Of a stretch of DNA of 44,535 nucleotides, positions 1-44,535 are shown in pieces. The DNA comes from Clostridiaceae bacterium. Lineage in GTDB: Bacteria; Bacillota; Clostridia; DSM-8532. Within the stretch, counting starts at the first letter, position 1; every line of letters begins with the position of its first letter. Location of the stretch: assembly GCA_012728015.1 (NCBI GenBank), contig JAAYFY010000065.1:1-44535 (forward strand), written 5' to 3'. The notes below the pieces were generated by a model. The model did not search any database. It saw only the letters and a list, made by a program, of their open reading frames with translations, and had not been told where the DNA came from. The translations under genes and the position numbers were made by a program.

Positions 1-362
1 AGGCCCAGCATCTTCTGCCTGGGCGAAAGCCCCGCATTATGTTTTTTTACAACCTTCAGGTAATCATCCAGAAACCCGATCAGGCCAAATCCGAGGGTTA
101 CCAGAATCAGGATCAGGATACGATGGTCCATGAGCGCGAACCAGCCGCCCACCAGGACCACTGGGACCAGGAATATAAGTCCGCCGAAAGTGGGTGTCCC
201 GCTTTTTACTTTATGGGACGCAGGCCCTTCTTCCCTTTGGGGCTGGCCGCACCTGATCCGCTGCAGAAAGGGTATCAGGAACCTGGCAATGGCTATGGCC
301 ATGGCGAGCGAAATGAGATAGGCCGCCACCTGGTGCGGTATTATGCCAAATATTTTACCCAT
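1..362 (-). CDS. mraY: MraY, phospho-MurNAc-pentapeptide transferase (N-terminal part, runs off the window)
   Basis: The first 120 residues of MraY, the integral membrane enzyme that transfers phospho-MurNAc-pentapeptide from UDP to undecaprenyl phosphate to make lipid I. The start is an ATG at 360-362 with a GAGGT ribosome site just upstream and a 25-nt gap after the murF stop. Visible are a first membrane helix (about residues 12-33), the family motif KSGTPTFGG in the first cytoplasmic loop, a second helix and the LDDYLKVV segment that holds the Asp-Asp pair of the active site. The remainder lies beyond position 1. It follows murE-murF in the same leftward operon, as expected for the dcw cluster. 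Confidence 0.96.
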   Translation of the reverse strand, partial: MGKIFGIIPHQVAAYLISLAMAIAIARFLIPFLQRIRCGQPQREEGPASHKVKSGTPTFGGLIFLVPVVLVGGWFALMDHRILILILVTLGFGLIGFLDDYLKVVKKHNAGLSPRQKMLG

Positions 363-387
363 TATCTTTACCTCACTTACCCTGCGC

Positions 388-1785
388 TCAAGTATCCTGT
401 GACCCTGATACCCTGCCTCCAAAAAGCTTTTCGGCAAGGACATCCAGGTTCATCATCCGTGAACCCTTAAAAAGGATCACGTCGCCCCTGGCGATTTTCC
501 GGCTTATAAAGCGCCGCGCGTCATCTGCATTCTGGAACAGCCTGGCATTATCAAGCGGCATACCGTGATCGAGGGCACCCTCCACATACCAGCGGGCAAG
601 ATCCCCGACCGCTACCAGGTAATCAATTCCTGCTTCGGCCGCCTGCATGCCTATTTGCCTGTGGGCATCCTCAGCCCAGTCACCAAGCTCCAGCATATCC
701 CCCAACACGGCCCATTTACGCCTGTTGGTCCCGATCTCGCAGAGAACCCTGATGGCTGAGCTGACCGAGTCGGGAGCCGCGTTATAGGCGTCATTTATCA
801 CCTTGATACCGTCTGCTTCGGTTATGTTCATCCTCATACGGTCGCCGGAATAGCGCAACAGGCCCTTTTCAATGGCCTCGTCGTCAAAGCCCAGCACCAG
901 GGCTGTGCTTACGGCCGCAAGGGCATTCTGCACATTATGTATTCCCGGGGCCGGCACAAAATACCTGTGTTCCCGGCCTTTGTACCGGACCGAGAAGCAG
1001 ACGCCCTCTTCTCCTCTGGACAAAAGGTCGTTTGCCCTTACATCGCAGGACTCGTCCATGCCATAGAAAATGGTTTCCTGCTCAAGCAGGCCGTGAAGAC
1101 CGGAAATCAGCTCATCATCCCCGTTGAGCACCACAACACCGTCGCCCCCCATCCAGCGGATGATCTCCAGCTTGGCCTTGAGGATGTTCTGCCTGGAACC
1201 AAGCCTTTCGATATGGGATATGCCTATATTTGTAATGACCGCTATATCAGGGCGGACAATCCGGGAAAGGTAATCTATCTCGCCGAAGCCTCGCATCCCC
1301 ATCTCGAAGACCGCGGCCTGGTGGGAGTTGTCAAGCTCCAGCACTGACAGCGGAAGGCCGATTTCGTTGTTGAAATTGCCCCTGGTTTTATGTACCTTGA
1401 ACTTCTCCGACAGGGTGGCGGCAATCATTTCCTTGGTGCTTGTCTTGCCTACGCTTCCGGTTACGGCTATCACGGGAATATTGAACCGGGAGCGGTGATA
1501 TTCCGCCAGTTTTCCCAGCGCCTCCACCGTATCCTCTACCAGTACGGCCGGAACACCGTCGGGGATGGATGCGCTTTTTTCAGCCATCACAAGGACTGCG
1601 CCCTTGTCCACCGCCTCCCGAATGTAGCTGTGCCCGTCGAACCGCTCACCCCTGATGGCAACAAACAGGCATCCCGGTTCCAGGCTCCTTGAATCTGTGG
1701 ACACGCTCCTGATTATTATATTCCCATCAGCGGCAAGCTGTCCATCAACCGCGCGGGAAACATCGGAGGCTATCATTTCCTTCAT
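388..1785 (-). CDS. murF: MurF, UDP-MurNAc-tripeptide--D-Ala-D-Ala ligase
   Basis: A 465-residue Mur ligase that adds D-Ala-D-Ala to UDP-MurNAc-tripeptide, the last cytoplasmic step of peptidoglycan precursor synthesis. The N-terminal substrate domain carries STDSR (about residue 29) and FVAIRGERFDGHSY. The ATP-binding P-loop TGSVGKT is at 109-115, followed by NFNNEIGLPLS and a C-terminal Mur ligase domain with NDAYNAAPDS. Length is normal for the family. The ATG lies 3 nt after the murE stop, with a GGAG about 12 nt upstream inside murE, so translation is probably coupled. mraY follows 25 nt downstream. Confidence 0.97.
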   Translation of the reverse strand: MKEMIASDVSRAVDGQLAADGNIIIRSVSTDSRSLEPGCLFVAIRGERFDGHSYIREAVDKGAVLVMAEKSASIPDGVPAVLVEDTVEALGKLAEYHRSRFNIPVIAVTGSVGKTSTKEMIAATLSEKFKVHKTRGNFNNEIGLPLSVLELDNSHQAAVFEMGMRGFGEIDYLSRIVRPDIAVITNIGISHIERLGSRQNILKAKLEIIRWMGGDGVVVLNGDDELISGLHGLLEQETIFYGMDESCDVRANDLLSRGEEGVCFSVRYKGREHRYFVPAPGIHNVQNALAAVSTALVLGFDDEAIEKGLLRYSGDRMRMNITEADGIKVINDAYNAAPDSVSSAIRVLCEIGTNRRKWAVLGDMLELGDWAEDAHRQIGMQAAEAGIDYLVAVGDLARWYVEGALDHGMPLDNARLFQNADDARRFISRKIARGDVILFKGSRMMNLDVLAEKLFGGRVSGSQDT

Positions 1786-1788
1786 GTG

Positions 1789-3246
1789 TCATTCAAGCTC
1801 CTTCAGTATATTTTCCACGATCTCCCGTTCATCGTAATGGATGGTTTTATCTTTGAATATCTGGTAGGTTTCATGGCCTTTGCCCGAAAGGACGATTATA
1901 TCACCGCTTTCAGCGTTTTTCATGGCATGCCTGATCGCCTCGGTCCTGTCCTCGATGATGATATACTTGCCATTGGTGTTTTTGATGCCGGCCTCGATGT
2001 CCCTGATTATCCGCATCGGCTCCTCGGTCCTCGGGTTGTCGGAGGTGATGATGGTGAAGTCGGCAATCCGGCCCGATACCTCGCCCATGAGGGGCCTCTT
2101 GGTGCGGTCCCTGTCCCCGCCGCAGCCAAAAACCGAAATAAGGCGTCCCCTGGCAAATTCTTTCACGGTGGTCAGAATATTCTCCAGGCTGGCTGGGGTA
2201 TGGGCATAGTCAATCATCACGGTGTAGCCCTTTCCGGGAGTGGGAACAACCTCGGCCCTTCCCGGGACCTGGACTTTAAGAAGGCCGTCTCGGATAGCCT
2301 CAAAGGGCACTCCCATAAGTCCACATGCCGCGATGGAACCCAGGGCGTTGTATACGCTGAAGAAACCGGGAACCGATACCTTGACGCGTTCCCTGAACCA
2401 CGGGGTTACGGCGTCGAACTCCACCGAATCCGAGTGGGTGGTGATATTCTCTGCCCGTACATCTGCCGGTTTCTCAATGCCGAAGGTCAGGATCTCACAT
2501 GCCGCTTCGTCCAGAACACGGTCGGAATAGGCGGCGTCCACGTTGACGATACCCTTCTTGCACATCTTGAAGAGAATGAGTTTGGATTTGAAATAATCCT
2601 CCATGTCGGGGTGCTCAAACCCTCCGATATGGTCCTTTGAGAAATTGGTGAAGACACCCATGTCGAATTCACAGCCGGTTACCCTGTGGAGCTTGAGCCC
2701 CTGGGAAGACACCTCCAGCACCACCGAGTCGGCTCCCTTCTCCTTCATTTTCTCAAACATCTCCTGAAGGTCGTAGGATTCCGGGGTTGTCCTCCTTGCC
2801 GGTATCTTCTCCCTGCCTATGCAGTTGGCCACCGTGCCGATGAGGCCCACGGTCCTGTCCGCCATCTCCAGGATGGAACGTATCATATATGTGGTGGTAG
2901 TCTTGCCCTTTGTCCCGGTTACGCCCACCAGCGTCATGCTCCGGGACGGGTTTCCGAACCAGCAGGCCGAGACCAGCGCCAGCGCCTTCCTGGAATCCTT
3001 AACCCTGATTATGGTAATATCCTCGCCTATGACGCTGATGTTCTTCTCCACCACGAGGGCGCATGCCCCGTTATCCACCGCCTGCTGGGCATACCTGTGT
3101 CCGTCGGCGGTAAATCCGTCTATACATATGAAGAGATACCCGGGCAGGGCCTTACGCGAGTCGTAGGTAACGCCCCTGATCTCCTTGTCCGTCCCGCCCT
3201 GGACCTCAACCACCTCCAGGGATTCCATCAAGTCCGTAAGTTTCAT
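1789..3246 (-). CDS. murE: MurE, UDP-MurNAc-L-Ala-D-Glu--meso-diaminopimelate ligase
   Basis: A 485-residue Mur ligase that adds the third stem-peptide residue. The P-loop TGTKGKT is at 110-116, and the carbamylated-lysine region and KDHIGGFEHPDMEDY segment are typical. The residue-selecting motif reads DNPRTEEP; in this family DNPR marks meso-diaminopimelate rather than lysine as substrate, so the organism probably has mDAP peptidoglycan. The start ATG is preceded by GGAGGAAGGATAGC. It sits 58 nt downstream of the PBP gene and 3 nt upstream of murF. Confidence 0.97.
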   Translation of the reverse strand: MKLTDLMESLEVVEVQGGTDKEIRGVTYDSRKALPGYLFICIDGFTADGHRYAQQAVDNGACALVVEKNISVIGEDITIIRVKDSRKALALVSACWFGNPSRSMTLVGVTGTKGKTTTTYMIRSILEMADRTVGLIGTVANCIGREKIPARRTTPESYDLQEMFEKMKEKGADSVVLEVSSQGLKLHRVTGCEFDMGVFTNFSKDHIGGFEHPDMEDYFKSKLILFKMCKKGIVNVDAAYSDRVLDEAACEILTFGIEKPADVRAENITTHSDSVEFDAVTPWFRERVKVSVPGFFSVYNALGSIAACGLMGVPFEAIRDGLLKVQVPGRAEVVPTPGKGYTVMIDYAHTPASLENILTTVKEFARGRLISVFGCGGDRDRTKRPLMGEVSGRIADFTIITSDNPRTEEPMRIIRDIEAGIKNTNGKYIIIEDRTEAIRHAMKNAESGDIIVLSGKGHETYQIFKDKTIHYDEREIVENILKELE

Positions 3247-3304
3247 GCTATCCTTCCTCCCGTTGCGGGCTCATGCCCGCCTAGATTTGCTGACTGCAGC
3301 GTTC

Positions 3305-5629
3305 CTAATCCGCCACCAGATACATGAACTCCACATCCACCACTTCACCTTTCGGGAGAAGCGTACCCGGTTCATACTGCTGTCTCAGCGCGACGCCCTC
3401 GCCCCTGATGCGTATGTTTAGTCCGACGTTCTTCATTGCGGTTATAGCCTCATCCATAGTCTTGTTGATAAGGTTTGGCATGGACACCCTGTTATCCTCA
3501 GGCCTTCCTTCGGTATAGAGTATCACCGCTGAATTCTGTGGGATGCTGAAATCGGCCTTTGGTGTCTGGTCAAGCACCATCGCGCCCTCGTCCTGCGGAC
3601 CTTCCACTATGAATTTCAGGCCGTAAGCCTTCAGCTTCTCCGCGGCTTCCGCGAGTGTCATCCCCGTTACAGCGGGCACGTAGACCTCCTCGGTCATCTG
3701 CTTCAGCTCTTCATCGCTGTACTGCCTTTCCACCTGCAGGTATTCAAGGATACCCTCACAGAGCTTCCCGGCAACAGGAGCCGCCAGTATGCCGCCGGAC
3801 CTTAAGTGCATCTCCACCTGGGGATGGTCCAGAATCACCAGCACAACAATCTCAGGCTTCTCGGCAGGGGCAAACGCGACAAACGATACCACATACCGGC
3901 CTTCGGATTCGGTCTGCAGGGTTTCGGACGTCCCGGTCTTGCCGGCAATCCTGTATCCGCTCACATAAGCATTCTTTCCTGTTCCCTCTGAAACTACACC
4001 CTCCAGTATGGTTCTGATGGTCCTGGAGGTTTCTTCAGAGATTACTTTCCTTACCACCTGTGGCTCAAACTTCTGTATTATGTTCCCGCTGCTATCGGCT
4101 ATCTGCTTCACCAGCATGGGTTTCATAAGGTTCCCGCCGTTGGCGATGGCACAGTAGGCGGTGGCAAGCTGGATAGGGCTTATCTGGAAGCGCTGGCCGA
4201 ACCCGGCCACCGCCAGGTCTATCTCCTTGGGATCCTTATGCCACAGGTTGCGGTACTCCTCATCTGAGGGCTCGCCGGCAATCTCCAGCCCGGTCCGTTT
4301 TTGGAACCCGAACATCCTTACATAAGTATAAAACTTGTCGATGCCGACCGCCAGAGCTTCCTGCACAAAAACAGGGTTGCAGGAGTTGTAGACCGCATGG
4401 GTGAAGTCTTCCGAGCCATGCCCGCCCGCACGCCAGCAGTTGATGGTATGCCCTGCCAACGAGTAGGGTTTGCATACCACACTGGTTTCGGGCGTCACCA
4501 CGCCCTCTTCCAGCGCGGCGGCGGCGGTGATAGCCTTGAATGTGGACCCGGGCTCGTAAGTGTCGTTGACCGCCTTATTGCGGAACACGGTCTTCCAGAG
4601 CAGCTCAGTATCCTCAACGCTACCGAAGCCCAGCCAGTCCGAGTCATCGACAAAGCCAGGCCTGGCGTCGGGATGGTTGGGGTCGAAATCGGGATAGGAC
4701 GCCATCGCCAGAATCTCCCCGGTGTTGGGATCCATCACTATGGCAGCGGCCCCCCTCTTTAGATTATAATCCAGAACGGCCTGCTCGAGGGCTTTCTCAG
4801 TAAAGAACTGTATGGTTTCATCTAAAGTGAGAAATATATCGTAGCCGTCCACAGCCTCTATATACCGTTCTTTGCTGAACTTGATGGGCCTTCCGTGAAC
4901 ATCGGCCTCACTCATGATCTTGCCCGGCATGCCTTTCAGGGTGGCGTCGAATTTCAGTTCTATCCCGGCCAGTCCCTGGTCGTCAACTCCTGTAAAGCCA
5001 AGGACATGGGCCGCCAGGCTGCCGTTGGGATAGTAGCGTTTTGAATCCTCGTCTATGTATATGTTGAGCACGCCCATCTCTTCTACGACATATTTCCTCA
5101 CTTTCGCGCCCAGCTCCCTGTCGATCTTCCTCTTTACAAACTCGAACCTTGAATTCCTGTAAAATATTTCCATGATGTCCGCGGCGTCCATGTCAAGGAG
5201 TTCAGCCAACCCTTCGGCTATCTCACCGAGCCTTTCGGGTTTTCCCTCAAACTCGCTTCTCAAGGCATTGGGATTGACCGACACGGTATCCACCGAAGCG
5301 CTGATAGCGAGCCCTTTCCCATTCCTGTCATAGATGGTGCCACGCTTGGGATTGATCATCCTCTTTTGGGTCTGGGCATGATAAGCCTTTTTCTGGTACT
5401 CCTCACCCTTCACAAACTGGATGAAGCCGACCCTGTAAAGCATGAAAAAAAGCGACAGGGTAAAGACTATCAGCATGAAGAGTTCCCTTCTTTTTAGTTT
5501 TCCTGTGTTCGGCTGTTTTGGAACTTCTTCTGCCTTCTTTTTCTTCCTGACGCTCTGTAAATCGACCGGAGTCTTTGATGCAGTCTTGCGGCGCATATCT
5601 GGCATGTGTCTGCGGTTACTGCCTTTCAT
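3305..5629 (-). CDS. Class B penicillin-binding protein with two PASTA domains (FtsI/PBP2B/SpoVD family)
   Basis: A 774-residue membrane-anchored D,D-transpeptidase that cross-links peptidoglycan, probably for septation (PBP2B/FtsI role) or spore cortex (SpoVD role). In order: a basic N-terminus, one membrane helix (about 49-71), a dimerisation domain with RGTIYDRNG, then the transpeptidase domain with STFK (Ser362), SCN (from 416) and KTGT (from 564), and two C-terminal PASTA repeats (about 650-706 and 716-774). SpoVD usually has one PASTA domain, so two lean towards the PBP2B/PBP2x type. I chose the ATG at 5627-5629 because an AGGGG site lies 8 nt upstream; an in-frame TTG at 5671 would add 14 residues and lacks a good site. 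Confidence 0.93.
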   Translation of the reverse strand: MKGSNRRHMPDMRRKTASKTPVDLQSVRKKKKAEEVPKQPNTGKLKRRELFMLIVFTLSLFFMLYRVGFIQFVKGEEYQKKAYHAQTQKRMINPKRGTIYDRNGKGLAISASVDTVSVNPNALRSEFEGKPERLGEIAEGLAELLDMDAADIMEIFYRNSRFEFVKRKIDRELGAKVRKYVVEEMGVLNIYIDEDSKRYYPNGSLAAHVLGFTGVDDQGLAGIELKFDATLKGMPGKIMSEADVHGRPIKFSKERYIEAVDGYDIFLTLDETIQFFTEKALEQAVLDYNLKRGAAAIVMDPNTGEILAMASYPDFDPNHPDARPGFVDDSDWLGFGSVEDTELLWKTVFRNKAVNDTYEPGSTFKAITAAAALEEGVVTPETSVVCKPYSLAGHTINCWRAGGHGSEDFTHAVYNSCNPVFVQEALAVGIDKFYTYVRMFGFQKRTGLEIAGEPSDEEYRNLWHKDPKEIDLAVAGFGQRFQISPIQLATAYCAIANGGNLMKPMLVKQIADSSGNIIQKFEPQVVRKVISEETSRTIRTILEGVVSEGTGKNAYVSGYRIAGKTGTSETLQTESEGRYVVSFVAFAPAEKPEIVVLVILDHPQVEMHLRSGGILAAPVAGKLCEGILEYLQVERQYSDEELKQMTEEVYVPAVTGMTLAEAAEKLKAYGLKFIVEGPQDEGAMVLDQTPKADFSIPQNSAVILYTEGRPEDNRVSMPNLINKTMDEAITAMKNVGLNIRIRGEGVALRQQYEPGTLLPKGEVVDVEFMYLVAD

Positions 5630-5784
5630 CTGGTTACCCCTGCAAAAAAAGGACGACGGACTGATCCGCAATGCGCTTTATTATCAATCCATGGTCCCGA
5701 ACTGATTCTGTATAAAATATATACCTGACCTGAAGGATATATTTGTATTTCCATGGGAAAGTCCGGCCAGGCCGGGTATTTTGA

Positions 5785-5809
5785 GGCGGCCGTTCATGGA
5801 AAGGCCGCC
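5785..5809 (-). other. RNA hairpin over the ftsL stop codon
   Basis: A perfect 7-bp stem, GGCGGCC against GGCCGCC, with an 11-nt loop that contains the ftsL TGA. No T-run follows on the minus strand, so it is not a normal terminator. A second palindrome, CCGGCC-A-GGCCGG, lies at 5763-5775. The 164-nt spacer before the PBP gene otherwise holds no gene; the hairpins could affect mRNA processing or ribosome release, which is inference. Confidence 0.5.
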
Positions 5810-6306
5810 TGTATCGCATCAAGCATTCCTTTCAGGAACGGCTTTTGGTTGTTTTTGGTTGCCTGGTCTATGTACTGCTGGTCCAGCACAACATTGTAGT
5901 CGTTCTTCGGAACACTTACCGGAATGATCTGGAACCGGTCAGGCTTATGCATGCCCATTTCGGTTTCAGCCACCTGCTTCACTTTGTCAAGGTCGATGCT
6001 GGTTTCAATTTCAACCTTAAGGAGCCTGTTTTCGTTCCTCAGCGCGTTATACTCCTCATTCATCCTGTTCATTGCGGAGTTCAGGTCCGCCAGGACCGAG
6101 AAGCGGTACAGCACGACAAAACCCATTAATGCCAGCGCGACGACGCAGAAGAACAACCTGGCCTTGGGAACATGGGCATAGGCGGGAACAGCTGCCCTTG
6201 ATGATTTGGGCCTGCTCTTTTCGGGCTGGCGGGCTTCCTGCCTTTCAGGTCTCTGGGGCAGTTTGGGCGCCGCGCTGCCGTAGATATAACTCATCCTGTG
6301 TTCCAT
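5794..6306 (-). CDS. ftsL: FtsL-like cell division protein
   Basis: A 170-residue bitopic membrane protein: a basic proline-rich cytoplasmic tail of about 48 residues, one membrane helix (about 50-68, ARLFFCVVALALMGFVVLYR), then a coiled coil (about 72-105, with NRMNEEYNALRNENRLL) and a short extracytoplasmic tail. This architecture, plus position between rsmH and the septal PBP gene, is that of FtsL, which joins DivIB and DivIC in the divisome; sequence conservation in the family is low, so the call rests on topology and context. GGAGG lies 9 nt before the ATG. Longer than the typical ~120 residues because of the N-terminal tail. Confidence 0.85.
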   Translation of the reverse strand: MEHRMSYIYGSAAPKLPQRPERQEARQPEKSRPKSSRAAVPAYAHVPKARLFFCVVALALMGFVVLYRFSVLADLNSAMNRMNEEYNALRNENRLLKVEIETSIDLDKVKQVAETEMGMHKPDRFQIIPVSVPKNDYNVVLDQQYIDQATKNNQKPFLKGMLDAIQAAFP

Positions 6307-6792
6307 GCCTCTTCGCCTCCCTTTACCAATTCTTCCCTAGTATATTGGGTTAACCGCTTCCCAGCGGGTGTATGCCGTACAGATTCCGCTCCTCCAAAGA
6401 GAACAACGTGGCGTACCTTTCTGTAACGCCACAGCCCCTGACACATAGAAGATGAAGTCCCGGGTCCGCCAATCGGGCAGACCCCGGGTAAGATCAAATC
6501 GGTTTTTGCCTCTTACAAGCACTTGTCTTTTGTACGGTTTACTCTTCTGTTCTCTCTTTGTCTTTCTTTTGTAAACTTCTCCTTTTTATCTTTCGTAACC
6601 ATTCAATTGGTTATCTTTTGCATAGATCAAATCTTTAGTAGCTCAAATGCCCCGGCAAGCGTTTATCTTTGGTGACTCCCGGATCAGTTGGATAATGATT
6701 GCGCTTTTGTTCTTCAAAAATCTTTAGTTCCTTATGGCTTTCTTCTTTTGTTTATCAAAAACTTCGTCACCGGTATAAGCTTCGTTAAACTT
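6307..6792 (-). other. 486-nt purine-rich spacer with several hairpins inside the dcw operon (candidate structured RNA)
   Basis: No convincing gene lies between rsmH and ftsL on either strand. On the minus (mRNA) strand the rsmH-proximal half is strongly purine-rich, with AAAGAT/AAAGA recurring about ten times. The ftsL-proximal half holds stems: TAACCA/TGGTTA (6596-6613), a CCCGGG-based stem (6459-6488), GTGGCGT/ACGCCAC (6408-6432) and CCGCT-GGGA-AGCGG with a GNRA-type tetraloop (6354-6367). No T-run follows any of them. Most dcw clusters have rsmH and ftsL close together, so the spacer is unusual. A processed leader or small RNA is possible but not shown. Confidence 0.45.
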
Positions 6793-7734
6793 TCAAATCT
6801 TTTCTGCGACCCTGAGTTTTGCGCTCCTGGCTCTTGGATTCTCATCCAGTTCGCTTTTGGATGCCGTTACTGGCTTCTTTGTTATGATCCTTATTTCGGG
6901 TTCCCTGCCGCAGACACACCGGGGGAAATCCCCGGGGCAAACGCATCCCTGTGCCCTGTCCCTGAAGGTTTGCTTTACTGTCCTGTCTTCCAGCGAGTGG
7001 AAGGTGATAACTGCCAGCCGGCCTCCCGGATTCAGGAGCCCGATAACCTCCTCCAGGGCTTTTCCCAGGACCTCCAGTTCCCTGTTGACCTGGATTCGTA
7101 TGGCCTGGAAGGTCCTTTTCGCGGGATGCGGTCCTTTCCTTCTCGCCGCCGCCGGTATGGCGGCCTTGATAATATCTGCCAGTTGGCCCGTTGTTGTTAT
7201 CTTTTGTATCTCCCGGAATTTTACAATGAATTCCGCTATCCGCGAGGCCCATTTTTCCTCTCCGTATTCCCGTATGATCCGGGCCAGCTCCTCGCGGTCC
7301 AGGTTGTTGACAACCCATGCGGCATCCCGTTCTTCTCTTTTGTCCATCCGCATGTCGAGGGGCGCGTCATGTCGGTAGCTGAATCCGCGTTCCCCCTCAT
7401 CCAACTGGTGGGAGGAAACACCAAGGTCCATAAGTACCCCGTCGACTGCCTTTATCTTTTGCATCCCGATTACTTCTCTTATGTTTTCAAAGTTCGTATG
7501 ACAAAGGACATATCGTCCCTGGGTCTGCACTTTTTCCAGCTTCTGTCCTGCTGCTTCTATGGCGTTCCGGTCCTGGTCGATCCCGATCAGGAATCCCTTT
7601 GGACCCAGACGCTTCAATATCTCGGACGAATGCCCCGCGCCTCCTAAAGTTGCGTCAACATATATGCCGTCGGCCCGTATATTCAGATATTCTATGCATT
7701 CATCCAGCATGACTGGTTTGTGTTCGAAAGTCAC
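6793..7734 (-). CDS. rsmH: RsmH (MraW), 16S rRNA C1402 N4-methyltransferase
   Basis: A 313-residue class I SAM-dependent methyltransferase that N4-methylates C1402 of 16S rRNA in the P site. The N-terminus [13 protein letters not shown] and SAM-binding [11 protein letters not shown] are diagnostic, followed by [40 protein letters not shown] and the C-terminal [10 protein letters not shown]. Length is normal. It starts with GTG, with AAGGA 9 nt upstream, 27 nt after the mraZ stop. It is the second gene of the dcw operon; the large spacer after it precedes ftsL. Confidence 0.97.
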
Positions 7735-7761
7735 GGCCCGGATTCCTTATCCTTTCAAGTT

Positions 7762-8202
7762 TTACGGAAGGTTGATGGGCAGGCTGTCCAGTATCTCGTT
7801 AATGTCGTAAGAACTGGTGATCTCCTCGTATTTCTGCGGATCCCAGAGTTCCACCTTGGTGTCGACTCCGGCGAAAAGCACTTCCTTGGTTAAACCAGCC
7901 CATTCCCTGAGTTCCTGGGGAATCACGATCCGTCCCTGGCTGTCCAGGCTGCAAGTGACAGCGTTGGCGAAGTAGTGACGCATGATGGCACGGAAGTTTT
8001 GCCTGCTGGTCTGAAGGGTCTTGACCTTTTCCTCAAACTCCTCCCAGGCTTCCATGGGATACAGGTAGAGGTTCGTATCTTCACCCCGGGTGAGAATGAA
8101 TTCCTTACCCAGCTTATGGCGATAAGCGGCAGGCACGAAAACGCGATTCTTCGCGTCCATGGTATTCGTGTACTTGCCGTTAAAACCACTCACCACTTTC
8201 AC
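7762..8202 (-). CDS. mraZ: MraZ, dcw-operon transcriptional regulator
   Basis: A 146-residue double SpoVT/AbrB-fold protein that binds DNA as a ring and represses its own dcw operon. The two half-repeats are visible: NTMDAKNRVFVPAAYR near the N-terminus and CSLDSQGRIVIPQELREWAG in the second half. I place the start at the GTG at 8200-8202: a GGAG (8211-8214) lies 8 nt upstream and the length matches the usual ~143 residues. The reading frame stays open upstream to a GTG at 8247, but that codon lies inside the promoter spacer and cannot be transcribed from it. GTGs at 8194-8196 and 8191-8193 are alternatives. Confidence 0.93.
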   Translation of the reverse strand: MKVVSGFNGKYTNTMDAKNRVFVPAAYRHKLGKEFILTRGEDTNLYLYPMEAWEEFEEKVKTLQTSRQNFRAIMRHYFANAVTCSLDSQGRIVIPQELREWAGLTKEVLFAGVDTKVELWDPQKYEEITSSYDINEILDSLPINLP

Positions 8203-8218
8203 CCACTTTGCTCCACTT
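8193..8218 (-). promoter_or_regulatory. Three MraZ boxes, 10 bp apart
   Basis: AAGTGG occurs at 8213-8218, 8203-8208 and 8193-8198 on the minus strand, exactly one per 10 bp, with a partial out-of-phase fourth (AGTGG) at 8186-8190. Known MraZ operators are runs of such repeats (AAAGTG-type in mollicutes, TGGG-type in E. coli). They lie just downstream of the predicted transcription start and overlap the ribosome site and start codon of mraZ itself. Confidence 0.8.
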
Positions 8219-8225
8219 ACATTGT

Positions 8226-8254
8226 ATTCTACTCCATCTATCGGCACCCGTCAA
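8226..8254 (-). promoter_or_regulatory. Sigma-A-type promoter of the dcw operon
   Basis: TTGACG (8249-8254), a 17-bp spacer and TAGAAT (8226-8231) give a near-consensus promoter. The predicted start, around 8219-8220, leaves a leader of only about 17 nt before the mraZ GTG. Confidence 0.85.
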
Positions 8255-8283
8255 CCCTCTTGTTTAGCTTGCCCACCACCGGC

Positions 8284-8312
8284 AAAAAAAGGGTGTCCGT
8301 TCATGGACACCC
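8284..8312 (-). terminator. Rho-independent terminator upstream of the dcw promoter
   Basis: A perfect 8-bp stem GGGTGTCC/GGACACCC with a 6-nt loop, followed on the minus strand by seven T. It separates the rodA transcript from the dcw promoter 30 bp further on. Confidence 0.9.
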
Positions 8313-8341
8313 CCCAGGAGGTCGGGTCATACCATATATAG

Positions 8342-8361
8342 TATTGTAATAAATTACAATA
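8342..8361. promoter_or_regulatory. AT-rich 20-bp inverted repeat (possible operator)
   Basis: TATTGTAAT-AA-ATTACAATA is a perfect inverted repeat in the non-coding stretch between rodA and the terminator. It resembles metal- or redox-regulator sites of the Fur family only loosely (the spacer is 2 rather than 1). No gene start is positioned to use it, so its role is unknown. The rest of 8362-8485 shows nothing recognisable. Confidence 0.35.
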
Positions 8362-8485
8362 TACCAGATATATCCGGGCAATTATTTGTTGAAAACCATG
8401 CATTTTTGTTCATTGATTTTTTGTAACGAAATCTTAATATTCATCAGTGGTTTTTTTGCCCGTTTGGCATAAAAGATGGGGCCGG

Positions 8486-8541
8486 CCGCTCCCGGCTGCA
8501 CCCCGGACATGGGCCGCTCCCGGCTACACCTCGAACATGGG
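8486..8541. repeat. 28-bp tandem duplication across the 3' end of rodA
   Basis: Two adjacent 28-bp units (8486-8513 and 8514-8541) differ at 3 positions. The unit nearer the gene encodes the last residues and stop of RodA; the other lies after the stop. The changes are all transitions, and the second copy has lost the TAG (it reads CAG). Confidence 0.8.
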
Positions 8542-9660
8542 TCTTTCACGACGCATGGATACGCTGACTATGATCCCTATGGCAAGGTAGTTGACAATCA
8601 CCGCGGAACCGCCTATGCTGATGAAAGGCAGCGGTATGCCTGTTACAGGCAGGATGCCGATGTTCATTCCCACATTCTCGACAAAATGGAAAAAGAACAT
8701 GGCCATAAGCCCGGTGACCAGGTAAGATCCGTATTTATCCTTGGCAAAGCACGCGATATACAGGCACCGCAGCAGGAGGGCTGTAAACAGCGCCACCACG
8801 GCGACAGTCCCCAAAAAGCCCATCTCCTCCCCGATAACAGCAAATATGGAGTCAGTTTCGGCGGCCGGGACGTTGAAGACCGCCTTTCCATTGCCGATAC
8901 CCACCCCGGTAAGCTGCCCCCTGCCGATATGGCGGATGGCCCTGAGCACCTGGTAGGCGCTGGAGTCTTCATAAGCGGCCGGATTGATGAAGGAGAGTAT
9001 GCGATTTATCTGGTATTCATCCAAAACCTTCACCAGTACGTTGTACCACAGCAGCGGAAGGCCCAGAAGGGCTGCCCCGCCGAAGATGAGAATATAACGG
9101 TACCTGATCCCATATACGAAAAGCATGCACAGGAATATGAAGACATAGACTATTGCTGTTCCGAAGTCCGGCTGCAGGAGCACCAGTCCTACGGGCAGCG
9201 CTGTTGTGGCAATAAGCAGTATGTAGTACTTGATGCTTCGGTTCTCCCTGAGTTTTTCAAAGAAGTAGGCTGCGGAAATAACCATGGCAACCTTGCCCAG
9301 CTCAGACGGTTGGATGCTTAATGGCCCCAGCATCAGCCAGCCCCGGGTTCCCGTCTCCTCCCTTCCAACTCCAAAAAACAGGACTGCCACCAGCAGGGCT
9401 ATGGTGAGGAAATAGGCCGGTATGCCCAGTATCTTCAGGTCCTTGTAGTCGATAATCATTACGATGACCATTACAGCAATCCCCAAAATGGAGGCGACCA
9501 GCTGTTTCATAAAGACGCCGGGCATATCCTTCTGGGCAGGCGAAAACATCCCCTGCAGCACGATAAGGCCTATTGTGTTGATGAGGATGACATTCGCGAT
9601 CAGAAACCAATCGATATTCTTGACCAGCGACGGCCCTTTGTTTTTCTCAATGGTATACAT
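8524..9660 (-). CDS. rodA: RodA-type SEDS peptidoglycan glycosyltransferase
   Basis: A 378-residue polytopic membrane protein (about 10 helices) of the SEDS family, which polymerises lipid II into glycan strands with a partner class B PBP. The motifs QPSELGK, LLQPDFGTAIV and the GMNIGILPVTGIPLPFISIGGS stretch (abbreviated here by its ends GMNIG and IGGS) fit RodA (elongation) better than FtsW. The ATG at 9658-9660 follows a GAGGT about 15 nt upstream, which is long; an in-frame TTG at 9696 would add 12 residues. lgt ends 30 bp upstream of that TTG, so the two are probably cotranscribed, ending at the terminator at 8284-8312. Confidence 0.92.
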   Translation of the reverse strand: MYTIEKNKGPSLVKNIDWFLIANVILINTIGLIVLQGMFSPAQKDMPGVFMKQLVASILGIAVMVIVMIIDYKDLKILGIPAYFLTIALLVAVLFFGVGREETGTRGWLMLGPLSIQPSELGKVAMVISAAYFFEKLRENRSIKYYILLIATTALPVGLVLLQPDFGTAIVYVFIFLCMLFVYGIRYRYILIFGGAALLGLPLLWYNVLVKVLDEYQINRILSFINPAAYEDSSAYQVLRAIRHIGRGQLTGVGIGNGKAVFNVPAAETDSIFAVIGEEMGFLGTVAVVALFTALLLRCLYIACFAKDKYGSYLVTGLMAMFFFHFVENVGMNIGILPVTGIPLPFISIGGSAVIVNYLAIGIIVSVSMRRERPMFEV

Positions 9661-9725
9661 AAAATCGATATCAATACCTCGCTGCTGGTTTGTCAAAGGT
9701 TAAGCAATCAGCCTGCGGACCGGTC

Positions 9726-10820
9726 TCATTCAACGCCGTCAGCAGAGTCGGGCTTGTCAGATCCGGTGTCTTCATCCTGTAATTCAGTGGATTCCGCCGC
9801 TTCCGGCGGTCCTTCCGGTTTTTCGCCGCCGGAGTCAATGACGGGTTCCGCGGCAGCGTCCCTGTTATCATTATCGCCCAGAGCAGGCGTGGTGTCATGG
9901 GAATTTGTTTCCTGCCTCTCGCTTTCTTCACCGTCCAGGTTCTTTAGAATATCGGCGTACGCGCTGGGCGTATCGTAAACCGGGGTCTTCTTCCTTATCC
10001 TCAATGTAATGACCGAAATGATGATGAAAATAAGGGCGCCCGCAAACAGCACAGCCGCGAAAGCCTGGTTGTAGCGCACATCATTGGCCGATTGGAAGTC
10101 ATCCACCCGCAGGAATTCGATCATAAACCTTCCGAAGCTGTACAGGAGCAGGTATGACGCGAAGACCCTGCCCGGAACCTTGTTCCTTTTCCTGATGAAC
10201 AGAAGGACGAAAAAGACAAGGACGTTCCACAGGGATTCATACAGGAAGGTGGGATGGACCAGTTGGTCGGAACCGGTTTCCGCCCTGATTATGCTTCCGG
10301 TCATGCCCCATGGCAGGTTGGTGCCCTTTCCGTAGAGCTCCTGGTTGAAGAAGTTGCCCCAGCGGCCTATGGCCTGCGACAGCGGAAGGTATACGCAGGC
10401 AAAGTCGCACAGAACCCACATGTTGATCTTTCTGATCCTGGAAAAAATGAAGACCGACAGCACTGCGCCTATCACCGCGCCGTAAATGGCCACGCCCCCT
10501 TCCCAGATATACAGGATGCGCACCAGGTTGTTCTTGAATTCATCAAACTTGAAGACGACATAGAATAGCCTGGAGAATATTACCGATACGGGCAGGGCGA
10601 TAAGGAACATGTCCAGAAGGTCCTCTTCCCTGATCCTGAATCTCGAGGCCTGCTTGGTTCCGAGGATAAGCGAAAAAATTATGGCCACTGCAATAATGAT
10701 GCCGTACCAGTGCACTCTGATGGGGCCTATCCCCAGGAACTCAGGCAACGGAAATGCCACCGGACCGACTTCCAGCCTTATTCCACCAAATAGTTTGGGA
10801 AACTCAATATAGTGATTCAT
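9726..10820 (-). CDS. lgt: Lgt, prolipoprotein diacylglyceryl transferase, with acidic C-terminal tail
   Basis: A 364-residue membrane enzyme that transfers diacylglycerol from phosphatidylglycerol to the lipobox cysteine of prolipoproteins. It has seven-helix topology, RVHWYGI near the N-terminus, and the Lgt signature GRWGNFFNQELYG around residue 150, then HPTFLYES and GRFMIEFLR. After the last helix (about 275) comes a tail of about 80 residues rich in Asp, Glu and Pro and probably disordered; most Lgt proteins end soon after the last helix. The ATG follows GGGGG by 9 nt. Client lipoproteins are encoded nearby (34222-34515 and 40517-41233). Confidence 0.95.
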   Translation of the reverse strand: MNHYIEFPKLFGGIRLEVGPVAFPLPEFLGIGPIRVHWYGIIIAVAIIFSLILGTKQASRFRIREEDLLDMFLIALPVSVIFSRLFYVVFKFDEFKNNLVRILYIWEGGVAIYGAVIGAVLSVFIFSRIRKINMWVLCDFACVYLPLSQAIGRWGNFFNQELYGKGTNLPWGMTGSIIRAETGSDQLVHPTFLYESLWNVLVFFVLLFIRKRNKVPGRVFASYLLLYSFGRFMIEFLRVDDFQSANDVRYNQAFAAVLFAGALIFIIISVITLRIRKKTPVYDTPSAYADILKNLDGEESERQETNSHDTTPALGDNDNRDAAAEPVIDSGGEKPEGPPEAAESTELQDEDTGSDKPDSADGVE

Positions 10821-10855
10821 TACAACTGACCCCCAATATCCATAGCATTGATCGT

Positions 10856-12127
10856 TTACACCGGGTTGATCACCGACAGCGCGGCCGTTTTGGCAAACAG
10901 GCTTCTCAAGACGCTGTTGGTGTAGTCAATCTCCAACTCCTCAAAGACCCTGCTAAGGTCAAAATAGCTCGTCCTGTTGAAATAGCTGTCCATTACCTCC
11001 CTGGCGATGATATCGGGCGAGTTGAGTGTCCTTATGAAAACACCTTCGTGGGACCTTTTTATACGCTCGAAAACTACCGGGTCGATTCCCCTCTCCACGG
11101 TGGTTTCTATCTCTCCGCGTATCTCGCCGGCGGCCTTTTGTGGATCGGGGGACTGGCCGCCCCAGTTGACGAAGCCGTAGCTCTGGTCCACAGCAACGTC
11201 AAACCGGAATGAGTCATTGATGAGCCCGTCATAATACAGCCGATTGAAAAGCTCGGAGCTCCTTCCCATGATGGAAGCAAGGATGATTCCCAGGGCTGTC
11301 CTCCTCTTCAGCAGGTCATAACCGGATAAGCGCACCGGATCCTTGATACCCATGCTGAACAGCGGCATCGAAACCCGGAGCTTCTGTTCCTTGTATTCCA
11401 TGTTCAGGGTTTCGGGCTCCTCGGGATATCTTTTTTCGGGCCTTCCCCCATCTTTAGATTTTATCATATTGTCCACGGTTGTGAACACCGGTTCGGGTTC
11501 CACGTCCCCGCATACCACCACCACCATGTTGCCGGGTGTATAGAAAGCGTTGTAACATTCGTAAAGGAGTTCTTTATTGATTTTCGCGATGCTCTCCAAT
11601 GTACCCGCTATGTCCAGCTTGACGGGGTGGTTGACGTACAGGCAATCCAGAAGGTTGAAGAAGAGCCTCCAGCCCGGACTGTCCTCGTACATGCGGATTT
11701 CCTGCCCGATAATCCCCTTCTCCTTTTCGACGTTCTCATCGGTAATCCAGGGATTCTGGACATAGTCCAGCAGCATCCTGAAGTTCTCATCGAAAAGGTC
11801 GGTGCATGTAAAATAATATGCCGTCTGGTTGAACGAGGTAAAGGCGTTGGGCGAAGACCCCAGCTTCGAGAACTTTTCCAGCATATTGCCGTCTTCCTGC
11901 TCAAAGAGTTTGTGTTCCAGGAAATGGGCTATCCCGTCTGGCACATGCATAACCTGTGCGTCGCTTTTTTTAAAGACATTATCGATGGACCCGTAGTCGG
12001 TCGCAAACAACGCCGTTTTCTTGTTATAGCCCGGTTTTTTCACAAGGAAGGCTTTTAGGCCGGTAGGATGATCATATTCATAAAGGGTTTCCCCTAAGCG
12101 TTCGTAGGTAATGGTCTTATAGTCCAT
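10856..12127 (-). CDS. M16-family zinc metallopeptidase, catalytic member (YmfH-like)
   Basis: A 423-residue insulinase-family peptidase. The inverted zinc motif HFLEH is at 68-72, with the third ligand probably in the GQEIRMYEDSP stretch (about 141-151). The C-terminal half is the usual inactive M16 repeat. In Bacillus, YmfH/YmfF form a similar pair; in this family active and inactive subunits act together. The start ATG at 12125-12127 has AAGGAGG 8 nt upstream and lies 1 nt past the stop of the preceding gene, so the two are translationally coupled. The peptide substrate is unknown. Confidence 0.9.
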   Translation of the reverse strand: MDYKTITYERLGETLYEYDHPTGLKAFLVKKPGYNKKTALFATDYGSIDNVFKKSDAQVMHVPDGIAHFLEHKLFEQEDGNMLEKFSKLGSSPNAFTSFNQTAYYFTCTDLFDENFRMLLDYVQNPWITDENVEKEKGIIGQEIRMYEDSPGWRLFFNLLDCLYVNHPVKLDIAGTLESIAKINKELLYECYNAFYTPGNMVVVVCGDVEPEPVFTTVDNMIKSKDGGRPEKRYPEEPETLNMEYKEQKLRVSMPLFSMGIKDPVRLSGYDLLKRRTALGIILASIMGRSSELFNRLYYDGLINDSFRFDVAVDQSYGFVNWGGQSPDPQKAAGEIRGEIETTVERGIDPVVFERIKRSHEGVFIRTLNSPDIIAREVMDSYFNRTSYFDLSRVFEELEIDYTNSVLRSLFAKTAALSVINPV

Positions 12128-12128
12128 A

Positions 12129-13466
12129 TCAGAAACCTCCTTCCTGTGGCTCGTCCTGCGGGTCCGCCTGCGGCTGTGCCTCATCGGGCTTCAGAAAATA
12201 GATGGTGTCCAGCCTGATCTTTCCGGCAACCCGGACAACGTCGTCAATGGTAACAGCCTCCAGCTTTTCGGCTATGGTCTCAAAATCTTCCCCGTCACCG
12301 GTAAGGTGCTGGCTTAAGAAGAAGTCAACAATGGCGCCCTGGCTGTCCTGCATGGCCTTTATGCCCGTCCTGAGGGATTTTTTCGTGGCGTCCATCTCTT
12401 CCCGGGTGATCTTACCCTTCCTCACATCTTCAAACTGCCTTAAGATGATCTCCTCGGCCTTGTCCCGGTTCTCCTTCTCAATGCCGCTCATGATCAGCAT
12501 AAGACCCTTGTATTTTTCCAGGATCGACTGGGCGAAATAAGCAAGGCTCGCTTTTTCCCGGACATTCCGGAACAGCTTGGAGTGGACATCACCGCCCAGT
12601 ATGCCGTTGTATACAACAAGGGGGTAATAGTCGGCAGAAGATGGAGCGATATTGGTCCTGAATCCCAGGCACAGTTTCCCCTGGTTTACGTTCATGCTCT
12701 CATCCACACGCTTTACCTCTTTTACGGTCTTTTCGGTATCGGGGAATTCAACCCTTTTTATACCGGTGCGGGTGATCTGGGAAAACTGCTCAATAAACCG
12801 ATGAGCGCTCTCATCGTCAATGGAGCCGGACATATATACGAAGCACGGATAGGACGCGATCATCTCCTGGTATATGGCAAAGGTCTTCTGCGGAGTTAAA
12901 AGCAGCGCGTCTTCCTCATAGCCTTCGTCGGGTATGGCAAAGGCTTCGCCGCTGCACATCTCCTCTATGCACCTGAAGAAGGAAAAGCGCATCTTGTCGT
13001 TGATACGGCTCCTGATATAGTCAATGAGGTTATCCCGCTCCTGCCTGAATACAGAGACCTTAAAGCCGTTGTCCTCCACCACGGGGTTTTTGAGGATGCA
13101 CATCAGAAGCTGGCTGCACTGGTCAAACAGCTTGTCCCGCCCGCTTGTAAAGCTGTCCGCTATGTGGGACATGTGGAAGCTGACGATCTGGGTTTCACCC
13201 TTCTTGTTGCAGCTGCCGTCCACCGACGCGCCGTACAGTTCTTCAAGGCGTGCTTCCAGTTCCTTTTGCGTCGCGAATTCTTTGCATCCCCTCTTGAGCA
13301 CCGAGGGTATGATGGCGTTTGCCGAGGCCCTCTGCCTTTCCAGACAATCCAGAAAGAATATGTCTACACGATTTGTTTTAAATTTATTGGAATTGATGCG
13401 GTAAAAGGCTATGCCGTCCTTCTCCGCAAGCTTCTCAGCGGTAGTTTTCACTGTGGCCGATTCCAT
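12129..13466 (-). CDS. M16-family peptidase-like protein lacking the zinc motif (YmfF-like)
   Basis: A 445-residue M16-family protein. At the position where the HxxEH motif should be, the helix reads LKRGCKEFATQKELEARLEELYG without histidines, so it should be catalytically inactive and act as partner of the HFLEH protein encoded immediately downstream. It ends in a short Gln/Pro/Asp-rich tail. I use the ATG at 13464-13466 because GGAGG lies 8 nt upstream; the frame is open 21 codons further. A possible promoter is TTTACA-18-TATGTT around 13535-13565, which is weak. Confidence 0.85.
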   Translation of the reverse strand: MESATVKTTAEKLAEKDGIAFYRINSNKFKTNRVDIFFLDCLERQRASANAIIPSVLKRGCKEFATQKELEARLEELYGASVDGSCNKKGETQIVSFHMSHIADSFTSGRDKLFDQCSQLLMCILKNPVVEDNGFKVSVFRQERDNLIDYIRSRINDKMRFSFFRCIEEMCSGEAFAIPDEGYEEDALLLTPQKTFAIYQEMIASYPCFVYMSGSIDDESAHRFIEQFSQITRTGIKRVEFPDTEKTVKEVKRVDESMNVNQGKLCLGFRTNIAPSSADYYPLVVYNGILGGDVHSKLFRNVREKASLAYFAQSILEKYKGLMLIMSGIEKENRDKAEEIILRQFEDVRKGKITREEMDATKKSLRTGIKAMQDSQGAIVDFFLSQHLTGDGEDFETIAEKLEAVTIDDVVRVAGKIRLDTIYFLKPDEAQPQADPQDEPQEGGF

Positions 13467-13754
13467 GGAAGATCCCTCCAAATGTTTGCTGGGGAATGAA
13501 ACGGACCCTATGACGGATAGCCGCTTCACGTTTATTTTAACATAGTGGGCGCTTTTTTATTTTGTAAATATTGCTGGCTGGGTACGCGCTTTAAAGTTAA
13601 ACCATTATATCACGGTTTTTGGCGCGCCGGCTATAAGAAACCGAAAAACCAGCCGATATTTGTTATATGTTATATATTGTACGTTATTGTATATATATTA
13701 ATGGGCAGCCGCCTGCTTCCCATTTCGGACCAGAATCCCGCAAGGAGGATCCAA

Positions 13755-14948
13755 ATGTTCTACCTCAGCTTTCAAAACCAGCTTCAACTTCTTCTGCTGC
13801 TTGGGTTTTCATCCTACATTTTCGCCACGGCGCTGACCATCAAACTTGAGGACCCGCGTATTAAGGCGGCGGGATTATCCTTTGCCATTCCGCTTATTCT
13901 CGGCACTTACTCATTTTTTGTCGGGCCATACAATGTCAACGGGGCATCAATGTACCTGGAGCTGTCCTGGTTTCTTCTGATCCTGGTGCTGACCCTTATC
14001 TCCCTCCTTCAAAGGCCTTCCGAATCCCTGAAATTCCTGTATGTCGTTATCTTCTTCCTGCCTGCGGCGGCCATAATTATGCAATCCATGCTGCTCAGGC
14101 TCAATTACAGGCTCTTTGTGCGGGTCTTCACACTGGTTCTTTGCGCCATTGAGCTTTTGATGGCAGTTATATGCCTGCTTGGTAAAAACAAAACCCGCGT
14201 TTTGCTTTATTCGGGCATTTTTCTGATGGCAGCGGGCTTTACCCTTTACGGTTCCGGTATCCAGAACCTTTTTATTGCCATTATCCCGGCAGCCGCGGGC
14301 ATTTATATCTGCGCCCATTATTTTTACATACACAGCTATGGGGTTATAAAGTACGAGCACAGCAAGTTCAGCCATGAACTTGAGAGGATAAACCGAAGTA
14401 TCCATGTGGAGGTCATCCGGCGTGTCAAGGAGATAGAGCGGACGAACCGACAGCTTGTTGAGAAATCAAAGATGGACAGCATGACCGGGCTCTATCTGAA
14501 AACAACCATACTCACCTTATTGGAAAACATGATAGAACGCGCTCCGACCTCGCGTTTTTCGCTTCTCATACTGGATATTGACCACTTCAAGGATATCAAC
14601 GACAGCCTGGGGCACCAGACAGGCGACAGGTGCATCAAAGCGTTATCAAAACTGATACAGACCTCTTTCAGAAAAGATGACATTGCCGGCCGCTTCGGCG
14701 GGGATGAATTTGTTGTCATCCTGCCCGGGGCTTCGTCGGTTCGGGCTTACGTTACCGCCGACCGCTTCAGGCAAACCGTCCAGGAAAAGTCCAATCCCAA
14801 TATAACCATTTCTGTCGGCATAGCGACATACCCCGAAGACGGGAAGAACGTTACCGGCCTGCTCGACGCTGCCGATAAAGCGCTGTACACCTCAAAGCAG
14901 AACGGGCGGAACCGGGTGACCTGCTACAACATGGTTGACAAGGACTAG
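13755..14948 (+). CDS. Membrane-bound GGDEF diguanylate cyclase
   Basis: A 397-residue protein that should make cyclic di-GMP from two GTP. About seven hydrophobic helices fill residues 5-215, followed by a short coiled coil (about 220-255) and a GGDEF domain. The active-site motif GRFGGDEF has GGDEF at 315-319, and RKDD at 305-308 matches the RxxD inhibitory site exactly five residues before it, so product feedback is likely. The ATG has AAGGAGG 7 nt upstream; the open frame extends to 13545 but without a ribosome site. No receptor or phosphodiesterase gene is in the window. Its stop overlaps that of the convergent ahcY. Confidence 0.93.
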   Translation: MFYLSFQNQLQLLLLLGFSSYIFATALTIKLEDPRIKAAGLSFAIPLILGTYSFFVGPYNVNGASMYLELSWFLLILVLTLISLLQRPSESLKFLYVVIFFLPAAAIIMQSMLLRLNYRLFVRVFTLVLCAIELLMAVICLLGKNKTRVLLYSGIFLMAAGFTLYGSGIQNLFIAIIPAAAGIYICAHYFYIHSYGVIKYEHSKFSHELERINRSIHVEVIRRVKEIERTNRQLVEKSKMDSMTGLYLKTTILTLLENMIERAPTSRFSLLILDIDHFKDINDSLGHQTGDRCIKALSKLIQTSFRKDDIAGRFGGDEFVVILPGASSVRAYVTADRFRQTVQEKSNPNITISVGIATYPEDGKNVTGLLDAADKALYTSKQNGRNRVTCYNMVDKD

Positions 14949-16192
14949 AGATTCCAGCTTCCCAGGTACCGCTCCTGCTCCCCGGTTAAGGTATCTATGC
15001 GGATACCCATGCTCTCCAGCTTCTTTTCAGCTATTATCCGGTCAATATTTTTGGGAATGTCAAACACGCCGGGCTTCAGATTGTCCCTGTTTTTTATGAT
15101 GTAGAGTGAGGCCAGGGCCTGGACAGCGAAGCTCATGTCCATGATCTCGGCGGGATGTCCGTCCCCGCAGGCAAGGTTGACCAGGCGCCCCTCTCCCAGA
15201 AGGTAGATCCACCGGCCATCGGCCATCCTGTAGCCGGTTATGTTCTTCCTGCTTTCCCGGATCTCCACCGCCAATGCCTTTAGCTCGGGTATGGAGATCT
15301 CCACGTTGAAATGGCCTGCGTTGCAGAGCACGGCTCCGTTCTTCATCTTCCCGTAATGGTCCCCATGGATCACGCGCTCACAGCCAGTGGTTGTAATAAA
15401 GAAGTCGCCCAGGGGAGCCGCCTCATCCATGGGCATCACTGAAAAGCCTTCCATGACAGCCTCAATTGCTTTCACCGGATCGACCTCGGTAACTATCACC
15501 CGCGCTCCGAGCCCTTTGGCCCTCATGGCAACACCCTTCCCGCACCAACCGTAACCGGCCACAACAACGGTCTTACCCGCCACGATCAGGTTTGTGGTGC
15601 GGTTGATGCCGTCCCAAACCGACTGCCCGGTGCCGTAGCGGTTGTCGAAGAGATGCTTGCACATGGCGTCGTTTACGGCCATCATGGGTATCTTCAGGGC
15701 ACCGTCCCGCTCCATGGCTCTCAGCCGGATAAGTCCGGTGGTGGTTTCCTCGCATCCGCCCCAGACATTGGGGATCAGATGCGGCAACTCGTTATGAAGG
15801 CAGTTTACAAGGTCTCCCCCGTCATCGATGATGATATTCGGGCCATGCTCCAGGGTCATCCGGATATGCTCTTTATATTCCTCGGGCAGGGCATCGTGCC
15901 AGGCATATACATCCATGCCGTCTGCTGCAAGGGCCGCCGCCACATCGTCCTGGGTGGACAACGGGTTACTTCCGGTTATCGCCATCTTCGCTCCACCCGA
16001 GGCAAGAACCTTTGAGAGATAGGCTGTCTTCGCCTCAAGATGAACCGACAGTGATATCTTAACGCCCTCAAAGGGACGGCTTTTTTTGAACTCCTCTTCA
16101 AATCCCGAAAGAATGGGCATGTTTCGCTTTGCCCACTCGATCTTCTGCCGGCCAGAACCGGCCAGAGAAATGTCCCTGATCATGCTCTTCAT
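14945..16192 (-). CDS. ahcY: S-adenosylhomocysteine hydrolase (AhcY), short form
   Basis: A 415-residue NAD-dependent enzyme that splits S-adenosylhomocysteine into adenosine and homocysteine. Seen are LEAKTAYL, GSNPLSTQDDVAAAL, EETTTGLIRL, the NDAMCKHLFDNRYGTGQS loop, the dinucleotide-binding VVAGYGWCGKGVA and AGHFNVEI. The protein ends soon after YLGSWNL and lacks the K..Y C-terminal extension of eukaryotic-type enzymes, as in the Thermotoga/archaeal-like short form. The ATG at 16190-16192 follows AAGGAG by 7 nt. No SAH riboswitch is evident in the short leader. It is divergent from the GntR operon and convergent with the diguanylate cyclase. Confidence 0.94.
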   Translation of the reverse strand: MKSMIRDISLAGSGRQKIEWAKRNMPILSGFEEEFKKSRPFEGVKISLSVHLEAKTAYLSKVLASGGAKMAITGSNPLSTQDDVAAALAADGMDVYAWHDALPEEYKEHIRMTLEHGPNIIIDDGGDLVNCLHNELPHLIPNVWGGCEETTTGLIRLRAMERDGALKIPMMAVNDAMCKHLFDNRYGTGQSVWDGINRTTNLIVAGKTVVVAGYGWCGKGVAMRAKGLGARVIVTEVDPVKAIEAVMEGFSVMPMDEAAPLGDFFITTTGCERVIHGDHYGKMKNGAVLCNAGHFNVEISIPELKALAVEIRESRKNITGYRMADGRWIYLLGEGRLVNLACGDGHPAEIMDMSFAVQALASLYIIKNRDNLKPGVFDIPKNIDRIIAEKKLESMGIRIDTLTGEQERYLGSWNL

Positions 16193-16310
16193 ATCAATAC
16201 TCCTTGCTGAAAACAGTTTGTCCTCTTTTTTATTGGATTGTATCAGACTGTGGCGCAAAAATAAAGGCTGTATTACCCGGGGCAAAGCCACGGGGACGGT
16301 TAAAAACCCG

Positions 16311-16361
16311 TTGACAGATCATGCCATGTGTAGTATACTACATTACATAACTAATGTAGTA
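16311..16361 (+). promoter_or_regulatory. Promoter and overlapping operator of the GntR-ABC operon
   Basis: TTGACA (16311-16316), a 17-bp spacer and TATACT (16334-16339) form a strong promoter. A perfect 10-bp inverted repeat, TACTACATTA (16336-16345) and TAATGTAGTA (16352-16361) around CATAAC, covers the -10 and the predicted start. It is the obvious site for autorepression by the GntR protein encoded 16 bp downstream. Confidence 0.88.
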
Positions 16362-16377
16362 ATAGTGTGGTGATGTA

Positions 16378-16758
16378 ATGAAGCTAAACCCGACAGACAT
16401 GAAGCCCATCTACGTCCAGATTGCTGAAGGGATTGAGGACGACATCCTGAACGGGGTGCTTGAGGAAGGCAGCGAATGCTATTCCCAGTACCAGATCTCC
16501 AGGATGTTCAACATCAATCCCGCAACCGCAGCCAAGGGCATCAACATCCTGGTCCAGGAGGGCATCCTGTATAAGGTCCGCGGGCTGGGAATGCATGTGT
16601 CGAAGGGGGCAAAGACCATGATCCGCCGGAAAAGGCATCCGGATATAGCCGAAAGCGCCAGGAAACTGGTTCTTGACGCGGAAAAGCTTGGCATCGGAAG
16701 GGACGAGCTGATTAAGATAATCCGAGACGTGACAATTCCCGAGAAGGAGGATAAATGA
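16378..16758 (+). CDS. GntR-family transcriptional regulator, YtrA type
   Basis: A 126-residue winged-helix repressor. The N-terminus PIYVQIAEGIEDDIL and the helix-turn-helix YSQYQISRMFNINPATAAKGINILVQ are those of GntR proteins; only a short C-terminal helical tail follows, with no effector domain, which is the YtrA subfamily that controls adjacent ABC transporter genes. Its ATG follows a weak GGTGA. The stop overlaps the start of the ATPase gene (ATGA), and the operator at 16336-16361 lies over its own promoter, so it probably represses the operon until an unidentified signal relieves it. Confidence 0.92.
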   Translation: MKLNPTDMKPIYVQIAEGIEDDILNGVLEEGSECYSQYQISRMFNINPATAAKGINILVQEGILYKVRGLGMHVSKGAKTMIRRKRHPDIAESARKLVLDAEKLGIGRDELIKIIRDVTIPEKEDK

Positions 16759-17651
16759 TGAATGCTGTAATCCTACAAGATCTTGTCAAGAGATTCGGAA
16801 AGAAGAAAGCCCTTGACGGTATCAGCCTTGAGCTCCAGGAAAATCGTATCGTCGGGCTGATAGGCCGCAACGGTGCCGGCAAGACCACGCTTCTCAGGAC
16901 CCTGGCAGGTTTCTTAAGGCCTACCGTGGGCTCGGTGCTGGTATTCGGCCAGAATCCGTTCGATAATATCAGGGTGCTTTCCGATATCGTACTGATGGAT
17001 GATGAGAGGTACACCGACAATTCCGATCTTAGGGTCCTGATCGACCGTGCGGCGCTTTCCTGGAGCCAGTTTGATAAGGCAATGGCCTTAAAGCTGCTGG
17101 ATTATTTCAACATACCGGTCAAGACCAAGATCAAGAAACTTTCTAAGGGCATGAAAACCCTGTTCTCCCTGGTCATAGCACTGTTGAGCCGCTGCCCGCT
17201 GACATTGCTGGACGAACCCACCCTCGGGCTTGACGCGGCTCACAGGAAAGAGATCTCAAGCCTCCTTTTGAAGGATTATGTCAATTATCCCCGCACCATC
17301 ATCGTCTCCAGCCATCTCATCAGCGAACTGGAAGGCCTGATGGAGCAGGTGGTGCTCATAGATAACGGCAGGCTGGTCTTCCACAAGACTATCGAGGACG
17401 TGCAGAGCTATGCCCTGTACCTTACCGGCCGCAGGAGCATCCTGGAGGAACAGGAGGGGCGGCGCCGGGTTATATACAAGGAATCCATGGGAGAAATGCT
17501 GGTCCTTGGCGTTGTCAACGATCTTTCAGCCGAAGAGCTGCGCCGGCTGGAATCCTCGGGAATCGAGATAAGCGCCATGGGTGTCCAGGATGTCTGCGTC
17601 AACATGACCAGGCAAGATGAGGGAGGTGTTCTTGATGTTGTCTCAAAATAG
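16755..17651 (+). CDS. ABC transporter ATP-binding protein (GntR-linked, YtrB/BcrA-like)
   Basis: A 298-residue ATPase: Walker A GRNGAGKTT (from residue 37), signature LSKGMK in place of LSGGQ, and Walker B LTLLDEPTLGLD, then a C-terminal extension of about 80 residues. LSKGM is common in this export-type subfamily. A glutamine at the Q-loop is not obvious (the region reads VLMDDERYTD). AAGGAGG sits 4 nt before the ATG at 16755 and 7 nt before a second ATG at 16758, which may be the real start. It should power the permease encoded next; such operons are often linked to cell-envelope stress or antibiotic defence, which is inference. Confidence 0.92.
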   Translation: MMNAVILQDLVKRFGKKKALDGISLELQENRIVGLIGRNGAGKTTLLRTLAGFLRPTVGSVLVFGQNPFDNIRVLSDIVLMDDERYTDNSDLRVLIDRAALSWSQFDKAMALKLLDYFNIPVKTKIKKLSKGMKTLFSLVIALLSRCPLTLLDEPTLGLDAAHRKEISSLLLKDYVNYPRTIIVSSHLISELEGLMEQVVLIDNGRLVFHKTIEDVQSYALYLTGRRSILEEQEGRRRVIYKESMGEMLVLGVVNDLSAEELRRLESSGIEISAMGVQDVCVNMTRQDEGGVLDVVSK

Positions 17652-18342
17652 CAGGCTTCGCGCCATGAAATCGCTTCTGTACAGCTATTATACCGACTTC
17701 ACGACTTTTTACTGCATATACCTGGGAATAATCACAGGCCTTTGCCTCACCAAGTTTATATTTTCCAGTTCTGCCTCCGGGAGCAGCGCCCTGACTGTTG
17801 GGATGGTAAACTGCTTCATCCTGCTGCCCATTGCCATGGCCGCCATAACCAGTAACTCGGAGCTTTTGAAAAAATTCTCCTTCCCGGTGGACAGGGATCT
17901 GGTTGCACTGTCCCATATAATGCTCATATTGCTGCTTCCGCTCATAATGCTGCTGACATCCTGCATCTTTTATCTTTTGGAAATCCTCGCCTCGGAACTG
18001 CTTATGGCTACGAGCGACAACTTCTTCTACTCGTGGCTTGTCACAAGGGGCAGCTTCCTGGCAGGCTTCGCTGTATCCTATATAGTAATAGTCGCGGTCA
18101 CCGCCCTGTCCTGGATGTTTTTTGCCTGGTTTTATCGCTACAAGGTTATAGTAAGCGTGGTTACCGGAACATTCGCGCTGGCCCTGATCTATTTCAGCGA
18201 ATTCCGTGAAGCCTTCTTAAGCCTGGTAGGCAAGGTATTCGTGAATCCCTCACCAGGCCTGTTGTCCCTGAAGCTGGGCACAATAACCCTTGTGCTCTTT
18301 GCGCTTGGGTATATCCCCATAAAGCGGATGGAGGTAAAATAG
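17635..18342 (+). CDS. ABC transporter permease-like membrane protein
   Basis: A 235-residue hydrophobic protein with about six membrane helices (for instance FTTFYCIYLGIITGLCL, HIMLILLLPLIMLLTSC, SYIVIVAVTALSWMFFAWF). I do not recognise a specific family, but its place between the ATPase and a small membrane protein makes it the transmembrane half of the transporter. I use the ATG at 17635, with GGGAGG 8 nt upstream, overlapping the ATPase gene by 17 nt; an ATG at 17617 is possible but poorly spaced. Confidence 0.82.
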   Translation: MLSQNSRLRAMKSLLYSYYTDFTTFYCIYLGIITGLCLTKFIFSSSASGSSALTVGMVNCFILLPIAMAAITSNSELLKKFSFPVDRDLVALSHIMLILLLPLIMLLTSCIFYLLEILASELLMATSDNFFYSWLVTRGSFLAGFAVSYIVIVAVTALSWMFFAWFYRYKVIVSVVTGTFALALIYFSEFREAFLSLVGKVFVNPSPGLLSLKLGTITLVLFALGYIPIKRMEVK

Positions 18343-18344
18343 CG

Positions 18345-18821
18345 ATGAATAAATGGATTTTGACAGCCATGTCGGTTATGCTCATACTGTCCTTTTTCCT
18401 CATATACCTGTTAAGCCCGAGCGACAGCGACTATCTGGCCAGGTATGCCTCCGGGAACTATGAAACCGTAGTGTCATTCGATGTACCCCTGGACGGCGGC
18501 AGGATCGTGGATGTGATTCCGTCCCTGTTCCCCTTTCACGTAAAAAAGGTCAGGATGGACATCGACAGGATTGAAATAAGGGTAAACAGGAATATACGCG
18601 GGGATCTGCTGGATTACATGCGGAAGAACCTTAAGGCAGAACTTTTTCCCGTGCCGGAAACCTATGCGCGCTTTGCACTGGATATCAGTTTTCCACGGCC
18701 TGTCGGCAATTATATCGGTGAAACCTTCGGCATTGTAGGGTTGTTTGATTACTACAATGATCTATACGACGCGCATGCCGAGTTCATGATCTGCGTGCCA
18801 ATGAACTACGAGCTCGATTAA
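18345..18821 (+). CDS. Small membrane-anchored protein of unknown function in the ABC operon
   Basis: A 158-residue protein with an N-terminal hydrophobic helix (about 4-24, ending YLLSPSDSD) acting as signal anchor, and an extracytoplasmic domain of about 130 residues with alternating beta-like segments (VVSFDVPLDGG, VKKVRMDIDRIEIRVN). No cysteine lipobox and no family I recognise. It starts 2 nt after the permease stop with GGAGG upstream, so it is the fourth gene of the operon and may be an accessory or sensor subunit; that is inferred from context only. Confidence 0.75.
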   Translation: MNKWILTAMSVMLILSFFLIYLLSPSDSDYLARYASGNYETVVSFDVPLDGGRIVDVIPSLFPFHVKKVRMDIDRIEIRVNRNIRGDLLDYMRKNLKAELFPVPETYARFALDISFPRPVGNYIGETFGIVGLFDYYNDLYDAHAEFMICVPMNYELD

Positions 18822-18861
18822 CATATTCGGGCAATATAACAATATCGGTTCAGACATACGA

Positions 18862-18940
18862 AAAGGAGCTTCCCAAAGGTACCCTGCCCGGCCTGTCGGG
18901 TCCGGCAGGCGGGCGGTCCGGCGTTGGCGGGAGCTCCTTT
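18862..18940. terminator. Large bidirectional terminator between the ABC operon and punA
   Basis: A 12-bp outer stem (AAAGGAGCTTCCC with one bulge against GGGAGCTCCTTT) encloses a G+C-rich inner hairpin (CCTGCCCGG against CCGGCAGG). Short T-runs flank the stem on both strands. It lies between convergent transcription units and can serve both. Confidence 0.8.
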
Positions 18941-18952
18941 AAACCATCTTCC

Positions 18953-19777
18953 TTATTCCCAGTTCTTAACGATCTCCCTTACCAAAGCGGAGAACTTCTG
19001 CTCAACCATTTTACCGGTTTCGATCACTTCTTCATGGGTAAGCGGCTGGTCGAGGATACCCGCTGCCATGTTGGTTATACAGGATATACCCAGCACCCGC
19101 ATTCCCATATGCCTTGCGGCAATAACCTCGGGTACTGTGGACATGCCAACGGCGTCGGCACCGAGCACGCGCATGGCCCTTATCTCCGCCGGGGTTTCAA
19201 AGGACGGCCCCTTGCAGTAGCAGTACACCCCGCTCTTAAGGTCAACCCCGACCCTTCCGGCGCATTCCATGGCAAGACTTTGCAGGGACCTGTCATAGGC
19301 TGCGGACATGTCGGGGAAGCGAGGGCCGAGTTCGTCGAGGTTTTCGCCCCTCAGCGGGTTTTCGGCGAAAAATCCTATATGGTCCTTTATGAGCATGAGA
19401 TCCCCGGGCGCAAAACCGGTGTTCACTCCCCCTGCCGCATTAGTAACCAGGAGGTTTTTTACGCCCATCCTCCCGAATACCCGGACGGGATATACCACAA
19501 AGCCCATATCATGGCCTTCGTAGTAGTGGAACCGCCCTTTCATGGCCATCACATATCTTTCGCCAAGGCGCCCGAATATGAGCTTTCCCTCATGCCCCTG
19601 GACTGTGGTCGCTGGAAAGCCCGGGATTTCCTCGTAGCGAATCTCCTGTTTGCCCTCAATGGAGCCGGCAAGGCTTCCCAGCCCGGAGCCCAGGATTATC
19701 GCGATCTCAGGGGTGCCCTGGGTAATTCCCCTCAAATATTCCACGGTTTTTCCCAGCTTTTTTATGGTATCCTTCAT
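18953..19777 (-). CDS. punA: Purine-nucleoside phosphorylase (PNP, trimeric class)
   Basis: A 274-residue enzyme that phosphorolyses (deoxy)inosine and guanosine to the free base and (deoxy)ribose-1-phosphate. Seen are ILGSGLGSLA, the GHEGKL phosphate loop, MKGRFHYYEGHDM, LLVTNAAGGVN, GPSFETPAEIR with the base-binding glutamate, VGMSTVPEVIAARH and SCITNMAAG, all typical of the low-molecular-mass trimeric class. GGAGGG precedes the ATG. It starts 18 nt downstream of polC and is probably cotranscribed with it. Confidence 0.96.
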   Translation of the reverse strand: MKDTIKKLGKTVEYLRGITQGTPEIAIILGSGLGSLAGSIEGKQEIRYEEIPGFPATTVQGHEGKLIFGRLGERYVMAMKGRFHYYEGHDMGFVVYPVRVFGRMGVKNLLVTNAAGGVNTGFAPGDLMLIKDHIGFFAENPLRGENLDELGPRFPDMSAAYDRSLQSLAMECAGRVGVDLKSGVYCYCKGPSFETPAEIRAMRVLGADAVGMSTVPEVIAARHMGMRVLGISCITNMAAGILDQPLTHEEVIETGKMVEQKFSALVREIVKNWE

Positions 19778-19795
19778 AACCGACCCTCCTTTAGC

Positions 19796-22700
19796 CTATC
19801 CGAACAGCGATAGCTGGCTGCTTTCCTCCATTCCGTCCAGGCAGCCGTGCTCCGAAAGGATCTCGATGACTGCCCTGGATACGCCTGATTTCATTTTCAG
19901 GTCTTCTATGGATACGAACTCACCGTCTTTCCGGGAATCCACGATACTGGCCGCCGCCGCGGTACCCAGTCCCTGCAGCGCTGTCAGGGGCGGCAGTATG
20001 CCTTCATCGGTTATTATGAAGCGTGTGGCATGGGATTTATACAGGTCCACCGGCAGGCACCTGATGCCGCGGGCATACATCTCCCTTGCCACCTCCAGTA
20101 TGGTGAGGAGGTCTTTCTCCTTTGGGGAGGCCGCTTTACCCTTTTCCTCTATCTCTTTTATGGCCAGGCTGACCGCGTCTGGTCCCCGGGATATGATATT
20201 GGCATCAAAGCTGCCTGCCCGGACGCTATAATACGCGGCATAAAAGGCCTCGGGGCAAAAGACCTTGAACCAGGCGATCCTGAAGGCCATCATCACATAT
20301 GCCGCGGCGTGGGCCCTCGGGAACATGTACTTGATCTTCTTGCAAGAGTCTATATACCACCGGGGAACACCCTTCTCCTTCATAAGGGCCTCGTCTTCGG
20401 GCGTCACGCCCTTCCCCCTGCGGACACTTTCCATGATCCTGAAGGACGCAAGGGGCGGCAGTTCCTTCATCATCAGGTAGGTCATTATATCGTCCCTGGT
20501 GCAGATAACCTCCGAAAGTGTGGCTGTACCGCTCCTCACCAGGTCCTGTGCATTGTTGAGCCATACATCTGTTCCGTGGGACAGGCCAGAAATGCGGATC
20601 AGCTCTTCAAAGGCGGTTGGCCTGGTGTCCTCCAGCATCTGCCGCACGAACTTGGTGCCGAATTCGGGAAGCCCAAGGGTGCCCACCTGGGTATCGATCT
20701 GCTCGGGATCGATACCCAGCGGCCCGGTTCCCGAGAAGATGCCCATGGTCTTTTTCTCGCCCAGCGGTATGGTCCTGGCGTCCACGCCGGTCAGGTCCTC
20801 CAGCATGCGGATTACCGTGGGATCATCGTGGCCCAGGATATCCAGTTTAAGGATCCTGCCGCTGATGGAGTTGTAGTCGAAATGGGTTGTAATAACGCCG
20901 GAATCGCTGTCGTCGGCCGGATGCTGTATGGGAGAAAAATCATATATCTCCTTGTGCCGGGGCACCACCATAACCCCGCCGGGATGCTGGCCGGTGGTGC
21001 GTTTAATACCCTTGCATCCAGCGGCAAGCCGTTCCAGTTCGGCCCTTGTTGCCGGTATCCCCCTCTCCTCAAGGAACTTCCTGGCAAAGCCGAAGGCCGT
21101 CTTTTCGGCTATGGTGGAAATGGTCCCGGCACGGAATGTGTATCCTTCGCCGAACAGCTCCTCGGTATACTTATGGGCCCTCGCCTGGTATTCCCCCGAG
21201 AAGTTCAGGTCGATATCAGGTTCCTTGTCGCCGTCGAAGCCCAGGAAGGTTTCAAAGGGTATGTCGTGTCCATCCTTGATGAGCAGCTCGCCGCAATTGG
21301 GGCATTCTTTGTCGGGAAGGTCGAAGCCGCAGCCTATCTTCTCGTCGTTCACAAAAAACTCCGAATACCTGCACTTTTCGCACCGGTAATGGGGCGGAAG
21401 CGCGTTGACCTCGGTGATACCGGCCAGAAAGGCCACAAAGGAAGAGCCCACCGATCCCCTGGAACCCACCAGGTAACCGTCGGACATGGATTTCTGAACC
21501 AGCTTCTGGGCGACCATGTAAAGGGTCGAAAAGCCGTTTTTGATAATGGAATCAAGTTCTCGGTCCACCCTCTTCCTCACCAGTTCCGGCACGGGGTCAC
21601 CGAACAGTTCCCTGACCCGCTCCTCGCTTATGCGCTTGATGTCCTCCTCGGCGCCTTCAAGCTGGGGTGGGTAAGTCCCGTCGGGGATGGGCTGGACTTC
21701 CCCTATACTATCGCTTATGGCATTCGGATTTGTGATAACCACCTCGAAGGCCTTTTCCACGCCCAGGTAGGAGAACTCCTCCAGCATCTCTTCGGTAGTC
21801 CTGAAATAGACAGGAGCCTGCTTGTCGGAGTCCGCGTACCCCTGACCAGCCTGGAGGACCTGTCTGAAGACCGCATCGTCAGGGTCCAGGAAGTGGACGT
21901 CACAGGTAGCGACCACAGGCTTGCCCAGCTGTTCTCCCAACTCCGCGATGCGGCGGTTTATTTCTCTCAGGGCTTCCTCATCTCTGACCAGGCCGTTCCT
22001 GACCAGGAACTGGTTATTGGCAGTGGGCTGTATCTCCAGGTAGTCGTAACGGGAGGCAATGGCCTCAACCTCTTCGCGGGGTTTTCCCTCCCGCAGGGCG
22101 CGGTATAGTTCGCCGGCCTCGCAGGCACTGCCGATGATCAGGCCTTCACGGTATTTCTGAAAGAGAGACCAGGGAACCCTGGGCCTTTTGTACAAATAGT
22201 TCAGGTGACTCTCTGAAACAATCCTGTAGAGGTTCTTGAGCCCGGCCTGGTTCTTTACAAGCATAATGGCATGGTAGGTATCAGGGTTCTTGTAGTCCAG
22301 TACGCCCCTCCTGTTATACCGCTCTTCGGTCAGAAGATAGGCCTCCATCCCGTAAATGACCTTGATCGGCTTACCGGACTTCCTGAGCGCGGCGGCGACT
22401 TCCTGCGCCTCCGGGAAGGCCTGGACCACTCCGTGGTCAGTAACGGCGATGGCCTTATGCCCCCAATCGGCGGCACGCCGTATCGCATCCTTCACCGAGG
22501 TCACGGCGTCCATCTGGCTCATCTGGGTATGAAGGTGAAGCTCCACCCTTTTCTGCTCCTCCAGGTCCATCCTTTTTGCCGGGCTGTCCTCAACGCACTC
22601 TATTCCCCTGAGCCTGATGGTAAGTTCTTTTTCATACTCGTCATATTCCGCGTCGCCATTTACCCGGATACAGACTCCCGGCTTCAGTTTCTCTTTTAGA

Positions 22701-23605
22701 ACTCCGACTTCCTTCTCCCTCGTAAAGGACTTGCAGGTAAGGGACGAGGTTTTGTCGGTTATGTCCAGGCTGAGCAGGGAGCGCCCGTTTTTCAGTTCGC
22801 GGGTTTCAAACTTAATGACTTCACCCGAAAGAATTACATTCCCCGAGTTTATATCCACATCGGCCATGGAAATCGGCTCGCCATAAAAGGGCCTGCCGAA
22901 AATAACCGTCCTGCTGTCCGCTTTCTTGCCTCTGCTCACGCCCGTTTTCCCGTACCTGCCGCCGCCCTTTTCCTTAACTGCCGCAGTCTCCGATCGATTA
23001 TTATTTCCTTTCTTCAATCTTTCTTCCTGGTCGGAGAGCATCTGGGCAACAATCCTTGCCTCGTGCTCCATCTTCTCGGCAATATAGTCAACGGCTTCGT
23101 GCTCCTGGTCTTCAGATCCGCTGAAAGAAACCCTGACATCGCTTCGGAACAGCATTCTAAAGACCTTCTCAATATGTTTTCCGGCGCCGGACGCCTCCAG
23201 CACAGCGCAGCCCGTACCGGGAAGGCAGACTGTAAGGTTTCTGCCCTCAAGCCTGTACTTGGCGTTTTTCAGGAAAGGCGCAAGATGGGACCTGCCGCGG
23301 CAGGTATAGCAGGAGAGCACCCTCTTGTGCCAGTCATCCAGTTCCTTGGGCAGGGGTATGGAGAATGCGGGCTTTATGACAACACTCGTACTGAAATACT
23401 CAGCAAGCGTTTTTTCGAGCTCCAGTATTCTATCGGGGCAGACCTGGTGATTTATATCAAGACAGAGTTCGACCCTTTTCTCAGACTTATGGTATTGGAG
23501 TTTAGTGATAAAGGTTCTCGAAAAATCTTCCCGGAATTGATCTATGGGTATGATGTGTTTAAACGCCTCACAAAGGGATGACTTCTTGAGAACGCTTTCA
23601 TCCAT
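19796..23605 (-). CDS. polC: DNA polymerase III PolC-type alpha subunit lacking the 3'-5' exonuclease domain
   Basis: A 1269-residue replicative polymerase; B. subtilis PolC has about 1437. In order: N-terminal domain (1-200), charged linker, OB fold (about 245-335), PHP domain, polymerase core with a Cys4 zinc site (CEKCRYS ... CGFDLPDKECPNC) and catalytic PDIDLNFSG and LDILGHDDPT, C-terminal helical domain and a QLSLFG end. In ordinary PolC a DnaQ-like exonuclease of about 170-190 residues interrupts PHP between the glutamate of YGMEA and the histidine of YHA. Here those are E421 and H445, only 24 residues apart, with no DxE motif anywhere. All nine PHP ligand positions are present (H357, H359, D366, H391, E421, H445, C495, D569, H571). 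The frame is uninterrupted, so this is a domain absence, not a frameshift. AAAGGA lies 11 nt before the ATG. Confidence 0.95.
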   Translation of the reverse strand: MDESVLKKSSLCEAFKHIIPIDQFREDFSRTFITKLQYHKSEKRVELCLDINHQVCPDRILELEKTLAEYFSTSVVIKPAFSIPLPKELDDWHKRVLSCYTCRGRSHLAPFLKNAKYRLEGRNLTVCLPGTGCAVLEASGAGKHIEKVFRMLFRSDVRVSFSGSEDQEHEAVDYIAEKMEHEARIVAQMLSDQEERLKKGNNNRSETAAVKEKGGGRYGKTGVSRGKKADSRTVIFGRPFYGEPISMADVDINSGNVILSGEVIKFETRELKNGRSLLSLDITDKTSSLTCKSFTREKEVGVLKEKLKPGVCIRVNGDAEYDEYEKELTIRLRGIECVEDSPAKRMDLEEQKRVELHLHTQMSQMDAVTSVKDAIRRAADWGHKAIAVTDHGVVQAFPEAQEVAAALRKSGKPIKVIYGMEAYLLTEERYNRRGVLDYKNPDTYHAIMLVKNQAGLKNLYRIVSESHLNYLYKRPRVPWSLFQKYREGLIIGSACEAGELYRALREGKPREEVEAIASRYDYLEIQPTANNQFLVRNGLVRDEEALREINRRIAELGEQLGKPVVATCDVHFLDPDDAVFRQVLQAGQGYADSDKQAPVYFRTTEEMLEEFSYLGVEKAFEVVITNPNAISDSIGEVQPIPDGTYPPQLEGAEEDIKRISEERVRELFGDPVPELVRKRVDRELDSIIKNGFSTLYMVAQKLVQKSMSDGYLVGSRGSVGSSFVAFLAGITEVNALPPHYRCEKCRYSEFFVNDEKIGCGFDLPDKECPNCGELLIKDGHDIPFETFLGFDGDKEPDIDLNFSGEYQARAHKYTEELFGEGYTFRAGTISTIAEKTAFGFARKFLEERGIPATRAELERLAAGCKGIKRTTGQHPGGVMVVPRHKEIYDFSPIQHPADDSDSGVITTHFDYNSISGRILKLDILGHDDPTVIRMLEDLTGVDARTIPLGEKKTMGIFSGTGPLGIDPEQIDTQVGTLGLPEFGTKFVRQMLEDTRPTAFEELIRISGLSHGTDVWLNNAQDLVRSGTATLSEVICTRDDIMTYLMMKELPPLASFRIMESVRRGKGVTPEDEALMKEKGVPRWYIDSCKKIKYMFPRAHAAAYVMMAFRIAWFKVFCPEAFYAAYYSVRAGSFDANIISRGPDAVSLAIKEIEEKGKAASPKEKDLLTILEVAREMYARGIRCLPVDLYKSHATRFIITDEGILPPLTALQGLGTAAAASIVDSRKDGEFVSIEDLKMKSGVSRAVIEILSEHGCLDGMEESSQLSLFG

Positions 23606-23793
23606 GGTTCTTTCAGTCCTTTCAGGAAGTGCCTCTCATCGTTTGCTTATGTTTATACCAATATTTTATCATATGTGCGCGCGGCGGGGTGAAAAATATG
23701 CCGGCGGTGTGTGAAAAATACGCCGGAGGCAGTCGAATCAGCTGAAGGAAAAACGTATGCGCGGCCACTGTACTGGTAAAATGAAAAAATTTG
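23606..23793 (-). promoter_or_regulatory. polC upstream region: extended -10 and a 22-bp-spaced direct repeat
   Basis: On the minus strand TGATAAAAT (23663-23671) is an extended -10 (TG-n-TAAAAT) about 60 nt before polC; no good -35 is seen. On plus, GTGAAAAATAYGCCGG occurs at 23689-23704 and 23711-23726, 22 bp apart and just upstream of the -10, where an activator or repressor could bind. No lepB terminator with a T-run is evident here. Confidence 0.5.
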
Positions 23794-24336
23794 TCAGACC
23801 GATCCGAATCGGTTGAAGGGATAGATGCGAAGAATGCATCTTCCGTTCACGCGTTTACTGTTTACAGGTCCGAATACCCGGCTGTCGCGGCTTTTGCCCC
23901 GCAGCCTGTTATCGCCCAGGACATAGATGCAGCCTTCAGGCACAATTAAATCGGAATGGATATCACTTATTTCATCGGTATAAGTGCCGTTGATATATGG
24001 CTCCTGGAGTTCTTTCCCATCTACAAAGACCTTACCGTCCCTTATTTGGACATGCTGGTTCTCCAGGGCTATAACCCTTTTAATGACGTGTTTCCGCCTC
24101 TCCCCCAAAAGTTCCGGGATCCTGAGTACGACAATATCGCCCTGGCGCAGGGTGCCAAAGCGGAGGGTTATGCTCTCAATTATAAGCACATCGTTGTTAT
24201 TCAGGGTGGGAACCATTGAGGTTCCTTCAACAATGGTTATCCTCCCCAGGAAAAAAACGATCAGAAGTGCCAGCAATACGGCAAAGCCGATATGCAGTAC
24301 CCAATCCAGGACTTCCTTCGTTACCTTATTCTTCAC
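23794..24336 (-). CDS. lepB: Signal peptidase I
   Basis: A 180-residue type I signal peptidase that cleaves signal peptides of exported proteins on the outer face of the membrane. One N-terminal helix (about 12-32), then the serine motif EGTSMVPTL (catalytic Ser40), the lysine motif in HVIKRVIAL (Lys86) and the box E motif GDNRLRGKSRDSR. The start is GTG, with AAGGA only 2 nt away, overlapping the aspS 3' end by 11 nt, so translation is likely coupled to aspS. Size is typical for Gram-positive SipS-type enzymes. Confidence 0.95.
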   Translation of the reverse strand: MKNKVTKEVLDWVLHIGFAVLLALLIVFFLGRITIVEGTSMVPTLNNNDVLIIESITLRFGTLRQGDIVVLRIPELLGERRKHVIKRVIALENQHVQIRDGKVFVDGKELQEPYINGTYTDEISDIHSDLIVPEGCIYVLGDNRLRGKSRDSRVFGPVNSKRVNGRCILRIYPFNRFGSV

Positions 24337-26122
24337 TTTCCTTGCTCACCGTCTTGATATGAAGCTCCTCCAGCTGCTTTTCCTCCACCGTGTCAGGAGC
24401 GCTGGACATAAGGCACGCGGCAGTCTGGACCTTGGGGAAGGCTATGACGTCACGGATATTGTCGGTGCCTGCAAGCAGCATGGTAAGTCTGTCCAGTCCA
24501 AAAGCCATTCCGCCGTGGGGAGGCGTGCCGTACCTGAATGCCTCAAGCATGAACCCGAAACGGTCCCTGGCTTGCTCGTCGGTAAGCCCGATAACCCGGA
24601 ACATCCTGGCCTGGAGTTCCTGGCTGAGGATACGGATGCTGCCGCCGCCCACCTCGTACCCGTTTATAACCATGTCGTAGGCCTTGGAACGGACTCTGCC
24701 GGGGTCTTTCTCCAGGTATTCTATATCCTCGTCCATGGGAGCGGTAAACATGTGGTGTCTGGCAGCCCAGCGCTTTTCTTCCTGATCATATTCCAGGAGC
24801 GGGAACTCGGTGATCCAGAGAACATCGAAGCGGCTGTGGTCGATGAGCCCCAGCCTCTCTCCCAGTTCCAGCCGCAGGTGTCCAAGGGCGTCAAAGGCGA
24901 CCTGGTCCTTGTCAGCCACAAAGAGGAGCAGGTCCCCGGGTTTTGCCCCCAGCCGGTCTTTAATACTTTGAATCTCATCTTCAGCCATGAATTTGGCTAT
25001 GGGAGACCTCAGCCCATCCTGTTCCACCGCCATCCAGGCGAGGCCTTTTGCTTTATAGGTTTTTGCAACCTCTCCAAGGGCATCGATCTCCTTGCGGGAG
25101 AATTTTGAACCCGCGCCTTCAGCATTGATGGCGCGCACACTGCCGCCGCTTTCCACCGCGTCTTTGAAAACCCTGAAGCCCGATTCGGACACAATGTCCG
25201 AGATGTCCACAAGCTCAAGTCCAAAGCGGGTGTCAGGCTTGTCCGATCCGAACCTCTCCATGGCTTCGCTATAGGTCAGCCTCTTGAATGGGGTCGGAAT
25301 GTCGATGCCCAGCGTTTCCCTGAAAAGGCGGCTTACAAAGCCTTCGTTGACGGCCAGCACATCCTCGATGTCCACGAAGGACATCTCCAGGTCGATCTGT
25401 GTAAACTCCGGCTGGCGGTCGGACCTTAGATCCTCGTCCCTGAAACACTTGACAATCTGTATGTAACGGTCGAAACCCGCTACCATCAGGAGCTGCTTGA
25501 ATATTTGCGGGGACTGGGGAAGCGCGTAAAACTTGCCCGGATGAATACGGCTCGGAACCAGGTAGTCCCTTGCGCCTTCCGGAGTGCTTTTGGTAAGGAC
25601 AGGCGTTTCTATTTCCAAAAATCCGTTCTCATCATAATAGTCACGGGCTATCTTGGCTATCCTGTGGCGGAGCATGAGATTCCTCTGCAGATGGGGACGC
25701 CGAAGGTCCAGATAACGGTGCTTCAGCCTTAAAACCTCGTTGGCCTCGGTAATCTCCTCGATATGGAAGGGAGGAATCTCGGATTTATTGAGGATCCTGA
25801 ACTCGGAAGCAATTATCTCAATCTCCCCGGTTTCCATATTCGGGTTGATAGCTTCCTCGCTCCTCCTCGCCAGGACCCCCTTTATTGCCAGGACATATTC
25901 GCTCCTGACCTGCGAGGCCTTCGCGTGGAGTTCGGGATCGGTTTCGCTGTTGAATACCACCTGTATGATACCGCTTCTGTCCCTCAGTGTGACAAAAATC
26001 AGTTTCCCCAGGTCCCTTCTTCTCTGCACCCATCCCATGACCACCACTTCGCGGCCGACGTCGGATACCTTAAGTTCGGTGCAGCGATGTGTTCTTTTCA
26101 AGCCCTTCATGCTTTCTGCCAT
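24326..26122 (-). CDS. aspS: Aspartyl-tRNA synthetase
   Basis: A 598-residue class IIb synthetase of bacterial type: N-terminal OB anticodon-binding domain (VVVMGWVQRRRDLGKLIFVTLRD), motif 2 (CFRDEDLRSDRQPEFTQID), the inserted GAD domain (about 310-420) and motif 3 (GMAFGLDRLTMLLAG). Whether it is discriminating or also charges tRNA-Asn cannot be decided from what I can see. GAGAGGAAG precedes the ATG, 15 nt after the hisS stop. hisS-aspS is a conserved Firmicute pair. Confidence 0.97.
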   Translation of the reverse strand: MAESMKGLKRTHRCTELKVSDVGREVVVMGWVQRRRDLGKLIFVTLRDRSGIIQVVFNSETDPELHAKASQVRSEYVLAIKGVLARRSEEAINPNMETGEIEIIASEFRILNKSEIPPFHIEEITEANEVLRLKHRYLDLRRPHLQRNLMLRHRIAKIARDYYDENGFLEIETPVLTKSTPEGARDYLVPSRIHPGKFYALPQSPQIFKQLLMVAGFDRYIQIVKCFRDEDLRSDRQPEFTQIDLEMSFVDIEDVLAVNEGFVSRLFRETLGIDIPTPFKRLTYSEAMERFGSDKPDTRFGLELVDISDIVSESGFRVFKDAVESGGSVRAINAEGAGSKFSRKEIDALGEVAKTYKAKGLAWMAVEQDGLRSPIAKFMAEDEIQSIKDRLGAKPGDLLLFVADKDQVAFDALGHLRLELGERLGLIDHSRFDVLWITEFPLLEYDQEEKRWAARHHMFTAPMDEDIEYLEKDPGRVRSKAYDMVINGYEVGGGSIRILSQELQARMFRVIGLTDEQARDRFGFMLEAFRYGTPPHGGMAFGLDRLTMLLAGTDNIRDVIAFPKVQTAACLMSSAPDTVEEKQLEELHIKTVSKESEE

Positions 26123-26137
26123 ATATATCTTCCTCTC

Positions 26138-27406
26138 TTAGTCGGTTTCTCTTTTCTTTATAAGCCTGTCGATAAGGGTATCAAGAGTGATATCCCTGGA
26201 TTCGCCGGTTTTCATATCCTTTAAGGCGGCCTTGCCGCTCTCAACCTCGTTGTCCCCTATAATCAGGGCATGCTTTGCGCCCAGCTTGTCCGCGTATTTC
26301 ATCTGGGCCTTTACGCTCCTGCCCATGATATCCTTGATACAGGTTATGCCCTTGGACCTGAGATCCCAGGCAAGTTTCTCGCAGAGCTTTTCCGCCCGTT
26401 CGCCAATGGACCCCAGGTAGATCTCCGGGTCGGGCTGGGACGGGATTTCAATACCCTGGCTCTCCATCTCGAGGAGCAGCCTTTCAACGCCCAGGGCAAA
26501 ACCGATGCCCGGCGTCGGCGGCCCGCCGCAGAGTTCAATCAGGCCATCATAACGGCCGCCGCCGCAGACCGTGCCCTGAGTACCGATATTACGCGATACA
26601 AACTCAAAGACCGTCCCGTTGTAGTAATCCAGCCCCCTGACAATCCCCTTGTCGATCTCGTAATGGATTCCGATGTCCTGGAGTTTTTGGGTGACCTTTT
26701 CAAAATGGTCCCTGCAATCATCGCAGACATGGTCCAGCAGGGCCGGCGCTTCTCTCAGGTACTGCCTGCAGCCTTCGGTCTTACAGTCAAGGATGCGCAT
26801 GGGGTTGCGGTTTATGCGTTCCCTGCAGTTTTCGCACATCTGGTCTGTTTTGTCTGCAAGGAAATCCTTAAGCATCCTGTTGTACGCCCCGCGGCATTGG
26901 GTACAGCCAATGCTGTTCAGGTTAAGGGTGAGGTTCTTTATGCCGAGGCTGTCGAAAAACAGGACCATAAGGGAAATGACTTCGGCGTCTGCCGATGGGT
27001 CCTTTGCCCCGAACAGTTCTATCCCGAGCTGGTGAAATTCGCGGTAGCGGCCTTTCTGCATCTTTTCATAGCGGTAGGCCGTGATATTGTAAAAGAGTTT
27101 TGTAGGCTGGGGCCATGATGACATGCCGTTCTCTATATAGCTCCGGACCACACCCGCGGTGCCTTCCGGGCGCAGGGTCAGGCTCCTTCCGCCTTTATCC
27201 TCAAAGGTGTACATCTCTTTCTGGACAATATCGGTGGTTTCGCCCACCCCCCGCTGAAACAGCTCGGTATGCTCAAAAACAGGCAGACGGATCTCCCTGT
27301 AGCCGAATCTCCTGCATATTTCAGCGAACTTATTCTCCACATAGAGCCATTTATCTATCTCGTCTGCTAGTATGTCATGGGTCCCTTTCGGCGCCTGTGT
27401 AAGCAT
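26138..27406 (-). CDS. hisS: Histidyl-tRNA synthetase
   Basis: A 422-residue class IIa synthetase. It starts MLTQAPKGTHDIL and has motif 2 LRPEGTAGVVRSY, the histidine loop RGLDYYNGTVFEF and motif 3 GIGFALGVERLLLEM, followed by the anticodon-binding domain with the IMGRSVKAQMKYADKLGA stretch. A cysteine-rich segment (about 163-235) resembles the usual insertion. Expressed from the strong promoter at 27448-27476; no T-box is present in its short leader. The matching tRNA-His gene is at 34956-35033. Confidence 0.97.
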   Translation of the reverse strand: MLTQAPKGTHDILADEIDKWLYVENKFAEICRRFGYREIRLPVFEHTELFQRGVGETTDIVQKEMYTFEDKGGRSLTLRPEGTAGVVRSYIENGMSSWPQPTKLFYNITAYRYEKMQKGRYREFHQLGIELFGAKDPSADAEVISLMVLFFDSLGIKNLTLNLNSIGCTQCRGAYNRMLKDFLADKTDQMCENCRERINRNPMRILDCKTEGCRQYLREAPALLDHVCDDCRDHFEKVTQKLQDIGIHYEIDKGIVRGLDYYNGTVFEFVSRNIGTQGTVCGGGRYDGLIELCGGPPTPGIGFALGVERLLLEMESQGIEIPSQPDPEIYLGSIGERAEKLCEKLAWDLRSKGITCIKDIMGRSVKAQMKYADKLGAKHALIIGDNEVESGKAALKDMKTGESRDITLDTLIDRLIKKRETD

Positions 27407-27447
27407 ACTTTGCCACTCTCCAATCCATTCGTCAGGTCTTTCGATTC

Positions 27448-27476
27448 ATTGTAACCATTCGGTTATTTGTTGTCAA
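27448..27476 (-). promoter_or_regulatory. hisS-aspS promoter
   Basis: TTGACA (27471-27476), 17-bp spacer, TACAAT (27448-27453). The predicted start gives a leader of about 35 nt, too short for a T-box. Confidence 0.88.
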
Positions 27477-27503
27477 CGCATGCTGTCCGGCCGACCACCT
27501 CCA

Positions 27504-27519
27504 TACTGACGCGTCAGTA
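27504..27519. promoter_or_regulatory. Perfect 16-bp palindrome upstream of hisS
   Basis: TACTGACG/CGTCAGTA has no spacer and lies 28 bp upstream of the hisS -35. Flanks (CCACCTCCA and TTGGGGCGG) can extend the stem imperfectly. It could be an operator, or the terminator-like end of the upstream aldolase transcript, but no T-run follows. Confidence 0.45.
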
Positions 27520-27546
27520 CGTTGGGGCGGCATCCTTTGCGTCGGT

Positions 27547-28227
27547 TCATCCGCTGTATTTCTTGTATCCGGGATGACGGCCGGTAAGTTTGAAGCCTTC
27601 CCGCATCCTGATGAGCCGGTCTATGTTCTCCCCGGATATTTCCCGCTCCCCCCCCAGGAGCCTGGCTGTAAGGCTGATCTTTGCCTGAAGCTCCAGGGTT
27701 TCCATACGGTAATATGCGGTTATAAGGTCAGCGCCCACCGAAAGGGCCCCATGGTTCTCCAACAGCACCACGTCATGTTCCTGGATAAAGGGCGCAATGC
27801 TATCGGGCACCTCATGGGTGGAAGGTGTGCCATACGGGGCAATGGGAACCGAGCCTAGGGTCAGGACCGTTTCCACCATGGAATATGAGTCCAGTGGGAT
27901 ATGGGCTACGGCAAACCCGGTGGCGGTGGGTGGATGGGCATGGAGTACGGCGCCCACGTCACTCCTCTCCTGGTAGCAGCGCATATGCATCTTTATCTCG
28001 CTCGACGGCCTGTAGCCCGGATTTCCCGACACCAGTTCACCCCTTGAATTGACCAGCACCAGCATTTCCGGGGTGATAAAGCTTTTACTGATCCCGGTGG
28101 GCGTTGCCATGAACAGGTCGTCCTCGATTTTTACGGTGACGTTCCCGTCATTGGCCGCAACCCACCCAAGCTGCCACGTCCTGTGGCATATATCACACAT
28201 TTGTTCTCTCAATTCTTTATATTCCAT
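27547..28227 (-). CDS. Class II aldolase/adducin family protein (L-fuculose-1-phosphate aldolase-like)
   Basis: A 226-residue zinc aldolase of the FucA/AraD family. Glu77 in SSEIKMH, His96 and His98 in HAHPP and His159 in ENHG match the metal-binding and catalytic positions. Family members split fuculose-1-phosphate or rhamnulose-1-phosphate or epimerise ribulose-5-phosphate; with no sugar genes nearby, the substrate is open. Start is the ATG preceded by AAAGGAAG. It is a single-gene unit with a likely operator pair at its promoter (28243-28293). Confidence 0.88.
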   Translation of the reverse strand: MEYKELREQMCDICHRTWQLGWVAANDGNVTVKIEDDLFMATPTGISKSFITPEMLVLVNSRGELVSGNPGYRPSSEIKMHMRCYQERSDVGAVLHAHPPTATGFAVAHIPLDSYSMVETVLTLGSVPIAPYGTPSTHEVPDSIAPFIQEHDVVLLENHGALSVGADLITAYYRMETLELQAKISLTARLLGGEREISGENIDRLIRMREGFKLTGRHPGYKKYSG

Positions 28228-28242
28228 AGCTGTCTTCCTTTC

Positions 28243-28293
28243 GCTGTTATTGTATAAAAGTTATTTTATCATAACCGCATAATCAATAACAGC
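28243..28293. promoter_or_regulatory. Paired 10-bp inverted arms at the aldolase promoter
   Basis: GCTGTTATTG (28243-28252) and its exact complement CAATAACAGC (28284-28293) lie 41 bp apart, about four helical turns, in the aldolase leader. On the minus strand the downstream arm overlaps a TATACAAT -10-like element. This suggests a repressor binding both arms. Confidence 0.5.
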
Positions 28294-28305
28294 AATAAGG
28301 GGAAG

Positions 28306-28330
28306 CAAAAGAACGGCAAAAAGCCGTTCT
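28306..28330 (-). terminator. Rho-independent terminator after the sensor kinase gene
   Basis: Perfect 8-bp stem AGAACGGC/GCCGTTCT with a 5-nt loop, followed on the minus strand by TTTTGCTT. Confidence 0.85.
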
Positions 28331-28335
28331 CCTGG

Positions 28336-28423
28336 TGTCATCGCGAATAATCCCCTTTTGTGTCATTGCGAGAATACCCCATTTATGTCATTGCGAGGAG
28401 CAATGCGACGAAGCAATCTCGCA
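28336..28423. repeat. Cluster of TGTCATTGCGAG-type interspersed palindromic repeat
   Basis: Three units start at 28336, 28361 and 28386, exactly 25 bp apart. The first two are truncated (TGTCATCGCGAATAAT, TGTCATTGCGAGAATA). The third is full and contains ATTGCGAG...CAATCTCGCAA arms. This TGTCATTGCGAG...CGACGAAGCAATCTC pattern is a known kind of dispersed palindromic element in many bacterial genomes. The last unit forms the 3' end of the sensor kinase gene. Confidence 0.75.
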
Positions 28424-30547
28424 AAAGGAAAACCACGAGAACCCTTCCCGTGGTAGTCGTCGGCGGAACCAGGAGGACCGTTTCCCTGCGGCGACCAAAC
28501 CAGAGGGACCGTCCCCGTGGCTTATCCCGTGGCTTTGGCAGCGGTTAAAGCCCAGGATCACTTTGAAGAGGTCACCGTCGATGCTGATATCAAAGCTTCC
28601 GCCGCAGGCAAGGGTGAAACTGCGGGCAATGGCAAGCCCCAATCCGGACCCCTCGGTGGATCGTGCCTTATCCCCCCTAACAAAGCGCTCCATGATCTCA
28701 TCGGCGTCAAAGTCCATCTCGTAGTTGGCTATATTCTTGATCTCCACCTCTATCCTTTCTCCCGGGATCAGGTTTACATATACCCTGGACGACTCCATGG
28801 AGTATTTCAGCGCGTTGGTAATGAGGTTCTGGAACACCCGGTAGAGCCTCTTGCCGTCGCTCATGATATAAACCGGCGAGTCGGGCATATTCACCCTGAA
28901 GGTCAGACCCGACTCCTCTATCTGCTCCTCCATGTCGGCCAGTGTCTGTTCCAGGAGCCTGACAAGATCAATCCGCTCCAAATCAAGCACCATGTCCCCG
29001 CTTGCTGCCTTGCTGAGCTCAAAAAGGTCCTGGATAAGAGTTTTGAGCCTGTCGGCCTTTTGCGAAAGGATCTGGACGTATTCCCTTACATTGTCCGGAA
29101 GACCTTCCTCTTTGGCAATCAGGTCGTTATAGCTGATTATTGAAGTGAGAGGAGTCTTCAGATCATGGGAAACATTGGTAATCAGTTCCATCTTCATGCG
29201 CTCACTTCTCAACTTTTCCTCCACGGCCTTTTGTATGCCTTCTTGGATATGGGTCAGGTCTTCCCAGGCCTTGTGAAAATCCGAACCGGGTGGAAGGGAA
29301 GACACAGCTTCATACTTCCCGTTCTTCATGGCTTCAATCCGGTCCACCAACATTCCCAATTCATTCACAGTCTTCCTGTAGTGCCTGAGATACAGCCAGA
29401 TCAGGTAAAAACCTGCCGCTACAAAGGGTATGGCAAAAGGCGTGGTACTGATCCCGGCAACTGCAAAAAAGAACGCGATCAGCACCAGGAATATTTCCGA
29501 CACTATCAGGGCATGGATACGCCATATCAATGCCCTCTGGAAGGGCTTTTTGCTCTCGTATACCCGATAGCGGCTGACAAGCCAGGTAATCGAGTTGTTG
29601 GTGAAGAAATCCCTTTTGCTAATCAGCAAATCCACCAGCATGGTATAGAACCACCAAAGACCGAAAATGTACACAATCCAGTTTACATCATAAGAACCAG
29701 AGCCACCTATAACCCGGGGACAGAGTGCCAGGATCAGAAGCGAAATTATAGCCTTCACCTCAAACCACAGCTTGCCTGATACCCCCGCGAGGGTTCTGTC
29801 GAATTCCCTCTTCTCCCTTCTTTTCACCAGGGCAATTATCAGCAGGGCCAGGTCAAGGACAATTACGCCAATTATCCCAAGGCATAGCCATCTTGCCCGC
29901 TCCACCAACTGCCTGATATGGTAGAGCCGACTCATGGCATAAGGGTTCTCCGCTATATCTTTTTTAACCATCAGCAGAACGCGTAATTCGGGATACTGGT
30001 TGTTTTTGTCCAGATAGGGATTCAGCCATGTGTCCCGGTAGCCGCTGCTGTGGCTGTAAACGTTCACGATCCTGTTCCGGTTCCGGGCAATGACGGCGGA
30101 CCCGTTGTAGTAAAGGTAGTAATCATAGCCCGCAGGAAGGATCACCTTGTCCCAGCTTTGTAAGTTATCACCGTTTAGGCCGCTGACCGATTCCTGGGCT
30201 AAAACCTTGTCCTTTTCTATGTTTCCCACAGTTTTTCCCGTAATAAGGTTTTCGGCATAATAGAGAAGATTCTCCCCCTCATTGGTAAAGGTGGAAACAT
30301 AGCTCTCCATATAACCCGTGTCCGAAACATACCTCAGAAGGTATTCAAAACGATCGCCAATATCCTGCTTAAATATGCTGGTATCTTTGACATCTCCGAG
30401 GATGACGGGCAGGATGTCGCCGGACTGATCCCATATCTCATATTTATGCTCCCAGCCCAGCGCTGCCAACCCTATTAGGATATTGATCCCTAAGAAGAAG
30501 CACAGCCATACCAGAAAGGCTTTAGATTTTTTCGATTTTGTACCCAA
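28388..30547 (-). CDS. Membrane sensor histidine kinase with repeat-derived C-terminus
   Basis: A 719-residue two-component sensor. Membrane helix at about 11-30, a large extracytoplasmic domain (about 31-218), then about five more helices up to residue 388, a short linker, the H-box NVSHDLKTPLTSI (His461), N-box NLITNALKYS and G-box EGSGLGLAIA. The ATPase domain ends naturally near FKVILGFNRC (about 670). The last 49 residues are low-complexity and are encoded by repeat DNA, ending CEIASSHCSSQ inside the TGTCATTGCGAG element, so the original stop has been lost or displaced. The start is TTG with AAAGGTGG 9 nt upstream, overlapping the regulator gene by 26 nt. The signal is unknown. Confidence 0.92.
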   Translation of the reverse strand: MGTKSKKSKAFLVWLCFFLGINILIGLAALGWEHKYEIWDQSGDILPVILGDVKDTSIFKQDIGDRFEYLLRYVSDTGYMESYVSTFTNEGENLLYYAENLITGKTVGNIEKDKVLAQESVSGLNGDNLQSWDKVILPAGYDYYLYYNGSAVIARNRNRIVNVYSHSSGYRDTWLNPYLDKNNQYPELRVLLMVKKDIAENPYAMSRLYHIRQLVERARWLCLGIIGVIVLDLALLIIALVKRREKREFDRTLAGVSGKLWFEVKAIISLLILALCPRVIGGSGSYDVNWIVYIFGLWWFYTMLVDLLISKRDFFTNNSITWLVSRYRVYESKKPFQRALIWRIHALIVSEIFLVLIAFFFAVAGISTTPFAIPFVAAGFYLIWLYLRHYRKTVNELGMLVDRIEAMKNGKYEAVSSLPPGSDFHKAWEDLTHIQEGIQKAVEEKLRSERMKMELITNVSHDLKTPLTSIISYNDLIAKEEGLPDNVREYVQILSQKADRLKTLIQDLFELSKAASGDMVLDLERIDLVRLLEQTLADMEEQIEESGLTFRVNMPDSPVYIMSDGKRLYRVFQNLITNALKYSMESSRVYVNLIPGERIEVEIKNIANYEMDFDADEIMERFVRGDKARSTEGSGLGLAIARSFTLACGGSFDISIDGDLFKVILGFNRCQSHGISHGDGPSGLVAAGKRSSWFRRRLPREGFSWFSFCEIASSHCSSQ

Positions 30548-31223
30548 TACCCCACACCACCTTTAAGTATTTGGGCTCTTTAGGGTTAATCTCTATCTTC
30601 TCCCTGATACGCCGGATGTGTACCATGACGGTATTCTCAACGCGGAATGCGGGCTCCTCCCACACCCGCTCGTAGATCTCTTCCGCCGGGAAGACCCTTC
30701 CGGGATGCCGCATGAGAAGCTCGATGATTTTTGTTTCGGTGGCCGTCAGCTTAACAGGCTCCCCCAGCAGGGTCAGGGTCCTCGTCTCCAGGTCATAGCA
30801 AAGGTCGCCCGTACGAAGGACGCCTATCTTCCCGGAGCCATTCATGTCACCCAGCGTCATGTACCTTCTAAGCTGGGCCTTGACCCTTGCCATGAGATCC
30901 AGCGGGTTAAACGGCTTTGTGACATAGTCGTCGGCTCCCATTGACAAGCCCAGGATTTTGTCGCTGTCCTCGGACTTGGCCGACAGGATGATGATGGGTA
31001 TGTTCCGTTCCTCACGGATCTTCAGGGTCGCCGAAAGGCCGTCCAGCCCGGGCATCATTATGTCCAGGAGGATCAGCTGGATGCTGTTATTATTCAGTAC
31101 GTCCAGCGCCTGGAGCCCGTTATAGGCCTCATAGACCCGGTACCCCTCCTTTTCAAGATTGATGGCTATGGCCTTCACAATCTCCCTGTCGTCATCCACC
31201 ACAAGAATGCCGGGCTTTTCCAT
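30522..31223 (-). CDS. OmpR/PhoB-family response regulator
   Basis: A 233-residue two-component regulator: receiver domain with acidic pocket VVDDDR, phospho-acceptor Asp54 in LLDIMMP and Lys in VTKPF, then a winged-helix DNA-binding domain with GRVFPAEEIYERVW and VHIRRIREKIE. The ATG at 31221-31223 has GGAGG 8 nt upstream; the GTG three codons earlier would abut the ribosome site. It overlaps the kinase gene, its cognate sensor. Direct repeats upstream (31324-31368) are a plausible autoregulatory site. Confidence 0.94.
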   Translation of the reverse strand: MEKPGILVVDDDREIVKAIAINLEKEGYRVYEAYNGLQALDVLNNNSIQLILLDIMMPGLDGLSATLKIREERNIPIIILSAKSEDSDKILGLSMGADDYVTKPFNPLDLMARVKAQLRRYMTLGDMNGSGKIGVLRTGDLCYDLETRTLTLLGEPVKLTATETKIIELLMRHPGRVFPAEEIYERVWEEPAFRVENTVMVHIRRIREKIEINPKEPKYLKVVWGIGYKIEKI

Positions 31224-31323
31224 CCGGTCCACCTCCTTTTTTCATGATACAACATCGCGGCGAAAAGTCACAGCTTGAAAACATAAAGAAACCCATCAGG
31301 CCTCGCGTTCATCCTACAGGGAT

Positions 31324-31368
31324 AAACTTACGAAAAGGCCGACGGATTTCTTACGAATTTCTTAAGAA
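31324..31368. promoter_or_regulatory. 11-bp direct repeats, likely response-regulator boxes
   Basis: TTTCTTACGAA (31347-31357) and TTTCTTAAGAA (31358-31368) are adjacent 11-bp repeats, with AAACTTACGAA at 31324-31334 two periods away. OmpR/PhoB-type regulators bind such tandem repeats. A perfect palindrome ATAAGGCCTTAT follows at 31368-31379. A weak promoter (TGTGAC-17-TATCAT) lies closer to the regulator gene, around 31240-31270. Confidence 0.55.
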
Positions 31369-31406
31369 TAAGGCCTTATATCATTTTGCTGCATAATGAA
31401 CGCCCG

Positions 31407-32804
31407 TCACCAGGTCTGGATATCCACCACGCCGAAAAGATCGTTGACTCTGTAGGATATGCTCCCTAATACCCATCGGTAGGCAGCGTCCCGAAGGAGC
31501 TTTTCGATATTATAAGTCCCCTTGTTATAATTGGTAATTCTTATGGAAATATGGTCCTTCCCGCTTTTTATCGCCTCGTCCAGGAGAACGGTGAATCCTT
31601 CGGGGGAATTCGTTGTGAGTCCGAAGTAATGATAATAGTTGTATTTATCGGAAACACACCGGGGATAGTCTCCCCTGTCCCAGGAATGGTCTTTTACCAT
31701 ATCGTCGTCCATGAGGTTGAAATAGACATGTGACAGGGTCTGTTCGCCGCCGGCCATGTCCGGATCGTCCCAGGTGGCATCCACATGGTAATACTGCCCG
31801 CCAAGGCAAACCATATTCCAGGCGTGGGGCTCCCCCTTTGAATGCCCGGTTACTATAATGCAGGGGATCTTCGCCTTATCCAGCAGAAGCTTCATGGCGC
31901 TGGCATACCCTTCGCATACCGCTGTTCCTTTAACCAGGACACCATAAGCAGTGTGGCTTTCGGGCGGAATTGCGCCTTCTCTAAGACCCTCAATGTCATA
32001 GCGGCAGTTATTCACGATATAGTCATGGATGGCCAGTTCCTTTTCAAAATCGGACATCCCCGGCTTAATGATCCTGCCGAGGATCTCATCAGCCCGTCGT
32101 ACCGTTTCCTTAACGGCGCCCAGGATATAATCACGGTCTTTGCTGTAATTCAGCGTCAACTGGCCGTCTGTGCGGTAGCGCGCCCCATCGTAGAACATGA
32201 TCTCGGGATCGTCCATGACGATCTCTTCAATAATATCAAAAACTATCCTTGAGTCATTATCGGTGCCCAGTACCGGCAGGGTCAGCCGTTCCTCGGCATT
32301 TTTCAGGGCTTTCCTGATCAGTTCACGGATCTTATCGGTTTTTTCGCCATAGGAGATACCGGCTGTTTCATTCAGGCCGCCGTTTCTGTTACCGACTTCA
32401 CCGGCTTTGGGTCCCGCCGACCTAAAGAATTCTTCAATACCGCTATCAGTGCCGGTAACCGAATCCTTAAGGTCTTGATCGCTCCGCTGGCCGCTGTTTT
32501 CATCCGGGTATGGAATAACCGTTGGGTCGGGCCGCGCATGGCCTTCCTCTTTTATTTCTTCCGCACCGGTCCGGGAAGAGATATTCCTCCTGTCCATTAT
32601 ACTAAAAGGGTCCCCGGCCAGCTGGCCAATATTGCCCCTGAAAACATAGGCCATAAAAGCCAGGATCAATAAAAAGGCCCAGCCCCGGCCAAAGGAACGG
32701 CGCTCTTCAGGGATGGGGCGGCTGCAGCGGCCACATTGCTCCCAGTCCGAAGGTATGTATGATCCGCATTTTTCACATCGCTTCAGCCCATGGTAGTCTG
32801 ACAA
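31407..32804 (-). CDS. Membrane protein with N-terminal zinc ribbon and transglutaminase-like domain
   Basis: A 465-residue protein. The N-terminus holds a cytoplasmic Cys4 zinc ribbon (CEKCGSYIPSDWEQCGRC), followed by one membrane helix (about 42-57) and a polar linker of about 110 residues. The C-terminal extracytoplasmic domain has a transglutaminase core: Cys297 in GTAVCEGYA, His327 in GEPHAWNMV and Asp342 in YYHVDATWDDPD form the expected Cys-His-Asp triad. Such proteins may act as cell-surface peptidases or cross-linkers; the substrate is unknown. The start is probably TTG at 32802-32804, with GGAGG 7 nt upstream; the frame extends 8 codons further. Confidence 0.85.
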   Translation of the reverse strand: MSDYHGLKRCEKCGSYIPSDWEQCGRCSRPIPEERRSFGRGWAFLLILAFMAYVFRGNIGQLAGDPFSIMDRRNISSRTGAEEIKEEGHARPDPTVIPYPDENSGQRSDQDLKDSVTGTDSGIEEFFRSAGPKAGEVGNRNGGLNETAGISYGEKTDKIRELIRKALKNAEERLTLPVLGTDNDSRIVFDIIEEIVMDDPEIMFYDGARYRTDGQLTLNYSKDRDYILGAVKETVRRADEILGRIIKPGMSDFEKELAIHDYIVNNCRYDIEGLREGAIPPESHTAYGVLVKGTAVCEGYASAMKLLLDKAKIPCIIVTGHSKGEPHAWNMVCLGGQYYHVDATWDDPDMAGGEQTLSHVYFNLMDDDMVKDHSWDRGDYPRCVSDKYNYYHYFGLTTNSPEGFTVLLDEAIKSGKDHISIRITNYNKGTYNIEKLLRDAAYRWVLGSISYRVNDLFGVVDIQTW

Positions 32805-32885
32805 ATCAGCACCTCCGAAAACCTCCAAGGCAAATGTCGCGTGCTTTATGCCTGTCTAATCCATATGGGAATTACGCCGGTAATA

Positions 32886-33680
32886 TCATGCGCCCTTGTT
32901 CCGGACATAGATATGCTTGATATGAGGCTTTCCGGTATCCCTCTCATCGATTTCAAACTGTTTTATAGCCTTGACAAGCGGGGTCAGCTTGTTAAAACCA
33001 TAGTTTCTGGAATCGAAATCAGGCCTTTTCTTCTGGATCAGGCTCCCGACCTCCCCCAGAAAGGCCCAGCCTGAATCGTCGGCAAGGTCGGATATTGTAG
33101 CAGAAATCAGTTTGATGACATCTTCCGGAATCCTGTCATCGCTCTCTGGTTCGCCGTGGGACTTACTGCTCCGAGGCTTTTTAGCCTTGTTCTGCGAAGC
33201 TTCTTTCTTGTCATCGGTTTTTTCACCTATTATTTCAATATAGATGAACTTGTCACAAGCTGCGATGAATGGGGCGGGTGTTTTCTTCTCCCCGATACCT
33301 ATGACCTTCATGCCAGCCTCCCGTAAGCGGATGGCCAGGCGCGTAAAATCGCTGTCGCTGGATACAAGGCAGAAGCCATCCACCTTCCCGGAATAGAGGA
33401 TGTCCATAGCGTCAATTATCATGGCCGAGTCGGTGGAGTTCTTTCCTGTAGTATAGCTGTATTGCTGGATGGGTGTTATGGCGTTCTCAAGAAGCACGCT
33501 CTTCCACCCGGACAGCATGGGCTTTGTCCAGTCGCCGTAGATCCTCTTAAAGGTGGGTGTGCCGTACAGCGCTATTTCCTCCATAATGCCCTTGATGTTG
33601 CTGTATGGCACGTTATCGGCGTCTATCAGGACTGCCAGCCTCAGATCACTATTGTTTTCCATTTCATTCCCCTTATTCAT
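32886..33680 (-). CDS. NYN-domain ribonuclease-like protein with C-terminal OST-HTH domain
   Basis: A 264-residue protein of the LabA/DUF88 type. The NYN (PIN-like) fold covers about 12-155, with acidic residues Asp20 and Asp22 in LIDADN, Asp84 in NSTDSAM, and Asp109/Asp111 in SSDSDF arranged as in metal-dependent RNases. A charged linker (155-185) leads to an OST-HTH/LOTUS domain (about 190-260), a fold that binds RNA. It is likely to act on RNA, but the target is unknown. AAAGGA precedes the ATG; an ATG at codon 7 with AAGGGG is an alternative. Confidence 0.88.
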   Translation of the reverse strand: MNKGNEMENNSDLRLAVLIDADNVPYSNIKGIMEEIALYGTPTFKRIYGDWTKPMLSGWKSVLLENAITPIQQYSYTTGKNSTDSAMIIDAMDILYSGKVDGFCLVSSDSDFTRLAIRLREAGMKVIGIGEKKTPAPFIAACDKFIYIEIIGEKTDDKKEASQNKAKKPRSSKSHGEPESDDRIPEDVIKLISATISDLADDSGWAFLGEVGSLIQKKRPDFDSRNYGFNKLTPLVKAIKQFEIDERDTGKPHIKHIYVRNKGA

Positions 33681-33810
33681 TTATTTCCTTTATGTCAACT
33701 ATACCATAAGGCAGACATTTACAAAAGAAGGGGCGGAAAATTCCAGAGCAGTCATATAGAATCTAATCTGCCGCATGAACGGTATAAATATGCAAAAATC
33801 CGGGCACACC

Positions 33811-33840
33811 AAAACAGGGGTCAGCCCGTTGCCGCCCCTG
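33811..33840 (-). terminator. Terminator-like hairpin after the AbrB-type gene
   Basis: CAGGGG (33815-33820) pairs with CCCCTG (33835-33840), and TTTTGG follows on the minus strand. The T-run is short. The rest of 33681-33866 shows only a possible -10 (TATAGT) for the NYN gene. Confidence 0.55.
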
Positions 33841-33866
33841 CTGGGTAAGTCTTTTTTGCTGCGGTG

Positions 33867-34112
33867 CTACTTGAGTTTTTTCAGATCGTTCAGACAGTTT
33901 TCACAGATCAGCTTATCTTTTTTCTCTATAACATTTTCTGTGGATTTGCAGAAAGTGCATTTGGGCCTATACTTCTGAAGAACGATATAATTGCCATCCA
34001 CTTTAAGTTCCATGGCATCCCTGATGTCAATACCAAGTTTTCTCCTGAGCTCCACAGGTAATACTACGCGTCCAAGTTCATCAAGCTTTCTCACAATACC
34101 AGTTGATTTCAT
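33867..34112 (-). CDS. AbrB/SpoVT-family transcriptional regulator with Cys4 tail
   Basis: An 81-residue transition-state-type regulator. The swapped-hairpin DNA-binding domain is MKSTGIVRKLDELGRVVLPVELRRKLG, quoted here as start MKSTGIVRKLDELGR and end ELRRKLG. The C-terminal part carries two CxxC pairs, Cys52/Cys55 and Cys70/Cys73, likely a zinc site, as in a subgroup of clostridial AbrB-like proteins. The ATG at 34110-34112 follows GAGGAGG by 5 nt; the open frame runs 24 codons further upstream but over the promoter region. A TACAAT -10-like element lies about 20 nt upstream. Confidence 0.92.
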   Translation of the reverse strand: MKSTGIVRKLDELGRVVLPVELRRKLGIDIRDAMELKVDGNYIVLQKYRPKCTFCKSTENVIEKKDKLICENCLNDLKKLK

Positions 34113-34155
34113 AGTTACCTCCTCAATATTGTACACTAAAGCAATAATACCCTGT

Positions 34156-34177
34156 TTGATTGAAAATAAACAATCAA
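34156..34177. promoter_or_regulatory. Inverted repeat upstream of the AbrB-type gene
   Basis: TTGATTG (34156-34162) and CAATCAA (34171-34177) flank an 8-nt A/T centre, about 45 bp upstream of the start. It may be a regulator site or the end of the lipoprotein transcript from 34222-34515, but no clear T-run is present. Confidence 0.4.
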
Positions 34178-34221
34178 TTTTCATTCTTTGTTAAAATTCG
34201 TCTGGGCGGACAACGGGGCTG

Positions 34222-34515
34222 CTATTTTTTTCTCCAGAAATCTCCATTAGGATCCACAATAATATTGCCGAAAAACTTGCCCCAGGACTTCATGCCCATC
34301 AATGTCAGGGTGATGCTTTCACCATTTATTTCATATGTACCTTCCATAACCATGTCCCCACGGTTTACTATCAATACGTTGTCGGCCTTTAACTCGATAA
34401 ACACCGATTCGTCAGTCTCGCTGTAGTATTTGCCCAGGTATTTATTGCCGCAGCCGGCAAACACGGTCACCAGCATGCTTATCAGGATAATCAATGCAAT
34501 CGCGCGCAATTTCAT
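34222..34515 (-). CDS. Small lipoprotein of unknown function
   Basis: A 97-residue exported protein. A lipoprotein signal peptide (about 1-21) ends with the lipobox VFAGC, so Cys22 should be lipidated by Lgt and the protein held at the outer membrane face. The remaining 75 residues look like a small beta-rich domain (GTYEINGESITLTL), as in many Gram-positive lipoproteins with a KYYSE..FIELKADN pattern. AAGGAG lies 9 nt before the ATG. A promoter at 34548-34576 makes it a single-gene unit. Confidence 0.85.
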   Translation of the reverse strand: MKLRAIALIILISMLVTVFAGCGNKYLGKYYSETDESVFIELKADNVLIVNRGDMVMEGTYEINGESITLTLMGMKSWGKFFGNIIVDPNGDFWRKK

Positions 34516-34547
34516 TAATTATGGCTCCTTTACAAAAAACTAATACT

Positions 34548-34576
34548 ATCATATATCAGCGGCTTAAAATGTGCAA
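34548..34576 (-). promoter_or_regulatory. Promoter of the small lipoprotein gene
   Basis: TTGCAC (34571-34576), a 17-bp spacer and TATGAT (34548-34553), about 33 bp before the ATG. Confidence 0.7.
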
Positions 34577-34616
34577 TGAGATAAACTTTTTATCCCCTTA
34601 ATCCACTCCCCATACA

Positions 34617-34653
34617 AAAGAAAAACCGCCAGGAACTGTGTCCTTAGCGGTTT
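34617..34653 (-). terminator. Terminator of the tRNA-Gln-tRNA-Lys transcript
   Basis: AAAACCGC (34621-34628) pairs with GCGGTTTT (34646-34653), with an inner AGGA/TCCT stem, and TTTTTCTTTT on the minus strand. Confidence 0.88.
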
Positions 34654-34655
34654 TC

Positions 34656-34731
34656 CTGGTGACCCACCGGAGACTCGAACTCCGGACACCTTGATTAAAA
34701 GTCAAGTGCTCTACCGCCTGAGCTAGTGGGT
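34656..34731 (-). tRNA. tRNA-Lys (anticodon TTT)
   Basis: A 76-nt cloverleaf with encoded CCA. Acceptor GACCCAC/GTGGGTC, anticodon stem CTTGA/TCAAG with loop CTTTTAA, and TTCGAGT in the T loop. It starts 6 nt after tRNA-Gln and shares its promoter. Confidence 0.98.
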
Positions 34732-34737
34732 CATATT

Positions 34738-34813
34738 TGGCTGGGATGGCAGGACTCGAACCTACGAATGCCAGAGTCAAAGTCTGGTGCCTTACCAGCT
34801 TGGCTACATCCCA
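34738..34813 (-). tRNA. tRNA-Gln (anticodon TTG)
   Basis: A 76-nt cloverleaf with encoded CCA. Acceptor TGGGATG/CATCCCA, anticodon stem CCAGA/TCTGG with loop CTTTGAC. First gene of a two-tRNA transcript. Confidence 0.98.
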
Positions 34814-34836
34814 CCATTAAAAAAGGCGCAACAACA

Positions 34837-34865
34837 ATTATAAAGACAGTTTGGCCCTTTGTCAA
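34837..34865 (-). promoter_or_regulatory. Promoter of the tRNA-Gln-tRNA-Lys unit
   Basis: Perfect consensus: TTGACA (34860-34865), 17-bp spacer, TATAAT (34837-34842). Confidence 0.93.
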
Positions 34866-34898
34866 GCAATGGTGAGAAAAAACAAAAAGCCAGTTTTC

Positions 34899-34938
34899 GA
34901 AGTTGGAAACCGGAAAAACCGACTCAGTTTCCAACTTC
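34899..34938 (-). terminator. Long hairpin between tRNA-His and tRNA-Gln (probable terminator)
   Basis: A perfect 12-bp inverted repeat, GAAGTTGGAAAC (34899-34910) and GTTTCCAACTTC (34927-34938), with an inner CGG/CCG stem. On the minus strand a T-rich tract (TTTTTGTTTTTTC) begins about 14 nt later. It ends the tRNA-His transcript most likely, though the T-tract is displaced. Confidence 0.6.
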
Positions 34939-34955
34939 TATTCACCTGACTTTAT

Positions 34956-35033
34956 TGGGGTGAGTAATGGGATTCGAACCCATGGCCTCCAGGGCCACAA
35001 CCAGGCGCTCTAACCAGCTGAGCTATACCCACC
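34956..35033 (-). tRNA. tRNA-His (anticodon GTG)
   Basis: A 78-nt cloverleaf with encoded CCA and the extra 5' G(-1) paired with C73, the histidine identity element. Acceptor GTGGGTA/TACTCAC, anticodon loop TTGTGGC. The anticodon stem arms are both CCTGG, which leaves a U-U mismatch at positions 29:41. Other stems are intact. Confidence 0.96.
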
Positions 35034-35050
35034 ATGCTGGCGCAAAGACT

Positions 35051-35079
35051 ATTCTAATAGCTATATGCCTGTTTGTCAA
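35051..35079 (-). promoter_or_regulatory. tRNA-His promoter
   Basis: TTGACA (35074-35079), 17-bp spacer, TAGAAT (35051-35056). Confidence 0.9.
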
Positions 35080-35160
35080 GCAAAATGTTGTCCAAACCCG
35101 GTTTCCCTGCCCGTTTTATCCATTATATGCGCAAGTCTTCAGGCAGTTTATCGGTGGGTA

Positions 35161-36801
35161 TTATTCAGCCGTTCCAATCAGCGGCACACCCTGCTCAATA
35201 ATGGTGATTGGATTGATCCACACGTCGTTGATCGTGAATGAAAAATGAAGATGGGGACCCGTCGAGAAGCCCGTTGAGCCTACGGTCCCTATAATATCCC
35301 CCTTTTTCACCATATCCCCGGCTTTGACATACAGATCTTTCATATGATAATGCCATGACTTGAGGCCGTAGCCATGCTCGATAATGATGGTGTTGCCTGT
35401 TTCAATAAGGTATTCAGCAAGAAGCACCCTGCCGTTGTTGGTCGCCTTGATCGGCGTCCCCTCATCATGGCCTATATCCAGCCCGTTATGCCTGTAGGAT
35501 GTGGGGGAGTTGTTCACATAGCGCCTCTTTCCAAAATCCTTGGGGTTCACGCGCCCACCGTCAACCGGCATGATGAATTCTCCCTCCCAGTACCGGACAG
35601 GATCGGTAACCGGCTTTAGCGGATAAACCTTTTCCCGCATCTCCTCCGCGCTCTTCTCATTCCTTGTGGCAGCCGCCACATTAGGATCTATCCTGAGGTA
35701 CTGGATGATGAACTCTTTGGGCCTTAAAAACACGCTGAACTCTTTTACAACATCCCCTGAAGAAACCTTTACCGCATAGGACCGGTTCTCTTTGTGGAAA
35801 TAGCTCACAGGGAGCAAGACTGTCCTTGTGTTACCCTCCTGAAACGCATTGGGTTCAAAATCGAATTCTGTTTCCACCGAAAGGCCTTCGAGAGGCTGGA
35901 TATTGGAGGCCTTGATGACCAGAAGTTCACCCGGATCAATCTCTTCGGCGGAGATATCAATACGTACCGGATAGTCCGCGGAAAGAGCGAACTCATACGC
36001 AGCCTTGCCAAAAAAGTCCCGGTCATCCCGCTGGTTCCACTCCAGCTGCATGATGCATCTGTACAGGCCGTCCTCCTCCAGGAGCCGGACTGGATTCACT
36101 GGTTCTTTGGCACTGTTTACCAGGTTATTATCCTTGTATATGAAAAGGTAAAAAACATCCGGCTCTGTTTCAAAATCATAGCCCAGGACCGTATCCTGGC
36201 TGATACTGAAGCTGTAACTGTCAGTTCCCTTCAGGTAATCGGTCCTTGCCGGATGGAATTTTCGGTCGGCCTTTCTCACTTGCCACTGATAATATGACGG
36301 CAGGATGGTATTGCTTGCGCCATCCAGCGTCAGGGCTACACGGGGTGGCCTGTTGTGCTCATAAAGGGTATCGAAGATCGGATCGCCAAGTATCCTCTCA
36401 AAGTACCCGCTATCCACCTTGAGAAGTTCGGCTCCATTATCAATATACAGGTTTTTCTTTTCGAAATCCCTGTCCACATACAGCTTGTACGGCCTGGTTT
36501 CATACCTGAGGGTAAAATTCAGCCCATAGGTTTTAAGGTTCTGCCCCGCAAACTCCCTGTTTATGGGTTTTGCGGTATTTACGGCATCGACATATAAGGA
36601 ATAATGGTTTTCGGAAACAATGGAGGTGTTACCCAGCGGGTCGGTCAGGGTGATTTCTGTGACGTCCGCGAACTTCAATACTGGTTTCGGGACCGCAATG
36701 AAAATGAACGCGGCAATCAGTACAATCAGGGTAAATATAAGAGCCCTGGTGCTGTAGCGCAGTAATCCCCGCTTCTTTGCCTTTCTCCGAGACCTGTCCA
36801 T
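35161..36801 (-). CDS. Membrane-anchored M23-family metallopeptidase
   Basis: A 546-residue protein with a basic cytoplasmic start, one membrane helix (about 19-38), a long beta-rich extracytoplasmic region (about 40-400) of no family I recognise, and a C-terminal LytM/M23 domain. The zinc and catalytic residues are present: His438 and Asp442 in RHNGLDIG, His484 and His486 in WHYHM, and His517/His519 in GPHLHF. It should cut peptidoglycan cross-bridges or act in the wall during division or sporulation. GGGGG lies 7 nt before the ATG. Confidence 0.92.
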   Translation of the reverse strand: MDRSRRKAKKRGLLRYSTRALIFTLIVLIAAFIFIAVPKPVLKFADVTEITLTDPLGNTSIVSENHYSLYVDAVNTAKPINREFAGQNLKTYGLNFTLRYETRPYKLYVDRDFEKKNLYIDNGAELLKVDSGYFERILGDPIFDTLYEHNRPPRVALTLDGASNTILPSYYQWQVRKADRKFHPARTDYLKGTDSYSFSISQDTVLGYDFETEPDVFYLFIYKDNNLVNSAKEPVNPVRLLEEDGLYRCIMQLEWNQRDDRDFFGKAAYEFALSADYPVRIDISAEEIDPGELLVIKASNIQPLEGLSVETEFDFEPNAFQEGNTRTVLLPVSYFHKENRSYAVKVSSGDVVKEFSVFLRPKEFIIQYLRIDPNVAAATRNEKSAEEMREKVYPLKPVTDPVRYWEGEFIMPVDGGRVNPKDFGKRRYVNNSPTSYRHNGLDIGHDEGTPIKATNNGRVLLAEYLIETGNTIIIEHGYGLKSWHYHMKDLYVKAGDMVKKGDIIGTVGSTGFSTGPHLHFSFTINDVWINPITIIEQGVPLIGTAE

Positions 36802-36877
36802 CTCACAACCCCCTCATCATTCCTTATTTCTATTGTATCATTAAAACCCGGTATTTTAGAATTAGGTATTAACAAAA

Positions 36878-36948
36878 CGCAAAGGGTCTGCCGGAAAAGC
36901 TCTTCACGCCATGATAGGCTCATAACGCGGCCTTTCCCTGCAGACCCT
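36878..36948 (-). terminator. Terminator after the two proS genes
   Basis: AGGGTCTGC (36883-36891) pairs with GCAGACCCT (36940-36948), with inner GGAAAAG/CTTTCC pairing; TTTGCGTTTTG follows on the minus strand. The T-run is interrupted. Confidence 0.6.
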
Positions 36949-36999
36949 GTATTTATTCTTGCGCGGACTAAAGAAAAATATGCGTCCTGTCTTTGAGCC

Positions 37000-38436
37000 T
37001 TAATACGCCCTGCCCCAGATGACCATGTGTTTCGCGTCTTTTCCGCAACAGAGGCATTTGTCACCTGTTATTTCCTGTTCGAACGGAATGCATCTTGCGG
37101 TTGCCGAGGTCCTTTCCTTAACCTTATCCTCGCAGGCCTCGTCGCCGCACCACATTGCCTTGATGAACCCCTGTTTCTCATTTATCTTCCGCTCAAGCTC
37201 GTCAAGGTCCTTGGCGGTAAAAGTCCTTTCCTCCATGTGCTTGAGGGCCTTGTTATAAAGAGACTTCTGGATATCGTCCATAAGCCGCGGGATCATGGTT
37301 TCCAGATCCTCCATGCTTACAAAGAGCTTTTCCCTGTTTTCCCTCTTCACAAGGACAACCTGATTCTTTTCGATGTCCTTGGGGCCAACCTCCAGCCTAA
37401 GCGGAATACCCCGCATCTCGTGCTCGCTGAACTTCCACCCGGGCATCCTGTCGGAGTCGTCCACCTTCACGCGGCAAACCCTGGAGAGCCTCTCCCTGAG
37501 CTCATATGCCTTCTCCAGCACACCCTCAACATGCTGCTGGACGGGGATGATGACCAACTGCACAGGAGCAACCCTGGGCGGAAGCACCAGGCCAGAATCA
37601 TCGCCGTGGACCATGATCAGTGCGCCGATCAGGCGGGTGGTCACGCCCCAGGAGGTCTGATGGGCATATTTTAGCTGATTGTCCTTGTCCAGGTACTGTA
37701 TGCCGAAAGCGCGGGCAAAGCCGTCCCCGAAATTATGGGAGGTACCGGATTGGAGAGCCTTTCCATCGTGCATGAGGCTCTCTATGGTGTAGGTGGCCTT
37801 AGCTCCCGCGAATTTTTCCTTCTCGGTCTTCCTGCCCTTTACAACCGGAATGGCAAGCACTTCCTCGCAGAAGGAGGCATAGACGTTGAGCATGCGAAGG
37901 GTTTCCTCCTCCGCCTCCTCAGCGGTGGCATGTACCGTATGACCCTCCTGCCACAGGAATTCCACGGTCCGAAGAAAAGGACGGGTGGTCTTCTCCCAGC
38001 GTACCACCGAGCACCACTGGTTGTATAGCTTGGGAAGGTCCCTGTAGGACTGGACGATGTTCTTGTAGTGGTCACAGAACAATGTCTCCGAGGTGGGCCT
38101 TACGCAAAGCCTTTCTGTGAGCTGTTCGCTGCCGCCGTGGGTAATCCAGGCAACTTCGGGGGCAAAGCCCTCCACATGATCCTTCTCCTTTTGAAGAAGG
38201 CTTTCAGGTATGAACATGGGCATATACACGTTTTCATGCCCGGTTTCCTTGAACCTCCTGTCCAGCTCGCCCTGAATGCGCTCCCAGATGGCATAGCCAT
38301 AGGGGCGGATGATCATGCAGCCGCGTACGCTGGAATAGTCGGCAAGATCCGCCTTTCTCACGATATCGGTATACCATTGGGCAAAATCCTCATCCATGGA
38401 GGTGATGGCTTCAACAAATTTCTTATCCTTTGCCAT
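37000..38436 (-). CDS. proS: Prolyl-tRNA synthetase, archaeal/eukaryal type
   Basis: A 478-residue class II synthetase of the short ProRS type: [19 protein letters not shown], the [14 protein letters not shown] motif 1 region, RPTSET, motif 2 [22 protein letters not shown] and motif 3 [14 protein letters not shown]. The C-terminal zinc-binding domain ([15 protein letters not shown]) ends WGRAY, typical of archaeal-type enzymes. No INS editing domain. It lies 70 nt downstream of the bacterial-type proS, in the same T-box-controlled unit, so two ProRS forms are co-expressed. AAGGA precedes the ATG. Confidence 0.95.
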
Positions 38437-38506
38437 AGCATTCTTCCTTTCAAAACTCAGAATCTATATTTGGTATTCGGCAACGCGCCGCTGTATAAAG
38501 TCCATA

Positions 38507-40210
38507 TCAGGTCCTGATTATTTCTATCGCTTCCAGAACGGCGTCTGCCGCCTTATCATAAGGAAGCTCCCGGGCCTTTTCCTCATGCCGCAGCTTGAAT
38601 TCCACCAATCCTTCCGCGGCTTTTCTTCCCACATTGACGCGGATGGGTATGCCAATAAGGTCTGCGTCCTTGAACTTGACGCCCGCCCTTTCGTTGCGGT
38701 CATCCAACAGCACCTCAACATTGCGCCTTTTCAGTTCCTGGTAAAGGGATTCCGCAACCTTAGCCTGTTTTTCATCCAGAACATTGACAGGAACTATAAC
38801 CGCCTGGTATGGCGCAACGTTCAGTGGCCACAGTATGCCGTTCTCATCATGATGCTGTTCAATGATGGCTACCATGGCGCGGCTGATTCCTATCCCATAG
38901 CAACCCATGACCATGGGGTGCTCCAGACCCTTCTCATCCAGGTAGATACAGCCCTTTGATTCGGAGTATTTGGTGCCCAGCTTGATAATATGCCCCATCT
39001 CAATGCCGCGGCCAAACTCCAGCGCCGCTTTGCAGCGCGGGCACGGGTCATCTGCGGCAATCATCCTGATATCGGCGATTTCTGCCTGGAAATCCCGGCC
39101 GGACACCACATGCCTTAAGTGGAACCCTGTCTTGTTGGCACCGACAATGAAGCCTCTGCCGCCCTCAAGTTCCAGATCGGCAATTATCCTTACCGGCAGG
39201 TCTACCGGCCCGGCAAACCCCACTTCGGCCCCGGTAACAGCCCTGACGCTCCCTTCATCTGCCATCTCCAGGCTGTCGCAGCCCAGGTATTGCATGAGCT
39301 TTGCCTCATTTATCTCACGGTCGCCCCGGACCATGGCCGCAACCAGGTCTTGGTCAGCCTTGTACAGGATTGTCTTGGCCAAGTCGGTATCCCGGCAGCC
39401 CAAGAGCCCGGTAACTTCCGCGATGGTCCTCGCGCCGGGAGTGGCCACAGGTTCAGGCAGCTGGGGATCAATAGCTTCAGCCTTCGGCACTGCAACGCAT
39501 CGGGCCTTTTCCATACTTGCGGCATACCCGCATTTCTGACACCGGACAATCACGGACTCGCCAGCCTGGGACCAGGCCATAAACTCCTGGGAAACCGCTC
39601 CTCCCATGGTTCCCGAATCGGCATCGATAACTGTGTATTTAAGGCCAATGCGGTCGAATATGCGCCTGTAGGCGCGGTACATGGCCTGGCTGGAAGCCTC
39701 CAGCCCTTCCTCGTCACGGTCAAAGCTGCAGGCATCCTTCATTATGAATTCCCGGGAACGCATGGTGCCGAAGCGTGGTCTTAACTCATCCCTGTACCTG
39801 GTCTGGACCTGGTATAGGACAAGCGGCAGGTCCCGGTACGAACTGACACAGTCCCGGACTGTTTCGGTAAAGATCTCTTCATGAGCGGGACCTAAACAAA
39901 AATCCCTCTTACTTCTGTCCTTGAGCCTGAACATCTCGTCCCCGAAGGTATCCCACCTGCCGGTTTCGCGGTAGCTTTCGGCGGGAAGGAGCGCAGGCAT
40001 CAAGAGTTCCTGGGCACCTGCGGCATCCATTTCCTCACGGATGATGCCCTCAATCTTTTTAAGCACACGATACCCCAGGGGCATAAAGGAGTAAATCCCG
40101 GCAGCCTGTTTCCTGATCAGTCCGGCGCGAAGCATGAGCCGATGGCTGATTATCTCAGCATCGGAAGGCGTTTCTCTCATGGTTTTGAAGAATAAGCGCG
40201 TCATCCTCAT
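38507..40210 (-). CDS. proS: Prolyl-tRNA synthetase, bacterial type with INS editing domain
   Basis: A 567-residue class II synthetase: [28 protein letters not shown], motif 2 [23 protein letters not shown]-like region, the INS cis-editing domain (about 225-380), motif 3 [14 protein letters not shown] and an anticodon-binding domain. INS clears Ala-tRNA-Pro; the conserved lysine in LAKTILYKA is present, so editing is probably intact. AAGGAG lies 9 nt before the ATG. The leader carries a T-box, so uncharged tRNA-Pro should raise expression. Confidence 0.96.
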
Positions 40211-40253
40211 ATTATTTTTCTCCTTAAGGCCGCCGACAGGTTTGCCGCGCCAT

Positions 40254-40486
40254 AAAAAATCCGCCCCGTTGACGGGACGGATTGAATTTCCGCGGTACCA
40301 CCCTCATTGACACGGAATAAATCCATGTCCGGCTCGTTAAGTCTTTATCGGGACTTATGCGCAGACCTCATCGGCCTGTATCTCGGGGTTGGGACGAAGC
40401 CTTGCTTTTCAGGAGCCTTTCACCGGTGGTGCTCCCTCGCTGGGAAAGCATCAGCCTCTCATTCCCGTCATCGATTCCCATATTTA
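40254..40486 (-). promoter_or_regulatory. T-box riboswitch leader of the proS pair
   Basis: The conserved T-box TGAGGGTGGTACCGCGG lies at 40290-40306, followed by the terminator stem (40259-40282, one mismatch) and six T (40254-40259). Upstream Stem I features such as AGCGAGGGAGC and CACCGGTGAAAGGC are seen. In T-boxes uncharged tRNA pairs with the specifier and the T-box bulge and prevents termination. The gene identity predicts a proline (CCN) specifier; I did not fold it, so the specifier is not assigned. Confidence 0.93.
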
Positions 40487-40491
40487 TGCCT

Positions 40492-40520
40492 ATTATATCC
40501 GGGGTCTCGCCGGGTGTCAA
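40492..40520 (-). promoter_or_regulatory. Consensus promoter of the proS T-box leader
   Basis: TTGACA (40515-40520), 17-bp spacer, TATAAT (40492-40497), a perfect match. The -35 overlaps the stop codon of the upstream lipoprotein gene (TGA at 40517-40519). Confidence 0.92.
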
Positions 40521-41233
40521 TAATAGAATGGCGGGGCATAAAGGGCGCTGTCCCTATAGAAGGTGCCGCTTATAAACTCCTGGTACTGCTCCCTGGCATC
40601 CAGGAAGGCATTATACTTAAGATCCACCTCTTTTTTCTCCGCCCTTCCCAGTTCATAAAGGGCAAGGACGCGCCTTAAGTCCAGGGCTTTTATGATATAG
40701 TTCTGCTCCATCAACTGACCCTTTATGCGTACGGGCATGTTATAGAATTCCGCAAACTGCGTGGATTCATCGGTGTTGCCTATGGTATTGAGCTCATCTT
40801 CATCCAGAAGGCCGCGCTCCTTTACCATGGCAGTCATAGCAGCAAAGCTGTCCAGGGCGGAACTAACCTTGTCCAGCGTCTGCAAGCCCCTGTCAATGGA
40901 ATAGTTGCCGTTCAGGGGACCTTGCTGCGTATATGCCTGGGAGCCCCCGTTGAAGTTCAGGGACCTCTCGAGCTCCTTATAATAGCTCTCGGCATCCTGC
41001 TTTCTGGAAGCCTGTTCCTTAACCAGCCTCTCATCCTGGCTGAGCTCCTCTATCAGGCTGTCCTTTACAGCGATCTCCTCGTTCAGCTTTATGATTCTCG
41101 CTTCCAGGTTGGCTATCTGCTCCTTATACGCCTCTATCGTCTCGGCAGATATGCCGGCATCTTCCTGCCCGCCGCAGGAAACAAGAAGGAAACATATCAC
41201 AAGTAAAAGGACTATTGCTGCTGTTTTCTTCAT
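40517..41233 (-). CDS. Coiled-coil lipoprotein of unknown function
   Basis: A 238-residue exported protein. The signal peptide ends with the lipobox LLVSC, so Cys20 should be lipidated. A coiled coil follows (about 33-90, heptad-like EQIANLEARIIKLNEEIAVK), then a helical domain of about 120 residues rich in charged residues with no family I recognise. GGAG precedes the ATG by 9 nt. A TATAAT lies upstream near 41255-41265 without a good -35. Its role is unknown. Confidence 0.82.
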   Translation of the reverse strand: MKKTAAIVLLLVICFLLVSCGGQEDAGISAETIEAYKEQIANLEARIIKLNEEIAVKDSLIEELSQDERLVKEQASRKQDAESYYKELERSLNFNGGSQAYTQQGPLNGNYSIDRGLQTLDKVSSALDSFAAMTAMVKERGLLDEDELNTIGNTDESTQFAEFYNMPVRIKGQLMEQNYIIKALDLRRVLALYELGRAEKKEVDLKYNAFLDAREQYQEFISGTFYRDSALYAPPFYY

Positions 41234-41657
41234 TTATGATATCTCCCTTATTCCAATATATTATATATTATTAGTTATTGACTTCATGAGGGCAAGACCG
41301 GTTCGTCCAATTGCCCAAAAAACAGTCCTGGCACCTTTGCAAAGGCTCATCTATAATCTGCCTATGCCAGGAATAACCACTGCTACAAATGTGTAACTGC
41401 AGGGACGTATATCTTCTGCAGTTCTTGTTTTACATCAGGGACACTTCTTGTCCGGCGCTTTTTGTGAAAACGCTTACCTGCCCACCAGGCAGGATATGGA
41501 TAAGTAGGGCATGATTAGCCATAGCCATCCGGGAATACCCGGACATGGACTGGGCATGCTCGGATTAGAATCAGGGATGTCCGGATACACGCCGGGGGTA
41601 CACGAACCTGGTCCCGGGGACACGCGAATATGACCTGAGGATACCTGAAGCAGCCCG
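41234..41657. other. Non-coding stretch between nadE and the coiled-coil lipoprotein
   Basis: About 424 bp without a convincing gene. It contains a CCTGCC/GGCAGG hairpin (41477-41493), a nearby GCGTTTT/AAAACGC half-palindrome with no clean T-run, and degenerate GTGTNYCCSGG-like repeats near 41580-41625 that in one minus-strand frame would encode a Pro/Gly-rich stretch. Nothing else is recognised. Confidence 0.4.
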
Positions 41658-43589
41658 TTACATCTCCTCCAGTTCCCTGAGCCACAGCTGGGGCGACGCA
41701 TCGCTGGGCATGCGCCAGTCGCCCCTTGGCGACAAGCTTATGCTGCCCACCTTTGGCCCGTCGGGGAGGCAGGAACGCTTGAATTGCTGCGAGAAGAAGC
41801 GTTTATAGAACACCTTGAGCCATGCCATGAGCTGCTCCCTGGAATATGTTCCGCTGAAAGCATGCTGCGCAAGCCAGAGTACCTTTGCGGGCGGAGAGCC
41901 CCACCTTACGACATGGTACAGGAAGAAATCATGGACTTCGTAAGGTCCCAGGACATCCTCGGTTTTCTGCCCGATCTTCCCGCTTTCGGAGGGCGGCAGG
42001 AGCTCCGGGCTGATGGGGGTGTCCAGGATATCATGAAGGACGCCCTTTATTACGTCATCCGCTTCATTATCGGCATACCAGCGCAAGATATGGCAAATCA
42101 GGGTCTTGGGTACGCCCGAGTTGACCCCGTACATGGACATATGGTCCCCGTTGTAGGTGCACCATCCCAGCGTAAGCTCGGACATGTCTCCGGTACCGAC
42201 AACCAGGCCGTTATGCTTGTTGGCAAGGTCCATCAGTATCTGCATGCGTTCCCTTGCCTGTGTATTCTCGTAGGTGGTATCATGGTCCTCCGGATCATGG
42301 CCGATATCCCTGAAGTGCTGCAGGCAGGACTCGCGTATGTTAATCTCCCTGAATTCCGCTCCAAGCCCTTTGATCAGCGAAACAGCGTTGCTATACGTCC
42401 TGTCGGTCGTGCCGAAGCCCGGCATGGTGACAGCCATGATATTCTGGGTGGAAAGGCCGAGCTGTTTCATGGCCCGTGCAGTCACGATCAGGGCAAGGGT
42501 GGAGTCCAGACCGCCGGAAATGCCGATAACAGGCCGTGACAGGCCAGTATGCCGCATCCTTGTCACAAGGCCGGATGTTTGTATGGACAGGACCTCGCGG
42601 CAGCGCTCATCCCTCTGTCCCTTGCTGTCCGGCACAAAGGGGTGCCTGTCGATCCGGCGCTGGAGGGTTTCCCGCCTTGAAGGACAGGCTTTAAACATGA
42701 CCCTCCTGTAACCGCGGGCATTCTGGCCTGAGTGGCAGGCGCCCATGGCGGTCCTGTAGGACAGAAGGCCGTCTATGTCTATATCATAGGAGATCAGGTC
42801 GCTGGTGTTAAGGAACCTGTCCGACTGGGCCGCAATAACGCCGTTTTCAGCGATGATGTTATGCCCGCCGAAAACCAAATCGGTGGAGGACTCCCCTATA
42901 TTGCAGGACGAGTAGACATAGCCCGCAACGCAGCGGCCCGACTGGATCTCCACAAGGCTGGCCCGGTATGAGGCCTTGCCCACGCGCTCATTGCTTGCTG
43001 AAAGGTTGAAAAGAAGCACCGCCCCCGCCTGGGCCAGAAAGCCGCTCTGGGGGACGGGAACCCAGAGGTCCTCGCAAATTTCCACGCCGAAGCAGAAGTT
43101 GTCGTTATCCTCGCAGGCGAATATAAGATCGTTGCCTATGGGCACAGCCTTATCGCCTATCCGGATTTCCTGTATATCAAGCAACTCGGCTCTCGAAAAC
43201 CACCGGTTCTCGTAGAACTCGTTGTAGCCGGGAATATGGGTTTTCACAACGAAGCCGAGAATGTCGCCGTCCTGTATAACGGCGGCGCAGTTGAACAGCC
43301 TTCCCTTGATATTGAGGGGAAGCCCGGCCATGACCACCATGAGGGAACCACGGGTGCTGGCTGCAATCTCCTGCAGGGCTTTCACGGCGCCATCCTGCAG
43401 GATGGTCTGCCTGAACAGGTCGGCGCATGTATAACCCGTTATGCATAATTCGGGCAGGACCAGGAACTCAACTCCCTGCTGGTTCGCCCTTTGGATCATC
43501 CCGATAATCCGCTCTTTATTAAATTCAACATCCCCCACCCGCATCTCAGGCGAAGCGGCGGCAACTCTCGCAAAACCATACTGATCCAT
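41658..43589 (-). CDS. nadE: Glutamine-dependent NAD+ synthetase
   Basis: A 643-residue two-domain enzyme that amidates nicotinate adenine dinucleotide to NAD using glutamine-derived ammonia. The N-terminal nitrilase-type glutaminase has the Glu47-Lys116-Cys172 triad (LVLPELCITGY, VVKTHIPGY, VEICEDLW). The C-terminal synthetase has the pyrophosphatase loop GISGGLDST and VGTGDMSELTLGW. I start at the ATG (43587-43589), giving MDQYGFARVAAASP as in homologues; a GTG three codons earlier is possible. The domain arrangement is the long form of about 650 residues. Confidence 0.95.
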   Translation of the reverse strand: MDQYGFARVAAASPEMRVGDVEFNKERIIGMIQRANQQGVEFLVLPELCITGYTCADLFRQTILQDGAVKALQEIAASTRGSLMVVMAGLPLNIKGRLFNCAAVIQDGDILGFVVKTHIPGYNEFYENRWFSRAELLDIQEIRIGDKAVPIGNDLIFACEDNDNFCFGVEICEDLWVPVPQSGFLAQAGAVLLFNLSASNERVGKASYRASLVEIQSGRCVAGYVYSSCNIGESSTDLVFGGHNIIAENGVIAAQSDRFLNTSDLISYDIDIDGLLSYRTAMGACHSGQNARGYRRVMFKACPSRRETLQRRIDRHPFVPDSKGQRDERCREVLSIQTSGLVTRMRHTGLSRPVIGISGGLDSTLALIVTARAMKQLGLSTQNIMAVTMPGFGTTDRTYSNAVSLIKGLGAEFREINIRESCLQHFRDIGHDPEDHDTTYENTQARERMQILMDLANKHNGLVVGTGDMSELTLGWCTYNGDHMSMYGVNSGVPKTLICHILRWYADNEADDVIKGVLHDILDTPISPELLPPSESGKIGQKTEDVLGPYEVHDFFLYHVVRWGSPPAKVLWLAQHAFSGTYSREQLMAWLKVFYKRFFSQQFKRSCLPDGPKVGSISLSPRGDWRMPSDASPQLWLRELEEM

Positions 43590-43762
43590 TTTCCACACCA
43601 GCCTTTGAGCAAAAATCTTAAGGCACGGGTTTTATGCCGGGCGCGGCAGCTTCTCATTATGCCGTTTAAGAGCGGCCTTCCTCATGGCTGCGGCCCTCTG
43701 CGTGTTATCATATCCAAAAAATTACGAATGCTATCCTATGATTGAATCTTATCAGAATATCC

Positions 43763-43818
43763 AAAAAAAAGAAAGTGGGCCTTATGCCCGCAAAAAAACC
43801 CCAGGCATAATCCTGAGG
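43763..43818 (-). terminator. Tandem terminators after tRNA-Gly
   Basis: The first stem, CCTCAGG/CCTGGGG (43799-43818, one G-U), is followed on the minus strand by seven T. The second, GGGC/GCCC (43777-43789), is followed by ACTTTC and eight T. Position 43599-43762, between them and nadE, shows no gene. Confidence 0.82.
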
Positions 43819-43825
43819 CTTTAAT

Positions 43826-43899
43826 TGGAGCGGGTGAAGGGAATCGAACCCTCGCGACCAGCTTGGAAGGCTGGGGTTCTACCACTGAACTACACCCGC
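43826..43899 (-). tRNA. tRNA-Gly (anticodon TCC)
   Basis: A 74-nt cloverleaf with encoded CCA and U73. Acceptor GCGGGTG/CACCCGC, anticodon stem CCAGC/GCTGG with loop CTTCCAA. Confidence 0.98.
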
Positions 43900-43940
43900 A
43901 TATTTATCACAAATGTGATTTTTTCAACGACGCATTGTTA

Positions 43941-43969
43941 ATTATACAGGCCTGTTTACCGCTTGTCAA
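43941..43969 (-). promoter_or_regulatory. tRNA-Gly promoter
   Basis: Perfect consensus: TTGACA (43964-43969), 17-bp spacer, TATAAT (43941-43946). Confidence 0.93.
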
Positions 43970-43992
43970 GAGACTTTAACAGGTTGGAAAAA

Positions 43993-44535
43993 TCAACGCT
44001 CCGCCTGTCCCGCCAGTTCCTTAAGCAGGGTGGGATCGGCGTTGAGGTCTTTTACAAACTCCTGGCAGGCCTTGTATTTCTCCCGGTTGAAGCCCGAAAC
44101 CCGTGTGGCCCGGATCAAGAGATTCTTTGGCGTGTCCAGGGGCGACACGTACTCCACCGCAGAAACCCTGTAGCCAAATGCTTCCAGGACCATGCACCTT
44201 ATACCATCGGTGAGGACATCGGCCATCCTTGCCTTAAGAACGCCATGCTTCAGGATTTCCCTGAAGGGATGGTACCGGTATTGGGACAAAAGCTCGCTGT
44301 GGCAGCATGGCACGGCCACAATTCCCCTGGCTCTGCTTCTTATACCGTAGGCCAGAGCATAGTCGGTGGCGGTATCGCAGGCATGGAGGCTTACAACCAG
44401 GTCGGGCCCGATAGACTCCTCGTCCTCCCCACCGTAGATCAGCCGCCTGATATCTCCTTTTAAGAAGTTCATGTTACGGTATCCCAGGCGCCGGGCGATG
44501 TCCCGGGAGGCCTCGATAACTTCCTCGGAGATGTC
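43993..44535 (-). CDS. SAM-dependent methyltransferase, C-terminal part (start beyond the window)
   Basis: The last 180 residues of a gene that continues past 44535 without a start. DISEEVIEASRDIARRLGY at the window edge reads like the end of a Rossmann beta-strand and helix. DLVVSLHACDTATDYALAYG and GIVAVPCCHSEL match the class I methyltransferase family that has LHACDTATD followed by a CCH motif (Methyltransf_32-like). The frame continues upstream of the internal Met at 44472, so that Met is not the start. The substrate is not known. Confidence 0.82.
   Translation of the reverse strand, partial: DISEEVIEASRDIARRLGYRNMNFLKGDIRRLIYGGEDEESIGPDLVVSLHACDTATDYALAYGIRSRARGIVAVPCCHSELLSQYRYHPFREILKHGVLKARMADVLTDGIRCMVLEAFGYRVSAVEYVSPLDTPKNLLIRATRVSGFNREKYKACQEFVKDLNADPTLLKELAGQAER

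Follow-up and report, generated by a model that had tools for sequence, protein, structure and literature searches.

Two RNA-binding proteins that act through short sites offer some of the closest parallels to the locus described here. TRAP binds 11 (G/U)AG triplets that stand 2-3 nt apart and are wound round its 11-mer ring. The consensus site of CsrA is RUACARGGAUGU. The scheme by which TRAP brings about attenuation has been described (PMC3913778), and a cis-acting RNA is also on record at the gene cluster that concerns us, the mraW RNA motif RF01746, which is listed for Actinomycetales (PMC2864571). In pneumococcus, there is evidence that the KH-domain proteins EloR and KhpA bind 5' UTRs, that of ftsA included, and the pair is localised at the division ring (PMC6403258).

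How the levels of FtsL and of the septal PBP are controlled is a central question in division. In Clostridia, SpoVD/SpoVE-type enzymes encoded in the dcw cluster can serve sporulation septation, as in C. difficile (PMC10693644). Here we describe a conserved, strand-specific array of spaced motifs in RNA that is tied to the dcw cluster.

Results

The window, that is the whole stretch of 44,535 nt that was analysed, belongs to Thermoclostridium-like Clostridia, and its nearest named relative is T. caenicola (L074). On the minus strand the gene order is mraZ, rsmH, spacer, ftsL, a SpoVD-like PBP, murE and murF. The initial annotation had singled out a gene-free spacer of 486 nt between rsmH and ftsL, and this is confirmed: the spacer occupies 6307-6792, between the end of rsmH at 6793 (6793-7734, minus strand; TIGR00006) and the start of ftsL at 6306 (5794-6306, minus strand; TIGR02209, below cut-off). 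The ribosome-binding site of ftsL, AAAGGGAGG (6316-6324, minus strand), shows a GGGAGG that is invariant in the genus comparison. The PBP, which carries PASTA domains, lies 3' of ftsL (3305-5596, minus strand), and its best model is TIGR02214 spoVD_pbp, with a score below the cut-off of that model. Most other Clostridia have an rsmH-ftsL spacer of 0-60 nt, without an array. A degraded protein gene was considered for the spacer and rejected, there being no conserved frame and only short ORFs that differ among relatives.

Two further features of the locus deserve mention. Upstream of mraZ, three or four GTGGN repeats with a period of about 10 nt (8186-8217, minus strand) are the expected MraZ boxes, and beside them lies a promoter-like TTGACG-17-TAGAAT (8254-8226). 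Separately, the PBP at 3305-5596 is most SpoVD-like, which makes sporulation septation a possible role of the element, instead of, or besides, vegetative division.

Read as mRNA, the 5' half of the spacer is 66% purine, which bears out the earlier description of a purine-rich half with AAAGA(T) repeats. The repeats had thus been seen, but not what is essential about them, namely that they form an array of spaced motifs conserved across Clostridia. Strict copies of ACNAARGA number 7 in this half, against a mean of 0.28 and a maximum of 3 in 200 dinucleotide shuffles, and a weight matrix places 9 sites in the array (6526-6751, minus strand). In the order of transcription, these start at 6751 (ACAAAAGA, 6744-6751), 6728 (ACUAAAGA, 6721-6728), 6673 (ACCAAAGA, 6666-6673), 6639 (ACUAAAGA again, 6632-6639), 6621 (GCAAAAGA, 6614-6621, degenerate), 6596 (ACGAAAGA, 6589-6596), 6572 (ACAAAAGA, 6565-6572), 6550 (ACAGAAGA, 6543-6550, degenerate) and 6533 (ACAAAAGA, 6526-6533), all on the minus strand.

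Each of the 31 spacers in the first comparison set is enriched in the motif. The rsmH-ftsL spacers that were retrieved, 29 loci of the window's family plus those of two other families, are all 259-960 nt long and packed with motifs. Across arrays there are about 4-28 sites of 8-12 nt each, and the weight matrix (310 sites), which was trained on part of the sequences that it scored, gives the consensus [UC]AC(n)AA(A/G)GA[UA]AA on the mRNA strand. Its core of A, C, A, A, G, A is nearly invariant, position three is variable (A 74%) and +5 is A or G. In one rsmH-ftsL spacer (L038, genome G013) the array has been expanded as 39-nt tandem repeats with alternating 25/14-nt spacing, a recent amplification.

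There is a strand bias: in 65 array regions the mRNA strand carries 517 strict sites and its complement 2; the reversed motif occurs 22 times. One could imagine that such a purine-rich tract simply stays unstructured and thereby stabilises the mRNA or helps to load ribosomes, the motif amounting to avoidance of structure and RNase/Rho sites with no specific binder. The tract is indeed A/G-rich and folds less than its shuffles do (z +0.77 for the motif half in the window), and in several families the array lies 25-36 nt from the ribosome-binding site. Yet an unstructured tract needs neither a consensus of 8-12 nt with a near-invariant core nor regular spacing or hairpin compensation, and the motif is 23 times commoner than its reverse, which has the same composition. 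We regard this explanation as unlikely.

The distance between neighbouring sites peaks at 22-25 nt. Longer gaps often hold a hairpin, and subtracting it brings the distance back to about 16-25 nt. We analysed 130 long gaps, a set that includes related genomes, with three near-duplicates removed. Folding below -3 kcal/mol was found for 53 of them, where shuffles give 32.9 (sd 3.4), and a single hairpin together with a corrected distance of 16-25 nt for 29, where shuffles give 13.3 (sd 3.3); neither count was reached by any of 300 shuffles. When the gaps were slid by half as a control, the counts were 13 for folding and 7 for corrected distance. Most hairpins begin 4-5 nt past one motif and stop 4-7 nt short of the next; they keep this place among relatives while their sequences differ. 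Given the hairpin-corrected spacing and the strand bias, the best inference is that the array is read at the RNA level by a distance-sensitive reader.

An array of DNA operators, at which a dsDNA-binding protein such as a nucleoid or division regulator acts on transcription or on chromosome organisation near dcw, would share some of these properties, since a spacing of 22 nt is near two helical turns, the sites are many and their location in the cluster is conserved. A helical-phase statistic is even formally significant for periods of 10-11 nt, because distances of 22-25 nt dominate. However, the spacing is spread almost evenly over 22-25 nt, which turns the helix face, and the array, taken in the direction of transcription, is always within or just upstream of a coding region. 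A dsDNA binder would be indifferent to strand and to foldable inserts, whereas the motif stands on one strand only (517 to 2) and hairpin inserts are tolerated exactly where the single-strand distance is kept. DNA helical phasing was rejected as the explanation because hairpin inserts and strand bias point to RNA, and we consider a DNA operator array very improbable.

The initial annotation had also claimed at least four stems, one of them capped by a GNRA loop. We find three clear hairpins, all in the 3' part of the spacer. A strong hairpin, CCCGGGGUCUGCCC..GGCGGACCCGGG, lies 3' of the array (6459-6488, minus strand; about -21.7 kcal/mol) and is followed by a terminator-like one, GUGGCGUUAC..GUACGCCAC, with the U-rich tail GUUGUUCUCUUU (6396-6432, stem-loop 6408-6432, minus strand). 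The core of this half, 6395-6492, folds with a z of -2.83, a value that none of 200 shuffles reached. The folding of the whole spacer is within chance (z -0.97), and an unusual overall stability is thus unsupported. The third hairpin is small and has a GGGA loop (6354-6367, minus strand), so that the GNRA cap exists, but it is absent in the other members of the genus and was rejected as a key element (5 genomes compared).

All five genus genomes have both main hairpins. The stem and tail of the second are nearly invariant, as is the tail GUUGUUCUCUU within the genus, and the first contains one compensatory CG-to-UA pair. Conservation, which the initial annotation had proposed to check together with covariation, is strong, but the stems are mostly invariant in the genus and leave little covariation signal beyond that one clear pair; in the g2 set, too, the stems show few compensatory changes. 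The hairpin tails in the window are imperfect U runs, and a simple terminator scan makes no call.

We surveyed 391 genomes of the class with a three-site pattern and then fetched the surroundings of the matches, which came from 65 genomes. Arrays were found in the dcw cluster in 16 sampled families, one per cluster, at three alternative positions. In 11 families the array lies between rsmH and ftsL (f1, f2, f16, f26, f40, f54, f68, f72, f76, f80, and f29, where it precedes ftsL at the start of a contig), in three between mraZ and rsmH (f39, f48, f58) and in two upstream of mraZ (f15, f53); none of the clusters examined had arrays at two of the three positions. In each genome of the window's family, array-like matches fall almost without exception at the dcw site; the few others are coding-like tandem repeats or isolated. 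Outside Clostridia we found no dcw-like array: a slightly stricter pattern matched 3 of 398 genomes of the phylum, mostly from other classes, with repeats that are unlike dcw arrays and apparently coding, and the reversed-pattern control matched 3 genomes as well.

Genuine-looking arrays away from dcw are rare, and comprise the spoIVA leader of one f86 genome and 3' UTRs in f58 and f48. In two f58 genomes (L188:3788-4131, L191:3682-3913) the array stands directly 3' of the stop codon of a gene of 360-376 aa that has no clear Pfam family, with a convergent oxidoreductase gene next. In f48 (L192:3703-3824, L218:3752-3869), short arrays follow SLH-domain genes, again in a 3' UTR position.

Of the three functions first offered for the spacer, a site for an RNA-binding protein and a leader that uncouples ftsL and the PBP from the genes before them fit best. 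The third, a discrete small RNA processed from the spacer, would suit the strong hairpins and the terminator-like end that follow the array. It is not indicated by the rest of the evidence. A sequence scan found no promoter-like (sigma-70-like) site inside the spacer at 6307-6792, where an internal promoter ahead of ftsL was to be looked for. A search of Rfam release 15 gave the spacer no match, even with a limit of E<=1, and brought no family to the gathering threshold in 10 array loci. With the array shifting among three places in the cluster, a fixed RNA boundary is not conserved. We think a processed small RNA quite unlikely.

What follows an array differs among lineages. In the window's family (f1), nearly every rsmH-ftsL array is succeeded by a strong hairpin before ftsL, and a U-rich hairpin tail, UUUGUUGUCUU or similar, occurs in several of its genera and in f54 and f76. 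A terminator-like hairpin between the row of sites and the gene is seen in most of f1, in many members of f54 and f76 and in the spoIVA case. In the window's lineage, this arrangement suggests conditional termination. For arrays between mraZ and rsmH or before mraZ, about 25-50 nt separate the end of the array from the next start codon, and with few exceptions there is no terminator; termination control therefore cannot be the sole or universal mode.

The spoIVA leader (G390, f86; L205:3924-4485, minus strand) consists of a promoter-like sequence, about eight sites, an intrinsic terminator and the gene. The terminator, AAACAAGCCUUCGGGCUUGUUUUUUUU, is a textbook intrinsic one that stands about 60 nt before spoIVA, and it cannot serve an upstream gene because the gene upstream of the array is divergent. 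Judged by its sequence, the anatomy of this leader is that of an attenuator.

Which protein might bind? Of 27 array genomes, 12 have CsrA and 15 lack it, and 11 have Hfq and 16 lack it; six array families (f15, f39, f48, f53, f58, f72) lack both. Absence from so many array genomes excludes either protein as the general binder. An array of CsrA/RsmE or Hfq type, already refuted as universal, could hold locally only. It is true that UACAAAAGAU recalls the CsrA consensus and that Hfq binds A-rich repeats, but just about 9% of the 310 sites have the GGA core, with G at +5, that CsrA needs, and we give such an array next to no credence. Base pairing offers a different solution, in which the array would be the target or sponge of a small RNA with the seed UCUUUUGU. 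Multi-site sponges exist, and a short site that recurs on a single strand would suit one, but the free third base and the choice of A or G at +5 are unlike a strict seed, the array genomes that lack Hfq (16 of 27) would need an Hfq-free small RNA, and there is no Rfam match. This, too, strikes us as highly doubtful.

All 27 array genomes tested have the KH domain of KhpA/KhpB (PF13083), and 23 of them have Jag_N. These proteins are near-universal, and their presence is thus non-discriminating. A KH surface holds about four unpaired bases (PMC6403258), so a bipartite site of eight bases would suit two KH domains; a study of KhpB in E. faecalis names no motif (PMC10117718). To propose KhpA/KhpB as the binder is only a guess, and NusA is another possible candidate.

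Discussion

On balance, we favour the view that the spacer is a cis-acting element of the dcw mRNA, on whose row of sites a putative ssRNA-binding protein tunes ftsL and the SpoVD-like PBP. From the sequence comparisons we infer that several copies of one such protein would occupy the single-stranded sites, 22-25 nt apart, and tune expression of the next genes. Occupancy of the row would set how much of the mraZ-rsmH transcript continues into ftsL and the PBP gene. In the window's lineage, the decision would fall between termination and read-through at one or two strong hairpins before ftsL, one of them with a U-rich tail; where no hairpin follows the array, the protein may act on the translation or stability of the next gene.

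We envision, with about even confidence for and against, that the array works as a 'ruler'. A putative RNA-binding protein would assemble on ACnAArGA sites about 22 nt apart and measure the single-strand distance between them, with hairpins looped out. Across much of Clostridia it would govern the genes of division and of the sporulation septum, with spoIVA an example of the other genes that it would control in some lineages. The arrays would then constitute an undescribed class of regulatory RNA.

A post-transcriptional element that 16 sampled families share in their dcw clusters would imply an RNA-binding regulator of division that has so far gone undescribed. Because the motif is short and repeated and the array is single-copy per genome, the binder should be directly fishable. 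The hairpin-compensated spacing is, moreover, a clean natural experiment on how a protein measures single-stranded RNA.

We found no description of the array in the openly licensed literature, where a search with ACAAAAGA gives only unrelated papers among those listed and none was found that joins all the terms on Clostridium thermocellum and ftsL. How, then, does it compare with described systems? At the dcw cluster, MraZ boxes are likewise a repeat array, controlling the cluster as the RNA array may do, but they are a DNA operator of GTGGN repeats upstream of mraZ with a period of about 10 bp and another sequence, and the array consensus has no TGGG. The mraW motif RF01746 is another cis-acting RNA of this cluster; it is a structured RNA of Actinomycetales, whereas the array gives no Rfam match. 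The KH pair KhpA/KhpB (EloR/Jag) resembles the putative binder in binding ssRNA and in acting on pneumococcal division genes through UTRs (PMC6403258), although neither that paper nor PMC10117718 gives a sequence motif or array, and a link to the array is hypothetical.

The likeness is of another kind with the multi-site RNAs. As in the trp leader of Bacillus subtilis, many short single-stranded sites precede the genes thought to be regulated, in some lineages with a terminator-like hairpin between. Unlike the GAG/UAG triplets of TRAP, which are 2-3 nt apart, the sites of the array are ACNAARGA, span 8-12 nt, stand 22-25 nt apart, admit hairpin inserts and belong to division genes. As on CsrB/RsmZ-type RNAs, where CsrA/RsmE sites recur, single-stranded purine-rich motifs are repeated between hairpins, but the array has no GGA core and many array genomes have no CsrA. 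Thus the array is akin in principle to the multi-site RNAs of TRAP or CsrA and is a member of neither group, and its distance-measuring aspect has a fair chance of being new.
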